From: Thermococcus radiotolerans
GTDB lineage: Archaea > Methanobacteriota_B > Thermococci > Thermococcales > Thermococcaceae
Length of the DNA stretch: 64,000 nucleotides
Reading direction: 5' to 3'
NCBI RefSeq assembly: GCF_002214565.1
Contig: NZ_CP015106.1
Coordinates: forward strand, 1,054,001-1,118,000
Of the stretch, positions 1 to 64,000 are shown in pieces (the first letter of the stretch is position 1; each line of letters begins with the position of its first letter). A program made the position numbers and the translations under genes. Under the pieces are notes generated by a model. The model was not told the origin of the DNA and made no database searches. It was given only the letters and a program-made list of their open reading frames with translations.

Positions 1-672
1 GCCCTTCGTGAGGGCGTTAAGCTTCTCATAAAACTCGTCCTCAATTCCCCCGGGAATCTCGATGAGGAACAGCCACGAACCGTCGCTGGCCCACTCCTCG
101 CGCTTTATCGTTCCGAACTTCCTTACCTCCCCGTAGGCCTTGCCAACGTAGTCACCGGGTATCTTGACGGCTATGACCTTCAGCTCCATCTTTATCGGGA
201 GAAGCGGCCTTATCGCCTTGATGACTCCGGGAACCTGCGCCTCTGCGTCCTTGAAGAGGTCAATGTGGACCCCAGCTTCCTCCATCGCCCTGAGGATTCT
301 ATCAACTGGGTGCGGATAGCCGGTCCTCGGGTCGACGGCGTGCCTGTGAATCACGGTCGCTATGTAGCGCCTCTTGTCCTCGAGCATCTGCCTCCTCTGC
401 TCCGCCGTCAGCTGAACCTCTCCCTTGCGGAGGATTATCTTCGCCACCTCGTAGGGGTCGCTGGTGCCGAATATCTTCTCCATCTCGTGCTCGCTGGCCT
501 TGTCGCCCTTGTGGGCGTCCTTGAAAACGTAGGGAGTGGCGAGGATCTCCTCAACGGGGACGTCCTTGCCCTCCTTGAAGTCCCTGGCCAGGTACGGGTC
601 AACGAGTATCTCGAAGGTCTCGCCGTGCGTCTTCAGACGGGCGATGACGGCTTTATCAACACTTATGGGCAT
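1..672 (-). CDS. Ribosome maturation protein SBDS (SDO1), 3' end outside window
   Basis: The reading frame from ATG at 672 runs off the left edge after 224 codons, so only the last residues are missing compared with archaeal SBDS proteins of about 230-240 residues. The protein begins [18 protein letters not shown] and has the N-terminal SBDS fold, the basic middle helices ([15 protein letters not shown]) and the ferredoxin-like C-terminal part. SBDS acts in late maturation of the large ribosomal subunit. GAGGTGACGGGCG lies just before the ATG. psmA ends 11 bp upstream on the same strand, which is the order known from archaeal exosome-proteasome superoperons, so exosome genes probably follow to the left. 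Confidence 0.95.
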
Positions 673-683
673 CGCCCGTCACC

Positions 684-1466
684 TCAGTAGTTGCTGTCCA
701 GCTCGGAGTAGTCCTCTTCCTTCTCCTCAACTTCCTCTTCCTTGACCTCTTCGAGGATTTCATCGAGGTACTTGGCAACATCTTCCTTGCCGAGCTTCTT
801 CCAGCGCTTGTCCTCCATGGTGATGTAAGCGACCTCTATGCTGTCCGGACCCGGCTCCTCAAGGGTCTTCGCGAGGGCCATTATGGCGAGCTTTACCGCT
901 CCCTCCATGTCTATGTCGTCGGTGTAGTGCTCCTCGAAGATGGCCATCGCAGTGTTCCTGCCGCTGCCTATCGCGACGGCCTTCCACTCGAAGTAGGCCC
1001 CGCTCGGATCGGTCTCGTAGAGCTCGGGCTTGTCGTTGACCCCTGCCATTAGAAGGGCCGCACCAAAGGGCCTCACACCGCCGTACTGGGTGTGGGCCTG
1101 CTTGAGGTCGCATATCTTCTTCACCAGAACGGTGAGCGGAACGGGTTCGCCGTAGGTCAGCCGGTAAACCTGGGCCTCAAGCCTGGCCCTATCAACGAGG
1201 ACTCTCGCATCCGCGATTATACCGCTCGGAGCGGCGGCTATATGGTCGTCGATCTGGAAAATCTTCTCGTAGCTGCTTGGCTCGATGAGCTTGCTGGTTA
1301 TCCTTTTCTCAACGGCGAGAACGACGCCTTCCTTCCACTTAACACCGACGGCGGTTGCTCCCCTCTTAACGGCCTCCCGTGCGTAGTTTACCTGGAAGAG
1401 CCTTCCGTCAGGGCTAAAAACAGTAATGGCCCTGTCGTAACCTGCCTGTGGTGGTACAAACGCCAT
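684..1466 (-). CDS. psmA: Proteasome subunit alpha
   Basis: The 260-residue product begins [21 protein letters not shown], the conserved N-terminal gate and H0 region of archaeal alpha subunits. It continues with the alpha-type core ([49 protein letters not shown]). The C-terminal tail is acidic and glutamate-rich. Alpha subunits form the outer rings of the 20S core, recruit PAN and carry no catalytic threonine. AGGTGATGTAAA precedes the ATG. The gene lies 11 bp ahead of SBDS and probably leads that transcript. Confidence 0.97.
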
Positions 1467-1544
1467 TTTACATCACCTCTAACGTATTATCGTCATATCT
1501 CCTACTCTCTGGCCATAATTCTCGGACGGCCTAATTAAGCTTTT

Positions 1545-1766
1545 CTATTCACCCCGCAAGGCGAGCATCGCCATCTTTCTGGCTATTCTTCTGGCGAACT
1601 CCAGGGGGATGAATGCTATCACGAATAGTATCGCGGCCAGAATCAGCGACGGCTCCCGGCCGAGGGGCTGAACTATCATCATGCCGAAGGCCACTATGAG
1701 AAACCCCATGCCCAGCGCGAGGAACCTCCGGTACGTTCTGTTCATTACTTCAAGGGTCTCCTCCAT
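1545..1766 (-). CDS. Small membrane protein, function unknown
   Basis: This frame encodes 73 residues from ATG at 1766 (MEETLEVMNRTYRRF). Two hydrophobic helices follow, separated by a short polar turn (QPLGREPS), and the C-terminus is basic (FARRIARK). The longer upstream reading was rejected because it would run into the divergent HIT gene, and GGTGAGAGG stands before 1766. I do not recognise a family. It probably sits in the cytoplasmic membrane as a helical hairpin. It is read divergently from the HIT-family gene 55 bp away. Confidence 0.6.
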   Translation of the reverse strand: MEETLEVMNRTYRRFLALGMGFLIVAFGMMIVQPLGREPSLILAAILFVIAFIPLEFARRIARKMAMLALRGE

Positions 1767-1821
1767 TCCTCTCACCGAGGCCTTTTTATTTGAAACCCGT
1801 TTTAAGTCTTTGGTGTTGCCG

Positions 1822-2271
1822 ATGGAGTGTCCGTTCTGCAACGCGAAGCGGGAGGCAATTCTTTACGATGACGGAATCATCAGGATACTCGTTGACTCCT
1901 ATCCAGCGAACAGGGGACACCTGCTGGTCGTCCCGAGGCGGCACGTTGAGAGTCCGAACGAGCTGAGCCCGGAGGAGAAGGAGGCGCTACTGAGGGGGAT
2001 AGAGCTGGCGATGGAAAAGCTGACCCAGGCTCTGAGGCCGGACGGCTTCAACGTTGGGATAAACCTGGGAAAGGCCGCGGGCCAGACGGTTCCCCATCTG
2101 CACGTCCACGTCATCCCCCGCTGGGAGGGGGACTGCTCCCACCCGCGGGGCGGCGTCAGGAAGGCTGTGCTGGATCTGGAGGACGAGAACCTCAGCCTGA
2201 GGGAGCGCTGGGAGAAGAACAGGATGAGCGATGAAGAAATCGAGGTTCTGAGGAAAGCGTTCAGGTCCTGA
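1822..2271 (+). CDS. HIT family nucleotide hydrolase/transferase
   Basis: The 149-residue protein starts MECPFCNAKREAILYDDG. It has an N-terminal CxxC and the HIT signature HLHVHVIPRW near residue 92-101, which is the catalytic histidine triad. Family members hydrolyse or transfer nucleoside monophosphates (Ap4A, AMP-lysine and similar substrates); the substrate here is not known. ATG at 1822 is supported by GGTGTTGCCG just before it. A TATA-like stretch (CTTTTTATTTG) lies near 1782. The 3' end overlaps the convergent MazG-like gene by 11 bp. Confidence 0.92.
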   Translation: MECPFCNAKREAILYDDGIIRILVDSYPANRGHLLVVPRRHVESPNELSPEEKEALLRGIELAMEKLTQALRPDGFNVGINLGKAAGQTVPHLHVHVIPRWEGDCSHPRGGVRKAVLDLEDENLSLRERWEKNRMSDEEIEVLRKAFRS

Positions 2272-2578
2272 GCGGGTACTTCCTCCCGTTCTTCTCCAGC
2301 TTCCTCTCGAGGGCCTCGTCCAGGTCTATGCCCAGCTCGTGGGCGAGTAGCGTGAGGTAGATAACGACATCGGCTATCTCATCGGCTATGGCCTCCTTTT
2401 TGGCCGGGTCTTTGACGGCCTCAAGTATCTCCTCGTCAGTCTCCCACTGAAAGTGCTCGAGCAGTTCGCCCAGCTCGACCGCCGCGGATATAGCCAGGTT
2501 CTTCGGCGTGTGGTACTCGGCCCAATTCCTCGCATCTCGGAAGGCGACGAGCTTCTTCTCAAGCTCCCTAAAGTCCAT
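2261..2578 (-). CDS. MazG-like nucleotide pyrophosphohydrolase
   Basis: The 105-residue product is all-helical. It has the metal-binding pattern of small MazG-type NTP pyrophosphatases: EYHTPKNLAISAAVELGELLEHFQW followed by EAIADEIADVVIYLTLLAHELGID. The two acidic clusters (ExxE, then ExxD) bind Mg2+. Related enzymes (MazG/RS21-C6 type) hydrolyse dCTP or modified dNTPs and clean the nucleotide pool. The start at ATG 2578 is preceded by AGGTGGTCCC. It is 9 bp downstream of the neighbouring 95-residue gene and is probably co-transcribed with it. Confidence 0.88.
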   Translation of the reverse strand: MDFRELEKKLVAFRDARNWAEYHTPKNLAISAAVELGELLEHFQWETDEEILEAVKDPAKKEAIADEIADVVIYLTLLAHELGIDLDEALERKLEKNGRKYPLRT

Positions 2579-2587
2579 GGGACCACC

Positions 2588-2875
2588 TCAGTAGGCGTGG
2601 GCATTGGCATTCCTGAGAAGTTCAAGGAGCCTCAAAAACTCATCGAGCTCCTCCTCCGAGAAATGCTCCTCAACGTCGTCCTCGGGGTCGAGTTTGGCGA
2701 GCATCTCGCGCGCCTTCATCAGGTCATCCAGGTCCTCCTGGAGCTCCAGGGCCCGCTGGGCAAACTCGTAACTCGTGTGCGGGCTCTCAAAGACCCTGTT
2801 CTGGTTCGCGATTATCGCTATCTTCAGGTTGGCTATGGTCTCATCGACCAGCTCGATAAGTTCCCCCACCTTCAT
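2588..2875 (-). CDS. Conserved hypothetical helical protein
   Basis: The product has 95 residues from ATG at 2875 (MKVGELIELVDETIANLK). It is predicted wholly helical and strongly acidic towards the C-terminus (DPEDDVEEHFSEEELDEF). GGTGGTG directly upstream acts as the ribosome binding site, so the GTG codons inside it are not taken as starts. I do not recognise a named family. It precedes the MazG-like gene by 9 bp on the same strand, so a link to nucleotide metabolism is possible but is only inferred. Confidence 0.65.
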   Translation of the reverse strand: MKVGELIELVDETIANLKIAIIANQNRVFESPHTSYEFAQRALELQEDLDDLMKAREMLAKLDPEDDVEEHFSEEELDEFLRLLELLRNANAHAY

Positions 2876-2965
2876 TTTCACCACGTATTCATCTACCCGC
2901 GGGGGTATTTAAGCCTCCCGAAAGGTTTTTACGTTCAACAGGATGAAATCCATACGGTGGTCGGG

Positions 2966-3214
2966 GTGGACTTCGACCTCTTCATGGAGAGGTACGGGTA
3001 CAAAATCTTGCTCGGGATTTTCGGCATGATAATCCTGGGTATGTTCGCGATCATTGGCATCTGGGTATACGCGGCGCTGAAATACCTAGGCCTACTGTTC
3101 GGCGGCTTAATTCTAATGCTCGTAGTCGTCCGTAGCCTTGTGAATAAGAGAGTACTAGATGCCCAAGCGCAGGTATTCAGCAAGTACTTCTACGACGATA
3201 GGAAACGGAGGTAA
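2966..3214 (+). CDS. Small membrane protein, paralogue 1 of a tandem pair
   Basis: This reading frame gives 82 residues if started at GTG 2966, which has GGTGGT just upstream. The product begins V/MDFDLFMERYGYKILL, then has two hydrophobic helices and a basic tail (KYFYDDRKRR). The next gene encodes MDLGLFMERYGYRLLM with the same helix arrangement and basic tail (VYYDKNEKKRR), so the two are tandem duplicates. The function is unknown. The start codon is the least certain part of this call. Confidence 0.6.
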   Translation: MDFDLFMERYGYKILLGIFGMIILGMFAIIGIWVYAALKYLGLLFGGLILMLVVVRSLVNKRVLDAQAQVFSKYFYDDRKRR

Positions 3215-3219
3215 AAGGG

Positions 3220-3498
3220 ATGGACCTGGGACTCTTTATGGAGAGGTACGGGTACAGGCTCCTAATGGTGCTCTTCGCCTCCATCGTGATTGGGGTAATC
3301 AGCGTCCCGTTTCTCATCATGTTCTGGGGCTTCTCGGGCTACGCACCTGTTGCGGGCGTTATCACAGTGGTGGCCTTCGTCTTCGGGGCTATCTTCGTAG
3401 TGGCACCCAGGGAGTGGCGCTCGGAGACCATAACGAGAACCTGGTTCAGAACACACAACGAGGTCTACTACGACAAGAACGAGAAAAAACGGCGGTGA
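3220..3498 (+). CDS. Small membrane protein, paralogue 2 of a tandem pair
   Basis: The product has 92 residues and starts at ATG 3220 after a good ribosome binding site (GGAGGTAAAAGGG), 5 bp after its paralogue. It has the shared N-terminal motif LFMERYGYR, two hydrophobic helices (LLMVLFASIVIGVISVPFL and a second from about residue 44) and a positively charged C-terminus that is probably cytoplasmic. No catalytic motif is visible and I do not recognise the family. Confidence 0.7.
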   Translation: MDLGLFMERYGYRLLMVLFASIVIGVISVPFLIMFWGFSGYAPVAGVITVVAFVFGAIFVVAPREWRSETITRTWFRTHNEVYYDKNEKKRR

Positions 3499-3583
3499 TT
3501 TTCCGAATATTTTTCGATTTTCATCGACACTTTTCTGAAGGTAGAGTTTTAACCCCATGCACAAAGAAACTACGGTGGTCATA

Positions 3584-5491
3584 GTGGAAGCGATTAAGGC
3601 TTATCCTTCTGATTCAACCGAAGTCAAGACCAGGAAGCGTGAGAAAAAGCTTCTCATGGGTAACGAAGCCATCGCTTATGGTGCCCTCGAAAGCGGCGTT
3701 GTCTTTGCGACAGGCTACCCCGGGACACCGTCGACCGAGGTCATCGAAACGATAGCCCATCTGAAGCCGGAGGTATTCGCCGAGTGGGCCCCTAACGAAA
3801 AGGTGGCCCTGGAGGAGGCCGCGGGAGTCGCTTACACCGGCCTAAGGACGCTCGTCACGATGAAGTGCGTCGGTCTCAACGTCGCCGCCGACCCCCTCAT
3901 GAGCCTCGCCTACTCCGGCGTTGAAGGAGGTCTGGTCATCCTCGTCGCCGATGACCCGGGGCCGCACACCAGTCAGACCGAGCAGGACGATAGGTATTAT
4001 GGCAAAATCTCACTTCTGCCGGTTCTTGAGCCGGCCGATCCTCAGGAGGCACATGATTTAATCATCTACGCCTACGAGCTGAGCGAGCGCTACAAGGTTC
4101 CGGTCATATTCAGAACCACCACGAGGGTGAACCACACGACGAGCGACGTTGAAGTCGGCGAGTTCGTCGAGCTGGAGCGCGAGCCAAAGTTCAAGAAGGA
4201 CATCGAGAGGTATGTGCGCGCGAGCATGGAGGGCAACAGGAAGAGGCACAGGTGGCTGAACGAGACCCTGGCAAAGATAGAGGAGGAGTTCAACTCGATG
4301 CCCTTCAACTGGGTCGAAGGCGAGGGAAGGATCGGAATCATCGTCGAGGGCGCGCCCTACAACTACGTGCGCGAGGTTCTCCCGAAGATCGAGGGTGATT
4401 TCAAGGTTCTCAAGCTCTCAACGCCGCATCCTCTTCCAAGGAAGCTCGTCGTTGACTTCCTCAAGGACGTGGACTTCGCGATAGTGGTTGAGGACGGCGC
4501 GCCGTTCCTCGAGGAAGAGGTTAAGATCGCCGCCTACGAGGCCGGCCTCAACGTCCCAATCTACGGGAAGAGAACCGGCCACTTCCCGCTCGAGGGCGAG
4601 CTCACTCCGAGCCTTGTGAGAAACACACTGCTGCGGCTCATCGGCGAGGAGGGGGAGACCTACGAGAAGCCGGAGGAGGTCAAATACGCCGAAAGCCTCG
4701 CCCCGAAGAGACCCCCGGTGATGTGTCCAGGCTGTCCACACAGGGGCTCCTACAGGGCCGCGCTGGACGCTCTGAGGGACCTCAGGCTGGGCAGGTTCAG
4801 CGTCCCGATACACGGTGACATAGGCTGCTACGCCCTTTCGCTCCTCCCGCCGCTCGAAGCCATCTGGACCGAGTACGTGATGGGCGCCAGCATAAGCCTG
4901 GCCAACGGTCAGAGCGTGGCGCTGAACAAGAAGGTGATAGCCACCATCGGTGATTCGACGTTCTTCCACAACGGGATCCAGCCGCTGGTCGATGCGGTCT
5001 ACAAGAACCTGAACGTCCTGGTGATGATACTCGACAACAGAACCACGGCGATGACCGGCCACCAGCCCCATCCCGGAACCGGCGGAAGCGAAACCGGCAG
5101 GAAGTTCAACGAGATCGACATCGAGGCGCTGGTCAAGGCTCTCGGAGTGAAGTACGTTAAGACCGTTGACCCCTACGACCTCAAAGCAACGAGGGAGGCC
5201 ATAAAGGAGGCCATGCAGGTCGAAGGACCTGCGGTGATAATAGCGAAGCAGGAGTGCGTTATACCGGTCATAAGGCGCGGCGAGATAGGAGAGATACCTG
5301 TGGTTATCGAGGAGAAGTGCACCGGCTGCAAGGCATGCATACTCCTGACCGGCTGTCCGGCGCTTGTTTACGAGCCGGATACCAACAAGGTCAGGATAGA
5401 CAACCTGCTCTGCACCGGCTGCGGCGTCTGCAACCAGACGTGCCCGTTCGACGCGATAAAGTTCCCGAGCGAGCTGGAGAGGGGGGCTTAG
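3584..5491 (+). CDS. iorA: Indolepyruvate ferredoxin oxidoreductase, alpha subunit
   Basis: The product is a large 2-oxoacid:ferredoxin oxidoreductase subunit. The order is: an N-terminal pyruvate-ferredoxin-like region (LMGNEAIAYGALESG...GYPGTPSTEV), a middle domain, a thiamine diphosphate domain (GDIGCYALSLLPP, IATIGDSTFFHNG) and a C-terminal pair of iron-sulphur motifs (CTGCKAC, CTGCGVCNQTCPF). IOR oxidises aryl pyruvates from aromatic amino acids to aryl-acetyl-CoA. I prefer GTG 3584 (635 residues) because GGTGGTC lies 4 nt upstream; an in-frame ATG at 3557 lacks such a site. The beta subunit gene, usually adjacent, is not here. Confidence 0.93.
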   Translation: MEAIKAYPSDSTEVKTRKREKKLLMGNEAIAYGALESGVVFATGYPGTPSTEVIETIAHLKPEVFAEWAPNEKVALEEAAGVAYTGLRTLVTMKCVGLNVAADPLMSLAYSGVEGGLVILVADDPGPHTSQTEQDDRYYGKISLLPVLEPADPQEAHDLIIYAYELSERYKVPVIFRTTTRVNHTTSDVEVGEFVELEREPKFKKDIERYVRASMEGNRKRHRWLNETLAKIEEEFNSMPFNWVEGEGRIGIIVEGAPYNYVREVLPKIEGDFKVLKLSTPHPLPRKLVVDFLKDVDFAIVVEDGAPFLEEEVKIAAYEAGLNVPIYGKRTGHFPLEGELTPSLVRNTLLRLIGEEGETYEKPEEVKYAESLAPKRPPVMCPGCPHRGSYRAALDALRDLRLGRFSVPIHGDIGCYALSLLPPLEAIWTEYVMGASISLANGQSVALNKKVIATIGDSTFFHNGIQPLVDAVYKNLNVLVMILDNRTTAMTGHQPHPGTGGSETGRKFNEIDIEALVKALGVKYVKTVDPYDLKATREAIKEAMQVEGPAVIIAKQECVIPVIRRGEIGEIPVVIEEKCTGCKACILLTGCPALVYEPDTNKVRIDNLLCTGCGVCNQTCPFDAIKFPSELERGA

Positions 5492-5495
5492 CCCC

Positions 5496-6179
5496 TCACT
5501 CCCTCCAAACTTCCAGAACCATGAAGCGCCTCACGAGTGGGTTCGGGTAGAGCTCCCAGCCGATTCCTTCCGTTTCTGCCCCAATTTCCCCGAAGAGACC
5601 GCCCTCGCGCGGGTCGAGGCTCTCGCCGTAGATTTTTCCGGGACGGATTTCAACTTTCATATACCTCGGCAGGCCGACGATGGCCTTGCCGTGGTCCCTC
5701 GCGTAGTCAATCGCCCACTTGGCGGTGTAGAGGCCCGAGTAAATCTCCGCTATTCTAACCGGGACACTGGACTTGCCGATGGCGACTATCTCTATCCCCG
5801 TCTCCTCCCAGAATTTCTTCGCCAGGGGCTGAAGGTCCTTGGCCAGGTCCTTCCACACTTCCTTGCCGCGGTCGGTTATCGTCAGAGCGTCGATCGTCGG
5901 CTCGTCGAGCTTCCGTACCTCGATTCCACCTATCGTCGAGTCGAGGTGTATCACGTCGGGCTTAACTTCCCTCGCGAGTTCAACGGCCAGAAAAGCCTCC
6001 TCCCGAACGGCCTGCCTTCCGCTCATGTCGTAGTCGAAGGGATTCCCGTACCTCACCACGCTCATCGTTGCCGTTCTGTATGGCCTCTCCACAAGAACGG
6101 CCGCCGTGGCTATTAGACCTATTGGATTGTACTCCTCATCCAGCAGGGCACCACCCGTGTCAGCGGCGACTATTCTCAT
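5496..6179 (-). CDS. DUF4152 protein, probable ssDNA-specific 3'-5' exonuclease (PfuExo I-like)
   Basis: The 227-residue product begins MRIVAADTGGALLDEEYNP. It contains DVIHLDSTIGGIEVRKLDE and the C-terminal motif ELYPNPLVRRFMV. From memory this matches Pyrococcus furiosus PF2046 over its full length. That protein has an RNase H-like fold and was reported as a single-strand-specific 3'-5' exonuclease. The acidic residues in AADTGG and HLDST would be metal ligands, which is inferred. The start at 6179 follows GGTGGTTGC. The gene is convergent with iorA, 4 bp apart. Confidence 0.8.
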   Translation of the reverse strand: MRIVAADTGGALLDEEYNPIGLIATAAVLVERPYRTATMSVVRYGNPFDYDMSGRQAVREEAFLAVELAREVKPDVIHLDSTIGGIEVRKLDEPTIDALTITDRGKEVWKDLAKDLQPLAKKFWEETGIEIVAIGKSSVPVRIAEIYSGLYTAKWAIDYARDHGKAIVGLPRYMKVEIRPGKIYGESLDPREGGLFGEIGAETEGIGWELYPNPLVRRFMVLEVWRE

Positions 6180-6233
6180 CGCAACCACCGTTAAGGACCA
6201 ATTACCAATATAGGACGGAAGCCAACATATACA

Positions 6234-6716
6234 ATGGTGATAGCGTTGGATGGGTCAGGCGATATTGTTTATGAAGCTTTGGGTTCTTACATAGACGACC
6301 TCTGCGGTTCGGTGTTTCTGGGAACTGCTAGGGGAAAGGTCGTCCTGTACAAGATGGGGACGTATCCCCTAACGCCCACCGGGGAGCCCCTGCCGTTTCT
6401 CAACGTCTTCTACTCCCATGGCATGCTTGAGATAACCGGAATATGGAACCGCGACGGCAAGAGCGGGGCGTTTCTGCTGAAGATGGTCCCCTCCGGGATA
6501 GAGGTGAGGGACGAGGGCATCATCTACATAACCTTCCACCCCTCTGACGGAGGCATAGTGCTGGTCACCCTCTACGGAAACGAGGGACTGGCGAAGACGC
6601 TCGAGGGCGCTGTTCTGGACTGCAGAACGGAGAGAAGGGAAGACGAGAAGATGCTGTCCTCAATGTTGGGGATAAGGTCGATCATTCCCCCGCAGTGGGA
6701 AACATCGCATCCCTGA
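6234..6716 (+). CDS. Conserved hypothetical protein
   Basis: The product has 160 residues, is mostly beta-strand with hydrophobic stretches, and has no transmembrane helix or recognisable motif (MVIALDGSGDIVYEALGSYIDD at the start). A TATA-like AATATAGG lies about 24 bp before the ATG, which suggests a leaderless mRNA. A TTG at 6246 with GGTGAT upstream is an alternative start. The C-terminal coding part overlaps the convergent DUF357-like gene by 35 bp. I cannot assign a function. Confidence 0.6.
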   Translation: MVIALDGSGDIVYEALGSYIDDLCGSVFLGTARGKVVLYKMGTYPLTPTGEPLPFLNVFYSHGMLEITGIWNRDGKSGAFLLKMVPSGIEVRDEGIIYITFHPSDGGIVLVTLYGNEGLAKTLEGAVLDCRTERREDEKMLSSMLGIRSIIPPQWETSHP

Positions 6717-7002
6717 GCCTCTCCACATCTTTTCTCATGGCCTTTATCGTTCCCTCATCAAAACTAGTCAGTCGAGAATATCGGACTATAACCTCGTGGA
6801 TTTCAGGATGCCGGCTCTCAAGGATCCCCATCATCTCGGCCACTGGCATGAGAAGACCCGTGTCCAGATAAACCTGGTAGGCCCCCATCGTGTAGAGGGC
6901 ATCCATATAGGCGTTGTACGCCATCTCGAAGCGTCTCTCCCCCAGATAATACTCGGCACGGTTCATATACGCCAGGGCCTTTTCCTTTAGAGCCTTTTCC
7001 AT
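6682..7002 (-). CDS. DUF357-like helical protein
   Basis: The 106-residue product (MEKALKEKALAYMNRAEYYL) is all alpha-helical. Its first half resembles archaeal DUF357 proteins: paired helices with AEYYLGERRFEMAYNAYMDAL and a YLDTGLL end. The molecular function of DUF357 is unknown. A short RHPEIH stretch formally fits the RX4H pattern of HEPN nucleases, but there is no other support for that. GTGGTGTCGGCG precedes ATG 7002. The gene shares a TATA region near 7020-7029 with the divergent transporter gene. Confidence 0.6.
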   Translation of the reverse strand: MEKALKEKALAYMNRAEYYLGERRFEMAYNAYMDALYTMGAYQVYLDTGLLMPVAEMMGILESRHPEIHEVIVRYSRLTSFDEGTIKAMRKDVERLRDAMFPTAGE

Positions 7003-7019
7003 CGCCGACACCACGCATG

Positions 7020-7029
7020 GTTTATAAGG
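7020..7029. promoter_or_regulatory. Shared TATA element between DUF357-like gene and AI-2E transporter gene
   Basis: GGTTTATAAG reads as a TATA box on the plus strand, and its complement CTTATAAACC reads as one on the minus strand. It is about 22 bp from the minus-strand ATG (7002) and 33 bp from the plus-strand ATG (7057). One AT-rich element may therefore serve both promoters. Confidence 0.45.
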
Positions 7030-7056
7030 GGAGACCTAATAAACCTGTCGAGGGAT

Positions 7057-8103
7057 ATGAAGGCGGAGAGACTTGCCTGGGCTGCCACCGTGCTCATCAT
7101 AGCCTACATAACGTGGAAGGCCATCAGCCCATTGATAACGCCAATATTCTTCGGCCTGATTCTGGCCTACGCAGCATATCCCATACACAGGAGACTCGCC
7201 TCCAAGCTCGGCGAGATTCACTCCGCGGTGCTCCTCACGGTGGGAATGCTGGGGCTCGGCGGTGTGGTGACCCTCGAGCTTTTAATGATATCCGTCCAGG
7301 TCGCGGCATCTTTCTACCAGAGCGTCGTTGATTTCTTCAGGTGGCTCATGACACAGCCGCTGCCCCCCGAGGTTCTCGATTTCCTCCAGAACTTCTTCAA
7401 TCAGCTCATCCCAAGGTTGTCGGACTACATATCGAAGCAGGCCTTCTCCCTCCCCATGTACCTCCTCCAGCTCGTCGTCTTCCTCTTTACATTCTACTAC
7501 GCACTTTCCAACGCGCATGAGATAGCGGAGGAGATACGGCTGGCGATTCCGGATAAGAACCGCCGTCTGGGTGAGGAGATACTCGAAAGCCTTAACAAGA
7601 CCCTGGGAGCACTGGTAAGGGCCTGGCTGATTTTGAACGTCATAAAAGGTGTTCTGATGACGTTTGGCTTCCTCCTGTTCGGGGTCTCCGACCTCTACAC
7701 CGCGATAGTGGCCGGGTTCCTGACCTTCATCTTCTCCTTCGTTCCCCTCTTCGAGGGCTGGATGATATGGCTCCTCGCGGCCGCGTACTTCGCCAAGGAG
7801 GCCATGTACCTCCACGCGATTGGGATAGCGGTCTACGGCTTCCTCCTGGTCTCCCCGATGCCAGACTACACGATAAGGCCGATGATGGTCGCCAAGGACG
7901 CAAATCTCGACGAGACCCTCGTCTTCATAGGAATGATAGGCGGAACGTGGGCCATGGGGGTAAAGGGCCTCATAATAGGTCCTATAGTGCTCAACCTTCT
8001 CCTGGTTCTCCTGAAAGAATGGAAGAGGGTCATATCAGGTAGAGAACCTTCACGCCGGCCCTCTCCATCTCCCTCAAAGCCCGCTCCTCATCCTGGGGTT
8101 TGA
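7057..8103 (+). CDS. AI-2E/PerM family membrane transporter
   Basis: The 348-residue product has about eight hydrophobic segments. The arrangement is that of the UPF0118 (AI-2E transporter-like) family: two helices near the N-terminus, a helical extracellular insert around residues 95-130, then a long helix bundle ending in KGLIIGPIVLNLLLVLLKEW. Members export small molecules or act as Na+/H+ exchangers; the substrate here is unknown. ATG 7057 follows GAGGGAT. The last 24 residues are low-complexity Ser/Pro/Arg and lie antisense to the pncA 3' end, so they may be a read-through extension. Confidence 0.87.
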   Translation: MKAERLAWAATVLIIAYITWKAISPLITPIFFGLILAYAAYPIHRRLASKLGEIHSAVLLTVGMLGLGGVVTLELLMISVQVAASFYQSVVDFFRWLMTQPLPPEVLDFLQNFFNQLIPRLSDYISKQAFSLPMYLLQLVVFLFTFYYALSNAHEIAEEIRLAIPDKNRRLGEEILESLNKTLGALVRAWLILNVIKGVLMTFGFLLFGVSDLYTAIVAGFLTFIFSFVPLFEGWMIWLLAAAYFAKEAMYLHAIGIAVYGFLLVSPMPDYTIRPMMVAKDANLDETLVFIGMIGGTWAMGVKGLIIGPIVLNLLLVLLKEWKRVISGREPSRRPSPSPSKPAPHPGV

Positions 8104-8575
8104 TTCCCTTCACCGCGTCGCGGAGGAGGTAGGTCTCGAAGCCGTTCTTAACAGCATCGAGGGCCGTTGCCTTAACGCAGTACTCCGTGGCGACGCCGCA
8201 GACGTAAACCCTCTTCACACCGTTTCTCTTCAGTATCTCTGCCAGGTTCGTCCCCTCGAATCCCGAATAGGCCTCCTTATCCGGCTCCGTGGCCTTTGAG
8301 ATTATCACGGCATCGGCCGGAAGCTCCACTACGAACTCCGCCCCGGGAGTGTTTTGAACGCAGTGCCTCGGCCACGGGCCGCCCTGCTCCCTAAAGCTGA
8401 CGTGGTTCTCGGGATGCCAGTCGCGCGTGGCAACTATCAAAGCCCCCCTCTTCCTGAACTCCTCGATGTAGCGGTTGCACCGGGGTATTATCCTGTCTCC
8501 CTCTGGAACCGGCAGGGCTCCCCCGGGCATGAAATCCCTCTGCATGTCAACGACGATGAGCGCCTCCTCGGGCAT
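8030..8575 (-). CDS. pncA: Nicotinamidase
   Basis: The 181-residue cysteine hydrolase converts nicotinamide to nicotinate plus ammonia for NAD salvage. The catalytic triad is visible as Asp10 (ALIVVDMQRDF), Lys94 (IISKATEPD) and Cys133 (GVATEYCVKATA). Metal ligands Asp52 and His54 (TRDWHPENH) and His71 (WPRHC) are present. The same residue numbers are known for the P. horikoshii enzyme. GGGGTGATGTC precedes the ATG. The 3' end overlaps the convergent transporter gene by 74 bp. Confidence 0.95.
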   Translation of the reverse strand: MPEEALIVVDMQRDFMPGGALPVPEGDRIIPRCNRYIEEFRKRGALIVATRDWHPENHVSFREQGGPWPRHCVQNTPGAEFVVELPADAVIISKATEPDKEAYSGFEGTNLAEILKRNGVKRVYVCGVATEYCVKATALDAVKNGFETYLLRDAVKGIKPQDEERALREMERAGVKVLYLI

Positions 8576-8641
8576 GACATCACCCCAAAATAGAATTCGG
8601 CGGGATCGTTAAAACGGTTTGCGGAATAGAAGGAAAAGCCC

Positions 8642-9040
8642 TCACAGCTCGAGCCGGTCTTTAAAGCGCGACATGTCAACGCCCTTGTCCATGCCGAAGA
8701 GATACGCCAGAACCTTCTCGTCGAGGTCGCCGTAGCGCTCGCGCATGGATTTGATGCCCTCAAGAACCTCCTCCCGCTCCCAGCCGAGGGAATTTGCTAT
8801 ATGCGTCACCATCTCGTTGAAGAAGTCCTCCTCGGCCTCTTCCTCCGCTAGCAGGGCTTTGTTGACCACCAGAAGACCGTCCTTTTCCTCGAGGAGGCCC
8901 TCCTCCAGAGACTTCGCTATAAGCTCCTTCGCGGCCTTCACGTCCATCAGGCGGAGGCTGAAGGCCAGTATCCCCACGAGTTCGCTCCTGGTGAACTCAA
9001 CCGAGCCCTTATACTCAACCGCGCGTTTTATCGGGTGCAC
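8642..9040 (-). CDS. DUF2240 family protein
   Basis: The product has 132 residues from GTG 9040, chosen because AGGTGGTTGC lies directly upstream; the longer frame has no such signal. It is helical, with a winged-helix-like first part (GSVEFTRSELVGILAFSLRL...EEGLLEEKDGLLVV) and a second helical part (DFFNEMVTHIANSLGWEREEV), the pattern I associate with archaeal DUF2240. No catalytic motif is visible. It is divergent from the thioesterase gene, with a TATA-like GGTTTATTTATT near 9070. Confidence 0.7.
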   Translation of the reverse strand: MHPIKRAVEYKGSVEFTRSELVGILAFSLRLMDVKAAKELIAKSLEEGLLEEKDGLLVVNKALLAEEEAEEDFFNEMVTHIANSLGWEREEVLEGIKSMRERYGDLDEKVLAYLFGMDKGVDMSRFKDRLEL

Positions 9041-9138
9041 GCAACCACCTAACTTTTTTAGGGCTAGGAAATAAATAAACCTTTGCATAACTCCGTTAGA
9101 TGTTTAAGCACCCACGAGAACTCTAAACGGTGATGCCA

Positions 9139-9525
9139 ATGGAGCAGAGAACTCACAGGCTGACCTCTGAAAGATTGGTTGGAAAACCCGTGAAAATTGA
9201 GAAAGATTACGCGGAGGTCCTTCTGGAGACCACTAAAGAGATGGCCGTTGATGAATACGGGCTCGTCCACGGCGGTTTCACCTTTGGCCTGGCTGACTAC
9301 GCGGCAATGCTGGCCGTCAACGAGCCGACGGTGGTTCTTGGAAAGGCTGAGGTCAAGTTCCTCAAGCCGGTCAAGACAGGAGAAAGACTTCTAGCGAGGG
9401 CCAGGATAGAGGAAGACCTTGGAAGGAAGAAGATAGTAAAGGCCGAGGTCTTCAACGAGAGGGACGAGACGGTCTTCGAGGGGATCTTCCACTGCTACGT
9501 TCTGGAGAAGCACGTGCTCGAATGA
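9139..9525 (+). CDS. Hotdog-fold thioesterase (PaaI-like)
   Basis: The 128-residue product has the hotdog signature DEYGLVHGGFTFGLADYAAMLAV, with the central helix preceded by the HGG motif, followed by four strands (VVLGKAEVKFLKPVKTGERL). Members hydrolyse acyl-CoA thioesters or act as acyl-CoA sensors; the substrate is unknown. ATG 9139 has GGTGATG four bases upstream. ATG 9133 and GTG 9130 lie within that site and are less likely. A TATA-like TGTTTAAGC lies near 9101. Confidence 0.85.
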   Translation: MEQRTHRLTSERLVGKPVKIEKDYAEVLLETTKEMAVDEYGLVHGGFTFGLADYAAMLAVNEPTVVLGKAEVKFLKPVKTGERLLARARIEEDLGRKKIVKAEVFNERDETVFEGIFHCYVLEKHVLE

Positions 9526-9530
9526 GCCAA

Positions 9531-9564
9531 AATTTTTTAAACCTAGATATCGAAACCCGATATC
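9531..9564 (+). promoter_or_regulatory. PadR-MFS promoter with perfect palindromic operator
   Basis: A TATA-like TTTTTTAAA (about 9532-9540) is followed by GATATCGAAACCCGATATC at 9546-9564. This is a perfect inverted repeat with 7-bp arms and a 5-bp centre. It sits where transcription should begin and abuts the GGTG ribosome binding site of the PadR gene. A further CGATAT follows at 9571. Placement just downstream of TATA suits a repressor site, and PadR proteins commonly autorepress. Confidence 0.6.
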
Positions 9565-9574
9565 GGTGTTCGAT

Positions 9575-9865
9575 ATGAAGTACCGGGACTTCTTAGCTCT
9601 ACACATACTCCACCACGCGAGCGAAGAACCAGTTACAGGCTCGTTTCTGATGAAAGAACTTGAGAGACACGGCTACCACATCAGCCCGGGAACCATGTAC
9701 CCACTCCTTCACTCCCTGGAAGGGGAGGGCCTCCTCAAAAGCCACTGGGAGGTCCGGGGCGGGAGACGGGTTAGGGTCTACGAGATAACGGAAATCGGCC
9801 AAAGAACCCTCGACGAGGGCAAGAAAAGGCTGAGGGAACTCTGTCTCGAACTGCTGGGGGAATGA
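9575..9865 (+). CDS. PadR family transcriptional regulator
   Basis: The 96-residue product is a single winged-helix domain of the PadR type: MKYRDFLALHILHHASEEPVTGSFL, then the signature GYHISPGTMYPLLHSLEGEGLL, and the wing GGRRVRVYEITEIGQ. PadR-like repressors usually control an adjacent export or detoxification gene. The MFS gene starts only 3 bp downstream, so this is a two-gene operon. GGTGTTCG precedes ATG 9575. The palindrome at 9546-9564 is its probable own operator. Confidence 0.92.
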   Translation: MKYRDFLALHILHHASEEPVTGSFLMKELERHGYHISPGTMYPLLHSLEGEGLLKSHWEVRGGRRVRVYEITEIGQRTLDEGKKRLRELCLELLGE

Positions 9866-9868
9866 GGA

Positions 9869-11047
9869 ATGGAGGAAAGGAAAAAGAAGATATTCGGAAT
9901 AAGCTGGAATGTCTTCCTGCTCGGAATCGTCAGCTTCCTCAACGACATGAGCAGCGAGATGATAATGCCCGTTATGCCGAGCTATCTGATGGAGGTTCTC
10001 GACGCCGGAAAGCTGCTCAGCGGTTCCGTTATGGGCGCGATAGAGAGCATGAGCTCGCTGTTCAAGGTAGCCTTCGGCTACGTGAGCGACCGCTTTAGAA
10101 AGAGAAAGGCCTTCGTCTTCGCCGGTTACGCCCTCTCAACCCTCGCCAAAGGTGCCCTGGCATTCACCCGCTACTGGTGGGACTTCCTCCTCCTGCGCGC
10201 CCTGGACAGGATCGGGAAGGGCATAAGAACCGCCCCCAGAGATGCGCTTATAGCGGAATCGAGCGAGAAGGGGAAGACCGGAAAGTCCTTCGGCTTCCAC
10301 AGAATGATGGACACCCTCGGAGCCGTCGCCGGTCCGCTCGTTGCCATAGCACTCATCGAGTTCCTGAAGAGCCTTCCGGCGGAAACGGCCTACCGCTACA
10401 TCTTCCTGCTCTCCGCGGTTCCAGGGGCGATATCGCTCTTCGTTATAATCCTCTTCGTGAAGGACCGGGGCGGTGAGGTCAAAAAGAAGATCAAGGGCAT
10501 CTCAACACTGAAGAACAGGAACCTGCAGCTCTTCTTAGCGGTGGTGGCGATAGGTGCCCTTGGAAGGTACAGCTACGCCTTCACGATGTGGAAGGCGCAG
10601 GAGCTCGGCTACTCCGTTGTCCAGAGCATAGCCTTCTACGCCCTCTTCAACCTGATCTACGCCCTCTCGGCCTATCCCCTCGGAGTTTACTCCGATACCT
10701 TCGGCAAGAAGAGGATGATAACCCTGGGCTTCGGAGTTGCGGCCCTGGCGGCTTTAGCTTTTGCATACGCGAGGAACTTCTACACGCTCATAGCGGCCTT
10801 CGTGCTCTACGGGATTTATATCGCCATCGAGGACACGATACCCAGGGCGTACATGGCGGATCTGGCGAGGGAATACGAGAAGGGCACTATAATAGGGGCA
10901 TACCACACGGTCTTCGGCGTCTTCGTCTTCCCGGCGTCGGTGATAGCGGGCTGGCTCTGGGGGAGCTACTCCCTAGCCTACACCTTCACCTTCGCCGCAG
11001 CTATGAACGTCGTTGCCATGGTCCTAATGGCCTTCGTGAGGGAGTGA
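9869..11047 (+). CDS. MFS transporter, PadR-linked
   Basis: The 392-residue product has twelve hydrophobic segments. It carries the MFS loop signature between helices 2 and 3 (GYVSDRFRKRKAFVFAGY) and an equivalent in the second half (GVYSDTFGKKRMITLGF). DRIGKGIRTAPRDALIAES and EDTIPRAYMADLA resemble a drug-efflux-like MFS branch. The substrate is unknown. Coupling to a PadR regulator suggests an inducible efflux pump. ATG 9869 overlaps the end of a GGGGGAATGAGGA site. Confidence 0.9.
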   Translation: MEERKKKIFGISWNVFLLGIVSFLNDMSSEMIMPVMPSYLMEVLDAGKLLSGSVMGAIESMSSLFKVAFGYVSDRFRKRKAFVFAGYALSTLAKGALAFTRYWWDFLLLRALDRIGKGIRTAPRDALIAESSEKGKTGKSFGFHRMMDTLGAVAGPLVAIALIEFLKSLPAETAYRYIFLLSAVPGAISLFVIILFVKDRGGEVKKKIKGISTLKNRNLQLFLAVVAIGALGRYSYAFTMWKAQELGYSVVQSIAFYALFNLIYALSAYPLGVYSDTFGKKRMITLGFGVAALAALAFAYARNFYTLIAAFVLYGIYIAIEDTIPRAYMADLAREYEKGTIIGAYHTVFGVFVFPASVIAGWLWGSYSLAYTFTFAAAMNVVAMVLMAFVRE

Positions 11048-11054
11048 CCGCTCC

Positions 11055-11068
11055 CTCAAATTTTTGAG
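11055..11068 (+). terminator. Possible terminator after MFS gene
   Basis: CTCAAATTTTTGAG follows the MFS stop by 8 bp. It can form a short hairpin (CTCAAA/TTTGAG) and contains five T residues, which fits archaeal T-rich termination. The evidence is weak because the T-tract is short. Confidence 0.3.
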
Positions 11069-11093
11069 AGAAAAGGTAAGGGCAGGCTGAAAA

Positions 11094-11309
11094 TCAGGCG
11101 CCCATCTTCTCAAGCTCTTCCTTTCCAATGAGCAGGGGTCTCTCAGCCTCAATGACGTAGCTGAGCTCCCACTTAACTTCACCCTTGTTCATCGCCTTTG
11201 CGTAGCGCTCGGCGATTTCCTCCGCCTCCTCGAGCGAGGAAGCCTCGACGATCCTCCGGACGTACCATTTCATGTCGCCGAAGCGAAGCTTGAACTCCGC
11301 CATGTACAT
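11094..11309 (-). CDS. Conserved small hypothetical protein
   Basis: The product has 71 residues starting MYMAEFKLRFGDMKWYVRRI. A beta-strand is followed by an acidic helix (SSLEEAEEIAERYAKAM) and further strands. The pattern suggests a small alpha/beta domain, and the EAEEIAERYAK helix occurs in many archaeal small proteins of unknown function. GGTGATGGCC precedes ATG 11309; ATG 11303 is an alternative. I do not recognise a family. The next same-strand gene lies 39 bp upstream. Confidence 0.6.
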   Translation of the reverse strand: MYMAEFKLRFGDMKWYVRRIVEASSLEEAEEIAERYAKAMNKGEVKWELSYVIEAERPLLIGKEELEKMGA

Positions 11310-11348
11310 GGCCATCACCGTAGAGAGTTGGTGGGGAACTATAAAAAC

Positions 11349-11603
11349 CTAAGGCTCAGCGGCCCGGTAGATTCCTTCCTCCTTGGTGGCCTCGAAGATT
11401 TTCCCGCCTTCTTTCGTCTTCAGTTCGACGATCACGGCCGAGGGCCTTCTCTCAACTTCCTCCTCAACCTTCCGAGTGCTGAGAACCTGAATGAACGCAT
11501 CCCCAAGCCTCTCGAACTCAAAAACCAGGACATCTTCTTCCCAGCGATGGCCGCGGTAAGAAACGCCCCCCATTTTAAAAGTAACCTCAAGAACTATTCT
11601 CAT
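11349..11603 (-). CDS. Conserved small hypothetical protein
   Basis: The product has 84 residues (MRIVLEVTFKMGGVSYRGHRW) and is mostly beta-strand with one helix, without known motifs. GGAGGAATGTTG gives the ribosome binding site for ATG 11603. It sits in tandem with the 71-residue gene and may be co-transcribed with it. No function can be assigned. Confidence 0.6.
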   Translation of the reverse strand: MRIVLEVTFKMGGVSYRGHRWEEDVLVFEFERLGDAFIQVLSTRKVEEEVERRPSAVIVELKTKEGGKIFEATKEEGIYRAAEP

Positions 11604-11685
11604 CAACATTCCTCCAAACATTGCTCATGAATCCCTCGGTCAGCGATGTTAAAAAGGTTGGCATTGAAAGAAAAGGAAAGCGCTT

Positions 11686-13911
11686 TCAGCCCGTCTTCTT
11701 CAGCCTGACCACCTGCTTCGCGAACTCCTCAAGAACCTCCTTGCGCATGCCCTCGAAGAACTTTATCGAGCCGGCGTAGCTGTGGCCACCGCCCTCTATC
11801 CCCGCGCTCGGCAGGGCCTCCTGGAGCTTTGGAATTATCTCGTTCAGGTCGAAGCTGTATGCCGCCATCCCGTCCGCGGCCCTGACCACCGCGAAGTCCG
11901 GACCATAAGCCAGGGTGAGTATCGGCGCGTCCTCGCCGTACTTCTCCTTGAAGTGGTCGTGTATCAGGCCGGAGAGCTTGCCCGGGCTCGGATAGCTGAA
12001 CTTTGGAGCAAAGAGCTCGATGTCTATCGTGTTGAACCTTATCCCGTTCGGAAGGACGACGCTCTTGACGTGCGGCAGCGAGGCCTTCAAAGCCTTCTCC
12101 TGCTTCTCCTTGACCTCAGGGTAGATAGCGTTGATGAGCTCGCGGTGTCTCTGGAGATTGCCGGTTAGGAGGAGTATCTCGTCGATTACGCCGTGTCCGT
12201 CCATGAACTTCCAGAAGTAGGCCTCGTGGTCTATCACCTCGGCTATCCTCTTGAGGTCTTCCTCGTCGAGGCCCTTCGCTTTCTTCGCTATCTCCAGGTA
12301 CTGGTAGAACTCCGGAGCCTTGCTCCTGTCGCCGGTTCCGGCTATGGCGGGGAGGTGCTTTATCTTGTCCTCCACTTCGGGGTTGATGAAGCGGGCCACC
12401 TCGGTCGCAAGCATTCCCGCCGTTAGCTCGTAGTAGCCGCGCTTTATGTGGTGCGGGTTGACGTGCACATCGACGTAGTCGTCGACCTTGGCCCTGTCCT
12501 CGCTCACCCATTCGCGCGGGTCGTGGTGGTCTATGACGACTATCGGGACGCCGAAGGCCCTTATGCGCTTGTAGGCAGGAATGTCCTCGCTCGTTCCGCC
12601 GTTGTCCACTATGACGAGCAGTGGGAGCGGGTCGCCGAACCTCTCGTGGTCCTCGACCATGAAGATGATATCCTTGAGCACATCCTCCAGCTCGTAGAAG
12701 GGCGCCCTGCTCGGTCTGCGCTTGAAGAGCTTCCACCTGGCGCCGGAGTCCGGCGAGACTTCCTCGATGAGCGGAACTATCGCGTACTCCAAAGCCAAGC
12801 CGGAGGTGTAGCCGTCGGCGTCGGCGTGGTGCCTCAGCAGTATCGGCCTGCCCTCGTAGATCGCCCTGCGTATCATGAAGGCAGCCTTCATTATCTTCGG
12901 CTTCAGAGCCTCAAGAACCTCGCTCTCAATGAGGAAGCCGACATCCTGGGGCTGGGCGCGCCTGTCGAGCTCCTCCTCTATGCGCCTCTTGACCTCGGCA
13001 GCCTCCGGCCCCCAGAGCCTCGCCATATCGCTGGTCTCTATCTGAATCTCGCCGGAGTGGAAGGCCACCTTACCTATTATCTCCACGATGTCGCCGACGT
13101 TTATGTTCGGATAGGCCCTAACCCCAGGCGCCTCGAAGGCGGCCGCCCACGTTATGCCCGTTCCATCGGTTATCGTGAAGACCGTTGGACCGCCGGTCAC
13201 CTGTATCTGGGTGACCTTGCCGCGCAGTCTGACCGTCTGACCCGCCATGTCCTTGCGGAGGTCGCCGATGAGCGTTATCGGGAGCTCCTTTCTGACGACT
13301 ACCTCCTTGTAGTGTTTGAGGGCGGACTCTATGAAGTCCACCTCGCCCCTGTCGGGCTTTACATCGAGAACCTGGACCAGTATCTCGTCCCCTGGCTTGT
13401 AATCCCTGCCGCCGAGGAGGTCCTTCCTGCGTATCAACCCCCTAACGTGCGGGTTGAGCCTGACGAATACGCCAAAACGCTCCACCCTGTCTATGGTTCC
13501 CTTGTAGACGTTCCCAACTTCTATGTCCTCCACGTCACAGGTCTTGTCGAGAACGTAGACGACCTTGTACTTACGCATGCAGTCCGGGCAGATCCAGGTG
13601 GTCTCCATCCCTGGCTCCCAAGGCCCCTTCACCTTGCCACAGATGTCGCAGGCCAGGACGCGGCCGGTTCCACCGCAGGTCGGGCAAGTGTCGTAAACCG
13701 GCACTACACCCTTCCCGTGGCACTCGGGACAGGGTATCTCGTCAACCTCGTCCTCGACGCCGATGTAATCGAGGTTGCGATAGCCCTTCAGCTTCTCCCC
13801 AACCTTGAAATCGGCAGGAACGTAACCCCAGCCCTCACAAACGGGGCACTCCTTCTCGCCAACCTTAACCTTCCCGGTTCCGTGGCACTCGGGACAGTCC
13901 TTAACCACCAT
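11686..13911 (-). CDS. DHH/DHHA1 phosphoesterase with DnaJ-type zinc fingers, S1 and OB domains
   Basis: The 741-residue product has a clear domain order. DnaJ-like zinc repeats come first (CPECHGTGKV, CPVCEGWGYV, CPECHGKGVV, CPTCGGTGRV plus CDICG...CPDC, residues 1-110). An S1 domain follows (GNVYKGTIDRVERFGVFVRL), then an OB fold (QTVRLRGKVTQIQV). The DHH domain has HHADADGYTSG, VIVDNGG and VVIDHHDP, and DHHA1 ends with the nucleic-acid-binding GGGHSYAG. Such RecJ-like archaeal proteins are exonucleases on DNA or RNA, including the GAN and HAN groups; which group this belongs to is not resolved. ATG 13911 follows GGTGATGCTC. Confidence 0.9.
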   Translation of the reverse strand: MVVKDCPECHGTGKVKVGEKECPVCEGWGYVPADFKVGEKLKGYRNLDYIGVEDEVDEIPCPECHGKGVVPVYDTCPTCGGTGRVLACDICGKVKGPWEPGMETTWICPDCMRKYKVVYVLDKTCDVEDIEVGNVYKGTIDRVERFGVFVRLNPHVRGLIRRKDLLGGRDYKPGDEILVQVLDVKPDRGEVDFIESALKHYKEVVVRKELPITLIGDLRKDMAGQTVRLRGKVTQIQVTGGPTVFTITDGTGITWAAAFEAPGVRAYPNINVGDIVEIIGKVAFHSGEIQIETSDMARLWGPEAAEVKRRIEEELDRRAQPQDVGFLIESEVLEALKPKIMKAAFMIRRAIYEGRPILLRHHADADGYTSGLALEYAIVPLIEEVSPDSGARWKLFKRRPSRAPFYELEDVLKDIIFMVEDHERFGDPLPLLVIVDNGGTSEDIPAYKRIRAFGVPIVVIDHHDPREWVSEDRAKVDDYVDVHVNPHHIKRGYYELTAGMLATEVARFINPEVEDKIKHLPAIAGTGDRSKAPEFYQYLEIAKKAKGLDEEDLKRIAEVIDHEAYFWKFMDGHGVIDEILLLTGNLQRHRELINAIYPEVKEKQEKALKASLPHVKSVVLPNGIRFNTIDIELFAPKFSYPSPGKLSGLIHDHFKEKYGEDAPILTLAYGPDFAVVRAADGMAAYSFDLNEIIPKLQEALPSAGIEGGGHSYAGSIKFFEGMRKEVLEEFAKQVVRLKKTG

Positions 13912-13945
13912 GAGCATCACCCTAGAAATCTCTCGTCTGAGAGAC

Positions 13946-15124
13946 CTAGGCCGACGGTGGCTTATAACCTTTTGTCTCCGCCCTACCGAAGAAGCCCCAG
14001 AACACCACCATCGAGAGGCTGTACAGGAAGGCGGTTATCAGGAACGGCCAGACCAGGGACATGTCGAAGAGAACGCCGCCCACGTACTGGCCCACCCCAA
14101 AGGTAGCCGTCCAGGCCAGGCTGTTAAGAGCCATCGCGGTGGAGCGCTCCTCTTCCTCGAAGAACCCCATCATGAAGGAGTTCCATATCGGGTTGACTAT
14201 GTTCATCAGTATCGTCCTGAGGATGTATATCACCGCCGCAACGGGGAAGGCCGGCGAGAACGGAAGGGCGCCGATGAGAACGCTCGCCGTCCCGTTGAAT
14301 GAGACGATCGTCTTAACGCTGCCGAATCTGTCGGCTATCATCGGCAGCAGGAACATCCCGATCCCCATTATGAACTGCTGGAATGCGAAGAGCCAGCCAA
14401 TGCTCTCCAGGCTCGTCCCAAAGCGCTGGTTGAACCAGAGCCCCATGTAGGGAATCGCTATCCCCGCACCCAGACCTATCAGCGCCCCGGGAAGGGCGAA
14501 GCGGCCTATTCTGACGAGGAGGTTCCTGTCTAGGTTCAGCCCACGGGAATGCCTCTCAAGCACGGGCCTGACAAAGAGAACTATCGCGAACCGAATCGGT
14601 ATGACCACGAGAACCAGGGAGAACACTCCTCCATAGCTCAGCCAGCGCGAGAGAAAGCCGGCGACGAGTATTCCGAGGGCGGAGGCTATCGTGCCGATTC
14701 CCGAGGAGAGGCTGAACAGGTAGTGCCTCTTCCCATCCTCCACCTCCCCGCTGAGCAGCGCCATGAATGAGGGAGACTCCAGTGCCATGCCTATCCCTAT
14801 CAGAACGCCGCCCAGGGCGAGCATCCAGAGGGTCGGGTGGAGAACCTGAACGAGCCTCCCGAGGAACATCATGCTCACTCCAAGGAGGACGGTTCTCTTG
14901 TAGCCCACCCTCGCGCCGAATGGACCCGAGAACAGCAGAACCGCTGCCTGGGCCAGCGTTGAGAGCGAGAAGACCACACCTATGTTGGTGTAGTCGAAGC
15001 CGAGCGATTTGAGGTAGAAGGGGAAGATAAACCAGGCTATGTTGCCCCCGAAGGCGGAGGCGAATGAGTAGGCAACGAGCAGCCATGCGTCCCTTCCGAA
15101 CCCGCGGTAGTTCTGCAGTGACAT
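13946..15124 (-). CDS. MFS transporter
   Basis: The 392-residue product has twelve hydrophobic helices starting MSLQNYRGFGRDAWLLVAYS. The MFS loop motif appears as FSGPFGARVGYKRTVLLG, and the second half has LLPMIADRFGSVKTIVSF. A conserved acidic helix end (SGEVEDGKRHYLF and FFEEEERSTAMALNS) is typical of the YfkF-like MFS group. The substrate is unknown. The gene has its own TATA box near 15147-15156 and is convergent with nothing nearby. Confidence 0.88.
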   Translation of the reverse strand: MSLQNYRGFGRDAWLLVAYSFASAFGGNIAWFIFPFYLKSLGFDYTNIGVVFSLSTLAQAAVLLFSGPFGARVGYKRTVLLGVSMMFLGRLVQVLHPTLWMLALGGVLIGIGMALESPSFMALLSGEVEDGKRHYLFSLSSGIGTIASALGILVAGFLSRWLSYGGVFSLVLVVIPIRFAIVLFVRPVLERHSRGLNLDRNLLVRIGRFALPGALIGLGAGIAIPYMGLWFNQRFGTSLESIGWLFAFQQFIMGIGMFLLPMIADRFGSVKTIVSFNGTASVLIGALPFSPAFPVAAVIYILRTILMNIVNPIWNSFMMGFFEEEERSTAMALNSLAWTATFGVGQYVGGVLFDMSLVWPFLITAFLYSLSMVVFWGFFGRAETKGYKPPSA

Positions 15125-15146
15125 GAACGTTCAGACCGTGATTTGA

Positions 15147-15156
15147 GTATATAAAC
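15147..15156 (-). promoter_or_regulatory. TATA box for the MFS gene at 13946-15124
   Basis: On the minus strand GGTTTATATACTC lies about 27 bp before the ATG at 15124. This spacing predicts a transcript with a very short or absent leader. Confidence 0.5.
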
Positions 15157-15285
15157 CTACCTCCCCATCCACCGAAAGATTTATTAAAAGAAACCGGGAA
15201 TTACTCAGCGTTTAAATCAAAAATGAGGCTCAATTCTGGCTTGAGTCGAGAAGGTAAAATCAGGAGAAAATGGTAAAATAAGATT

Positions 15286-16755
15286 TTACATTTCCTCCAT
15301 GAACTTCTCCACGGCGAGTCTGGTCTCCTCGTAGGTCTTTCCTGCCAGGATTATCACCTTGTAGCTCGGGTTGTGCGGGTTCTTGAGCTCCTTTATCACG
15401 TAGCCCTTCTGGTTTATCTCGTCTTTGATCGCGTTGACCGTGTCCTTGCCGTAGGCCTGCTCCAGCAGCTCCCACGCCTTGTTGCTGACCCAGCCACCGA
15501 CGATTATGACGTTCTTGTCAGCCGGGAAGTCCTTGAGCTGGGTGTCCTCGACTATGAAGTCGTAGACGTCGTCCGTTGCTTCGATCTTCGGTGCGGTTAT
15601 GGAGACCTTCTTGGTCACTGATGCAACGCGCACGAAGCGGTAGCCCTCTATTCCGGTTATCTCGCCATCATTGTTCTTCGTGAACACCGGTGCTATCTCA
15701 AGTCCCCACTCGGTGGGCAGCTTCAAAGCGGAGCCCTCGCCGATGAAGACCCTCTTGAAGCCGGCGAGGCTCTCGTTGACGTGGAGGTAGAGGACGTAGA
15801 GGTTGTTGGCGGGGTCTATGTCCCAGACCCACTGGCCGCTGTAAACGTCGCCGTCCTGGTACTGCCTGACCTTCTCGTAGTGCCAGTAGTCGTAGGTGAC
15901 CATCTGGGCGTTGTTTATTCCCACGAAGAAGTCGGTCGGGGTGAACACGAAGAGTTCCTTGACGCCCCTCTCGAGGAGTTCGTTTATCCTTGAGGACGGG
16001 TACGTATCAAACCATTCGAAGTCCTCGTTCCCGCTGGAGTCAACGTACATGATGTAGTAGTTGCCCTTGTCCATCGTCTTCTGTTTGATTATGCCGCTGG
16101 GGTATGTGAGGTCAACCAGCATTTCCTCCTGGTTGATGTTGATATCAACGAACTTCAGGGTCCAGCTCCCGACGGTTATGCTCTCTCCCAGGGAGCTCGT
16201 CGTTGATTCGACTTCCGTGTAGGCGTAGAAGTACATGGTGTCCTTCCCGTCCACCGTCGTTGAGATGACCTTGTAGTCCCCGCCGATGTTTAGGGGAGTG
16301 GTGTTCTCGTTGAAGATTATCTCGACGCTCCTGTCGGTGAACTCGGCGGCTTTTTTAGTGGAGTTGAAATCGACCCGCGAGAAGTTGACCTGGATGACTA
16401 TGCCGTGCCCAACCGGTTCGTCGCTGACGTTAACGCCGACGTCGGGCATGTCAACGGAGTTGAGCTTGTAGGTCTGGTTTTCATCGGGAATGAGCACGCT
16501 GTGGTACTCGACGGGCACAGAAACGGTTTTCGTGTACGTCCCCTGAGAAACACCCTGGAGAACCAGGAATGCACCGAGCCTCGAACCCGTTATGGCGTCC
16601 TCACCTATGTGGAGCGGCACACCGTTGACTATCTTGGTGGTCGGGAGGACTATCACTGTGTTCGAGGAATTGATTCCCGTAATCGCTGCGTTAATCGGCG
16701 TAAGGAGCAGGCCCAGAACCACCAGGCCCATAAACAGAACCAAAGCCTTTTTCAT
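15286..16755 (-). CDS. S-layer family protein
   Basis: The 489-residue product has a signal peptide (MKKALVLFMGLVVLGLLLTP...A). An S-layer N-type region follows (KIVNGVPLHIGEDAITGSRLG), then a beta-rich centre with several N-x-S/T sites, and a C-terminal domain with DKNVIIVGGWVSNKAW and VIILAGKTYEETR, as in archaeal S-layer C-domains. It would lie outside the cell membrane as part of the surface lattice, or as a minor paralogue, being shorter than the ~600-residue major S-layer proteins I recall. CGGTGATAAACG precedes the ATG. Confidence 0.85.
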   Translation of the reverse strand: MKKALVLFMGLVVLGLLLTPINAAITGINSSNTVIVLPTTKIVNGVPLHIGEDAITGSRLGAFLVLQGVSQGTYTKTVSVPVEYHSVLIPDENQTYKLNSVDMPDVGVNVSDEPVGHGIVIQVNFSRVDFNSTKKAAEFTDRSVEIIFNENTTPLNIGGDYKVISTTVDGKDTMYFYAYTEVESTTSSLGESITVGSWTLKFVDININQEEMLVDLTYPSGIIKQKTMDKGNYYIMYVDSSGNEDFEWFDTYPSSRINELLERGVKELFVFTPTDFFVGINNAQMVTYDYWHYEKVRQYQDGDVYSGQWVWDIDPANNLYVLYLHVNESLAGFKRVFIGEGSALKLPTEWGLEIAPVFTKNNDGEITGIEGYRFVRVASVTKKVSITAPKIEATDDVYDFIVEDTQLKDFPADKNVIIVGGWVSNKAWELLEQAYGKDTVNAIKDEINQKGYVIKELKNPHNPSYKVIILAGKTYEETRLAVEKFMEEM

Positions 16756-16785
16756 CGTTTATCACCGATTTAAAGTGCATCTCAA

Positions 16786-16798
16786 CCTTTATAACCTT
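16786..16798. promoter_or_regulatory. Shared, near-symmetric TATA region (S-layer gene / DUF2391 gene)
   Basis: The plus strand reads CCTTTATAACC and the minus strand GGTTATAAAGG, so one element can be used in both directions. It is about 27 bp from the plus-strand ATG at 16820, which lacks a ribosome binding site (leaderless). It is about 36 bp from the S-layer ATG at 16755, which has GGTGATAA in a short leader. Confidence 0.5.
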
Positions 16799-16819
16799 TC
16801 CCCGGAAGTTACTTCTGCG

Positions 16820-17359
16820 ATGATGAGTGAATCCAATACTGACCGGATGATGAACCCCGAACCTGAGCATCGGATTGAAAACGAAAGGCGAACTGGAATG
16901 GAGAAACGTCTCGAAGAGCTGTACTCCAGCATTGAAGAGTTGAAAAGAGAGAACGAGATGAGAAAAGCCCCGGACAAGCTCGGATGGGACGACATAGCCC
17001 AGGAGATAGTCGGGGCGGTCACCTTCGCCCTCCCCTTCCTGTTCACAGCGGAACTCTGGGAGATAGCGAAGGACATCTCCATTGAACGTTCAATCGCGGT
17101 ACTCTTCATGACCCTTGGCATTGCGTACCTGTTCATAGCCAAATCTCGGATAGGGAACCTGAAGAGGGAGGAACTCTTCCACATCCCCAAGCGACTCCTA
17201 ACCGTCACGGGAATAGCGTACTTAATCTCGGCCGTTCTGATATACGTGTACGGAATCAACAACCTGGCCGACTTCACCCTCGGTCAGTACATCAACGCGA
17301 CCATACTTATAAGCACCTTCGCGGTGATAGGTGCCATAACCGTTGACATGGTGAAGTGA
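16820..17359 (+). CDS. DUF2391 family integral membrane protein
   Basis: The product has 179 residues. The N-terminal third is charged and probably coiled-coil (MEKRLEELYSSIEELKRENEMR). Four or more hydrophobic helices follow, beginning with GWDDIAQEIVGAVTFALPFLFTAELWEIAKD, the stretch I associate with DUF2391. Function unknown. Placement of TATA 27 bp before ATG 16820 and no ribosome binding site suggest a leaderless mRNA. The stop codon touches the ATG of the DUF3226 TOPRIM gene, so the two are translated from one transcript. Confidence 0.75.
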   Translation: MMSESNTDRMMNPEPEHRIENERRTGMEKRLEELYSSIEELKRENEMRKAPDKLGWDDIAQEIVGAVTFALPFLFTAELWEIAKDISIERSIAVLFMTLGIAYLFIAKSRIGNLKREELFHIPKRLLTVTGIAYLISAVLIYVYGINNLADFTLGQYINATILISTFAVIGAITVDMVK

Positions 17360-18391
17360 ATGAGGGTAATAACCGGAGACAGGTTCGAGGCCTTCGCAGA
17401 TGAGAAGGCCATTCTATTCCCCGAATACAGGAAAAACCGCGATGAACTCATCGATTTCGTGGATTCCCTAACCGGAGAGGAGACCGTCGTTACGGCGAGT
17501 CTTGAGCTCATCGATTTAATCGCCTGGAAGTTCAGGCGGGGCGAGGAGAACGTCCTCATATACTCCGACACGGGGAAGAGCCTCACAATGAAGGAGGTCT
17601 ACGAGCTGAGGAAGTACCTCGATTTCGACGTCCGCGGTGGCTTTTCTGGGGAGAAGGCGAGGTCAAGCGTCCTCTTCGTCGAGGGGAAGACCGACTCCAA
17701 GTTCTTCAAGGCGGTCTTCAAGAAGCTCTTCGAGTTCAAGGAGAGCAGGGAGGCCCCATACAGCCTGCGGTTCGTCGAGCGCGTCTTTGAGCGTGACAAC
17801 TTCGACCTGCTGAAGCGCGAGGAGGACGAGTACTACATCGCGGTGCTGCCGAGTGAGGGCAACTCCGGGGTGATAAGGAACCTCGGCAACTTCCTCAAGG
17901 CCATGGACGTCTTCGACTTCACAGTCGAGAGGCTTGGAGTCGCCATCGACATCGATGAGGACAGAGACGCCGCCCTGGCCTCGATAACCGGAAAACTCTC
18001 CGGCTTCGGGCACAGGAAAACGCCCCTCGGCTACCTCGTCGGGAAAACCGAGGTGGTTCCCCTGATAATCGGCCTGCCCTTCGGGGACGAGGTCATCGAG
18101 TGGAAGAAGCCGACCGTCGAGGATTTGATGCTCCACCTCATAGCGCGGGAGGGGCTCCTGGAGAGGATAAAGCCGGGACTCAAGGCCCTCAACGAGAGCC
18201 TCGGGAGGAAGCTCAAGCCCAAGGAAGTCATGTACCTGGCCCTTTCTGCCTACGGGCACTGGGGCAACCTGGAGGGCTTCTACGAGCTGTTCGTCATGCG
18301 CTCACGCTTCAGAAACCTCAAAGTGGTTCTAAGGGAGGCCGGACTCATGGAGAGCCTCGCCTACCTGGCAGGTAGGGAGCGGGGGCGTTGA
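17360..18391 (+). CDS. DUF3226 TOPRIM-like protein
   Basis: The 343-residue product has an N-terminal domain of unknown type (residues 1-95). A TOPRIM-like core follows: Glu108 in SVLFVEGKTDSKFF, LPSEGNSGVIRN around 163-174, and an acidic cluster AIDIDEDRD at 196-203. A helical C-terminal part contains LMLHLIAREGLLERI. TOPRIM domains in OLD-like nucleases and primases bind Mg2+ for phosphotransfer chemistry. The ATG directly follows the stop codon of the DUF2391 gene. Nuclease activity is inferred from the motif only. Confidence 0.75.
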   Translation: MRVITGDRFEAFADEKAILFPEYRKNRDELIDFVDSLTGEETVVTASLELIDLIAWKFRRGEENVLIYSDTGKSLTMKEVYELRKYLDFDVRGGFSGEKARSSVLFVEGKTDSKFFKAVFKKLFEFKESREAPYSLRFVERVFERDNFDLLKREEDEYYIAVLPSEGNSGVIRNLGNFLKAMDVFDFTVERLGVAIDIDEDRDAALASITGKLSGFGHRKTPLGYLVGKTEVVPLIIGLPFGDEVIEWKKPTVEDLMLHLIAREGLLERIKPGLKALNESLGRKLKPKEVMYLALSAYGHWGNLEGFYELFVMRSRFRNLKVVLREAGLMESLAYLAGRERGR

Positions 18392-18430
18392 GTTTTTATC
18401 CTCCGAGGGGAATCCAGACCGGTGGTGAAC

Positions 18431-19126
18431 ATGAAGCTCGTTTCATTCGACGTCTGGAACACACTCCTAGACATCAACGTCATGCTCGATGCGATGGCCG
18501 TCGAGCTCTCCAAGCTGATGGGGGCGTGCATAATAGACGTCGTCGAGGGAATGATGCTCTCCCGCGAGAGGATAAAGCGCATGAGGGCCCAGACAGCTGG
18601 AGACCCCTCTAGGGCCCTCGAAGAGAGCCAGGAGATGCTGGCGGAACTCCTGGGAACAGACGTCGAGCTCGTCAAGAGGGCCGCCGCGAGGGCAACCCTC
18701 AACGTTGACGACGAGATAATCCTCCCCGGAGCGAAGGAGGCGCTGGAGGGCGTTAAGAGAAAGGGGCTGAAGGTTACCGTGACGGGCAACGTGATGTTCT
18801 GGCCGGGTTCATACACACGCCTTTTACTTGAGCGCTTTGGCCTTATGAAATCAATAGACAAGACCTTCTTCGCCGACGAGGTTCTGGCTTACAAACCGAT
18901 GCCAGAGATGTTCAAAAAGCCGCTGGAGGTCTTTGGAGTCGAGCCGGACGAGGCAATTCACATCGGAGACACTTACGCGGAGGACTTTAAGGGAGCGCTG
19001 AGGACAGGCATGTGGGCGGTCTGGATAAACCCAGAGGCAGAAGAGGTCAGGAAAATCCACGAGAGGGGCTTCGAGGTTCCAGGAGTTGAGGGGATTCTGG
19101 AGGTGCTGGGGAGGATTTCAGATTAA
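18431..19126 (+). CDS. HAD superfamily hydrolase
   Basis: The 231-residue product has all HAD motifs. Motif I is [14 protein letters not shown], where the general acid position is Trp rather than the usual Asp (DxW rather than DxD). Motif II is VTVTGNV, motif III the Lys in [11 protein letters not shown], and motif IV is [15 protein letters not shown]. The helical cap follows motif I. DxW-type members include haloacid-dehalogenase-like and some phosphatase groups, so the substrate is not predictable. GGTGGTGAAC precedes ATG 18431, and GTTTTTATCC near 18391 is a likely TATA box. Confidence 0.85.
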
Positions 19127-19578
19127 AGATCCTCCGAGGAGGACACCAAAACTATCCCTTCCCCCTCACAAGCTCGCCTGAAATCGCCATCGAGAGAGAC
19201 CAAGGCATCAATGCCGTAGTACTCAGCCGTCGCCAGAATAATCGAGTCGTTCGGAAGTAGTCCATAGGTCTTCGAGAGCCGCAGTGCCCTCGTGGACACA
19301 TCATAATTAACCTCAAGGAAATCCGGAATCGCCAATAGCGGGAGCACAACTTCCTCAAACTCCCCCACAGTTTTTGCCACTGTCTCGGGGTTTTTCTTAG
19401 CCTCCCAGTAGGAACCGACCCTGATGCGTATAAAATGATACATGACCTCGCTGAAAACTACGTCGTTAATAAAAACTCTGGCGTCTGAATGAAAGAGCCG
19501 TGTTAGTATCTTTTCAGCCTCAGGATTCCCTTTAAGTGCTTCGATGAAAACGTTACTGTCCACCAGAAAGCTCCTCAT
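19123..19578 (-). CDS. PIN-domain ribonuclease, VapC-type toxin
   Basis: The 151-residue product has the PIN-domain acidic residues: Asp in [12 protein letters not shown], Glu in [10 protein letters not shown], and Asp pairs in [16 protein letters not shown] and LVSLDGDF. VapC toxins cut tRNA or rRNA when freed from their antitoxin. The start overlaps the upstream 59-residue gene by 26 bp, the usual antitoxin-toxin arrangement. It is convergent with the HAD gene, overlapping by 4 bp. Confidence 0.88.
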
Positions 19579-19732
19579 AGAGCTCTGCCTCCAGATCCTT
19601 CCAGCTCTTGGAGGTCTTCAGATAACCGAAGGCTCTCTTGAGAACCTCATCAACGTTTGCCCTCGCTTCAGCCCGCATCTTGTCCATTTTGATTCTCCAT
19701 TCAGCGTTTGCCCTCACGTTGACGTTCTCCAT
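19553..19732 (-). CDS. VapB-type antitoxin
   Basis: The product has 59 residues (MENVNVRANAEWRIKMDKMRAEARANVDEVLKRAFGYL) and is helical and charged. Its C-terminus ([15 protein letters not shown]) would wrap around the toxin. GGGGGAAAGGT precedes ATG 19732; an upstream in-frame ATG at 19750 is possible. The overlap with the PIN gene supports the pairing. The DNA-binding type is not obvious from sequence. Confidence 0.7.
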   Translation of the reverse strand: MENVNVRANAEWRIKMDKMRAEARANVDEVLKRAFGYLKTSKSWKDLEAELYEELSGGQ

Positions 19733-19808
19733 ACCTTTCCCCCAATGCATACTTGGTTGAGGAGGTAAAAAGCTTTTTTATCAAGGGAACTGTTTCCGTA
19801 TGAGAGTG

Positions 19809-20201
19809 CTATTCAACGAGCATCGCCTTGACGTAGTTTTTGGCGGCCAGATACTGTTTCTCGTCCGCAGTCAGAAATTCCGCGTTCAGTACCTCGGCCA
19901 GGGCTATGTAAAGGGCATCGTAGATCGTGATGTTCTCCCCCAATGCTATTTCCAGCCCCCTCTCGAAGAAGTTTTGCGCCTCAAACGTGAGCATACCCTC
20001 CCCGATGAGTTTGAGGACGGTTATAAGGTTCCTGCCGGCCTCTTCGGTGGCTCTACCCCTCCTAATGGCTTTCCATATAGCATTCATTCCTTCAACGAAG
20101 GCATAGTCCAGCGTCGCCGTGCTGGAATCGAGCTCAATCTCCTCCCAGCCTGGTTCCTTGAGGAGAACCTTGACGAGAACCGAGGCATCAACGACTATCA
20201 C
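19809..20201 (-). CDS. PIN-domain ribonuclease, VapC-type toxin
   Basis: The 130-residue product has Asp in MIVVDASVLVKVL, Glu in YAFVEGMNAIW, and the Asp pair in ITIYDALYIALAEVL and FLTADEKQY, a complete PIN active site. It overlaps its antitoxin gene by 14 bp. It is the second VapBC unit in a row here, read in the same direction, with about 75 bp to the next unit. Confidence 0.9.
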   Translation of the reverse strand: MIVVDASVLVKVLLKEPGWEEIELDSSTATLDYAFVEGMNAIWKAIRRGRATEEAGRNLITVLKLIGEGMLTFEAQNFFERGLEIALGENITIYDALYIALAEVLNAEFLTADEKQYLAAKNYVKAMLVE

Positions 20202-20412
20202 GGTCCTCCCTCACGGACTTCGCTGCAAACCCCTTCTCGACAGAAACCGGTGTGCGTTTGAGTATCTCCATGGCCTCTTTTATCTTCTTTCTCCGTTCTT
20301 CCTCGTCTATGCGCCTTCTTATGAACTCTCTAATCTCCTCGCTCCAGTTTACGTTAAGCTCCTTCATCTTGAGCTTCAACTCATCGGGAACGCGGACAGT
20401 AACAATGGCCAT
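20188..20412 (-). CDS. VapB-type antitoxin
   Basis: The product has 74 residues. MAIVTVRVPDELKLKMKELNVNWSEEIREFI is a ribbon-helix-helix-like DNA-binding start, followed by a charged helix (EEERRKKIKEAMEILKRTP) that should bind the toxin. RHH antitoxins repress their own operon as a complex with the toxin. ATG 20412 is preceded by CGGGGTGTATTAC. The sequence CAGTTTGAAATACAGAGAT upstream holds the promoter, with a TATA-like CTTTTTATC near 20450. Confidence 0.85.
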   Translation of the reverse strand: MAIVTVRVPDELKLKMKELNVNWSEEIREFIRRRIDEEERRKKIKEAMEILKRTPVSVEKGFAAKSVREDRDSR

Positions 20413-20469
20413 GTAATACACCCCGAAATACAGTTTGAAATACAGAGATAAAAAGGTTTTCGAAGGGGA

Positions 20470-22797
20470 TCACTTCTTCCCCTTCGGCTTAAGCCACGCC
20501 CCGAGGCCGACCTGCCTCGTTTTCTGATACCTGAGCTCCTCCTTCTTGTAGCCGAAGGCCTTCAGAATCCTCTCCACGGCCGGCAGGACCTGGTTCTCGA
20601 TGTAGTATTCCGCGTCGTACTTGTGCTTCGTCGGGTCGAACTCGTCGAAGGGAATCGCCCTGTCGCCTATCCTTCCGGAGCCCTTGAGGACGATGTAGCT
20701 TATCACCGTGCCGGGGCGTACCTTTATTCCCCTCGCCGCGAGGCGCTTCGCTATGGCCACGTGCGGGCCGGTGGCCTTGTAATCCTTTAGCTCCCTGGTA
20801 ATCTGCTCGTGGATGACCAGCTTCTCCGGCGGAACCTCGTACCTGCTCAGCTTCTCGGTAACGTCCTTGACTATCCTGACGGCCTCCTCGACGTCACCGT
20901 GCCTCAGTATGGCCTCCAAAACCCTCGCCTGGGTCTCCTTGGCTATCTCGCTCCAGTCGCGCCGGACGATCTCAAGCCCCCGCGTGGTTATCTTGCCCTC
21001 CTCGTCTATGACCGCGTACTTCTTCTTCGTCACGAAGAACCCCCTGACGTAGAAGCCCTCGTATTCGAGTTCGAGAAGTCCCGGGAGTTTGGGGTTGATG
21101 TATTTTAAGAACTCCTTCGCCTTCTTCTTGACCGTCTCGGCGTCCGCTCCAGGAATAGTGGCATGGAGACCGTCGGTGTCAGCATAGAGCACCTTGAAGC
21201 CAAACTTCTCCTCCAGCTCGCGGATCACCATCTCGATGTAGTCCCTGCCCCATGCCGTAACGCTCTCGGCGCACTCCTTGCAGTACCAGCGGGACCGGGC
21301 GTAGCCGTAGTAGCCGTAGAAGCTGTTGGCGAGGATTTTAATGGCCTTCTGCCTGTAATCGAGGAGTTTCTTCTCCAGCGGGTCTATGCTGGCCTTCATC
21401 CTCTTCTTTATCTTCTGCCTCTCGTCGAGAAGAGCACCCAAAAGGCTCGGGATGAAGCCCGGGACGTCCTTACAGAACCTGTGGCCGACCTGTGGGGCGG
21501 TGTCGTACTCTTTACAGCCCTCGCGGTTTAGAGTGTCCGGCGAGACGTTGTGGGTGATGATGATCGAGGGATACAGGCTGCGGAAGTCCAGGTAGACTAT
21601 GTTGTCCCACAGTCCCCGCTCCGGCTCCTTAACGTATCCACCCGCGTAGCCCCCGCGCCGTCTCGCAAGTTCCCGCTCGTCGGGCTTGTTTGGGGCGAGC
21701 TCGTTCCTCTCGTAGGCCTTCCTCAGGAGGAACCACTCCACGAGGTTGCCGGTGCTTGAGCGGGAGACGTCCCAGAGGCTCTGGCCTATCAGCCTTGAGA
21801 GCTGGGCCTCCATCGGGAAGAACTCCCTGCCGAGTTCAAAGGTGACCTTCGCGTCCTCCATGGAGTAGTGCGCGACCCTCTCAAGCCCCTCGCCGCTCTC
21901 CCAGGCGGTGGTTATCTCCTCGGGGTAGACCTTCTCCTTCGGCTTTCCAAAGACTGCCTCGTAAACCGCCTCAAGGGTGTAGGTTGGAAGGTTTATCGTC
22001 CTCCTTATGACGGGGTAGAGGTCGAAGTGTATTCTGCCCTTCACCTCGACTGCAAACCTGTCTCCCATGCGCTGGATTTTGGGCTCGCTCCCATCTCTCC
22101 CAAGGGTGAACTTTATCCCGAGCTTCTCGCACCGCTTCTTGAGGTAGGCGAAGTCGAAGTTGTCGCCGTTGTAGGTTATGAGGACATCCGGATCCTTCTC
22201 CTTCACGACCTTGAGGAAGCGCTTTATCATCTCCTTCTCGGTGGAGACGACGTCAACGTAGGGGAGGTCGACTTTCTTCCACGTTATGACCCTCGCCTCG
22301 TCCTCGTCGGCGTAGCTAATCATCAGAATCGGCCCGGTTCCGAACTCCTCGCCCTCGTGGTAGAGAGTCTCGATGTCGAAGGAGAGTAGCTTGAGCTCCT
22401 CGTCGCCTTCCATCGGAATCAGACCCTTGTCTATGAGGTAGCGCTTGGCGAAGGGTATGTCGTACTCGTAGATGTCAACGACGGCAGGATGGGCGCGTAT
22501 CCTGTCCCTTATCGCCGGGACGTCCTGGGGATGGGTGAAGTAGAGAACCCAGACCTCCAGGGGCCTGCCGAGGAACTTCTTCTTAACCTTCTCGGCGCGC
22601 TTCACCTTAACGACCTTGCCGTGGCGCTCGGCGGTTATCTTCTTCACGTCCTCTATGGCAGAATCGTCCTTCAGGAGAGCGTAGATGTAAGGCTCAAAGT
22701 TCCTGTCATATTCTATCTTGAACTCGCCGTTTTCCTTCTTGAATATCCTTATGACGGGCTTTCCATCCTCTGTGATGTAGTCGGTATCGAGGATCAT
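20470..22797 (-). CDS. polB: Family B replicative/repair DNA polymerase, intein-free
   Basis: The product has 775 residues from [21 protein letters not shown], very close to the polymerases of T. kodakarensis and Thermococcus 9N as I remember them. The N-terminal domain has the uracil-recognition region. Exonuclease motifs are [20 protein letters not shown] and YSMEDAKVT. Polymerase motifs are [27 protein letters not shown] and YADTDGLHA. All three usual intein sites are uninterrupted. The enzyme copies DNA with 3'-5' proofreading. A TATA-like GTTTATTAG lies near 22825. Confidence 0.98.
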
Positions 22798-22878
22798 AAC
22801 CAACACCTGTGGGATTATCGAACTGGAGACTAATAAACTTCGCCATGCTTAAAAAAGAATGGCGGCGGAAAGGGACAA

Positions 22879-23433
22879 TCATTGGGTCTCAACCTTTTGA
22901 ACAAGGTCACCACACTTTCTCTGGAGCTCAACGTTGGCTTTCAAAAGCTCCTCACTGGGATAGTTGCCGTTCTCTCGCCACTCCGTTGCAAAGTCGTGGA
23001 TCAGGTTTAATCCCTCGCAGACGGCAGAGACGTTGGCGGTTCCATTAAGAAAAGCCGTTCTTGATGCGTTCAGAAACTCTATGCACTGCCCCGTATCGGC
23101 CATCTCAAGAACCGAATCGTTGAACGGATTCAGTCCAAGGTAACTCTCGGCCTCAAGAAGGTGGTTGAGGAGCCCCAGAAAGTCCCGCTCAAGCTCAACT
23201 GTGGAAAGGTTGAAGGCGGCAGTGGAATTCGAGTCGAGTGCCTCAAGCGCATTCTTGGAATGGAACTGAATATCAACCATGGTGGAAAAAGTCACGGTGT
23301 GAATCCAGCCCCTTTCACAGTTCCTCTGCCCCTCAATCAGGGCGTTCAGACGCTCTTTCTGGACGTAGAGATGGAAGGCCGAAACCGCGATCACCAACAG
23401 CACGGCAACGGCAATCAAGTCTTTCCACTTCAT
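22879..23433 (-). CDS. Membrane-anchored exported protein, function unknown
   Basis: The product has 184 residues from ATG 23433 (MKWKDLIAVAVLLVIAVSAFHLYVQ), a single N-terminal membrane anchor. The rest is helical and outside the cell, with four N-x-S/T glycosylation sites and cysteines at ENCxx-like positions (QRNCERGW, GQCIEFL, AVCEGLN, KCGDLV) that could form disulfides. TGTGGTGGGTAC precedes the start. No family recognised. It is divergent from the RsmB-like gene. Confidence 0.65.
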   Translation of the reverse strand: MKWKDLIAVAVLLVIAVSAFHLYVQKERLNALIEGQRNCERGWIHTVTFSTMVDIQFHSKNALEALDSNSTAAFNLSTVELERDFLGLLNHLLEAESYLGLNPFNDSVLEMADTGQCIEFLNASRTAFLNGTANVSAVCEGLNLIHDFATEWRENGNYPSEELLKANVELQRKCGDLVQKVETQ

Positions 23434-23506
23434 GTACCCACCACATCTAACCCTACTTTCAGAGGTAATAAGTGTTTCGGTGATCAGAGTAGAAACGCGC
23501 CGCCAC

Positions 23507-23516
23507 CTTTTTAAAC
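23507..23516 (+). promoter_or_regulatory. TATA box for leaderless RsmB-like gene
   Basis: CTTTTTAAAC is centred about 25 bp before the ATG at 23537, and no ribosome binding site lies between. This predicts a leaderless transcript. Confidence 0.5.
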
Positions 23517-23536
23517 TCCCCCGCAAAGCCCTGTCC

Positions 23537-24898
23537 ATGGAGCTGTTTTACCGCGTGAGCTTTCAGGAAGTGGTGGCGGACGCGTTGAGCCTGGTTGAGG
23601 AGCGCGAGCTCTCATCGAAGCACGCCCTTGAGAGGGTTTTCAAGAGGGTGTCCGGTAGAGACCGGGACAAGGCGCGGGGATTGGCCCATGCCTACGTCTT
23701 CGAGATAGAGAAGTGGCGCGCCAAGATAGACTTCATAATCAACTCCGTCCTAAAGGGTTCGAGGGTGGAAGACCTGGACCCATACCTGGCCAACCTTCTG
23801 AGGATAGGCACCTTCGAAATCCACTTCAGGAAAGTGCCGCCGGCTGTAGCGACCGATTCGATAATCAGGGTCGTTAAGGAGCGCTTTGATTTCTCAAGGG
23901 CGAAGTTCGTCAACGCGCTCATGCACTCGATAGAGAAGTTCGACGTGGAGAAAGCCCTGAAAAGGCTCAAGGAGAGGGACAGGATAGAATGGCTCTCCGT
24001 TCGCTTCTCCCATCCCCGCTGGTACGTCGAGTACGCGGTGGAGCTTTTGGGCTACGATGAGGCGGTTAGGTTACTCCTGAGCAACAACAGGCCGCAGAGG
24101 TACTACGTCAGAGCAAACATCCTCAAGACGGACGTGGACTCGCTGAGGGACTACCTTGAGGAGAACGGCGTGAGGACGGCCTTAACCCCCGTTCCGGACG
24201 TCCTGAAGATACTCGAATACCAAACTCCGGTAACGAGGCTCGACTGGTACAAGGACGGGAAGTTCGTTATCCAGGATTTAGCCTCTGCCTACGTCGCCCA
24301 CGTTTTGGCCCCCGAACCCGGCGAGAGGGTTCTCGACTTAGCGGCCGCACCGGGAAGCAAAACTTTCCACGCGGCGGCGCTGATGGAGAACAAAGGCGAG
24401 ATAATCGCGGTTGACTACTCCTACGACAGGCTCATGCGCATGAGGGAGAAGATGAAACTCCTCGGAATCAAGAACGTCAAACTGGTTCATGCCGACGGCC
24501 AGAGCTTTAAGGACAAGGCCAAGTTCGACAAAATAATTCTCGACGCGCCGTGCTCAAGCTCCGGAACCTACCGGCAGTTCCCGGAAGTGAAGTGGCGCTT
24601 CGATGAGAAGAAGATAAAGCGCATCATAAACGTCCAGAGGAACATGCTCCGCAATGCCTACGAGAACCTCCGTGAAGGTGGAGAGATGACCTACTCGACG
24701 TGCTCGATTAGGATTGATGAAGACGAGGAGAACGTACTCTTCGCGGTTGAGAGGATCGGGCTTGAGTTGGTGAACTATGACTTCAACTGGGGAGACAGGG
24801 GCTTCCTTGAAATCGGCGATAGGGTTTTCAGGGCGTGGACGCACAGGCACGACTGCAACAGCTTTTTTATCGCAAAATTGAAAAGAGAAAAGGGCTAA
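23537..24898 (+). CDS. RsmB/Fmu-like RNA m5C methyltransferase with NusB domain
   Basis: The 453-residue product has a NusB-like N-terminal helical domain (about 1-150), a linker (FSHPRWYVEYAVELLG) and a SAM-dependent methyltransferase domain: VLDLAAAPGSKTFH for cofactor binding, ILDAPCSSSGTYRQFPEVKWR with one catalytic cysteine, and MTYSTCSI with the second. The enzyme transfers a methyl group to C5 of a cytidine in rRNA or tRNA. The 3' end overlaps the convergent secreted-protein gene by 4 bp. The target base is unknown. Confidence 0.92.
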   Translation: MELFYRVSFQEVVADALSLVEERELSSKHALERVFKRVSGRDRDKARGLAHAYVFEIEKWRAKIDFIINSVLKGSRVEDLDPYLANLLRIGTFEIHFRKVPPAVATDSIIRVVKERFDFSRAKFVNALMHSIEKFDVEKALKRLKERDRIEWLSVRFSHPRWYVEYAVELLGYDEAVRLLLSNNRPQRYYVRANILKTDVDSLRDYLEENGVRTALTPVPDVLKILEYQTPVTRLDWYKDGKFVIQDLASAYVAHVLAPEPGERVLDLAAAPGSKTFHAAALMENKGEIIAVDYSYDRLMRMREKMKLLGIKNVKLVHADGQSFKDKAKFDKIILDAPCSSSGTYRQFPEVKWRFDEKKIKRIINVQRNMLRNAYENLREGGEMTYSTCSIRIDEDEENVLFAVERIGLELVNYDFNWGDRGFLEIGDRVFRAWTHRHDCNSFFIAKLKREKG

Positions 24899-25971
24899 CT
24901 GCCCTCAAGCTCTTTTATGGCTTCCAAGAGCATGTAAACGGCGTTCCTTTCGGTGACATAGGCCCTTCTAACGAGGTGCATCTTTGGATACGTCGGTATG
25001 GCCCCCCAGACGCGGAGCTTTATGTCGTCGAGGTTGTCCGTGTCCCAGGCTTCCATTATCATCTGGGTTGCGTTCTCGTGAAGTTCCTTCGCCAGCGAAA
25101 GGGTTTCGTTGTCAACCCCGGCGGCGCTTGCGTTGGCGTATATCTCATCGAACTCGTCGTGAAGCTTGAAGAAGTACATAGTCCATACCTGGGCGATGAC
25201 CATCATGCGGTTGTACACGAAGAACGACTGGGGAACGTCGAATTTGACGTCGTCTATGATCACGGCGGTATCTTCCACGTCGTCAACGGCATCAGCGACC
25301 TCTAGAACAAGGGTTATCTCCTCGCCTCCGTACTGGGAGACGTCCACACTAGCTGTATAGATAGGTGTCATATTATCAAGAATCACGCCATCCTGGTTGT
25401 TTACATCTTGGAAATACGGCACGGCCGCGGTGATATAGGGGATACTTCCATTGGGAAGCGTTGCAGCGACTTTTCTTGTCCCATCAGGAAGTTCGACATA
25501 GGCGTAGAAGTAATCGTTGTAGTTGGGGTAATCATCTGAGACCATTCTCCACTTAAAAGACAATACCTTGGCACCGTGTGGGACCCTAAGGGTTAAGGTC
25601 AACCGCACAACGTCGTATGCATCCTGGCCCGTAACAGGTTGCCCTTCCTCAACGTATATCCCGCTAACATTCTCAACATCGTAGTCAGCACCCGCTGTAA
25701 CGTATCTCGCATCACCGGAGCTCAGAATTACATAGGAGTCCCCCTCAATCGGGAAACCGAGTAGCGGCTTTGTGGTCACCAGAATCTGCTCTTCAACCCC
25801 CTTGAACTCCGCACTGACGAGTGAATCCCTGAAGTTGGAGTTTAGAATCGCGTTCGCCTCATCCGTGGCGTCCCTCGTGATGACGCTCCCATAGACCGCC
25901 CCCGCGGGAGGAGAGGAAACCACGAAAACCAAAAAGAGCGCCATAACCCAGAGGAAGTTTCGTTTCTCCAC
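24895..25971 (-). CDS. Secreted beta-rich protein with helical C-terminus, unknown
   Basis: The 358-residue product starts with a signal peptide (MEKRNFLWVMALFLVFVVSSPPAGA). Residues about 35-240 look like a choice-of-anchor/jelly-roll domain: ILNSNFRDSLVSAEF, VRLTLTLRVPHGAKVLSFKWRM, then NDYFYAYVELPDG and AVIIDDVKFDV. The last 110 residues are helical (FFKLHDEFDEIYANASAAG). It is probably cell-surface-associated. Identification rests on pattern only. A TATA-like CTTAAATAG lies near 26010 on the minus strand. Nothing else is seen between 25972 and 26062. Confidence 0.65.
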   Translation of the reverse strand: MEKRNFLWVMALFLVFVVSSPPAGAVYGSVITRDATDEANAILNSNFRDSLVSAEFKGVEEQILVTTKPLLGFPIEGDSYVILSSGDARYVTAGADYDVENVSGIYVEEGQPVTGQDAYDVVRLTLTLRVPHGAKVLSFKWRMVSDDYPNYNDYFYAYVELPDGTRKVAATLPNGSIPYITAAVPYFQDVNNQDGVILDNMTPIYTASVDVSQYGGEEITLVLEVADAVDDVEDTAVIIDDVKFDVPQSFFVYNRMMVIAQVWTMYFFKLHDEFDEIYANASAAGVDNETLSLAKELHENATQMIMEAWDTDNLDDIKLRVWGAIPTYPKMHLVRRAYVTERNAVYMLLEAIKELEGS

Positions 25972-26062
25972 TTCACCTCACCTTGATTTGATGTATGTCA
26001 TGAAACTATTTAAGTATTTTCAAGAAATTCCGGAAATTTTTCGAAAAAATTTCAAAAACCGC

Positions 26063-26677
26063 TCACAGCGGCTTCCTCTTGACCGGTCCCCCGGGCTTCT
26101 CCTCCTCGAATATCTCCGCGGTGAAGCGGTAGACCTTCGTGCTCTCATCGAGCCAGCAGTCGGGCGGAAGGCCCGCTTTCCAGCAGGTCTGGGCCAGAAA
26201 CTCCTCCTCATCCCAGCCCCATTCTATCGGCACCTGCGGGAGCAGCAGGCCGGAGTAGATGCCCTTCTCGATTATCAACCCATCGCGGCCAACCTTTATC
26301 TTCTTCGGCCTTTCCTCCGGCGGCCCCTCAATCGGCTCAGGGGGCGTCAGGACACTCACTTCGATAACCAGATCGTTCAGCTCACTCTCCCTCACGGGCG
26401 GGAAGCGCGGGTCGTCGACCGCCGCATAGATGGCCGCCTTTATCGTGGCCTCGACGAGCGGATATACTGGAAGGGGAAATCCAATGCACCCACGAAGGGC
26501 CATCTGGGGTGGTGCATGTCGCTTGTTGAGCGTGACGAAGACGCCCATCTTCTCCCACAGCTCCGGAGGGGTATCTTCGGGAGGTTTTATCGTTCTCCCG
26601 TTTCTAACGTACTCCTCTATCGCCCTCCTCGCGAGCCTGACGAGGAATTCTCCCCACTCATCCTTGATTTTGTACAT
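26063..26677 (-). CDS. AMMECR1 domain protein
   Basis: The 204-residue product (MYKIKDEWGEFLVRLARRAI) has the invariant LRGCIGF motif in QMALRGCIGFPLPVYPLVEAT, plus DPRFPPVRESELNDLVIEVSVL and LLPQVPIEWGWDEEEFL, which define the AMMECR1 family. Archaeal members are of unknown function; a radical/redox or nucleic-acid role has been proposed for relatives. GGGTGAGGGCG precedes ATG 26677. It is divergent from the DUF77 operon. Confidence 0.92.
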   Translation of the reverse strand: MYKIKDEWGEFLVRLARRAIEEYVRNGRTIKPPEDTPPELWEKMGVFVTLNKRHAPPQMALRGCIGFPLPVYPLVEATIKAAIYAAVDDPRFPPVRESELNDLVIEVSVLTPPEPIEGPPEERPKKIKVGRDGLIIEKGIYSGLLLPQVPIEWGWDEEEFLAQTCWKAGLPPDCWLDESTKVYRFTAEIFEEEKPGGPVKRKPL

Positions 26678-26771
26678 CGCCCTCACCCTTCGCTCCTACG
26701 GTGGGAAGGGTTATTTACCTTTCCCGCAAAGCTTAAAAAATTGCCGAAGGAAGTTAAGTCGGGTGTCGAAA

Positions 26772-27074
26772 GTGGTGATCGTTGAGTTCGTCATCGTCCC
26801 CCTCGGAGAGAGAAGTCTGAGCAGGTACGTCGCCGAGGTGGTAAAGCTTTTAGAGAGGAAGGGTGTTAAATATCAATTGACACCGATGGCAACTATAATA
26901 GAGGTTCCGACCGTGAGGGAAGCTTTCAATATAATCGAGGAGGCGCACGAGCTGGTATTCAAACTCGGCGCTTCGAGGGTTTCAACGACCGTAAGGATCG
27001 ACGACAGACGCGACAAGCGCGTTCGCATGGAGGACAAGGTAAAATCAGTCCTCGAAAAGACGAGGGGTGGTTGA
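26772..27074 (+). CDS. DUF77/MTH1187 family thiamine-binding-like protein
   Basis: The product has about 100 residues. IVEFVIVPLGERSLSRYVAEVVKLLERKG, then YQLTPMATIIEVPTVREAFNIIEEAHELVF and RVSTTVRIDDRRDK, match the ferredoxin-like MTH1187 family (DUF77, related to YkoF), some of which bind thiamine or its pyrimidine. No ATG is usable. GTG 26772 follows GGGTGTC, with GTG 26763 and 26775 as alternatives. It overlaps the DUF373 gene by 8 bp, so the two are co-translated. Confidence 0.82.
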   Translation: MVIVEFVIVPLGERSLSRYVAEVVKLLERKGVKYQLTPMATIIEVPTVREAFNIIEEAHELVFKLGASRVSTTVRIDDRRDKRVRMEDKVKSVLEKTRGG

Positions 27075-28200
27075 GATCAAAGCACTGATTCTCGCTATAG
27101 ACCGCGATGATGATTTTGGGCAGAAGGCCGGCGTTGAAGGGCCGGTGATAGGGCGAGACGCCTGCGTAGATGCAGCCCTCAAGCTCAGCCTTGCCGATCC
27201 AGAGGACAGCGACGCCAACGTCGTTTATGCCGCGGTTAAGCTCTACGACAGCCTGAAGGAGAGCGGCGAGTTCGATGACGTCCAGGTGGCCCTCATAACC
27301 GGCCATCCCAAGGTGGGCGTCAAGAGCGACTTGGAGCTCGCCAGGCAGCTGGAGATCATCCTTGAGAGGTTTACGGCGGATGGTGTCATCACCGTCACCG
27401 ACGGTGCCGAAGACGAGCAGATATTCCCGATAATAACCTCAAAGGTGCCGATAATAAGCTCCCACAGGGTAGTCGTCAAACAGAGCGAGGGCATAGAGAC
27501 GACCTACTACATCATCTACCGCTACCTGAGGGAGATACTCAGCGACCCGGAGGTCGCAAAGGTAGTCCTCGGAATCCCGGGGATGATACTCCTGCTCTAT
27601 GGAATCGCGAGGCTGATAGGGGTCTGGTATCCCGAGAGCGTGAAGATAATCTCCGCGACGATAACCGGTACGATACTCCTCTTCATCGGCGGCTACTTCT
27701 TCACCAAGGGCTTCCGCTTCAACTTCAGGGAGACCATAGCGAAGCAGTTCATCTTCGTCATATCCGTCATCGCGGGCGCCCTCATAATCGGGGGAGGCGC
27801 CATAAACGCCTACTTCAGACTGGAGGAGTACGCAAAGGAGATAATCGGCGGCTGGCCTGGAACGCCGCTCCTGGCAACGCTCATCTACATAAACGCCATA
27901 GCGGCTCCACTGATAATCGGAATCTCCGTGATGATAATGGGAAAGAGCATACAGGCATACCTTCGGAAGGACTACCACATCTGGTACTACGTCTCGGCGC
28001 TCCTCCTGATGCCCGCGCTCTGGATAACCATCGACCTGACGACCAGGTACGCGATGGCCATACTCACGATATCCGACATAGACGTCTTCGCGAAGTTCCT
28101 GCTCGCCCTCGCGGATGTAGCGGTGGCCGTTCTCGTTGGAATCTACATGAGGGGAAAAGTTAGGGGATGGGAGAGAGTTGAGACTGGAACGAGCGCTTGA
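27067..28200 (+). CDS. DUF373 family membrane protein
   Basis: The 377-residue product has a soluble N-terminal domain (residues 1-140: ALILAIDRDDDFGQKAGVEGPVIGR, DVQVALITGHPKVGVKSDLELARQLE, TVTDGAEDEQIFPII), characteristic of archaeal DUF373. About seven transmembrane helices follow. The conserved Asp run (DRDDD) hints at nucleotide or metal binding, but function is unknown. The start is GTG 27067. It overlaps the upstream DUF77 gene by 8 bp and the downstream coiled-coil gene by 23 bp. Confidence 0.85.
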   Translation: MVEIKALILAIDRDDDFGQKAGVEGPVIGRDACVDAALKLSLADPEDSDANVVYAAVKLYDSLKESGEFDDVQVALITGHPKVGVKSDLELARQLEIILERFTADGVITVTDGAEDEQIFPIITSKVPIISSHRVVVKQSEGIETTYYIIYRYLREILSDPEVAKVVLGIPGMILLLYGIARLIGVWYPESVKIISATITGTILLFIGGYFFTKGFRFNFRETIAKQFIFVISVIAGALIIGGGAINAYFRLEEYAKEIIGGWPGTPLLATLIYINAIAAPLIIGISVMIMGKSIQAYLRKDYHIWYYVSALLLMPALWITIDLTTRYAMAILTISDIDVFAKFLLALADVAVAVLVGIYMRGKVRGWERVETGTSA

Positions 28201-29239
28201 TGAGTACGAAAAGAGGAAAAAGAAGGCCGAGAGAGAGCTCGAAAAGGTCAGAAAGAAGTACAACAAGCACCTCGAGAAGAAAATCCAGGAGATTCTAAAG
28301 AAAATAGACTCCCTGGAGAAGAAGGACGTTCCCAAGAACGTGGACGACAAGATAAAGAAAATCGTAACCGCGGAGAAGAAGAACTACGTCACGGCACTGA
28401 GGAATGCGCTGGCCAGTATAAAGGACATGGACGACCTCGGAAAGCGCCTTCCCGATTTAGCCAAGCTCCACGTGGGGCACGGAAAGTATCTCCTCATAAT
28501 CTTCGAGAAGGATGTCTATGCCATCAACCGCCTGCTGAAGGAGCTCAACGAGGAGTACGTGAAATACTACAACGAGCTGGGTAGAAAAGGCCTGCCCGAC
28601 CTCAGACTTAGGGAGCTCCTCAGGGAAGAGGAGAGAACGAGGGAAATCATTGCCACCGCGGAGAAGGAGAAGCTGGAGCTGGAAAAGGAACTGAAGGCAA
28701 AGGAAGGAGAGTTAGACGAGTTTTACAGGGAACATGGGTTAGGGGGGCTTGAGGAGGATATAAAAAGCCTCTCCTCCTCGCTCCGGACTGCCGAAATGGA
28801 GGTTCGCTCGAAGGTCTCAAAGCTTCAGAAACCGATAAAACGGATGCGCCTCCACGAGCCGATAGCGGACGAACTCGTAAGGGACAGTTCCGTGGCCCTT
28901 AGAAAGCCGGACGAGTTCATTTCCCTGCTCCAGAGGATATACCCCAGGCTCGAGGGCAAGTACAGGAAAACCGCCCAGTGGCTGATAGAGAACCTCAAAG
29001 AGAGGGCAGATGCCCTCGGAAGGGAGAGAGAGAAGCTCTCCGAACTTGAAAGGAAGAGAGATGAGATTCTGGCGAACGGAGAGGCCAGGAAGAAGGAAAT
29101 CTGGGAGATTCAGAGGCTCATCGAGGAGAAGGAAGCCGAGATACGGAAGCTCAGACGCCAGCTTGAGCACCTAGAGAGGGAGCTGGACGAGAGCTTGGCG
29201 AAGCTCGAGGAGATACTCGGCGAATCGATAGAGCGATAG
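28178..29239 (+). CDS. Long coiled-coil protein, function unknown
   Basis: The product has 353 residues from TTG 28178, with GGGAGAGAG upstream and a 23-bp overlap with DUF373. Coiled-coil heptads cover residues about 8-60, 150-225 and 280-350 (EKRKKKAERELEKVRKKY, EKLELEKELKAKEGELDEF, RKLRRQLEHLERELDESL), separated by a helical globular part. There is no ATPase motif, so it is not SMC or Rad50. Tight coupling to a membrane protein suggests a membrane-attached structural or scaffold role, which is inference. Confidence 0.75.
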   Translation: MRLERALDEYEKRKKKAERELEKVRKKYNKHLEKKIQEILKKIDSLEKKDVPKNVDDKIKKIVTAEKKNYVTALRNALASIKDMDDLGKRLPDLAKLHVGHGKYLLIIFEKDVYAINRLLKELNEEYVKYYNELGRKGLPDLRLRELLREEERTREIIATAEKEKLELEKELKAKEGELDEFYREHGLGGLEEDIKSLSSSLRTAEMEVRSKVSKLQKPIKRMRLHEPIADELVRDSSVALRKPDEFISLLQRIYPRLEGKYRKTAQWLIENLKERADALGREREKLSELERKRDEILANGEARKKEIWEIQRLIEEKEAEIRKLRRQLEHLERELDESLAKLEEILGESIER

Positions 29240-29280
29240 GTTTATGAATTAGGCTTCCCTAATTCTTTTGGGTGGTGAGC

Positions 29281-30126
29281 ATGTTTAAAGTTGACAGGCT
29301 TCGATTCGGCACCGCCGGAATACCAATCTCAACCCCAAAGCGCTCAACTATGGATGGGATAGTCCACGTGAGAAACCTCGGCCTCGATGCGATGGAGCTC
29401 GAGTTCGTCAGGGGCGTTAATCTGAGGCCGGAACTGGCCAAGAAGATAAAGCACGTGGCGAAGAAGCACGACGTTCTCCTGACCGCCCACGCGCCGTACT
29501 ACATCAACCTAAACGCGGCCGAGAAGGCCAAGGTCGAGGCCAGCAAGAAGAGGATAATCCAGAGCGCCGAGCGCCTGTATGACGCAGGAGGCTGGAGCGT
29601 CGTTTTCCACGCCGGCTACTACCTCAAGCAGGACCCGGAGAAGGTCTACCAGAGGATAAAGGGCGAGATCAAGGATATAGTGAGCAGTCTCCAGGACAGA
29701 GGGATAGAGGTGTGGATAAGGCCCGAGTTGACCGGCAAGCCAACCCAGTTCGGAGACCTGAGGGAGCTGGTGAGGCTGAGCGAAGAGGTTGAGATGGTTC
29801 TGCCGACGATAGACTTCGCCCACGCCCATGCAAGGCACGCTGGGAAGTGCAACACCGCCGAGGAGTGGCGCGAGATGCTCTCCCTGATGGAAGACAGGCT
29901 CGGCAGGGAAGCCCTAGACAACATGCACATCCACATAAGCGGCATAAACTACACCTCGAAGGGCGAGAGGAACCACCTGAACCTCCAGGAGAGCGACATG
30001 AACTGGGAAGACCTGCTGAGGGTTCTCAAGGAGTTCCGCGTTAAGGGCGTCGTCATAAGCGAGAGCCCGAACATCGAGGGCGATGCAATTCTGATGAAGA
30101 AGAAATACGAGGAGATACGGGTTTAA
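29281..30126 (+). CDS. nfo: Deoxyribonuclease IV (endonuclease IV)
   Basis: The 281-residue product has an AP-endonuclease-2 TIM barrel: RFGTAGIPISTPKRSTMDGI, LLTAHAPYYINL, VVFHAGYYL, TIDFAHAHARHAG, and NMHIHISGINYT followed by VISESPNIEGDA. His, Asp and Glu residues in these segments bind the three zinc ions. It cuts DNA 5' to abasic sites and belongs to base-excision repair. GGGTGGTGAGC precedes ATG 29281. The stop overlaps the convergent peptidase gene by 4 bp. Confidence 0.9.
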   Translation: MFKVDRLRFGTAGIPISTPKRSTMDGIVHVRNLGLDAMELEFVRGVNLRPELAKKIKHVAKKHDVLLTAHAPYYINLNAAEKAKVEASKKRIIQSAERLYDAGGWSVVFHAGYYLKQDPEKVYQRIKGEIKDIVSSLQDRGIEVWIRPELTGKPTQFGDLRELVRLSEEVEMVLPTIDFAHAHARHAGKCNTAEEWREMLSLMEDRLGREALDNMHIHISGINYTSKGERNHLNLQESDMNWEDLLRVLKEFRVKGVVISESPNIEGDAILMKKKYEEIRV

Positions 30127-31166
30127 GCCCTCTCAACCCTCCCGTATCTTTCCATGATTTCCACAAGCCTATCAACCGGAAGGGCGTACCTCACGTGCCC
30201 GTTCCCCTCGACGGTTCTGGCCTGCAGGAGCGCGTTGATTATAGCCTCCTCAGTGGCTTCGGCGGCTGCCCTAAAGAGCGGGCTCAGAGCGTTGTCGGGA
30301 AGGAAGCTGAGCAGGTGGGCCTCCTTATCCAGCGGGACGGTCTGGGCGGTGGAGAATGCCAGAACCACGTCGCCGCTCCCGTGGTAGGCGTAGCCGCCGG
30401 TTCTCGAGAGCCCGACCACTGCCCTCTTCCCCAGCCTTCTTAGCTGCCTCGCTGTCAGGGGCGCGTTCGTGGCAACCACCATTGAGACGCTCCCCCTTCC
30501 GGAGGTTCCCCTGCCAGGATAGTCCTTCAGCTCAAGGCCAACAGGAACCCCAGCGATTGTCAGGTCCTCTCTCCTTCCGAAGTTCGCTAAAACGAGGGAG
30601 GCAACCGTATACTCCTCGCCGCCGATTTCGACGACCCTCGACGATGACCCTATCCCGCCCTTGAACTCGAAGGCGCTCATTCCGGTGCCGGCCCCAACCG
30701 AGCCTTCTTCGAAGTCGAGTTTCGCGTTTTTGACGGCCTCGAAGTAGTGGTCATCTCGAACGACCATCTTTCTGATGTCGTTTAGGTAAGAATCGTTGCA
30801 TTCCATGACGACCGGCGAAACGCTCTTCAAATCAGGGTTCAGCTCGATCATGTGTCTAACCACCGCGCTTGCAACGGTGTAGACGCTCAGCGTGTTGGTC
30901 AACGCTAACGGCGTCTCGATGTAGCCCAGCTCATCGACCTGAACGAAGCCTATCGGCTTGGAGAAGCCGTTCATGACGAAGGTGGCTGAGAAAAGCCTCT
31001 CCCTGTAGGGGTTCTTGACGGGAGGGAGCAGGACGGTAACCCCTGTTCTGATGTCATCCCCCTCGATTATCGTCGAGTGGCCGACTTTAACGCCCAAATC
31101 AGCCATTGAGTTCCTTTTTCCGTGAGGGTGAAGCCCGACCCTTATTCCCAGCTCGGGAGCCTTCAT
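30123..31166 (-). CDS. P1/DmpA family aminopeptidase
   Basis: The 347-residue product begins MKAPELGIRVGLHPHGKRNSMADLGVKVGH and contains GSVGAGTGMSAFEFKGGIGSSSR and SVSMVVATNAPLTARQLRRLGKR, features of the self-processing DmpA/P1 (S58) peptidases, which remove N-terminal residues or act on D-/beta-amino peptides. The processing site should lie near the GS-rich stretch around residue 240. CCGGTGATACC precedes ATG 31166. It is divergent from the ABC permease gene. Confidence 0.9.
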   Translation of the reverse strand: MKAPELGIRVGLHPHGKRNSMADLGVKVGHSTIIEGDDIRTGVTVLLPPVKNPYRERLFSATFVMNGFSKPIGFVQVDELGYIETPLALTNTLSVYTVASAVVRHMIELNPDLKSVSPVVMECNDSYLNDIRKMVVRDDHYFEAVKNAKLDFEEGSVGAGTGMSAFEFKGGIGSSSRVVEIGGEEYTVASLVLANFGRREDLTIAGVPVGLELKDYPGRGTSGRGSVSMVVATNAPLTARQLRRLGKRAVVGLSRTGGYAYHGSGDVVLAFSTAQTVPLDKEAHLLSFLPDNALSPLFRAAAEATEEAIINALLQARTVEGNGHVRYALPVDRLVEIMERYGRVERA

Positions 31167-31218
31167 GGTATCACCGGTGATAGATAGCATGCTGGACTTA
31201 ACAACCTTGCCCAATCAA

Positions 31219-31230
31219 CGCTTATAAAGA
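31219..31230 (+). promoter_or_regulatory. TATA box of the ThiP-like ABC operon
   Basis: CGCTTATAAAGA is centred about 27 bp before the ATG at 31251, and the intervening bases lack a ribosome binding site. A leaderless transcript is likely. Confidence 0.5.
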
Positions 31231-31250
31231 GCAAAAACCGAGTTGTCACC

Positions 31251-32876
31251 ATGGGGTCAAGGCTCTCAAAGCTCTTCCTGCTCATCCCTCTGGCCTTCCT
31301 CGTGGTCTTCTTCTACGTCCCGTTAGCCAGTATTCTAAAAACCGGCCTCTGGGAGAACGGTCTCACCCTTAAACACATCTCCGCCGTTCTGGCCAACGAC
31401 TACCACCGAAGGGTCATCCTCTTCACGATAGGGCAGGCGATAGCCTCAACCCTCCTTACCCTGGCACTTGGCCTTCCAGGGGCGTACATATTCGCCAAGT
31501 ACGACTTTCCGGGAAAGGGCACCATAAAGGCGGTCTTAACAGTCCCGTTCGTCATGCCCAGCGTGATGGTCGCCTTGGGCTACATACTCCTCTTCGGAAA
31601 GAGCGGCTTCATAACCGGCCTCATCGGCCGCGATCTGGGGATAATCTACTCCTGGAAGGGCATTCTCCTCGCACACGCGTTCTACAACTTTCCGATAGTT
31701 ATACGCATGGTCTCGTCGCTGTGGCAGCGCGTGAATCCCCATTACGAGGAGGCCGCGATGGCATTGGGGGCGAGGGGCTGGACGCTCTTCCGGAAGGTTA
31801 CCCTGCCGATGATCTCCCCGGCGATTTTTGCCTCAGCGATGCTCACTTTCGTGTTCTGCTTCCTAAGCTTCTCGATTCCCCTCATAATCGGCGGCTACCA
31901 GTACGCCACGATAGAGGTGGACATCTTCACCTCGATAATGGTGCTCCTCGACTTCAAGACCGGCTCGGCTCTGGCCATAATCCAGATACTCCTTAGCATG
32001 GGCTTCATGTACCTCTACCTGAGGGCGCTCGATGCCTACGCCAAGCGCGAGGAGCAGCGCGTGTTTAGAAAGCCTCGTCCCTTCACGAGACGCGACTGGC
32101 TGAGCCTCAAGGGGCTGCTTGTTGGAGTCTACTCCCTAATCGTCTTTCTTTTCATAGTCTCCCCGCTCTTAGCTGTCCTCTACGACTCCCTGCGCTTCAA
32201 CGATGCCTGGAGCCTCGAATGGTACAGGAGAATATTCTCAACGGAGTACAACCCGATGTTCGGGGCGACGACGCTCGACGCGGTAAGGAACTCACTCACC
32301 TTCGGTCTGGCAACGATATTCCTATCTGTTCTCGTGGCACTTCCCATAGCCTACGCCCTCCACCGCTGGAACTTCAGGGGAAAGAGGCTCTTCGACGTCC
32401 TGGTGATGCTCCCGCTGGCTAGCTCTGCCATAACCCTCGGTCTGGGATACATAAGGGTCTTCCACTCGACCCCGCTCTACTTCACCGCCTGGATAATCAT
32501 AGCCGCCCACACCGTCATAGCTTATCCCTTCGTGCTCCGTGCCGTTTCAACGTCCCTGAAGAAGATAAGGCCAAACCTCTGGGAGGCGGCCCTAAGTCTG
32601 GGTGCCAAGGAGTGGAAGGCCTTCCTGAGGGTGGAGCTTCCGCTGGCTTTGGGCGGGGTCATCGTCGGCGCGATATTCGCCTTCGCCATAAGCATAGCGG
32701 AGCTGGGAGCGACCTACATGCTGGCCAAACCCGAGTACACCACGATGACGGTGGCTATATACAAGTTCCTCGGGGCGAGGCAGTTCGGTTCGGCCTCTGC
32801 CTTGGCCGTTCTTCTTATGGCAGTCTCAACGCTCAGCTTCCTGATAATCGAGAGGGTAGGTGAGGAAGTATGGTGA
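31251..32876 (+). CDS. ABC transporter permease, fused double domain (ThiP/FbpB-like)
   Basis: The 541-residue product has about twelve membrane helices in two homologous halves. Each half carries an EAA loop: [25 protein letters not shown] (about 165-190) and [25 protein letters not shown] (about 443-468). This fused form is typical of thiamine or ferric-iron importers. The ATPase gene overlaps its end by 7 bp. No substrate-binding protein gene is adjacent, so the substrate (thiamine, iron or other) cannot be fixed. Confidence 0.88.
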
Positions 32877-33880
32877 GGGTAGAACTGAAGGGAGTCCTCA
32901 AGGAGTGGGAGGATTTTCGGCTTGAGATAAGCGAGCTCGACGTCAAGGACGGCGAGTTTCTCACGCTCCTCGGGCCGAGCGGCTGCGGAAAGACGACGAC
33001 GCTGAGGATGATAGCGGGCTTTGAAAAGCCGGAGAGGGGCGAGATACTCTTCGACGGAAGGAGGGTGAACGATTTACCACCCTACGAGCGCGGGATAGGC
33101 ATAGTCTTCCAGGACTACGCGCTGTTTCCCCACATGACGGTCTTCAAGAACATCGCCTTCGGCCTTGAGATGAAGGGGCTTCCAAGGGCAGAGATAGAGA
33201 GGAAGGTAAAGTGGGCGCTTGAGCTGGTCGGTCTGGAAGGCCTCGAAAACCGCTATCCGGAGCAGCTGAGCGGCGGCCAGCAGCAGCGCGTTGCCCTCGC
33301 GAGGGCCCTGGTCGTTGAGCCGGAGGTTCTGCTCCTGGATGAACCTCTCAGCAACCTCGACGCCAAGATAAGGGAGCGCCTGAGGGGAGAGATAAAGAGA
33401 ATCCAGCGCGAGCTCGGCATAACGACGATATACGTCACCCACGACCAGGAGGAGGCGATGGCGATAAGCGACAGGATTGCCGTCATGAATGTCGGCCACG
33501 TTGAGCAGGTTGGAAAACCGCTGGAGCTTTACTACCGCCCAAAGACCGAGTTCGTGGCGCGCTTTCTAGGTTTGAGCAACATACTGGAGCTTAAAGCCGA
33601 GAACGGTAGGGCCTGCCTCGGAGGGCTGTGCTTCAACGTCGGAAGGGATGGAAAAGTGAGGGTATTCTTCAGGCCGGAGAGCGTCTACGTAAAACCCGGC
33701 GATACCGCTGAAATCATCGACTACGAACTCCTGCCCGGCAGGATAAGGCTGAGGCTCGGGGTTGGAGGGGAGGTAATCCTCGCGGAGCGCTTCCTCGACG
33801 AGCTGCCCTTCGGCGTTGAGGCTATGCCAGAGCGGGTGGACGTCGAGGTGAGGAGCTTCTCGGTGCTCGAAGCGGAATGA
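32870..33880 (+). CDS. ABC transporter ATP-binding protein
   Basis: The 336-residue product has Walker [10 protein letters not shown] (about 34-42), Q-loop [11 protein letters not shown], signature [16 protein letters not shown], Walker [13 protein letters not shown] and the switch His in [10 protein letters not shown] short C-terminal TOBE-like domain follows ([13 protein letters not shown]). It energises the fused permease upstream. GGTGAGGAAGT precedes ATG 32870 within the 3' end of that gene. Confidence 0.93.
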
Positions 33881-33972
33881 GATGCGATTTAACTCGATGT
33901 CATTAAAACTTTCACCCTCGGATGTGGAAAGGATTAAATAGGAGAGGCCCGAATATAAAGCCGGTGGGGATC

Positions 33973-34866
33973 GTGAAGAGGGGCCTTGCTGGCGCGCTAT
34001 TGCTGGTTCTTGCGCTGGCGATCATGGCAGTTCTGGCAGGAGATAGCTCCCCTCCAAGTGCACGAGAGGAAAACTCACCGATGAACAACTCGAACGTTGA
34101 ATGTTCCCTCCAAGTCAGCTCCCAGACCCCGAAAGACACCCAAATCGGCGGGTGGATAGACAACAGAATCACTGAGGTGACCAACGGTTCTGAGATCACA
34201 CTGAAGGACTGGTTTGCCGTTTACCCCCACATGAACCACACCTCCCGGCCCGAGGGCTGGAACGCCTACATCATCTACTGGCCGGAGAAGTTCAACCTGA
34301 CGGTGCCGTGCTCCATGGGCGGCTTTACAATGGCCCTTGTGGGCAGGGAGAGCGGGAAATCCTTCTACCAGGCAGCTTTGATTAATGAAACTTTTCCCAA
34401 ACACGAAACGGAGTGCTGGGATGGAAGAAAAGGGCGGTGGTTGAAACTGCCGCCGGGAAAGGCCTACTTTGCAGTCCAGTTCATTCCAACGGCCAACGCG
34501 ACCTGGAGATTTACCGTCCTGACGCCGACCAAGACCTGGACGGACTTCAAGGACTACCACATCTTCATCGAGACTCCCGTAGAGCTGAACGCGACCTGCA
34601 CCTGTCCCGTAGAAACGCTGATTGAGAGGTTTGGGGCTTCTATTAAAGCCCGGGGCTTCGAGGAGACCGAACTCTGGGCTACGCCCGAGGAAAACGGCTG
34701 TTTTAAGCCCCTCAGCGTCAAGTTCTATCGCAAGGATGACCGATACCTGTACGTGGAATTTGCCCAAGTGAAAGGTCTGGATCTGGTCAGGGTTCTCATG
34801 GTACTCGGTGAGGAAAAGGAAGTCGTGAAGGCCTACGCGGAAGGCTTCACCGCGGTGGGCGGTTAG
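33973..34866 (+). CDS. Membrane-anchored exported protein, function unknown
   Basis: The product has 297 residues from GTG 33973, chosen because GGTGGGGATC stands directly before it. A basic start and one hydrophobic helix (LAGALLLVLALAIMAVLAG) are followed by an extracellular part with six or more N-x-S/T sites and cysteines at VECSL, VPCSM, TECWD, TCTC and GCFKP, which suggest disulfides. No domain recognised. A TATA-like GATTAAATAGG lies near 33931-33942. It stands alone between two transport loci. Confidence 0.65.
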   Translation: MKRGLAGALLLVLALAIMAVLAGDSSPPSAREENSPMNNSNVECSLQVSSQTPKDTQIGGWIDNRITEVTNGSEITLKDWFAVYPHMNHTSRPEGWNAYIIYWPEKFNLTVPCSMGGFTMALVGRESGKSFYQAALINETFPKHETECWDGRKGRWLKLPPGKAYFAVQFIPTANATWRFTVLTPTKTWTDFKDYHIFIETPVELNATCTCPVETLIERFGASIKARGFEETELWATPEENGCFKPLSVKFYRKDDRYLYVEFAQVKGLDLVRVLMVLGEEKEVVKAYAEGFTAVGG

Positions 34867-35006
34867 GGGTAGAGACTTTTGTTTTCCCGGTTCTTCAGCT
34901 TGAGCGCACATCACCCCTTCTCAATGGTTTAAACATTTATCTGTCAAAAAATCTTTAAAAAACCAAGTTATTAGGCAGAAATAAGTCAAACCAAGGGGTG
35001 AAGCTC

Positions 35007-36344
35007 ATGGGATGGTTCGAGAACTACTTCGAGTTTGAGAGGCACGGCACGGATATGAAGACCGAAGTGCTCGCAGGAATGACGACCTTCATGACCATGG
35101 CGTACATTCTCTTCGTGAACCCGGCGATCCTCAGCGATGCCATGGGTAAGGAGGCCTTCAACTCGCTCGTCGCCGTCACGGCCCTCGCCGCGGGGCTTGC
35201 AACGATCATCATGGGAATCTACGCCAAGAAGCCCTTCGCCCTCGCGCCGGGAATGGGGCTGAACGCATACTTCGCCTACAGCGTCGTCCTGGGTATGGGA
35301 TATGACTGGAGGGTAGCCCTCGCGGCGGTCTTCGTGGAGGGTCTGGTGTTCATAGTCCTCAGCGTTACCAAGGTGAGGAGCGCGATAATCCACGCGATAC
35401 CCATAAGCCAGAAGTACACGATCGGAGCAGGTATAGGTCTATTCCTGACCTTCATAGGCCTTAACGACGTGGGTCTCCTCACGGCGGTCGTGAACGACGC
35501 GGGAGTGCTTCAGTTCACCGGACTCAACGCCTCTGCCCTGACCAGCGGTGAGATACTGCTGTTCTTCTTCGGGCTCTTCCTCGCGATGGTTCTCATCGCG
35601 CTCCGCGTTAAGGGCTCGCTGCTCATCTCCATCATAGTCACCAGCGTCATCGGCTGGATTACCGGTCTGGCCCCCTGGCCCGAGCACCTGTTCTCAACCC
35701 CGGACATCAGCTACACCTTCATGCAGATGGACCTCCAGGGTCTCCTCAACGTCGGTGCGATAGGAGTTATATTCGCCTTCTTTATGGTGGACTTCTTCGA
35801 CACGCTGGGAACGGTTACGGGCCTGAGCGCCAAGGCCGGCTTCCTCACAAAGGACGGAAAGGTTCCCGACGCCGAGAAGATACTCCTCACGGACGCCATA
35901 GGTACGACCGTCGGAGCCGTCCTCGGAACCTCAACGGTCACGACCTACATCGAGAGCGCGGCAGGAATAGAGGAGGGCGGAAGGACTGGAATGACGGCAC
36001 TCGTCACCGGCCTGCTCTTCCTCGGCATAGGCCTCTTCATAGCGCCGCTGGCGGGGGCGATTCCGGCCTTTGCAACCGCCCCGGCCCTCGTCATAGTGGG
36101 TTACTACATGCTCAGCGCCATCAAGGAAGTGAACTTCACGGATCACACCGAGGCGATTCCGGCCTTCCTCGTGCTCATAACCATACCCTACACGTACTCG
36201 ATAGCCGACGGAATAGGCATAGGCTTCATCAGCTACACGATACTCAAGCTCTTCAGCGGCAGAAGGGAGGAGATACACCCGCTCATGTACGTTCTGTCCC
36301 TGATATTCGTGGCGTACTTCGCCTATCTCGGCGGGGTCTTCTGA
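35007..36344 (+). CDS. Purine/nucleobase permease, AzgA-type (NCS2 family)
   Basis: The 445-residue product starts MGWFENYFEFERHGTDMKTEVLAGMTTFMTMAYILFVNP, the signature start of the AzgA (COG2252) adenine/guanine/hypoxanthine permeases. It also has LAPGMGLNAYFAYS, MVDFFDTLGTVTGLSAKAG and STVTTYIESAAGIEEGGRTG, with 12-14 membrane segments. It imports purines with cations. GGGGTGAAGCTC precedes ATG 35007, and CTTTAAAAAA near 34952 is a likely TATA box. The 140 bp upstream contain no gene. Confidence 0.92.
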   Translation: MGWFENYFEFERHGTDMKTEVLAGMTTFMTMAYILFVNPAILSDAMGKEAFNSLVAVTALAAGLATIIMGIYAKKPFALAPGMGLNAYFAYSVVLGMGYDWRVALAAVFVEGLVFIVLSVTKVRSAIIHAIPISQKYTIGAGIGLFLTFIGLNDVGLLTAVVNDAGVLQFTGLNASALTSGEILLFFFGLFLAMVLIALRVKGSLLISIIVTSVIGWITGLAPWPEHLFSTPDISYTFMQMDLQGLLNVGAIGVIFAFFMVDFFDTLGTVTGLSAKAGFLTKDGKVPDAEKILLTDAIGTTVGAVLGTSTVTTYIESAAGIEEGGRTGMTALVTGLLFLGIGLFIAPLAGAIPAFATAPALVIVGYYMLSAIKEVNFTDHTEAIPAFLVLITIPYTYSIADGIGIGFISYTILKLFSGRREEIHPLMYVLSLIFVAYFAYLGGVF

Positions 36345-36350
36345 TTCCAC

Positions 36351-36360
36351 TTTTCTTTTT
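36351..36360 (+). terminator. T-rich terminator after the purine permease gene
   Basis: TTTTCTTTTT begins 7 bp after the stop codon. It lies between the permease gene and the convergent DtxR-type gene, in the position expected for archaeal T-tract termination. Confidence 0.5.
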
Positions 36361-36385
36361 AGAGAATAGCAAAAGTTTGAGAGAA

Positions 36386-36820
36386 TCACTTGAATTCGGC
36401 GTTCTCGGCTAGCTTCTCCTTGAGGAACTGCTTGAGAACGTAGGGGCACTGCTCCTGAATGAACTGGGCGAACTCCCTTATCCTCTGCACGGTTATCTCG
36501 CTGACGTAGTGCTCGAACTGACAGGCGTCGTGCTCGGCTATCTCCGGTGGGATGCCCAAGATATCGATGAAGAACTGCGTGAGGAGAAGGTGCTTCGAAT
36601 ACGTGTCCTCCGCTATCTTCCTCCCCGCGTCGGTCAGCAGAATCCTGTCGTACTTCTCGTACTCCACCAGTCCCTTCTCCGAGAGCTTCTTCAGGGCATC
36701 GACGACGCTGGGCGGCTTGACGCGCATCATCTTGGCGATGTCCTTGACGCGGATGACCCCTTTGTTCTTGTGAAGGATGTACATGGTCTCGAGATATTCC
36801 TCTTCCCTCTTGCTTACCAA
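36386..36820 (-). CDS. DtxR/MntR-family metal-dependent regulator
   Basis: The product has 144 residues. The winged helix is SKREEEYLETMYILHKNKGVIRVKDIAKMMRVKPPSVVDALKKLSEKGLVEY, followed by the dimerisation and metal-binding helices LTQFFIDILGIPPEIAEHDACQFEHYVSEI. These hold the Glu, His and Cys ligands typical of DtxR proteins. No C-terminal SH3-like domain is present. Such regulators repress Fe or Mn uptake genes. TTG 36820 (after GGTGAGGTCG) is preferred over GTG 36829. A possible own operator lies at 36836-36851. Confidence 0.88.
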   Translation of the reverse strand: MVSKREEEYLETMYILHKNKGVIRVKDIAKMMRVKPPSVVDALKKLSEKGLVEYEKYDRILLTDAGRKIAEDTYSKHLLLTQFFIDILGIPPEIAEHDACQFEHYVSEITVQRIREFAQFIQEQCPYVLKQFLKEKLAENAEFK

Positions 36821-36835
36821 CGACCTCACCTGTCG

Positions 36836-36860
36836 TTAGGTTGGCCAAAAATGTTTAAGT
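36836..36860 (-). promoter_or_regulatory. Candidate DtxR-type operator and TATA box
   Basis: The plus strand reads TTAGGTTGGCCAAAAA at 36836-36851, which contains the palindrome TTGGCCAA and resembles the DtxR-type box TTAGGTTAGCCTAACC. On the minus strand CTTAAACA (36852-36860) is the TATA element for the regulator gene. The box therefore lies between TATA and the expected start site, a repressing position. The match is partial. Confidence 0.4.
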
Positions 36861-36876
36861 AGTTTTCGCACCACAG

Positions 36877-37174
36877 GAAACTTTGCCTGCGCAAAGTTTC
36901 ATCAAAGTTCGTGATTCTTTTGTGGATTGCTATTTAGAAGGGGTCTTCACTTAAATTGGCAGTTGATTTGGATTCATTCCACAAAGGCAACATTCAATAG
37001 GTTTGGCTTTTTTAGCGCTCCGGAGGAGCGCGGGTTGAAGTTGAACCTGTTAAAATGCCCTTTCGACATGAATCCAACGTACAATCCAACCACTAAAACA
37101 AAAACCCACTGAAAATCTGACCACTCAAAAGGAATTACAACCTTTTGATCAAACTTTTGCCCTGCAAAAGTTTG
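36877..37174. repeat. ~300-bp hairpin-bounded intergenic repeat, copy 1
   Basis: This gene-free stretch starts with a perfect hairpin (GAAACTTTGC-CTGC-GCAAAGTTTC, 36877-36900) and ends with another (CAAACTTTTGC-CCT-GCAAAAGTTTG, 37150-37174). A third hairpin (GCGCTCC-GGA-GGAGCGC) is at 37015-37031. The same layout recurs at 37559-37858, 682-685 bp away, with identical blocks of 29 bp (37057-37085) and 40 bp (37119-37158). It abuts the 3' end of tRNA-Lys. No protein or transposase is encoded. Confidence 0.8.
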
Positions 37175-37180
37175 TATTAC

Positions 37181-37258
37181 TGGCGGGCCGGACGGGATTC
37201 GAACCCGCGGCCACGGGGTTAAAAGCCCCGCGCTCTAACCAGGCTGAGCTACCGGCCC
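37181..37258 (-). tRNA. tRNA-Lys (UUU)
   Basis: On the minus strand the gene reads GGGCCGG...CCGGCCCGCCA, with a 7-bp acceptor stem and an encoded CCA. The anticodon stem-loop is CGGGG-CUUUUAA-CCCCG, giving anticodon UUU. The T arm is GCGGG-UUCGAAU-CCCGU, and the D arm GCUC/GAGC contains the usual GG. No intron is present. The 78-nt gene is followed at once by repeat copy 1. Confidence 0.97.
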
Positions 37259-37285
37259 ACGCCCGATGGGATAACGGCGGAGAGA

Positions 37286-37294
37286 TTTTATAAG
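37286..37294 (-). promoter_or_regulatory. TATA box of tRNA-Lys
   Basis: On the minus strand CTTATAAAA lies about 32 bp upstream of the tRNA 5' end, consistent with a short leader before RNase P cleavage. Confidence 0.55.
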
Positions 37295-37303
37295 CTTTGC
37301 CCC

Positions 37304-37558
37304 GAAACTTTGCCTGCGCAAAGTTTTATCACAAGTCTGACCAATCTGTTTTAAATGACTGGAGAATTGAGCGTGCACTCTGGATTTACTGGTAACAGGG
37401 GTTTAACGTCAGAACAATCCATTAATCAGGTTTCACTCTTATTCTGGCGTCCGAAGGACGCCTTGTGGGGAGTGAAACGTTGTAAAAGTGGCAATTGGAG
37501 CGTAAACCACTTGAAAAACAAGCATCCTAGAATCGCACGCAATCTTTCCGTCAACGCT
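37304..37558. repeat. Hairpin-rich gene-free segment between the two repeat copies
   Basis: It starts with the same hairpin as copy 1 (AAACTTTGC-CTGC-GCAAAGTTT, 37305-37326), but the rest is different sequence. A nested hairpin at 37430-37478 has outer arms GTTTCACTC/GAGTGAAAC and inner arms GGCGTCC-GAA-GGACGCC. It ends where copy 2 begins. It may be a diverged or different member of the same repeat class. No coding region is supported. Confidence 0.5.
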
Positions 37559-37858
37559 GAAACTTTGCAGGCCAAAGTTTCATCAAAGTTTGTGATTCCT
37601 TCGTGGATTGCTGTTTGGGCGGGTTTTCACTTGAGTTGGCAGTTTTGATTGGGATTCATCATCTGGAAGGTGCACTTCAATGGGTTCAAGCTTTTTAGCG
37701 CTCCTTTGGAGCGCGGGTTAAAGTCGAACCCGCTAAAAAACGCCCTTTCGACATGAATCCAACGTACAATTCAACCACTAAAACAAAAACCAACTAAGAA
37801 CCCGACCACTCAAAAGGAATTACAACCTTTTGATCAAACTTTTCGCCAGAAAAGTTTG
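37559..37858. repeat. ~300-bp hairpin-bounded intergenic repeat, copy 2
   Basis: The bounding hairpins are GAAACTTTG-CAGGC-CAAAGTTTC (37559-37581) and CAAACTTTTC-GCCA-GAAAAGTTTG (37835-37858). Internal hairpins are GCGCTCC-TTT-GGAGCGC (37698-37714) and GCGGGTT/AACCCGC (37713-37733). The stems are kept while the loops differ from copy 1, so structure seems conserved. The 29-bp block (37742-37770) and 40-bp block (37804-37843) match copy 1 exactly. It abuts the 3' end of tRNA-Asp. Confidence 0.8.
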
Positions 37859-37864
37859 TTAGAA

Positions 37865-37942
37865 TGGCGCCCGGGTCGGGATTTGAACCCGAGTCACGGG
37901 AGTGACAGTCCCGTATGATGGGCCTGGCTACACCACCCGGGC
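37865..37942 (-). tRNA. tRNA-Asp (GUC)
   Basis: On the minus strand the gene reads GCCCGGG...CCCGGGCGCCA, with a 7-bp acceptor stem and an encoded CCA. The anticodon stem-loop CGGGA-CUGUCAC-UCCCG gives anticodon GUC. The T arm is CUCGG-GUUCAAAU-CCCG-like. It lies just 6-7 bp after the 5S rRNA on the same strand, the usual 5S-tRNA-Asp unit of Thermococcales, and should be processed from the same transcript. Confidence 0.97.
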
Positions 37943-37948
37943 GTTTGA

Positions 37949-38072
37949 GTGGCCGGCGGCGTCCCCGGCTTCCCGCCCCCTCCCGGAGGGCAGTACAACC
38001 GGGATCGCTGGCGGGCTTAACTTCCGGGGTCGAAACGAGACCGGGTGTGACCCCGCCGCTATGACCGCCGTA
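37949..38072 (-). rRNA. 5S ribosomal RNA
   Basis: On the minus strand the sequence starts TACGGCGGTCATAGCGG, contains CCCGGAAGTTAAGCCCGCC and ends GACGCCGCCGGCCAC. This is nearly identical to the Pyrococcus 5S rRNA as I remember it. The terminal helix CGGCGG/CCGCCG pairs. The exact 3' end is uncertain by 1-3 nt. No 16S or 23S gene is nearby. tRNA-Asp follows directly. Confidence 0.95.
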
Positions 38073-38096
38073 CCGATGTATACCTGTCGCGGTGCA

Positions 38097-38104
38097 TTTA
38101 TAAA
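38097..38104. promoter_or_regulatory. Palindromic TATA box shared by 5S rRNA and the MCM-like gene
   Basis: TTTATAAA is self-complementary. It is centred 28 bp from the 5S 5' end (38072) on one side and about 27 bp from the ATG codons at 38126/38129 on the other, so a single element may drive both directions. Confidence 0.55.
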
Positions 38105-38128
38105 TCTTGCGGTCGATGAGGGTGGATG

Positions 38129-39640
38129 ATGGAGGGCGAGATACTGGAACTGCTGAGGCTGGAGAGGATGAGGGAGCCGCTCAGCCCAGGAAGGCGGCTC
38201 AGGGAATTTCAGATGAAGATCCAGCGGCTCAAAAACGGGGACGAGATCGAGGTAGCCGGCTTTCTGCTGGGCAGGAAGCCTCCCAATGCACCTGCCGACG
38301 CCGCCTACTACCTGCTGTCCCCACTCTCCCCCTCGGAGCTGTCGTCCCTGCGCAGGGGGGACTTCCGCACGTATCTGGTTATCCGGGCGACTGAAAGGAC
38401 CGAGTTCTCCGGGAGGGTAAAACCCGGGAGCTACGTGCTCGTGAGGGGAATCATCGACGCATATCCCTGGGGAAACCTCCGGATGGTCAGCGCGGCAAGG
38501 ATCGAGGGGAGGGACTACTCGGAGTACTGGAAGGACTACCGCGAGTTCGCGTTGAGCAGACGGGAGGTTCTCGACCTCTTCGAGAGGACGGTTTACCTGC
38601 GCGACGACATGAGGAAGGCCCTCATCTACTCGATATACGGCGTTCCGTACATACCGGGCGAGGAGTGGGGCGAGGGATTCGAGTTCACGGTGTTCAAATA
38701 CCGGGAGGATTCCGGACTTCTCGCACTCTGGAAGGCCCTCAAGTACTTCCACTCAAGCCTTCCCTGGGAGGTTCGTCTCACCAGGAAAAGGGTCCTCGAA
38801 GTGGACGACCCGTTGCTCGGTTTGGATTTCCGGCTTGGGAACCCGAACGGAAGCGACATGAGGTACTACACTCCGCCGACAAAGAGGGGTACCATCAGCC
38901 TACCCAAGTGGGTCACCGAAAGGATACTGAGCAAGCGGGCGATTGGCCTGCTCCCCAAAAACGTCGAAGCGGATCCCCTCGACAGGATGGCAAGGATGTC
39001 CGAGACGCCGTTCGTGCTCGTACCCTCGGAGGAAAAGCCCTACTTCGAGGAGAACCGGGAGTTCCTCCAGCTCATACCCAACCTCCTCGTCACGATATTC
39101 ATCCAGAGGGAAAGGTTGGGCTCCCTCGACAGGAAAAAGACCCGCGCGGTTGAGGAGGAGTTTCTGAGGTGGCTCAGGGAGTCAAGGGAGGACTATGGAG
39201 ACCCATTCAGGGCTCTAACCGCCCCCAGCGGGCCGATGAACATCCGGCTTAGGGCGGAGCTGGGCAAGCGAGTCTTCGGCTCGATAGTTCGGTTCAACGG
39301 GAGGGTTACCAAGAGGGCCGCCAGGGAGGTCAAGCTGATAAACGAGGCCATAGTGAACGACTGGATGGTCGTTCTCAAGGACCATCCCTCGGAGATGATA
39401 AAGCTCCTGAGGGAATACCAGATGTATGTCCCAGGAACGCTCAAGGCCCGGCGGGCTCTGGAGATACTGCACGACCTAGCATCAGTGAGCCCTTCAAACG
39501 AGGTAACGAGGGAGGACTTCATCCGGGAACTGGTGAGGGACGGGTTCTCGGGGGAGGATGCCGCGGAGCTTCTTGAAAGGTTTATAGCCGCCGGATACGT
39601 ATACGAACCGTTCCCGGGGAAACTAAGGCTGATAGGGTGA
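38129..39640 (+). CDS. OB-fold/winged-helix protein resembling a degenerate MCM
   Basis: The 503-residue product has an OB-like N-terminal domain (about 38-130: GDEIEVAGFLLG, KPGSYVLVRGIIDAYPWGN). A stretch LFERTVYLRDDMRKALIYSIYGVP at 150-173 resembles the MCM segment IYGHEDIKxALxxxLFGG. The C-terminal winged helix (about 455-503) ends FIAAGYVYEPFPGKLRLI, like MCM C-termini. No Walker A or B motif is seen, so it should not hydrolyse ATP. A DNA-binding role is inferred. GGGTGG precedes tandem ATGs (38126, 38129). Four bp separate it from the RNase P gene. Confidence 0.7.
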   Translation: MEGEILELLRLERMREPLSPGRRLREFQMKIQRLKNGDEIEVAGFLLGRKPPNAPADAAYYLLSPLSPSELSSLRRGDFRTYLVIRATERTEFSGRVKPGSYVLVRGIIDAYPWGNLRMVSAARIEGRDYSEYWKDYREFALSRREVLDLFERTVYLRDDMRKALIYSIYGVPYIPGEEWGEGFEFTVFKYREDSGLLALWKALKYFHSSLPWEVRLTRKRVLEVDDPLLGLDFRLGNPNGSDMRYYTPPTKRGTISLPKWVTERILSKRAIGLLPKNVEADPLDRMARMSETPFVLVPSEEKPYFEENREFLQLIPNLLVTIFIQRERLGSLDRKKTRAVEEEFLRWLRESREDYGDPFRALTAPSGPMNIRLRAELGKRVFGSIVRFNGRVTKRAAREVKLINEAIVNDWMVVLKDHPSEMIKLLREYQMYVPGTLKARRALEILHDLASVSPSNEVTREDFIRELVRDGFSGEDAAELLERFIAAGYVYEPFPGKLRLIG

Positions 39641-39644
39641 TGTC

Positions 39645-40007
39645 ATGTCCAAGAAGTTCATCCGCCAGAAGGAGCAGAGGGAAAAGCGCAGGATCGCCCG
39701 CGAGAGGGTAAACGTCCTCTTTACGCTCGCGGAGAGGGTTTTTCCCTACGAACGCGAGCTGGCCAACCGCTACGTTGAGATAGCCCTCGCGGTTCAGCAG
39801 AAGGCTAGAATAAGAATGCCGAGAAAGTGGAAGCGCCGCTACTGCAAGCGCTGCCATTCCTTCCTCGTCCCTGGTGTTAACGCCAGGGTGAGGCTCAGGA
39901 ACGGCCACGTTGTCATCAAGTGCCTCAACTGCGGTCACATCATGAGGTACCCGTACATCAGGGAACAAAAGGAGAAGAGAAGGCAAAGGACTGATTCAAG
40001 CCCCTGA
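39645..40007 (+). CDS. rnp4: Ribonuclease P protein component 4 (Rpp21/Rpr2)
   Basis: The 120-residue product has two N-terminal helices (MSKKFIRQKEQREKRRIARERV...FPYERELANRYVEIALAVQQKARI), followed by the basic RMPRKWKRRYCKRC and a zinc ribbon (CKRC...CLNC). These define the archaeal Rpr2/Rpp21 subunit. It pairs with Rpp29 on the specificity side of RNase P RNA and aids tRNA 5' processing. GGTGATGTC precedes the ATG. It is 4 bp behind the MCM-like gene. Confidence 0.95.
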   Translation: MSKKFIRQKEQREKRRIARERVNVLFTLAERVFPYERELANRYVEIALAVQQKARIRMPRKWKRRYCKRCHSFLVPGVNARVRLRNGHVVIKCLNCGHIMRYPYIREQKEKRRQRTDSSP

Positions 40008-40284
40008 TTTTAGCGCCCATACCGGGGGTTGGTGGTGTCCAACGTGTCCGGGATACGGAATGATCCCGAAGTATTGTAATAAAAACAGCCTATTTAAGCT
40101 TTTTTCACGAAATCGTCCACGCACGTTGGCGATTGTTCAGAAAAAAGTCTTGAGAGCCGAGTTTTATCTTTTAACCGTTAACAAAAGTTCCACAACGTTT
40201 AACTCTGTTTAATCGAAAGTAAGCGGACGTAGATATGCGAATAAGGGGGCAACAAACCCATATCAAACAAAACAAGCGCGGAGT
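40008..40284. other. Gene-free stretch with two small hairpins
   Basis: No coding region is supported here. Two potential hairpins are GTTGG/CCAAC (40028-40043) and CGGGAT/ATCCCG (40049-40068). AT-rich elements follow (CTATTTAAGC near 40090, TTTTATCTTTTAACC near 40163), which could be promoter or terminator sequence. It lies 3' of both flanking genes, so a small RNA is possible but not shown. Confidence 0.35.
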
Positions 40285-40854
40285 TCACTCCACAAAGGCC
40301 ACCGCCCTGACGGGGCTTCCCGAACCCCCTTCAATCTTGAGGGGAAACGCCACGAACGTGAAGTCCTTTCCCAAGAGGACCTCCAGGTTGGTCAGATTCT
40401 CAAACACCGGCACCTCCTCGCTGAGGAGTATCCTGTGAACGGCATCGTCCCCGATGCTCATGGAGTCTGTGCCAACGGCCCTAACGCCCTCGGCCACGAG
40501 AAACAGCGCCACCTCCGGAGAGAGTTCCCTGCCACCCGTCAGGAAAAGCACGATCCTGTCAAAATAGCCCTCGTCCGGAATCTCGTCCAGACGTACCGGG
40601 CCCTCACCACCCCTCACGTCAACGACCATTCCCCTTCCTGCGAACCTCTCCAGGGGCATCTCGTCGATGGTCTTTCCCCCGGGCACGAAGTGCGCCGGCG
40701 CGTCAACGTGGGTGCCTGAATGCTCCCCCATCTTCAGAACGTTCATGTAGTAGCCGTCCCTGTCGATGACGGCCCAGAGCCTTATGTTTACCCCCGGATC
40801 GTCGGGGTAGACCGGTGTATCCTCGGAGAGGGGCACCGATAGGTCAACTATCAT
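40285..40854 (-). CDS. Cyclase-family metal hydrolase (kynurenine formamidase-like)
   Basis: The 189-residue product has [20 protein letters not shown] and the metal-binding signature [26 protein letters not shown], followed by [11 protein letters not shown]. These define the cyclase/KynB superfamily (PF04199), zinc or manganese hydrolases acting on amides or cyclic ketones. The substrate is unknown. GGATTGGTGTTCCC precedes the ATG. It is divergent from ahcY, with ACGTTAAAAAAGG as likely promoter sequence between them. Confidence 0.88.
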
Positions 40855-40908
40855 GGGAACACCAATCCTTTTTTAACGTCTTTGATTAAAAACCCTGCGG
40901 TGATGACG

Positions 40909-42174
40909 ATGGACTGCACGAGGGATTACTGCGTTAAGGACATCAGCCTGGCCCCCAGCGGCGAGAAAAAGATAGACTGGGTCTCCAGGTTTATGCCGGT
41001 TCTCCAGACGATAAGAAAGGACTTCGAGGAGAAAAGGCCCTTCGAGGGGATCAGGATTGCAACGACGCTGCACCTTGAGATGAAGACCGCTTTCCTGCTC
41101 CTCACGCTTAAGGCGGCCGGTGCTGAAGTCTCGGCAGCGGCGAGCAACCCGCTCTCGACACAGGATGATGTGGTGGCCGCTCTGGCAAAGGCAGGGATCA
41201 AGGTCTACGCGATCCGCGGGGAGGACAGGGAGCAGTACTACGAGTTCATGCACAAGGCGCTCGACATAGAACCGAACATAATCATAGACGACGGCGCGGA
41301 CATGGTCTCGACGGTGCTGAAGGAGAGAACCGAGCTGATAGACGGACTCTGGGGAGCGAGCGAAGAGACCACAACGGGCGTCATAAGACTCCGTGCCATG
41401 GAGAAAGACGGCGTGCTGAGGTTCCCCATCATAGCCGTGAACGACAGCTATACCAAATACCTCTTCGACAACCGCTACGGCACCGGCCAGTCAACGTGGG
41501 ACGGAATCCTGAGAACCACCAACCTGCTGATAGCGGGTAAGAACGTCGTCGTTGTCGGCTACGGCTGGTGCGGCAGGGGCATAGCCATGCGCGCCCGCGG
41601 TCTCGGCGCGACAGTCATCGTGGTGGAGGTCGACCCGATTAGGGCGTTGGAGGCCAGAATGGACGGGTTCCTGGTCATGAACATGATGGAAGCGGCAAAG
41701 GTGGGCGACATCTTCGTCACCTCGACGGGCGACATCAACTGCATACGGCGGGAGCACTTCGAGCTCATGAAGGACGGCGCCATAATGGCCAACGCCGGCC
41801 ACTTCGACGTCGAGATAAGCAAACCGGACCTTGAGAGCCTGGCGGTTGAGGTAAGCGAGCCGAGGCCCAACATAACCGAGTACAAGATGGCTGACGGAAG
41901 GAGGCTCTACCTTCTCGCCGAAGGCAGGCTGGTCAACTTAGCGGCCGCCGACGGCCACCCGGCGGAAATAATGGACATGAGCTTCGCCCTTCAGGCGAAG
42001 GCGGCCGAATACATACTGAACAACCACGAGAGGCTTGAGCCGAAGGTCTACGTGCTCCCGAGGGAGATAGACGAGATGGTGGCGAGGATCAAGCTCGCCT
42101 CGATGGGGATAAAAATCGAGGAGCTCACAGAGGAGCAGAGGAAATACCTAGAGAGCTGGGAGCACGGGACCTGA
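40909..42174 (+). CDS. ahcY: Adenosylhomocysteinase
   Basis: The 421-residue product reversibly splits S-adenosylhomocysteine into adenosine and homocysteine, relieving product inhibition of methyltransferases. Visible landmarks are [48 protein letters not shown], the NAD site [22 protein letters not shown], and [18 protein letters not shown]. It is the shorter archaeal form lacking the C-terminal Lys-Tyr tail of eukaryotic enzymes. ATG 40909 follows GGTGATGACG. Confidence 0.97.
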
Positions 42175-42180
42175 TTCCCC

Positions 42181-42190
42181 TTTTCTTTTC
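42181..42190 (+). terminator. T-rich terminator after ahcY
   Basis: TTTTCTTTTC starts 7 bp after the ahcY stop, directly before the GGTGGTGG ribosome binding site of the next gene. Termination here may be partial, because that gene follows in the same direction. Confidence 0.4.
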
Positions 42191-42201
42191 GGGTGGTGGC
42201 A

Positions 42202-42657
42202 ATGAACTTCGAACCCTTCAAACTCGTTCCCGTCGGCTACGTGAGGAAGAACGGAGAGACCTTCATCGAGATCCTCCCAGAGTTCAGCGATGCGATCCAC
42301 GGTCTCAACGAGGGGGACTGGATAAAGCTGATCCTCTGGTTCCATGAGAGCGACAGGCAGAAGAGAAGAGGGGTTCTCAAAGTGCACCCGCGCGGGAACC
42401 TGGAGAACCCGCTCAGGGGAGTCTTTGCCACCCGTTCGCCCATCAGACCGAACCCTATAGCGCTCTACACCGTTAGGATACACCGCATAGAAAAGGGGAG
42501 GCTCTACATAGACGAGATCGATGCCTTTGACGGCACGCCGGTTGTCGACATCAAGCCTTTTGTGGAGAGGCTTGACTGCCCGAAGGAGGCCAGACTTTGG
42601 GAGAGTATGCTTTACACAACGCCAAAAGCTGGTCTCAGAAGACGTGAAGGGCGCTAG
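42202..42657 (+). CDS. TrmO-type tRNA (t6A37 N6) methyltransferase
   Basis: The 151-residue product has the UPF0066/TrmO beta-barrel pattern: [37 protein letters not shown], and the signature [21 protein letters not shown], which binds SAM. The bacterial enzyme methylates N6 of t6A37 in tRNA-Thr; the archaeal target is inferred. It follows ahcY, which removes the by-product SAH. GGTGGTGGCA precedes ATG 42202. The 3' end overlaps wtpC by 23 bp. Confidence 0.88.
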
Positions 42658-43669
42658 CCTTGAAGCTGACGTAGACCTCCCGTCCCTTCGTTATCCCCAT
42701 CTCCAGCATCGAGGAGCGGGTTATGAACGCCCTCAGATACAGGCCACCGATTCTCAGATGAACCCTGACGAGTGGGCCGAGTTCTTCAACCGACTCGACC
42801 AGGGCTTTGAACTCGTTCCTCGCGGACGTTCTAATGGGCCCCAAAGAGAGGATTATGTCCTCGGGCCTCAGGCCAACGCGAACCCTTCCCCGCGCCTCCG
42901 CCGGAAGCTCTATCTCGACGCCGTTGCTCCTCAGGATCCTTCCCTCCGCGGTGCCCTCTATGATGTTCTCGAAGCCGAGGAACCGCGCGACTTCTTCACT
43001 AGATGGTCTCGAAAAGACGTCCCGAACGGAGCCGGTCTGGACGAGCCTCCCATCGAGCATAACGCCCACCCTGTCGCCCAGGCTCACCGCCTCCTCGAAG
43101 GAGTGGGTAACGTGCAGCGCGGTGAAGCCGAGCTCCCGCTTCCAGTGCTTCATTTCGCCCAGAAGCTTCGCCCTGGTTTGGACGTCGAGGTTCGCGAAGG
43201 GCTCGTCCATGAGCAGAAGCTCGGGCTCCACAACTAGAGCTCTTGCTATGGCCACGCGCTGGCTCTCTCCGCCGCTCAGGGTTTTTGGCTTTCTGTGGAG
43301 GAGGTGGGCTATTCCCAGAACCCCGGCTATTTCCTTAACTTTCCTCTCGATTTCCGCCCTCGGAACCCTACGGAGCTTAAGCCCGAAGGCTATGTTGTCG
43401 AAGACGCTCATGTGGGGGAAGAGGGCGTAGTTCTGGGGAATGTATGCAAGACCGCGCATCTCCGGCGGCCAGTGGGTTATGTCCTCACCGTTGAGGAGGA
43501 CCCTCCCGGCGTCGGGTTCGATTATGCCCGCTATTATCTCAAGGAGCACCGTCTTCCCGGCCCCGCTCGGGCCGAGGATTATGAAGTGCTCCCCCTCGCT
43601 CACATCAAAGCTTATCTCCCTCAGCCGGAACTCCTTCCAGTCCTTGGAAACGGACTTTACCTCAAGCAT
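42635..43669 (-). CDS. wtpC: Tungstate/molybdate ABC transporter, ATP-binding protein
   Basis: The 344-residue product has Walker [11 protein letters not shown]-loop [14 protein letters not shown], signature [15 protein letters not shown], Walker [13 protein letters not shown], switch VTHSFEEAV, and a C-terminal TOBE/MOP-like domain ([38 protein letters not shown]). It energises WtpB. Tungsten is needed for the aldehyde:ferredoxin oxidoreductases of Thermococcales. It overlaps wtpB by 8 bp. Confidence 0.93.
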
Positions 43670-44414
43670 TGGCCTTCCTCCCCACGAGCCAGCGCAGGAT
43701 AACGAAAACGGTGAGGCTCATCACGATGAGGATAACGGAAATCGGTCTCGATGCCCTCAGGCCGTAGTTGTTGAAGTACTCCATGACGAGAACCTGGGCC
43801 GTCTTCGGGTAGTACGCGACGATGAGTATCGCACCCACCTCGCTTATAGCGCGAGCCCACGTCATTATGGCCCCGCTCGCTATGGCCGGAAACGCCATCG
43901 GGAGTGCCACGGAGAAGAACGCCCTCAGGCGTGAGGCACCGAGGGTTCTGGCAACGTGCTCCAGCCCCTCGTCAACGGCAAGAAAACCATCGCGCGCGGC
44001 GTTTATCGCGAACGGTGCGGAGACGAAGAGCATCGCCGCTATTATGCCCGTGTAGCTATCGAGAATTGCGCTCGAAAAGGTAACGAGGAGCATTATTCCG
44101 ACGACTGAGTGCGGGATGACGATGGGAACATCAACCAGGGCCTGGACGAGGCTTTTCCCCGGAAACTCTTTCCTCGCGAGAACGTAGCCGAGGGGGACGC
44201 CGAAGAGGAGAGCTATGAGAGCTGTCGCCGTCGCTGTAAGGAGGGAGTTCCTGAGGGCCTCGATAACGTAGGCGTCGTGAAGGGCCCTGAGCAGCATGTC
44301 GAAGTCTGAGGCCTGCTTGGCCAGTATGACCAGCAGGGGCAGGGCTATGTAAACCACCAAGAAGCTCCCGATTGCGGCGAAAAAGTAGAGCGTGTAGTCG
44401 TGCCTCGTCCCCAT
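43662..44414 (-). CDS. wtpB: Tungstate/molybdate ABC transporter, permease
   Basis: The 250-residue product starts [16 protein letters not shown], preceded by GGGGATCGCC. It has six membrane helices and the EAA loop [27 protein letters not shown] that contacts the ATPase. The N-terminal 14 residues of the longer reading are excluded because the preferred start has the better ribosome binding site. It lies 38 bp downstream of wtpA and overlaps wtpC. Confidence 0.92.
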
Positions 44415-44452
44415 GGCGATCCCCATAGAGTTGGAAAGAGGAAATAAAAACC

Positions 44453-45550
<1,098 letters not shown>

Positions 45551-45556
45551 TTAACG

Positions 45557-46114
45557 TTAACGGTTTTGTTTTCTCAACCCGGCGAGCTCCTCAACGACCT
45601 CCCGGAAGTGCTCGTAGAACTCGCTCTCCCTGAGGGAATCCAGCGCACCCCAGAATTCGTGGAGGTCTCTGAAGCCGGCCTTTTCGTATTCGAGTGCCTG
45701 AACCAGCATCTCCAGCTTGTCGGCGAACTTTACGAGCCTGCCCTCCAAGCTAAGCCCCTCCTCGTACTCGCGCCAGAGCCTGAAGTACTCCCTCGGGTTC
45801 GGTGTTCTGATGAAAAGCTCCATCGCGGCCTTCTTCTCGGCCTTGCCCTTGTCGAGGTAGTACTGCGCCGTCAGGGGTATGTCGGTGAGCCTGGCCTCCG
45901 CGAGGTCGTGGAGAACCGCTATCTTGAGGGCCCGCTCAACGTCTATCTCAACGCCCTTCGCCCTCAGTTCGTCGGCCAGGAAGAGGGTTATCAGGGCGAC
46001 GCGGTAGCTGTGGTCCGCTATGCTCTCGGGATTTGAAACGCCCCGGAGGAGCCAGCCCGTCCTGGGAAGTTTTTTCAGGTTTCCAGCCTCGATAAAAAGG
46101 TTGAGAAGAGACAT
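45557..46114 (-). CDS. HD-domain phosphohydrolase (YfbR/5'-nucleotidase-like)
   Basis: The 185-residue product has the HD metal motif spread as IADHSYRVALITLFLADEL, IAVLHDLAEARLTDIP and KFADKLEMLVQALEYEK. This matches the YfbR/HDDC2 group of dNMP 5'-nucleotidases. ATG 46114 is preferred since GGAGGA upstream is too close to ATG 46120. The upstream OB gene stop is 2 bp before this ATG, so the two are co-translated. Confidence 0.88.
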   Translation of the reverse strand: MSLLNLFIEAGNLKKLPRTGWLLRGVSNPESIADHSYRVALITLFLADELRAKGVEIDVERALKIAVLHDLAEARLTDIPLTAQYYLDKGKAEKKAAMELFIRTPNPREYFRLWREYEEGLSLEGRLVKFADKLEMLVQALEYEKAGFRDLHEFWGALDSLRESEFYEHFREVVEELAGLRKQNR

Positions 46115-46116
46115 TT

Positions 46117-46431
46117 TCATTCCTCCGTCGTGAAAACGGCCCTTTCGGTTTCAATGGCGCTCGCCATTATGCAGTCACCGAGAAAGCGGCCGTAGACCTT
46201 CACCCATTCGCCCTTTCCGAGGCACGGACTTCCCGAGAACTCCACCCTGAGGCCGGAAACTTTAAAGGTCGTCCTGTAGCCAGGTAATTCCATGGGGAGG
46301 AACTCCACCAGAGGCTTGTCCTCGATGGTGCCCTCGATGACGACGTTCTTACCGCGAAAACCGCCGGAATTCAGCTCATCAACCGTAACGATGTAATAAT
46401 AATGATGACCGAGTTTGACCCGCTTGGGCAT
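46117..46431 (-). CDS. Small OB-fold-like protein, function unknown
   Basis: The 104-residue product (MPKRVKLGHHYYYIVTVDELN) is all-beta with GKNVVIEGTIEDKPLVEF and GKGEWVKVYGRFLGDCIMASAIE, which read as strands of an OB fold. GGTGATGAGC precedes ATG 46431. It leads a two-gene operon with the HD phosphohydrolase and is divergent from the GTPase gene. Binding of nucleic acid is only inferred from the fold. Confidence 0.65.
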   Translation of the reverse strand: MPKRVKLGHHYYYIVTVDELNSGGFRGKNVVIEGTIEDKPLVEFLPMELPGYRTTFKVSGLRVEFSGSPCLGKGEWVKVYGRFLGDCIMASAIETERAVFTTEE

Positions 46432-46480
46432 GCTCATCACCTTTATAGGCCAACCTTGTAAATATCTGTGGGGTGAGGGT

Positions 46481-47038
46481 ATGATAAAGGTTGCGATTAT
46501 CGGTGCCGAGAACGTCGGCAAGTCAACGCTCATGAACGCCCTCATAGGCGGTAAAATCTCGGAGGTGGAGAACCTCCCAGGAACGACCAAGGGAACGATA
46601 AGACGGCGCTTCGGAAAGCTCAAGATACCGAAGAGCATGAAGAACCCCCTAGGAGGAGCCGATGAGTTCGTGCTCATAGACACAGCCGGCCTCTTCGACC
46701 CCCAGAGGGAGCTGAGGGGCAAGGTCCTGAGCGAGGAGAAGTTCCGGGAGATAATCAACGAGATAGTCTCCTCGGACATAGTCATCCACATGGTCGATGC
46801 CACGGTCGGCCTGCACAGGGGTATGGAGAAGCTCCACCACATGCTCAAGTTCCGCTACGAGAAGCCAATAATCGTCGTTATCAACAAGGTAGACCTCGTT
46901 CCACCGGAGAGGGTAGAGAAAATAAGGCAAACGATAAAGAAGCGCCTTGAGCAGGATGCGATACCCCTCTCGCTGGTCACCTACGAGGGGTTCAACGATC
47001 TGCTCGAGAGGCTGGCGTACTACGCCCAGTACGTTTAG
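46481..47038 (+). CDS. Era/Der-like GTP-binding protein
   Basis: The 185-residue product has G1 IIGAENVGKSTLMNAL, G2 Thr in LPGTTKGTIRR, G3 LIDTAGLFDP, G4 VINKVDLV and a G5-like LVTYEGF. The Ile/His switch region is typical of TrmE-Era-EngA-type GTPases. The single domain has no RNA-binding extension. The role is unknown; relatives act in ribosome assembly or membrane processes. GGGTGAGGGT precedes the ATG. ACCTTTATAGG (about 46439-46448) is the TATA box. Confidence 0.9.
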   Translation: MIKVAIIGAENVGKSTLMNALIGGKISEVENLPGTTKGTIRRRFGKLKIPKSMKNPLGGADEFVLIDTAGLFDPQRELRGKVLSEEKFREIINEIVSSDIVIHMVDATVGLHRGMEKLHHMLKFRYEKPIIVVINKVDLVPPERVEKIRQTIKKRLEQDAIPLSLVTYEGFNDLLERLAYYAQYV

Positions 47039-47439
47039 CACTTGCAAATCTTCACCAGAACCTTCCTGTGCCTCGGACCGTCTAGTTCGATGAAAAGGAT
47101 TCTCTGCCAGGTTCCGAGGAGCAGTTCACCGTTCTCTATCGGCACGACGACCTCCGGGTTCAGGAGGAGAGTTGCCCTCAGGTGTGAGTGGGCGTTGCTG
47201 TCTATGCGGTCGTGGGCGTAGCCGGCGCCCTTCGGAATCAGCTCCTTCATCTTTGCCCTGATGTCCTGAACAAGCCCCGCCTCGTTCTCGTTTATGGCGA
47301 GGCCCGTAGTGGTGTGGGCGGTAAAGACGACGACAATGCCGCTGGTCACGTCGCTCTTCCACACGAGGTGCTGAATCTCGTCGGTTATATCAACTATCTG
47401 GAACTTCTCCTCGGTTGGGACCTTGACCTCGAACAGCAT
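47035..47439 (-). CDS. YjbQ family protein (UPF0047, secondary thiamine-phosphate synthase type)
   Basis: The 134-residue product has FTAHTTTGLAINENEAGLVQDI and YAHDRIDSNAHSHLRATLL followed by GTWQRILFIELDGPRHRKVLV, the signature of UPF0047/YjbQ, with conserved His residues for metal. Bacterial YjbQ has weak thiamine-phosphate synthase activity; the archaeal role is unproven. The start overlaps the stop of the upstream gene as TGATG. The 3' end overlaps the GTPase gene by 4 bp. Confidence 0.9.
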   Translation of the reverse strand: MLFEVKVPTEEKFQIVDITDEIQHLVWKSDVTSGIVVVFTAHTTTGLAINENEAGLVQDIRAKMKELIPKGAGYAHDRIDSNAHSHLRATLLLNPEVVVPIENGELLLGTWQRILFIELDGPRHRKVLVKICKC

Positions 47440-47732
47440 CACTCCCACCGGGTGAGTCCTTTCTTTATCTCGAGTAAAAGCTTATCGGGGGCCTCAATCG
47501 AGCCGGAAACGACCGCCCTCAGGAGAACCGCCTTCTCGTAGGCGTCAATCAAGTCCTTTCTGCCGTTATCCACAACCTCTGAGCGGAGGGTTCGGTATAT
47601 CTCCTCAACGGCGTCCCTGAACAGTATCTCATCGGAGTAAAGCTCCTTGTTCGTCAGGAGGATGGTTATGAGGTAGCTGACGAAGTCAACCCTGTCTTCC
47701 TTTCTCCCTATCAGTGCCTTGAGCCGTTCCAT
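47439..47732 (-). CDS. Conserved hypothetical helical protein
   Basis: The 97-residue product (MERLKALIGRKEDRVDFVSYLITILLTNKELYSDEILFRDAVEE) is all-helical with amphipathic repeats and no known motif. It overlaps the upstream helical-repeat gene by 22 bp and the downstream yjbQ gene by one base (TGATG), so all three are translationally coupled. No function assigned. Confidence 0.65.
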   Translation of the reverse strand: MERLKALIGRKEDRVDFVSYLITILLTNKELYSDEILFRDAVEEIYRTLRSEVVDNGRKDLIDAYEKAVLLRAVVSGSIEAPDKLLLEIKKGLTRWE

Positions 47733-48994
47733 GACTTAACCCTCCCCGGAAGCTCTTGCTCCAGGGCCTTGATGAGTATCTCGGAGACCAGTATTGAAGA
47801 GAACCTCGGGTTCCTGACCTCAAGCGCTGCATCGATGGCCCTCTCGACCTCTCCCCTCTTGACCAAGTGGTGAGCAACGTCGGCCATTATTATCGAGCGC
47901 AGTCTTTCGTTCTGTATGAGGCTTCCTATCCTCATCGCCCCCTCCAGCTCGCCCTTGAGGACGTGGTAGCGGGCTATCTTGGCCCAGACCTCCTCGCTGG
48001 AGGTTCCGTTTCCGATGGCTTTAACTATCGCCCAGCTGCCCTTCTTCGGGTTCTCGAGGATTTTGTTCATGATGACCTTCCCGACTAGGGCCACCTCTTC
48101 CTCCCTCATGGCGGAGATGAAGCTGGGTAGCACATCGTGGTCCCTTTCAAGGAGCTCCAGGGCCATCTCGACGATGATGGAGTCGCTGTTCTCAAGGCGC
48201 CTTATGAGGTCGAGGGCGGGCACGCCCTCACCGCTGAGGGCGAATACAAAAGCCAGCTCCACCGTGAAGTCTCTTCCAAACTTTCCGATGAGGTCGTTGG
48301 CAACCGTCTCCAGGGCGTCTATGTAGTGACCGAGCACGTCCTTCTCCTTTAGATAGAAAGCGACCTCTTTGAAGGCCTGCTTGGCCCAGTCCTTAACCTG
48401 AATCTCCCGAAGGAGAGATATGGCATTCTCGTAGCTGTCCAGGAACAGATAGGCCTTTATCAGCTCCAGCATGGCCCTTGAGCGATAGGGTTCGGAATCT
48501 ATGTAGTCCACGATCAGCTTGCTCTTCCTGAGCCTGTATGCCACCTTCAAGTGCTCCTTTCCTATCATCCTGGTGTTGACGCGCAGTATTTCAAGGAGCA
48601 TCTCGTTCCGGGCCTTGGGGTTCTCTATCTCCAGGGCGTAGGTTATCGCCTCGTTAACCTCCCCGAGAGCCAGCATGTAGCCAGCGGCACTCTGCATTAT
48701 CAGGTCCCTCTGGGCCTTCGGAAGCATCCTGGAATCCTCAAGAACCCCCTGGTATATTCTCTTGGCGGATTTGAGCCCCGCGCGGCCCATTGAGTATCCA
48801 ACGGAAAGAAGCGCCCGGAACATCGTCACAGGATCCTCTATCTCCTTGGCAGTCTCAATTGCGCGGAGAAAAGCGGTCTTGTAGAGGTTGTCCCTTGCTT
48901 TGGCTAATCTCTCACCAATTTTAGCATAAGTTGCAGATTTTATATAGGGGTCTGGAATTACCTCAACGGAGGCCAGCACCTCTTTGGCAATCAT
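47711..48994 (-). CDS. Helical-repeat (TPR-like) protein, function unknown
   Basis: The 427-residue product (MIAKEVLASVEVIPDPYIKSATYAKIGERLAKA) consists of about a dozen paired antiparallel helices with TPR-like spacing: SATYAKIGERLAKARDN, MFRALLSVGYSMGRAG, IMADVAHHLVKRGEVERAIDAAL. It is probably a protein-interaction solenoid. GGGGGATATGTCGT precedes ATG 48994. It heads the operon with the 97-residue gene and yjbQ. Homologous helical proteins are frequent in Thermococcales, without known function. Confidence 0.7.
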   Translation of the reverse strand: MIAKEVLASVEVIPDPYIKSATYAKIGERLAKARDNLYKTAFLRAIETAKEIEDPVTMFRALLSVGYSMGRAGLKSAKRIYQGVLEDSRMLPKAQRDLIMQSAAGYMLALGEVNEAITYALEIENPKARNEMLLEILRVNTRMIGKEHLKVAYRLRKSKLIVDYIDSEPYRSRAMLELIKAYLFLDSYENAISLLREIQVKDWAKQAFKEVAFYLKEKDVLGHYIDALETVANDLIGKFGRDFTVELAFVFALSGEGVPALDLIRRLENSDSIIVEMALELLERDHDVLPSFISAMREEEVALVGKVIMNKILENPKKGSWAIVKAIGNGTSSEEVWAKIARYHVLKGELEGAMRIGSLIQNERLRSIIMADVAHHLVKRGEVERAIDAALEVRNPRFSSILVSEILIKALEQELPGRVKSWNGSRH

Positions 48995-49114
48995 ACGACA
49001 TATCCCCCATTGGATTGTAGATTTTACCCGAATCCTCATTTAGTATATTACGCGCTTCTTCTTATTAACCTAACCCTCGGAACGTTTTTAAGACCGTAAG
49101 CGGAGTGAACGACT

Positions 49115-50215
49115 ATGTACGCCGTGATATTCGGAAAGAATCCCCTCCTGAGTGAAGCGGAATTTCATGCGTTTGCGAGAAGGTTTAACCTAAAGGTTGG
49201 AATCATTGACTCCAACCGTGACTGGATGGTATTCAATTCGAGCCCCAAGGTTGAGAGGTACTTCCACTGGCTGGGGGGTTCACTCAAACTGGTCCGGATA
49301 GTCGGCGAAGGGGAGGATGCTATAGGCGACCTCGAATACGCGAGGCTCTTCACGGTCAGCCTCTACGGTGAGAGCGACTGGAGGCTCTGGCGAAAATTGG
49401 GAAGCGCGATAAAGAGGGAGTTCAAGGCGGAAGGCCCGTCAAAGTTCTTCAAGCCCGCCAAGGTTTATGCCATGCCCGCCGAACTCATCCTCAAGGGCTT
49501 CCCAGAAGTTAAGGACTTCGTCTTCCTCTTCCGCGAGGACGGGAGCTTCTGGGTCGGCGAGACCGTTAAAGTCACCGACCCGTTCGAGCTGAAGAAGCTC
49601 GACGTGGAGAGGCCTGTTCAGAGGCCCATCCTTTCCATCCCGCCCAGGCTCGCGAGGATAATGGTGAATCTAACAGAGGTGAAGAAGGGTTCTTTCCTCG
49701 ATCCCTTCTGTGGTATAGGGACGATAGTTCAGGAGTTCGTCCTCCAGGGACTTTCGGCGTACGGCAGCGACCGAGACCCGGAGAGAATACGGGACGCCAA
49801 GAGGAACCTCGCATGGCTCAGAAAGGAGTTTCGCCTCAAGAACTCCGCTCACCTCGAGGTCTGCGACGCGAGAAAGCTGAAGCGCTGCTTCCGCCAGAGA
49901 TTCGACGCAATAGTTACGGAACCATACCTCGGAAAACCCCTCAAGAGGAACCCGAGCAGGGGCGAGGCGATAAGGCTCGCCAACGAGCTGGACAGGCTCT
50001 ATTATCCCGTCTTCGAGAGCTTTGGATACATTCTCAAGAGGAACGGAAGAGTCGTCTTCGTCTTCCCAGCCTACAGGCTGAGCGGAGGGGGAATATATAG
50101 AAAGGAGAGGAAGTGGCTGGCCAAGCTCGGCTTCGAGGTAGTTGGGAGGTACACCGACTACGAGGAGAGGCACAGGCTCGTCAGGGACGTCCACGTGCTG
50201 AGATATCGGGGCTAA
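49115..50215 (+). CDS. TRM11-like RNA guanosine N2-methyltransferase
   Basis: The 366-residue product has an N-terminal domain (MYAVIFGKNPLLSEAEFHAFARRF) as in TRM11/TrmG10-type enzymes. The SAM-binding domain has FLDPFCGIGTIVQEFVLQG, YGSDRDPERIRDAKRNL and the catalytic motif IVTEPYLG, a variant of the DPPY/N-P-P-F motif, then RNGRVVFVFPAYR. Known archaeal relatives make m2G/m2,2G10 in tRNA. The TEPY variant means the exact reaction is uncertain. CGGAGTGAACGACT precedes the ATG. Confidence 0.85.
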   Translation: MYAVIFGKNPLLSEAEFHAFARRFNLKVGIIDSNRDWMVFNSSPKVERYFHWLGGSLKLVRIVGEGEDAIGDLEYARLFTVSLYGESDWRLWRKLGSAIKREFKAEGPSKFFKPAKVYAMPAELILKGFPEVKDFVFLFREDGSFWVGETVKVTDPFELKKLDVERPVQRPILSIPPRLARIMVNLTEVKKGSFLDPFCGIGTIVQEFVLQGLSAYGSDRDPERIRDAKRNLAWLRKEFRLKNSAHLEVCDARKLKRCFRQRFDAIVTEPYLGKPLKRNPSRGEAIRLANELDRLYYPVFESFGYILKRNGRVVFVFPAYRLSGGGIYRKERKWLAKLGFEVVGRYTDYEERHRLVRDVHVLRYRG

Positions 50216-50258
50216 AAATCGTTATAAGGAAAGAGTGAATAGTTTTACTGGTGGTTGA

Positions 50259-50474
50259 ATGGGAAACATAGTTGTGAAAGTGCCCCCCACAGTGGATGAA
50301 AAACTTGCAAAGCTGATAGCAAAGGCCATAGTACACCGTTTGGAGAGCCTTGAGCGGGTAAACGAACTCCTCAAGAACTCAGAGTTAACGGAGGAAGAGG
50401 CGATAGAACTCGGAAGGAAGGCAAAGGCCGGACGGGGCGAGTACCTTGAGAGAAAATATTCTTCTCGTGGTTAA
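50259..50474 (+). CDS. VapB-like antitoxin
   Basis: The 71-residue product (MGNIVVKVPPTVDEKLAKLIAKAIVHRLESLERVNELL) has a strand-helix start and a helical second half (ELTEEEAIELGRKAKAGRGEYLERKY), as in archaeal antitoxins paired with PIN proteins. GGTGGTTGA precedes ATG 50259. Its 3' end overlaps the PIN gene by 29 bp. Confidence 0.75.
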   Translation: MGNIVVKVPPTVDEKLAKLIAKAIVHRLESLERVNELLKNSELTEEEAIELGRKAKAGRGEYLERKYSSRG

Positions 50475-50868
50475 CACCAACGTGCTGTTCTCTTTCTTCG
50501 GGAAATCCACCACAACGAGGGAGTTAATTTTCCTGCTATCCGGGAGACTAATCAGTCCGGAATTCGCCATAAAAGAGCTGTACGAGCATAAAGATGTGAT
50601 AACGAGAAAGGCGAGGATAAGCTCTGAAGACTTTGAGTTTCTGATTTCTACACTGCGAGAGCACGTAATGTTTGTTGGGGAGGAGTTCTACGCCGAGTTC
50701 ATCCCCGTTGCCCTGGAGATAACCCCTGACAAGGACGATGTAGATTTTATTGCGCTCTCGTTAAAGGTAAACGCCCCGCTCTGGAGCAACGACAAAAGGC
50801 TGAAAGAGGTAAATGAAGTTCAAGTTCTAACAACGAAAGAGGTCCTCAAACTTCTCGGCATCAATTAG
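50446..50868 (+). CDS. PIN-domain protein with Asn in place of the first Asp
   Basis: The product has 140 residues from TTG 50446. It reads ILLVVNTNVLFSFFG, where PIN nucleases normally have Asp at the position of Asn10. The other acidic positions remain (Glu in AIKELYEH, Asp in DKDDVDFIALSL and WSNDKRL). Loss of this metal ligand may weaken or abolish ribonuclease activity. It is paired with a VapB-like antitoxin gene and overlaps the convergent CoA-binding gene by 4 bp. Confidence 0.82.
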   Translation: MRENILLVVNTNVLFSFFGKSTTTRELIFLLSGRLISPEFAIKELYEHKDVITRKARISSEDFEFLISTLREHVMFVGEEFYAEFIPVALEITPDKDDVDFIALSLKVNAPLWSNDKRLKEVNEVQVLTTKEVLKLLGIN

Positions 50869-51293
50869 CCGATCAGCCTCGCGTGCTCCTGCTTTATGCA
50901 GCGGTGGGCAACAGCAGCTAGGCCCGCTTCCTTGGCCTTTTTGAACGCATCCCTGTTGTACGTGTTAAACTGGAACCAGACGACCTTTGCCCCCTTCTCT
51001 ATCGCCTGCTCAACGTAGTCCATCGTGAACTCCGCCCTCACGAAGAGGTCGACTATCTCCACCTCATCAGGGATATCGAGAACGCTCGGATAGCACTTCC
51101 TTCCAAGGACTTCATCGTACCGGGGGTTCACGGGGTAAACCTCGTAGCCGTGTTCGAGAAGGTAGCGCATCACATCGTTGGAATCCCTCTCCGGCTTCGG
51201 TGAAGCGCCCACGAGGGCGATCTTTCTGTACTTCGTCAGGATTTCCTTAAGGTTATCGTCGGTCAGCCTGTCAACCGGCATCGTCCTTACCAT
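50865..51293 (-). CDS. CoA-binding domain protein (YccU-like)
   Basis: The 142-residue product has a Rossmann CoA-binding domain: RKIALVGASPKPERDSNDVMRYLLEHGYEVYPVNPRYDEVLGRKCYPSVLDIP, then VDLFVRAEFTMDYVEQAIEKGAKVVWFQ. It ends with RCIKQEHARLIG, the C-terminal motif with a conserved Cys. The single-domain form matches COG1832. Function is unknown beyond CoA or nucleotide binding. GGTGGTACG precedes ATG 51293. Confidence 0.9.
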   Translation of the reverse strand: MVRTMPVDRLTDDNLKEILTKYRKIALVGASPKPERDSNDVMRYLLEHGYEVYPVNPRYDEVLGRKCYPSVLDIPDEVEIVDLFVRAEFTMDYVEQAIEKGAKVVWFQFNTYNRDAFKKAKEAGLAAVAHRCIKQEHARLIG

Positions 51294-51360
51294 CGTACCA
51301 CCAGGAAAGTTTTGAGGCCAAACTTTAAAGGGATAGTGGAGAAGTTCCTTCGGTGAAGAT

Positions 51361-51798
51361 ATGGCACTCTACGAGGAGAGGCTGACGAGCCGGGTATTCC
51401 AAATCATCATGCTGGTTCCGATTATCGCGATGTTCGCGGGCCTCTACGCGACGTATCAGGCAGGCGAGGGCGTTGAGATAATGCTCGCGACCACGATTGG
51501 AGTTACGGTTCTGCTCCTTGATGTCATGGCGATTAAAATCGAGATAGACGAGCGCGAGCTGAGGATACGGGGCATCATTGGACTCATAGTCAGGAAGACT
51601 GTTCCCATCGAGAACATTGCGAGTTTTGAGGTTCGGGAGGGCTGGACCTCCTGCTACGGAACGGTGCACTTCACCCTGCCCGGAAGGGCCTGCGTCACGA
51701 TACGTCAGAAGAAGGGATGGACGGTCTCATTCACGACCAACAAGCCCGAAGAGCTCGCGGCGGTTCTTGCTACCCTCGGCGTTCCACGAGCACCTTAG
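51361..51798 (+). CDS. Membrane protein with PH-like domain
   Basis: The 145-residue product has two hydrophobic helices (FQIIMLVPIIAMFAGLYATY and IMLATTIGVTVLLLDVMAI). A beta-rich bacterial-PH-like domain follows (IEIDERELRIRGIIGLIVRKTVPIENIASFEVREGW...FTTNKPEELAAVLATL). It is probably anchored with this domain in the cytoplasm. Function unknown. CGGTGAAGAT precedes the ATG and TTTAAAGG near 51327 is a likely TATA box. It overlaps the convergent NfeD-like gene by 29 bp. Confidence 0.75.
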   Translation: MALYEERLTSRVFQIIMLVPIIAMFAGLYATYQAGEGVEIMLATTIGVTVLLLDVMAIKIEIDERELRIRGIIGLIVRKTVPIENIASFEVREGWTSCYGTVHFTLPGRACVTIRQKKGWTVSFTTNKPEELAAVLATLGVPRAP

Positions 51799-52165
51799 TA
51801 CCCCTAACGGAGATTATTCTAACCTTTTCGCCCCTTCCAGCGGTTCCGTTTAAACACTCCGCCTTCCAGAGCTCGCCATCGAGCTTAACAACTCCTTCTG
51901 GAGAAAGGTCTTCGACAACGAGGGCGGTTCTCCCTATCAGCCCCTCGGGGCCGGCCTCTGGCTTCCTGTCCGCTCCGCCGCCGAGAACGAAGGGCGCTAT
52001 TAGAAAGTCCTTGGCCAAGAGAACGGCTATCACGAGCAGACCCGCCCAGATGGGAATCTCCACACCCATTCGTGGGAGTATTAGGAAGATAAAAATGCCA
52101 ACGATAATCTCATCGGCCATCAGCGCGAGGAGCCTGAGGAGATTCTCGACTTTTGTACGCCCCAT
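51770..52165 (-). CDS. NfeD-like membrane protein (short form)
   Basis: The 131-residue product has two membrane helices (EIIVGIFIFLILPRMG and IWAGLLVIAVLLAKDFLIAPF). A C-terminal OB-like domain follows (GPEGLIGRTALVVEDLSPEGVVKLDGELWKAECLNGTAGRGEKVRIISVRGTKVLVER), the NfeDC signature. NfeD proteins work with stomatins at the membrane, but no stomatin gene is adjacent. It directly follows the YgjP-like gene (2 bp apart). The start is ATG 52165. Confidence 0.85.
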   Translation of the reverse strand: MGRTKVENLLRLLALMADEIIVGIFIFLILPRMGVEIPIWAGLLVIAVLLAKDFLIAPFVLGGGADRKPEAGPEGLIGRTALVVEDLSPEGVVKLDGELWKAECLNGTAGRGEKVRIISVRGTKVLVERRG

Positions 52166-52167
52166 CT

Positions 52168-52818
52168 TTAAACCTCGCCCCTGGCCAGCCACTTCCAGTA
52201 GGGGTTCAGTTCCACTATCGTCCACCACTTCTTAAGCTCCTTTCTGGCGTTTTTGTAGTCCGGGTAGAACTCCCCGACGAGCTCCCAGAAGGCCTTTGAA
52301 TGGTTCATGTGCTTCAGATGGGCGAGCTCATGGATTACAACGTACTCCCTAAGCTCCGGGGGGAGGGCTATGAGGCGAACGTTGAAGTTCAGGTTTCCCT
52401 TGGGGGAACAGCTCCCCCATCGGCTCTTCTGGTGCCTGATGTAGACCTTCCCCGGCTCCACCCCCATCCTGCGGGCGTAGGAATCCACGAGGGGCAGAAG
52501 CTCCCTTCGGAGGATCTTCTTCAGGCAGTCGACCACATCGTTGGGATTGGGGGAGAGGACGACGGTCTTGAACCGCTCGTGAACTTTGGGCTTTCTCCCG
52601 TGGATGACCTGATAGAACTCCCCGTTGATGGGGAAACCGGACTCCGCAATCTCTCTGAGCTCACCTATCTCGGCCAGCTTGCCCTCGAGCCAGCCGCGGT
52701 GCTTCTCGATCAGGTTATCGACGTCGAAGCCATCAGGGGCGGTTATAACAACCGTTCCGTCCGGCCTTACCTCGAGCCTTGCATACTTAACCGGCCGACG
52801 GCGAACCCTTAACCTCAT
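52168..52818 (-). CDS. YgjP-like zinc metallopeptidase domain protein (DUF45)
   Basis: The 216-residue product (MRLRVRRRPVKYARLEVRPDGTVVITAP) has KVYIRHQKSRWGSCSPKGNLNFNVRLIALPPE and the zinc motif YVVIHELAHLKHMNHSKAFW (HExxH with a downstream His). This is the DUF45/YgjP family. Proteolytic activity is inferred from the motif. AGGTGAGCGGC precedes ATG 52818. It heads the pair with the NfeD-like gene and is divergent from the radical SAM gene. Confidence 0.9.
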   Translation of the reverse strand: MRLRVRRRPVKYARLEVRPDGTVVITAPDGFDVDNLIEKHRGWLEGKLAEIGELREIAESGFPINGEFYQVIHGRKPKVHERFKTVVLSPNPNDVVDCLKKILRRELLPLVDSYARRMGVEPGKVYIRHQKSRWGSCSPKGNLNFNVRLIALPPELREYVVIHELAHLKHMNHSKAFWELVGEFYPDYKNARKELKKWWTIVELNPYWKWLARGEV

Positions 52819-52856
52819 GCCGCTCACCTTTTAAGGAGAATGGATAAAAAGTCCTT

Positions 52857-53657
52857 ATGAAGGTTCGGGTTATAGAGAGGCGCGCCAAGAGCATCTACAC
52901 AAAATCGAAGATTCCGGGTGTGGAGTGGGCGATCAATCAGTACGTCGGCTGTGCCTTCGCATGCGAATACTGCTACGCCAAGTTTCTAACGAGGTGGAAG
53001 GACTACGGGAGATGGGGAAGCTGGGTCGAGGTCAAAATCAACGCACCCGACCTGGCGAGAAAGCACGTTTCTGGGAGCGTCGTCATGTCAACGGTGAGCG
53101 ACCCGTATCAGCCGATAGAGGCCGAGTTAAAGCTTACGAGAAGGGTTTTGAGGTACATGGACAAGAGGAACGAACTTTCTGTGCTCACCAAGTCCCCTCT
53201 GGTAACCAGGGACATCGACCTTTTCAAGGAGTTCCGGAGGATAGAGGTTGGCCTCACGATAAACGGCTTCATCGGAAGGGAGAAGAGGCTCTTTGAACCG
53301 CTGACGCCGGCTCACGAGGCGAGGGTTAACGCACTCAAAGAGCTCCACGAGGCGGGCTTGAAAACGTACGTCTTCGTCAGCCCAATAATTCCGGAGATAA
53401 CGGACGTTTCCGCCATAGTGGAGGACACGAGGGGCTTCGCGGACTACTACTTCTTCGAAGTGCTCAACCTCCGAGCCTCTGGAAGGGAATTCCAGGAACT
53501 CCTCCGCGATGAGTACCCGGAAAGCTACGAGGTTCTGACCGATGATGAGGCCTTTGAAGAGTTTCTGTGGGGACTGAAGAAGGAGATAAGAGCCCTACGC
53601 GTGAAGACGGAGGGAATAGAGACCCACAGGGAAGGCTGGGAGTTTGTGAAGCCCTGA
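52857..53657 (+). CDS. Radical SAM protein, SPL-like family
   Basis: The 266-residue product has the iron-sulphur motif GCAFACEYCYAKF (C-x3-C-x2-C). GSVVMSTVSDPYQPIEAELKLTRRVLRYM and VGLTINGFIGREKRLFEPLTPAHEARVNAL are typical of the archaeal DNA-repair-photolyase-like (COG1533) radical SAM group. The reaction is unknown. The start codon lies only 38 bp from the divergent YgjP-like gene. A TATA-like GGATAAAAAG is near 52843, so the mRNA probably has no leader. Confidence 0.9.
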   Translation: MKVRVIERRAKSIYTKSKIPGVEWAINQYVGCAFACEYCYAKFLTRWKDYGRWGSWVEVKINAPDLARKHVSGSVVMSTVSDPYQPIEAELKLTRRVLRYMDKRNELSVLTKSPLVTRDIDLFKEFRRIEVGLTINGFIGREKRLFEPLTPAHEARVNALKELHEAGLKTYVFVSPIIPEITDVSAIVEDTRGFADYYFFEVLNLRASGREFQELLRDEYPESYEVLTDDEAFEEFLWGLKKEIRALRVKTEGIETHREGWEFVKP

Positions 53658-53658
53658 C

Positions 53659-54291
53659 TCACCACGCAGGGGAGAGCAGAGCCCCGCCGTAGGCCAGCCA
53701 GATGAGAAGTGCCGTTGAGAAGGGCACAGTGAACTCATCGTAGGCCGAAGGGAGCGGGAGACTCTCGAGCAGGGTGGCGGCCAGTCCAATCCCGATAAGG
53801 ATCGAGGGCGAGGGGTCCATCTCAAGAACCCCATGGCTGGCCCAGAGGGCCACCAGAGAAACCGTGAGCATTACGATGCTCCCGATGAGGGTTTTTCGCC
53901 GGTTCCAGGGAATTCTCGGCCCGCTCAAGAGCTGACCGGCTAGGGCGTTGCAGCAGTCCCCGAACGTTGAAACCCATAACGCTGAGAGGGCCGCTATTTT
54001 CGGAAAGACCGTGCAGATTATACCTGCGGTAATCCAGAAGAGAAAGCTGCCAAGGTAGTTATCCCTCTCGTCTTCCCTCGCCATAGTTCTGTAGCTCAGG
54101 TCGGCTATGGGTACCGTGAACTTCCAGCCGCGGAGGAGCTTGAGGTGCTGGAGAGTGTAGAGAAAGGCGAAGAACCAGACGACCACTAAGGTAACCCACT
54201 TTGGAGTGAAGACGATTATAGGGGCACCGAGAATTCCGGGGAGGACGTGCCAGCCCTTTCTCACGAGCTCCCTTCGTGGAATGCGGTTCAT
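53659..54291 (-). CDS. CTP-dependent lipid kinase/cytidylyltransferase-like membrane protein
   Basis: The 210-residue product has about six membrane helices. It carries the polar motif STFGDCCNALAGQLLSGPRIPWNRRKTLIGSIVM, resembling the GDxxAxxxGxxxGxxK...KTxxGS motif of dolichol kinase (SEC59) and phosphatidate cytidylyltransferases. It probably phosphorylates or activates an isoprenoid lipid alcohol. MNRIPRRELVRKGWHVLPG at the start is also typical (RKxxH). The GATG start follows a weak GGTGAAATC. Confidence 0.82.
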   Translation of the reverse strand: MNRIPRRELVRKGWHVLPGILGAPIIVFTPKWVTLVVVWFFAFLYTLQHLKLLRGWKFTVPIADLSYRTMAREDERDNYLGSFLFWITAGIICTVFPKIAALSALWVSTFGDCCNALAGQLLSGPRIPWNRRKTLIGSIVMLTVSLVALWASHGVLEMDPSPSILIGIGLAATLLESLPLPSAYDEFTVPFSTALLIWLAYGGALLSPAW

Positions 54292-54322
54292 GATTTCACC
54301 CAGTAATATTGAACGGTTTCTC

Positions 54323-55642
54323 TTAAAGCCCCTTCGGGATGACCGCCACCACCAGCGAGTTCACGTTGGTTCCAGTCGGCCCGGTCCTGAGGAGCGCGCC
54401 GACCTTTTCCAGCGCGTGATAGGCGTCGTGCCTTCTGAGGACTTCCTCGACGTCCATCCCGGCTTCCCTGAGAAGTCCAAGCGTTTTCCCGTCGACTATC
54501 CCGCCGGCAGCATCGGTTGGCCCGTCCGTCCCATCCGTATCGACCGCCAAAACCACCGCGTTCAGCCCATATATCTTTCTGGCAATACTCAGGGCAAACT
54601 CCTGGTTCGGCCCGCCGAGGCCGGCCTTTCCCTCGATTGTCACAGTCCACTCACCGCCGGCTATTAGGACGGCCGGCTTTGGAGCCGGACGGTCGTATCT
54701 AGCTATCTCCTGGACTATCGAGCCTACCGCTAGGGCTATCTCCCTGGCCTCGCCTTCGAGGGTCGTGGTGAGCAGCAGGGCGTTGTAGCCGAGTTCCTTC
54801 GCCTTCGCCAAGGCGGATTCGCAAGCGAGGGTGTTGCTCCCAACTATGAAGTTGTGGACGTTCGGGAGGTCTTCCTTGAGGGTCTCCTCGGCTTTTCCCT
54901 CAAGTCCCAGCTCGATGTGTCTCTTAACGCTCTCCGGCAGCTTCTCCCAGACGCCGTAGAGCTTCAGAATTCTGAAGGCGTCTCCGAAGGTGGTGGGGTC
55001 CTTCACGGTCGGGCCCGATGCTATCGCCTCGAGCGGGTCGCCGACGACGTCCGAGAGGATCAGGCTTATCACCCTTCCCCTCACGCGCTTCGCCAGCTTG
55101 CCGCCCTTGACTGCCGAGATGTGCTTTCTCACCGTGTTTATCTCGTATATCTTTGCCCCGCTCTTCAGGAGGAGCTCGTTCGTCCTGATTTTGTCCTCAA
55201 GGGTTATCCCCCTCTCGGGTAGGAGGAAGAGTGCACTCCCACCCCCGGAGATAAGGACGAGAAGGACGTCGTTCTCCTCAACCTTTTCGGCCAGCTCGAG
55301 GCCGGGCTTTCCGCCCAGGAGGGAGTTCTCGTCTGGAACGGGGTGTCCAGCTTCGATGACCTTCAGCCTTCTCAACTTGGGACAGTCTTCGGCGTAGCCG
55401 TACTTGGTGATTATTACCCCTTCCTCAATCCGCTCCCCAAGGAGGTCAACGACGGCTCTCGCCATGGAGCAGGCGGCCTTGCCGAAGGCGAGGAGGTAGA
55501 CTTTTCCAGACAGGGAAAACTCCTCTCCAAAAACGGCCATGCGGTTTCCATCGACGTTAATGCTCCTACGCACTGCCCGGTAGGGGTCGGCGCTTTCAAT
55601 TGCAGAGTTCATAATCTCCAATGCGGCGGTTTTGGCGTCCAT
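54323..55642 (-). CDS. Glycerate kinase (MOFRL type)
   Basis: The 439-residue product has YLLAFGKAACSMARAV, ISGGGSALFLLPERGITLEDKI, INTVRKHISAVKGGKLA, LILSDVVGDPLEAIASGPTVKDPTTF and C-terminal VDTDGTDGPTDAAGGIVD, the glycerate-2-kinase (GckA/MOFRL) family. It makes 2-phosphoglycerate from glycerate with ATP and feeds glycolysis. GGAGGGTGAG precedes ATG 55642, 25 bp after the TrmB-like gene. Its position as last gene of the sugar-transport operon suggests the imported compound yields glycerate. Confidence 0.92.
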   Translation of the reverse strand: MDAKTAALEIMNSAIESADPYRAVRRSINVDGNRMAVFGEEFSLSGKVYLLAFGKAACSMARAVVDLLGERIEEGVIITKYGYAEDCPKLRRLKVIEAGHPVPDENSLLGGKPGLELAEKVEENDVLLVLISGGGSALFLLPERGITLEDKIRTNELLLKSGAKIYEINTVRKHISAVKGGKLAKRVRGRVISLILSDVVGDPLEAIASGPTVKDPTTFGDAFRILKLYGVWEKLPESVKRHIELGLEGKAEETLKEDLPNVHNFIVGSNTLACESALAKAKELGYNALLLTTTLEGEAREIALAVGSIVQEIARYDRPAPKPAVLIAGGEWTVTIEGKAGLGGPNQEFALSIARKIYGLNAVVLAVDTDGTDGPTDAAGGIVDGKTLGLLREAGMDVEEVLRRHDAYHALEKVGALLRTGPTGTNVNSLVVAVIPKGL

Positions 55643-55667
55643 CTCACCCTCCTCCAGTGGAAAGAGA

Positions 55668-56684
55668 TCACTCAAAGAGTATTATCCTCTCGGCCTCTAT
55701 GTCCTCCAGGGAAGCGTTCCAGCCGCCCACGACGTATCTAGTTCCATCTTCGGTCTCGACGGTTATGTTGGATATCACCTTGTGCTCGTCTTCAAAAAAC
55801 TCAACGATGGTGCCCGTGAGATGGACCGGCTCTCCGGAACGTACAAACCTTCCGATAACCTCCACGCGCATGCCGGCGAGTCCAAATGTTTTCAGGTCGG
55901 CGACCAGCTCCCTTATGTGTATGTACTCCCTCGGAAGCTTGAGCTCGCGCTCCTCACGATAAACGACCCTGCCGGTGGGCCATAGGGCGTGATAGAAGTA
56001 GCGGTCGAGCATGAAGAGCAGGTTGTTGTCCTGGATTATAAGGCCGTAGCCGTGGAGGGAGCTGCCACCGCTCAAGGCCTCGTAGGGGAGGTATACTCCC
56101 ATATCCCGGTCTTGAATTATGATTATCGGATCGGGCACATCCCTGATGCGTATCTCGTTGGCCACGGATGGAACGTCGTTTTCCCCGTAAAGGAAAAGGT
56201 TTATGCGGACGTTGTTGTCCTTCTTTTCCCTCAGTTCCTTCTCCAGCCTCTTCAGGAACTCCCTGGGAACGGCAATGCTCATGTGGAATCTGGCGTTCTT
56301 TATTGCCCTCCTGACGTAGTCTTCCAGAGTTATGCGGCTCTTAACCACGATTACGCTGCCTATCTCGCCGTGAGGTGTGTAAATCTCCTCGAGGGCGGAT
56401 TTGAGGGCCTCTATCCTCTCGTCGTACCGCCGCTTGATGGCGTTCATGACGCTTTCCGGGTTGAGGGGAATGACCTGCTTGGGTCTGCCCTGGCTCGTTG
56501 TGACGAATCCCTTGGCCATGAGCGTTCTTATTACGTCGTATATCCTGGGCTGGGGAACCTTTGAGAGCGTCGCGAGCTCTCCCGCGGTTAACGGCCCGTT
56601 TCTGATCAGGGCGAGGTAAGCCCTAACCTCGTACTCGTTAAGGCCGAACTCGCGGAGGAGGGCCTTTATCTCCTTCTCGTCCAT
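55668..56684 (-). CDS. TrmB-family sugar-responsive transcriptional regulator
   Basis: The 338-residue product has an N-terminal winged helix (LREFGLNEYEVRAYLALIRNGPLTAGELATLSKVPQPRIYDVIRTLMAKGFV, about 8-60) and a short coiled coil (IKRRYDERIEALKSALEEIY). A phospholipase-D-like sugar-binding region follows (VRRAIKNARFHMSIAVPREFLKRL, MGVYLPYEALSGGSSLHG). The C-terminal domain (HLTGTIVEFFEDEHKVISNITVETEDGTRYVVGGW) is TrmB-type. It is encoded 9 bp after the ABC ATPase gene and probably controls this locus. Confidence 0.92.
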   Translation of the reverse strand: MDEKEIKALLREFGLNEYEVRAYLALIRNGPLTAGELATLSKVPQPRIYDVIRTLMAKGFVTTSQGRPKQVIPLNPESVMNAIKRRYDERIEALKSALEEIYTPHGEIGSVIVVKSRITLEDYVRRAIKNARFHMSIAVPREFLKRLEKELREKKDNNVRINLFLYGENDVPSVANEIRIRDVPDPIIIIQDRDMGVYLPYEALSGGSSLHGYGLIIQDNNLLFMLDRYFYHALWPTGRVVYREERELKLPREYIHIRELVADLKTFGLAGMRVEVIGRFVRSGEPVHLTGTIVEFFEDEHKVISNITVETEDGTRYVVGGWNASLEDIEAERIILFE

Positions 56685-56693
56685 AGGCAGGCC

Positions 56694-57797
56694 TCAGATT
56701 ATCGCTTTCTCCGTGTCCCTGTCGAAGATATGGATATTGTCAAGGTCTATCTCTATTTTAATCTTTTCTCCAACGGGCAGGGGTATGTGCCCCGGCAGCT
56801 TTATCTTGATTATGTTTCCCCCAACCTTGGCGTGGACTATCGTGTCCGTCCCTAGGGCCTCGATGAAATCCACGATCCCATCTATCTCCGCAGTTCTGGT
56901 TACGTGCTCAAGGGTGGAGACTCCCTTCACCGTCATGTGCTCGGGCCTTATGCCAAGGAGAACGTCTTTCCCGATGTAGTCAAGAAGCAGCTCCCTGAAG
57001 TCCTCCGGTAGGGGGACGATGAAGCCATCCCCTTCGAGCGCCAGCCCCTCCCTCTCGGTGACCGCGGCGCTGAGGATGTTCATCTCGGGAGCGCCTATGA
57101 AAGTCGCCACGAAGAGGGAGTTGGGCTTGAGGTAAACCTCCGTGGGCGGACCCACCTGGAGGAGCCGGCCCTTGTTCATAACCGCTATCCTGTCTCCCAT
57201 AGTCATTGCCTCGACCTGGTCGTGGGTGACGTAGATGGTCGTGACGTTCAGCTTCGTCTGGAGCTTCTTGATCTCGGCGCGCATCGCCACCCTGAGTTTG
57301 GCGTCCAGGTTGCTGAGCGGCTCGTCCATGAGCAGAACGTCTGGCTCAACCACTATCGCCCTGGCGACGGCCACACGCTGCCTCTGGCCACCGCTGAGCT
57401 GTCCGGGGTAGCGGTCGAGGAGACTCTCTATCTGGAGGAGTTCTGCCGCCCACTTGACGCGCCTCGTTATCTCGTCCTCGGGATACTTTTTCACCCTGAG
57501 CGGGAAGGCTATGTTGTCGAAGACCTTCATGTGCGGCCAGACGGCGTAGCTCTGAAAGACCATCGAAATGTTCCTGTCCTTGGGGGGCAGGTATGTAACG
57601 TCTCTATCGCCGAAGTATATCTTGCCTTCGCTGGGCGTCTCAAGGCCGGAAATCATCCTCAACGTCGTCGTCTTTCCGCAGCCGCTCGGCCCGAGGAGCA
57701 CGAGGAACTCCCCATCCTTTATCGTGAGTGTAAGGTCCTTAACGGCCTCGAAGTCCCCAAACCTCTTGGTTATTCCCTCAAGCTTGACCTCAACCAT
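56694..57797 (-). CDS. Sugar ABC transporter, ATP-binding protein (MalK/UgpC-like)
   Basis: The 367-residue product has Walker [11 protein letters not shown]-loop MVFQSYAVWPHM, signature LSGGQRQRVAVARAIV, Walker [16 protein letters not shown], switch VTHDQVEAM and a C-terminal TOBE domain (GIRPEHMTVKG...HIFDRDTEKAI), the carbohydrate-importer type. It is 9 bp after the second permease gene. This ATPase serves only the permease pair here. Confidence 0.95.
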   Translation of the reverse strand: MVEVKLEGITKRFGDFEAVKDLTLTIKDGEFLVLLGPSGCGKTTTLRMISGLETPSEGKIYFGDRDVTYLPPKDRNISMVFQSYAVWPHMKVFDNIAFPLRVKKYPEDEITRRVKWAAELLQIESLLDRYPGQLSGGQRQRVAVARAIVVEPDVLLMDEPLSNLDAKLRVAMRAEIKKLQTKLNVTTIYVTHDQVEAMTMGDRIAVMNKGRLLQVGPPTEVYLKPNSLFVATFIGAPEMNILSAAVTEREGLALEGDGFIVPLPEDFRELLLDYIGKDVLLGIRPEHMTVKGVSTLEHVTRTAEIDGIVDFIEALGTDTIVHAKVGGNIIKIKLPGHIPLPVGEKIKIEIDLDNIHIFDRDTEKAII

Positions 57798-57806
57798 GGT
57801 AACACC

Positions 57807-58640
57807 TCACTTGAGCGTTATACCCCACATCGTGACCAGATACCTCCTGGCGAAGAGGATGAACAGCATCGCCGGGAGGGTCATTATGAACGCCGCCGCG
57901 AACTTGTAGTAGTCCGGCGCGGCACCGCCGCTGGAGCCGGCCATTATCGAGAGTATCTGAGCCGGAAGGGTTCTGTTGTTGAGGGTGAGGATAGACGCCA
58001 CGAAGACCTCGTTCCAGCTCATGACGAAGGTGAACATGGCGGCAGCGGCCAGCCCCGGGAGGGCCAGGGGAAGGGTTATCTTCCTGAAGGAGCCGAACCG
58101 GGTAAGGCCAAAAACCATCGCGGCCTCCTCGTACTCCTTGGATACCCCGGCGAAGATGCTCGACGTTATGAGGACGACGAAGGGGAGCGCCATCGCCGTG
58201 TGGGCCAGCGCCACTCCAAGGAGAGTATCCGCCAAGTGAAGGTCTATGTAGAGAACCAGGAGCGGTATGGCCATGACCGGAATCGGGAACATCCTGAGGG
58301 CAACTATGGAGAGCTTTATGTGGTCCTTGCCCGGGAACATGTATTTGGCTATCGAGTACCCGGCTGGGACGCCGAGGATGAAGCTTATGATGATGGTGAG
58401 CACCGCCACTATGACGCTGTTCTTTATTCCGTCCCACGCGCCGAGGGTGAAGAGTATCGTGTGAACGTACTCGCTCGTGAAGCTCGTCGGGATTATCTTG
58501 GTCGGGTCATAGTAGTCGGCCTTGCTGGTGAAGGCGTAGAGGAAGGAGATGATTATCGGAATCACTATCCAGACCGCGGCCGTGAAAACGGCTGTGTAGA
58601 ACCCCACCTTTTTGAGGGCGTACTTGGTCTCGTCGTTCAT
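57807..58640 (-). CDS. Sugar ABC transporter, permease 2 (MalG-like)
   Basis: The 277-residue product has six membrane helices and the EAA loop KEYEEAAMVFGLTRFGSFRKITLPLALPG near residues 165-190. This is the pattern of MalG/LacG-type carbohydrate permeases. It overlaps the upstream permease gene by 4 bp (ATGA) and precedes the ATPase gene by 9 bp. Confidence 0.93.
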   Translation of the reverse strand: MNDETKYALKKVGFYTAVFTAAVWIVIPIIISFLYAFTSKADYYDPTKIIPTSFTSEYVHTILFTLGAWDGIKNSVIVAVLTIIISFILGVPAGYSIAKYMFPGKDHIKLSIVALRMFPIPVMAIPLLVLYIDLHLADTLLGVALAHTAMALPFVVLITSSIFAGVSKEYEEAAMVFGLTRFGSFRKITLPLALPGLAAAAMFTFVMSWNEVFVASILTLNNRTLPAQILSIMAGSSGGAAPDYYKFAAAFIMTLPAMLFILFARRYLVTMWGITLK

Positions 58641-59488
58641 TCTCCCACCTCCAGATACTCAGCGCGGAGGAACTTGATGTATAGCGCACCGAGCAGTATG
58701 GAGAGACCAGCTATCACGAGGGCGTATACCGATGCAACGCCGGCGTCCTTTATCTCCGTGAGCTGGTAGTAGCCCTCACCGGCGAGAACCGGGATGTCCC
58801 TGCCGGCCAGTATCCAGACGATACCGAAGATCTGCATCGCGAAGAGAGTCCTTATTATGAGGGCGCTCTGGATGCTGGGCTTTAGGAGCGGCAGAACGAT
58901 GCGCCTGAGCCTCGTCCAGTAGCTCGCCCCAAAGACCTCGGCAGCCTCGATGTACTCCTTGCTTATCATCTGAAGGCCGGCCAGGATTATCACAAAGACT
59001 ATCGCCGTGGAGCGCCACAGCTCGGCTATAACTATCGCGAAGAACTCCCTCATGCGGTATTCGTAGCCGAATACGTATATCGGCTGGCTTATCAGCCCCA
59101 GGTTCATGAGAAGCTTGTTTATGAAACCGTAGGGGGAGAGCATGGAGTACCATATTAAACCGGCCGCCACGTCGCTTATGGTGAGGGGAATTATGAGGGC
59201 GTAGAGGGCGGCGTCCTTGCCCTTGAAAACGCGGTTCATTAGAAGGGCCAGAACAACGGCAAGGGCAACCTGGGTCGGGACTATGATACCCGCCAGAAGG
59301 ATTGTGTATTTAAACGCGCTCCAAAAGTAGTAATCGCTAAAGGTTCTCCGCCATACCTCAAGGGAGAGGGCACCGTTCTGGGTGAAGGCCAGATAGAGGG
59401 CCTGAACGAGGGGATAGCCAACAAAAAACAGCAGATACGCGAAAGCCGGCAAAATTAAAAGATAGGGAACGAGAGAGCGCCGTTCCAT
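58637..59488 (-). CDS. Sugar ABC transporter, permease 1 (MalF-like)
   Basis: The 283-residue product (MERRSLVPYLLILPAFAYLLFF) has six membrane helices and the EAA loop KEYIEAAEVFGASYWTRLRRIVLPLLKPS. GGAGGAGTTCCC precedes ATG 59488, so upstream in-frame codons inside the binding-protein 3' end are not used. It follows the binding-protein gene by 13 bp. Confidence 0.93.
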   Translation of the reverse strand: MERRSLVPYLLILPAFAYLLFFVGYPLVQALYLAFTQNGALSLEVWRRTFSDYYFWSAFKYTILLAGIIVPTQVALAVVLALLMNRVFKGKDAALYALIIPLTISDVAAGLIWYSMLSPYGFINKLLMNLGLISQPIYVFGYEYRMREFFAIVIAELWRSTAIVFVIILAGLQMISKEYIEAAEVFGASYWTRLRRIVLPLLKPSIQSALIIRTLFAMQIFGIVWILAGRDIPVLAGEGYYQLTEIKDAGVASVYALVIAGLSILLGALYIKFLRAEYLEVGE

Positions 59489-59501
59489 GGGAACTCCTCC
59501 T

Positions 59502-60791
59502 TCACGGCACCGGCACTCCAACGTCCTCGAAGAGCTTTATGAGGTCGGGCTTGATCTCCTTGGTTACCGTCGCCGGATCCTCGTTGTTGAGGACTATCCT
59601 CTCGAAGGCCTGCTTGTAGTACTCCTTGAACTGTCCTCCCTTGTCTCCAAGGTTCGGTATCATGACGACGAGGGCATCTTCGGTGCTCGCCTGGGCCTGG
59701 ACCCCCTCCGCGAGTATCTTGAGCGGTCCCTCGGGCAGCTTTCCGCTGGCCTCCTCAACGGTCGGGAAGAATCCAACCTTCTCCAGAACCTTGACCTGGG
59801 TGTCCGGCTTGGTGAGGTAGTCTATGAGCTTCCAAGCCTCGTCCTTGTGCGGTGCTCCCTTCGGTATGGCGAGGCCGGCGAGGACGACTATGAATCCCCT
59901 GCCCTTCGGCCCCCTCGGAACCGGCACGACGACGAACTGGTCCGGCTTGGTCTCGATGGCGTTCTTAATCCTCGCCGTGTGGTCCCAGGCTATGAGAACC
60001 TCGCCCTTCAAGAGCGGGTCAGCCATGGCGTCCCAGGTGGTGCTCGACGGGTGCACGTAGGGCCAGAGTTCCTTGAGGTAGTCCCACATCTCAACGGCCT
60101 CTGGACTGTCGAACTCCTTCGCCTGGTAGCCGGTGTAGCTCGGATAGATGTAGCCATGGAGGAACCTGACGAAGAGTCCCTTCGGTCCGGCCGGGAAGCC
60201 CAGTTCGGGCTGTCCCTTGGCCTCCTTGAGGTTCTTGGCCCACTGGAGGAGGGCATCGTAGGTCCACTTGTCGGTGCCCTTCATGACGTCATCTTCGGTA
60301 AGCCCTTCCGGCAGGTACTGGAAGGCCTCCTTGTTAACGACCATAACGTAGGTGGCGCTCATCCATGGCACGTAGGCCTTCTGGCCGCGGATGTAGGAGT
60401 ACTGCTCGAAGGTGCTGATGAAGGTCCTTCCCTCGAGCTTGGGCATCGTGCTGAGGTCCTCGAGCCAGCCCTTCGAGGCCATGTAGTCCATACCGCCGTG
60501 GAGGTCACCTATGACGTCGATGGTGACCTTTCCAGTCTGCATCTCGCCCTCGAGCCTCGTAACCATGTCCGTGTAGGAAATCGGGACGAAATTAACCTCG
60601 ATGTTCGTGTCCGATGTAAACCCCTTCAGAAGGTCCTCCTGGACGAAGGCCCTCTCCTCGGGCGGGTTCAGCTGGGTTGACAGAAACGTCACTGTTACTT
60701 TCTCCTCCCCTCCGGGGGAGATACAGCCACTGGACACTACGGCGAACAACACAACCGCCGCCAACAGAACACCAAACAACCTCCTAATCAT
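59502..60791 (-). CDS. Sugar ABC transporter, substrate-binding lipoprotein
   Basis: The 429-residue product has a lipobox (VVSSGC, Cys23). A family 1 solute-binding fold follows: VTVTFLSTQLNPPEERAF, IDVIGDLHGGMDYMASKGWLEDL, KAYVPWMSATYVMVVNKEAF, GEVLIAWDHTARIKNAIE, VVLAGLAIPKGAPHKDEAWKLIDYLTKPDTQ. It captures the sugar outside the membrane. GGGTGATGCCCC precedes the ATG. The promoter and inverted repeat lie at 60847-60884. Confidence 0.93.
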   Translation of the reverse strand: MIRRLFGVLLAAVVLFAVVSSGCISPGGEEKVTVTFLSTQLNPPEERAFVQEDLLKGFTSDTNIEVNFVPISYTDMVTRLEGEMQTGKVTIDVIGDLHGGMDYMASKGWLEDLSTMPKLEGRTFISTFEQYSYIRGQKAYVPWMSATYVMVVNKEAFQYLPEGLTEDDVMKGTDKWTYDALLQWAKNLKEAKGQPELGFPAGPKGLFVRFLHGYIYPSYTGYQAKEFDSPEAVEMWDYLKELWPYVHPSSTTWDAMADPLLKGEVLIAWDHTARIKNAIETKPDQFVVVPVPRGPKGRGFIVVLAGLAIPKGAPHKDEAWKLIDYLTKPDTQVKVLEKVGFFPTVEEASGKLPEGPLKILAEGVQAQASTEDALVVMIPNLGDKGGQFKEYYKQAFERIVLNNEDPATVTKEIKPDLIKLFEDVGVPVP

Positions 60792-60846
60792 GGGGCATCA
60801 CCCTATCCCTAAAGTAAGGTACTTCAACGGACTTATGTGAACAACA

Positions 60847-60884
60847 TATATAAGATTTGTGTTTAGAACCACTGAAAGTGGTTG
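60847..60884 (-). promoter_or_regulatory. Promoter and inverted-repeat operator of the sugar ABC operon
   Basis: AACCACTGAAAGTGGTT at 60868-60884 is a perfect inverted repeat (7-bp arms, 3-bp centre). On the minus strand it is followed after 12 bp by CTTATATATG (TATA, about 60847-60855), with the ATG at 60791. A nearly identical repeat stands at the same distance from the TATA box of the oxidoreductase operon at 62959-62997. The site lies upstream of TATA, a position often used for activation. Confidence 0.7.
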
Positions 60885-60910
60885 TATTACAAAAAAGTAA
60901 AAGTTTGGAA

Positions 60911-61924
60911 TTAAACCCTGGGCTTCACGGTTTTCCCCGTTCTGGACGACTCGTAGGCCGCAAGGATTATCGCCAGGTTCTTCTTCGCATCCTCGCCGGT
61001 TATGGGAACGTTCTCATCCCTCAGAACGGCCCTCGTGAAGGAACTCACTATCCCCCTCACGTCAGGCCTGTCCCAGTATATCTTCTCCGCCCTGTCCTGG
61101 TAGACCGTAAAGTCCGGGTAGGCAGTTCTCACGTCGAGGAAGCCCTCCCTGCCGACGAGGTAGTACTTTATCTCGATGCCGTAGGAGTAGCCCCTCGGAT
61201 TGCCCCAGCCGGCAGTGAGAACAGCAAGAACGCCCTTTCTGAACTCAAGGACGGCGGTGCCTATATCATCCACAGGGAAACCGTATATCTTGGCGCCTAT
61301 GTCCGCGTAGACCTTCTTGGGGAGGTCCCCCGTGAGCCAGAGGAGGGAGTCAACACCGTGGGGTGCCGTGTCCATGAAGCCCCCGCCGCCGGACTTACTC
61401 GCGTCCAAGAACCAGCCCATGTCAAGGCCCTGAAGGAATATCGGAGGCTTAACGTTCTCCGAAATCGTCTGGATGTACTCAATGGGACCTATCTCACCGG
61501 CATCGATCATCTCCTTCGCCTTCACGAGGGGCTCCGTGAACCTGGGGTTGAAGGGGAGCATGAGCTTTACGCCGGCCTTCCTGGCGGCCCTTATAACATC
61601 GTCCGCATCCCTGAGGTTCAGGGCTATGGGTTTCTCAAGGAGTATGTGCTTGCCCTCCTCAGCGGCCCTGATGGCTATCTCCCTGTGCCGGTAGGTCTCG
61701 ATTGCTATGTAAACCGCCTCGACGTTCTCATCCCTCAGGAGTGCCTCGTAGTTTCTGTAGAACTTCGCCCCGTACTTCTTCGCCTCGGCGCGTGCAACGT
61801 CCGGGTTGGCTCCATCGCCAGATATGGCCACGAGTTTTGTCCCCTTGCCCCCCGCGATAGTGGAGGCAAAACGAAGGGCGTGGGGATGAGCGTAGCTTAT
61901 TATTCCGAAGTTGAGCTTCTTCAT
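60911..61924 (-). CDS. Gfo/Idh/MocA family oxidoreductase
   Basis: The 337-residue product has an N-terminal NAD(P)-binding domain (MKKLNFGIISYAHPHALRFASTIAG, then VYIAIETYRHREIAIRAAEEGKHILLEKPIAL with the EKP motif) and a C-terminal alpha/beta sheet domain (GGGGFMDTAPHGVDSLLWLTGDLP). The first glycine-rich loop is atypical (ISYAHPHA instead of GxGxxG). Such enzymes oxidise or reduce sugars or inositols. It overlaps the upstream paralogue by 4 bp (ATGA). Confidence 0.92.
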   Translation of the reverse strand: MKKLNFGIISYAHPHALRFASTIAGGKGTKLVAISGDGANPDVARAEAKKYGAKFYRNYEALLRDENVEAVYIAIETYRHREIAIRAAEEGKHILLEKPIALNLRDADDVIRAARKAGVKLMLPFNPRFTEPLVKAKEMIDAGEIGPIEYIQTISENVKPPIFLQGLDMGWFLDASKSGGGGFMDTAPHGVDSLLWLTGDLPKKVYADIGAKIYGFPVDDIGTAVLEFRKGVLAVLTAGWGNPRGYSYGIEIKYYLVGREGFLDVRTAYPDFTVYQDRAEKIYWDRPDVRGIVSSFTRAVLRDENVPITGEDAKKNLAIILAAYESSRTGKTVKPRV

Positions 61925-62928
61925 ACCTCAACCACCTCCCCCTTGCGGGCGCTCTCCTTTGCTCTCTCGGCAATCTTCAGTGCTATCAGGGCGTCCTCGG
62001 CGGTAACCACTGGCTCTTCCTTCCCCTTAATGCAGTTGAAGAAGTGCCTCAGTTCCCTCTCGAAGGCGTCGGGGAAGGTTGAGAGGAGCGGTGAGAAGCG
62101 CGGCATCTCGAAGTTGGCCTTGGCGACGCCGACCACGGGAGTGTCCAGCGGGGTGTAGCGTATCCTGCCATTTTTCCCTATGATGTCAACGTGGTGGTAG
62201 AAGACACCGTAGCGCGAGGGGTAGGGGTAGGCCCAGCTGACCTCTGCTATGCCGGTCTTTCCTCCCTCGAACTTTATCATCATCATGAAGTGGTCGAACG
62301 TCCCGTTGGCCCTCGCCTCCTCCTTGATGGACTTCCCAACGGCGTAGACGCTCACCGGTTCGCTCTCGAAGAACCAGCGCAGGAAGTCCGTGACGTGAAC
62401 TCCGAGGTCAACGGCGACACCGCCGCTCCTGTTCTCGTCCCAGTACCAGTAATCCCTGGGGAAGGGGAGGTTCTGGACTTCGGCCTTTCTGATGTGCATG
62501 GGAAGGATGTTGCGCTTCTTTATGACCTCCTTCATCTGCATCCATCTCTTGTCAAATCGCCTCACGTGACCAACGAAGAGGTGCAGGTCTTTCTTTTCGG
62601 CGGTTTTTATCATTCTCTCGCCCTCTTCAACGGTGAGGGCTATCGGCTTCTCCACTATCACGTGCTTTCCTGCCTTGAGAGCCTCAACGGCAAGTTCTGC
62701 GTGGGTGTAGGTTGGCGTGAGCACCTCAACGACGTCAACCTCTGTATCCAAAAACTCGTCGAGACTCGTGAACGCCTTCGCCCGAAACTCCTTCGCACCC
62801 TCGCGGGCCCGTTCCGGGTCTATGTCCATGCAGGCGACGACCCTGATGCCCTCGATTCCCCTGAGGGCCTTTTTGTGGGCAAGGTTGAATATGTTTCCGC
62901 AGCCTATCACTCCGACCTTTAGCTCCAT
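61921..62928 (-). CDS. Gfo/Idh/MocA family oxidoreductase
   Basis: The 335-residue product has the classical motif LKVGVIGCGNIFNLAHKKAL, VVEVLTPTYTHAELAVEALKAGKHVIVEKPIAL (EKP), and in the second domain GGVAVDLGVHVTDFLRWFF with the conserved D-x3-H pair. ATG 62928 follows TTGGGGGATCCCC; the longer frame upstream is not supported. It is the first gene of the oxidoreductase pair. A sugar or cyclitol substrate is inferred from the transport operon downstream. Confidence 0.93.
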   Translation of the reverse strand: MELKVGVIGCGNIFNLAHKKALRGIEGIRVVACMDIDPERAREGAKEFRAKAFTSLDEFLDTEVDVVEVLTPTYTHAELAVEALKAGKHVIVEKPIALTVEEGERMIKTAEKKDLHLFVGHVRRFDKRWMQMKEVIKKRNILPMHIRKAEVQNLPFPRDYWYWDENRSGGVAVDLGVHVTDFLRWFFESEPVSVYAVGKSIKEEARANGTFDHFMMMIKFEGGKTGIAEVSWAYPYPSRYGVFYHHVDIIGKNGRIRYTPLDTPVVGVAKANFEMPRFSPLLSTFPDAFERELRHFFNCIKGKEEPVVTAEDALIALKIAERAKESARKGEVVEV

Positions 62929-62958
62929 GGGGATCCCCCAAGGGAGTAGGGGCAAAAA

Positions 62959-62997
62959 GTATATAATCCTTTTCAAAATAAACCACTTTAAATGGTT
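62959..62997 (-). promoter_or_regulatory. Promoter and inverted-repeat operator of the oxidoreductase operon
   Basis: AACCACTTTAAATGGTT at 62981-62997 differs in the arms at one position from a perfect repeat and closely matches the repeat at 60868-60884. On the minus strand GATTATATAC (TATA, about 62959-62967) follows 12 bp later. It also lies about 23 bp upstream of the ATG of the divergent glycosyltransferase gene (63020), so it may affect both directions. Confidence 0.65.
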
Positions 62998-63019
62998 GTA
63001 AATTTATGAGGTGGAAGAG

Positions 63020-64000
63020 ATGAGGGTCATCGTTGGAATTCCCAGTTACAACAACGCGGAAACAATATCCTTTGTCGTTAAGCAGGCCGCCCAAGGGCTG
63101 AAGAAGTATTTCGGTGGAGGAATCGTCGTCAACGCTGACGGAGGAAGCACCGATGGGACGAGGGAGGCGGTTCTGGGGACAAAGGTCCCAGAGGGTGTCG
63201 AGGTTCACAGCTTCGTCTACAGCTGGCCGATTCCGGGAAAGGGCAGCGCTATGAAGGAGCTCATGGAGTTTGCCCTCGAGAGGGACGCCGATGCGCTCGT
63301 CTTCGTGGACAGCGACCTGAGGAGCATAACCCCCGAGTGGATATACTGCTTCGCCAAGCCCATCGAGGAGGGCTACGACTTCGTGGCGCCGCTCTACATA
63401 AGGCACAAGTGGGACGGCACGATAACCAACAACATAGCCTACCCTATGACGGCCTCGCTCTACGGGAAGAACGTCAGGCAGCCGATAGGAGGGGACTTTG
63501 GGGTGAGCAGAAAGCTCATGGAAGTCTACCTCGAAGACGGGGCGGTCTGGAAGACCCACGTGGCGCGCTTCGGCGTCGACATATTCCTGACGACGACGGC
63601 CATAGCGAGGGGCTTCAAAATCATCCAGACTGCTCTGGGGATGAAGATACACGATCCCAAGGATCCGGCGGCATCGCTCGGCCCCATGTTCAACCAGGTC
63701 GTCGGGACGCTGTTCATGCTGATGGAGAAGTACGAGAACGTCTGGAAGGACGTTAAAGCAATAGAGCCCGTTCCGGTCTTCGGGGAGCTTGAGAAAGGGG
63801 AACCAGAGCCTGTAAAGGTGACCTTAGAGCTCCTTGAGATAAGGGCAAAGGAGCTCTTTGCCCAGCACGAACCCGTGCTGAAGAGGGCACTGGGCGAAGA
63901 GACTCTCAAGGGGGTGATGGAGGCCCTCAAGACCTTCGAGTTCGACGACAGGCTCTGGAGCCACGTCCTCTACGACGGGGCGGTGGCGTACAAAAACGGA
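63020..64000 (+). CDS. Family 2-like glycosyltransferase, 3' end outside window
   Basis: At least 327 codons are present, beginning MRVIVGIPSYNNAETISFVVKQA after GAGGTGG. Nucleotide-sugar motifs are NADGGSTDGT, the WPIPGKGSAMKEL loop and the metal-binding DSD at 97-99 (VFVDSDLRSITPEW), with IGGDFGVS later. The layout resembles glucosyl- or mannosylglycerate-type synthases (GT81/GT78) more than cell-wall GT2 enzymes, but this is only a pattern. A glycerate kinase in the neighbouring operon makes a glycosylglycerate link worth testing. Confidence 0.85.
   Translation, partial: MRVIVGIPSYNNAETISFVVKQAAQGLKKYFGGGIVVNADGGSTDGTREAVLGTKVPEGVEVHSFVYSWPIPGKGSAMKELMEFALERDADALVFVDSDLRSITPEWIYCFAKPIEEGYDFVAPLYIRHKWDGTITNNIAYPMTASLYGKNVRQPIGGDFGVSRKLMEVYLEDGAVWKTHVARFGVDIFLTTTAIARGFKIIQTALGMKIHDPKDPAASLGPMFNQVVGTLFMLMEKYENVWKDVKAIEPVPVFGELEKGEPEPVKVTLELLEIRAKELFAQHEPVLKRALGEETLKGVMEALKTFEFDDRLWSHVLYDGAVAYKNG

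Follow-up and report, generated by a model that had tools for sequence, protein, structure and literature searches.

The 64,000-nucleotide stretch of Thermococcus radiotolerans DNA analysed here (the window) carries an ORF whose product had been likened, by eye, to the helicase MCM without its Walker motifs. The locus raises two questions: whether this protein descends from MCM, and what it could do if it does. The features considered are collected in Table 1. An ATG at 38126 offers an alternative start for the ORF. An AT box was present at -45 to -18 in 65 of the 77 family loci with 60 bp of upstream sequence. The rnp4 gene was found directly downstream of the family gene in 75 of 78 loci, the exceptions being three genomes of genera g2 and g6, and in the window the two genes probably share one transcript. 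A divergent 5S rRNA gene was seen beside the family gene in the window and in several other scanned loci. In 15 of the 78 fetched loci the contig ended less than 200 bp upstream of the family gene, probably because the divergent 5S gene, presumably repeated in the genome, breaks draft assemblies. Elsewhere in the window there are a C/D box small RNA, sR46 (16816-16868, + strand, 64.4 bits), and an ABC importer (42635-45541, - strand) with ATPase, permease and lipoprotein-like binding protein encoded consecutively, by eye of the tungstate/molybdate type.

Table 1. The MCM-like ORF, its parts and its neighbours (positions in the window; residues of the MCM-like protein)
Feature	Position	Strand	Basis
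ORF of the degenerate MCM-like protein, 503 aa	38129..39640	+	ATG 38129 to TGA 39640, uninterrupted frame
TATA-like box TTTATAAAT, ~28 nt 5' of the start codon of the MCM-like ORF	38097..38105	+	sequence
OB-like domain without MCM zinc module, residues ~38-130	38240..38518	+	PF01336 in 10/36; hhalign 93-129 to MCM 213-255; CxxC 0/79; low-confidence strands
Two helices at MCM AAA entry, residues 142-173, with segment LRDDMRKALIYSIYGVP	38552..38647	+	hhalign 149-215 to MCM 286-351
Residues 180-215, aligned with MCM beta1, Walker A and alpha1; P-loop residues all lost	38666..38773	+	hhalign register; Walker A 0/79
Family-specific middle, residues 219-430	38783..39418	+	no detectable relative
Tentative equivalent of MCM lid (sensor 2), residues 375-394	39251..39310	+	aligned to MCM R557-T579 in full-length hhalign alignment only
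MCM-type winged helix, residues 441-502	39449..39634	+	hhalign prob 96-98; PF21120; archaeal MCM winged helices Z 10.1-10.3
rnp4 (Rpr2/RPP21 subunit of RNase P), starts 4 nt past the stop of the MCM-like ORF	39645..40007	+	PF04032 E 2.2e-20, NCBIfam equivalog
5S rRNA gene, divergent from the MCM-like ORF	37951..38072	-	Rfam RF00001, 84.1 bits
tRNA-Asp (gtc), downstream of 5S gene	37865..37942	-	ARAGORN, Rfam

Homologues were found in 79 of 94 Thermococcales genomes (66 of the 74 more complete ones), usually as one copy per genome, and a wider search of 115 genomes added no full-length relatives outside Thermococcales. The resulting 79-row alignment includes three apparent duplicates (window = L003, L001 = L009, L002 = L011). 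In eight pairs of family members dN/dS was 0.07-0.17, indicating purifying selection and therefore a functional protein. The family evolves much faster than MCM: in six of seven genome pairs its members were 40-63% identical versus 78-93% for MCM, and in the closest pair 80% versus 94%. The family was absent from the complete same-genus genome G034 and from most genomes of genus g3, where only two of nine had it. G034 and six of the g3 genomes without the family kept rnp4, and upstream of rnp4 in these seven genomes no remnant of the family gene rose above noise among the matches listed.

The scarcity of the family in genus g3, taken with origin-less replication in Thermococcus kodakarensis, suggested a link to origin-independent replication. 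This was rejected, since genome G004, which we take to be P. abyssi, carries the gene, yet P. abyssi has one origin. The single origin is stated in the accessible part of PMC3984812, and replication of Thermococcus kodakarensis without Cdc6 or an origin in that of PMC5663688. A plasmid of Thermococcus nautili, 103 kb in size, encodes a relative with 29% identity. An uncharacterised ORF of 436 residues lies upstream of its gene and overlaps it; downstream come an ORF resembling a zinc finger and then a MinD/ParA-type gene, and together these genes (L144 6593-9868) are possibly a plasmid replication or partition cluster. A viral origin of the family was also rejected, as no relative was found in viral contigs or phage records apart from one chance match. 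In this match residues 152-207 were aligned with N4-like phage RNA polymerase 2 (E 0.008-0.009 in seven Erwinia phage records; E 1.3 in the PDB). The aligned stretch lies at a helix with YG at its end, which resembles the polymerase O helix. Kinship with single-subunit RNA polymerases was dismissed because the residues in question are variable among family members.

Nearly all of the significance of the similarity to MCM sits at the C-terminus, for which a winged helix like those of MCMs had been predicted. The final 62 residues gave an hhalign probability of 96.1 against MCM (P 3e-9), and the family winged helix gave 97.9-98.3 against the isolated MCM domain. The Pfam model PF21120 (MCM_WH_arc) was matched by 11 of 36 family members (best E 5.8e-4) and the MCM model, the most frequent NCBIfam match, by seven of the 36 (best E 0.0018). 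Of seven PDB matches the top three were MCMs (E 0.013, 0.09 and 0.17). When the family profile was run against the 115 genomes in six frames, the second match, after the family itself, was typically MCM, with E values down to ~3e-8. Outside Thermococcales 15 of 21 genomes had a match at E <= 0.001, in all 15 in the MCM gene, as assigned by eye from the coordinates of the matches and of the MCM genes; the other six had none at this threshold. Two matches of the family profile (G050, G055) fell on frames of 270 residues, as long as Rpa2. The hhalign, PF21120 and 115-genome results thus bear out the predicted likeness. The predicted winged helix also superposed on archaeal MCM winged helices (Z 10.1-10.3, 21-23% identity), and for residues 431-503 the winged helices of Nse1/Nse3 and MukBEF tied with MCM (Z 10.2-10.4 versus 10.1-10.3). 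The winged-helix fold alone does not pick out MCM; the sequence does.

Similarity was also detected upstream of this domain. With the winged helix removed (residues 1-425 against MCM 1-605), hhalign aligned residues 76-218 with MCM 178-354 (probability 29.9, score 38.9), and the maximum in 150 column shuffles plus 150 reversed-block shuffles was 26.1. A more diverse MCM profile (63 rows) gave the same register. Taken alone, segment 93-129 found the end of the MCM OB domain (213-255, P 0.0025-0.0038) and segment 149-215 the entry helices and Walker A region (286-351, P 0.011-0.018). The latter is the register that had been proposed when LRDDMRKALIYSIYGVP was compared with an MCM helix: residues 146-218 alone match best at MCM 286-351, at a P of only 0.011. 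Y167 in this region is invariant in the family and P173 nearly so. For the OB-like N-terminus, PF01336 was found at E <= 1 in 10 of the 36 members (best 7.9e-4); the window protein itself, at E 0.0089, fell short of the gathering cut-off. An AlphaFold2 model of residues 1-150 (mean pLDDT 54.3) had its strands in OB order. Foldseek returned nothing below E 0.9 for residues 1-150, and VIA-align gave Z values of 3.4 or less, its weak matches being mostly OB folds, including MCM2, MCM4, MCM10 and BrxL chains. These sub-threshold matches and the low-confidence strand order point weakly to the OB-like domain that had been predicted. Judged from the alignments, a relationship to MCM is also supported for the last part of the OB domain and the beginning of the AAA module, in MCM order, more weakly than that of the winged helix and beyond the shuffled controls.

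Over the full length the hhalign score against MCM was 62.3, compared with at most 29.9 for 200 shuffled or block-reversed MCM profiles, and the probability was 91.8-93.9 over 380-428 columns. When 17 real ORF-cluster profiles from the fetched loci, one of them the family itself, were used as targets, MCM scored 65.7 and the other 15 no more than 20.9; for the part before the winged helix the values were 31.8 and at most 21.1. The resemblance first judged by eye thus holds up in profile-profile comparison. No similarity to MCM was detected for segments 219-300, 301-365 and 366-432 (hhalign P 0.13-0.61), and PF00493, the MCM AAA core, was not among the Pfam matches (E <= 1) of any of the 36 members. 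R375, L378, G384, R388 and G391 are conserved in the tentative lid, for which hhalign gave no equivalent when its segment was used alone. The AlphaFold2 model of the whole protein, built from a three-row alignment, had a mean pLDDT of 40.9, and only the blocks at ~441-480 averaged above 70; its first Foldseek match was human MCM5 (E 0.046, TM-score 0.11), which was not counted as evidence. The AlphaFold2 models were of too low quality to decide for or against an AAA core in 140-430.

As predicted, Walker A was absent, and no Walker B stood at a fixed place. GxxxxGK[ST] occurred in none of the 79 rows, and the MCM-type motif (GDPGxAKS type) in none of the 79 versus all 34 MCM controls. A Walker B-like hhhDE string was present in seven rows at three unrelated positions, and is not conserved. 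The SRF arginine finger (SRFD) was found in no family row versus 32 of 34 MCMs, and CxxC, expected of zinc-binding cysteines in the OB insertion, in none of the 79. REDSGLLALWKALKYF is the sequence that aligns with the P-loop. Since the catalytic motifs are lost, neither a helicase nor an MCM-type ATPase is expected; and as five of the MCM features tested (Walker A, a Walker B at a fixed place, the SRF finger, the zinc cysteines and a match to PF00493) were lacking, the protein cannot be filed as MCM. MCM-derived or MCM-like degenerate protein is the most fitting name. The original prediction of a degenerate MCM relative thus stands for the winged helix, the OB end and AAA start in MCM order and the missing catalytic motifs, and falls short in the middle, residues 219-430, where no similarity was detected.

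Other origins of the protein have to be weighed against descent from MCM. That the ORF is spurious or decayed, as the lack of an NCBIfam annotation and Pfam matches that stay sub-threshold could suggest, can practically be dismissed in view of full-length homologues across most Thermococcales genomes and the low dN/dS. A mosaic, with only the winged helix taken from MCM and the OB and middle regions of other origin, agrees with the concentration of significance in the winged helix and with a middle that shows no similarity and leaves PF00493 unmatched. It is nevertheless improbable: the score of 38.9 obtained without the winged helix exceeds all 300 nulls, segments 76-145 and 146-218 each find the colinear MCM register independently, and the spacing of the anchors is similar (~222-225 versus 267 residues, counted from alignment coordinates). 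Another candidate is an RPA32-like protein in which a long insertion has been added to an OB and a winged helix in this order. It is suggested by archaeal Rpa2, which also has an OB and a winged helix that ends in IYEPxxG; the P. abyssi Rpa2 winged helix gave Z 8.9, and the family winged helix matched Rpa2 with a probability of 91. However, the winged helix scored 65.2 against MCM and 35.7 against Rpa2, a comparison somewhat tilted towards MCM by the narrow Rpa2 profile (Neff 1.6), and the part before it 38.8 against 19.4 with the same narrow profile, which makes a derivation from RPA32 very improbable.

As to function, we tentatively prefer an MCM-derived, ATPase-dead accessory protein acting on replication, a reading whose chance we put a little short of even. 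The protein would descend from MCM and would have kept a shortened, zinc-less OB domain, the AAA entry helices and the C-terminal winged helix; with the P-loop, Walker B and arginine finger gone, it would not hydrolyse ATP in the manner of a helicase. The middle (219-430) may descend from the AAA core. The OB domain would bind single strands, the winged helix would dock on DNA or on a replication partner, and the accessory may modulate how the true MCM is loaded, assembled or removed. MCM makes its DNA and subunit contacts through the OB domain, entry helices and winged helix, and this reading is preferred mainly because these are the parts conserved in the family. Fast evolution relative to MCM counts against a constant helicase subunit, and the partnership with rnp4, an RNase P and not a replication gene, against a role in replication. 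Absence of the family from G034 and most g3 genomes, a middle unlike MCM and the missing PF00493 match also speak against the preferred reading. An MCM pull-down study in P. abyssi names XPD as the MCM partner and, in its accessible part, does not mention a protein like this one; if G004 is P. abyssi, that species has the gene, and this is weak negative evidence against an MCM accessory. A more specific version, an independent MCMBP-like protein of Thermococcales in which a dead MCM binds MCM monomers or opened rings and controls how the helicase is assembled or unloaded, is unlikely. An MCM-derived DNA- or RNA-binding factor without a helicase role, serving for instance tRNA or 5S rRNA processing or regulation of the rnp4 operon, is possible but doubtful. 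RNA is also among the ligands of OB and winged-helix domains, and the rnp4 neighbourhood, the divergent 5S rRNA gene, the faster evolution and the loss in some genomes are all in its favour. On the other hand, the family occurs without downstream rnp4 in the three g2/g6 genomes, rnp4 is kept where the family is missing, the plasmid homologue adjoins a MinD/ParA-like gene and not RNase P genes, and no RNA-protein family exceeded the cut-off in Pfam or NCBIfam.

In the usual view archaeal MCM is a homohexamer that suffices by itself, and a widespread motorless relative would be a candidate assembly or unloading factor outside eukaryotes; if a role in RNase P or tRNA function proved true, an MCM scaffold would have been re-used for RNA. 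Thermococcales are genetically tractable, and T. kodakarensis carries the family gene if genome G024 is T. kodakarensis. No description of the family, or of TK0030-TK0034 (estimated T. kodakarensis numbering), was found in the accessible literature, a search that left out most subscription papers. PMC3307487 and PMC3984812 discuss additional copies of MCM in T. kodakarensis and Methanococcales, and also archaeal relatives of RecJ/Cdc45 that are inactivated, a reviewer of the former paper attributing the additional copies to viral integration; the accessible parts of both papers contain no mention of an inactivated MCM in Thermococcales.

With archaeal MCM the family has in common the winged helix, the OB end, the AAA entry helices and the order of these parts. 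The family protein is shorter (~500 versus 684 residues), leaving no room for helical domain A, lacks the zinc cysteines, Walker A, Walker B and the SRF finger, and evolves much faster. The MCM gene of the same genome lies outside the window (L033 703-2757) and encodes 684 residues without interruption. For many Thermococcales MCM genes the match to the MCM model is broken into pieces spread over frames of 1000-2700 residues, a pattern that inteins would produce. Like the family, MkaMCM2 of Methanopyrus kandleri (PDB 3F8T) is a divergent archaeal MCM homologue, and we take it to be inactive. It is drawn with subdomains A, B and C and an AAA+ domain in the accessible part of PMC4619765, whereas the family has no zinc module or recognisable AAA core. 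Eukaryotic MCMBP, with which the original prediction had drawn a parallel, is described as an MCM-like protein without Walker A in the accessible part of PMC9018068. The family shares this lack, its own MCM likeness being shown at its ends; MCMBP was absent from the Pfam matches (E <= 1) of the 36 members, and the two would be expected to have arisen independently. Archaeal Rpa2 (RPA32) has an OB domain, to which the OB-like region of the family would correspond, and shares with it a winged helix ending in YEPxxG, but at ~270 residues it has no middle region, and its match to the family, measured with a narrow Rpa2 profile, is clearly weaker than that of MCM.
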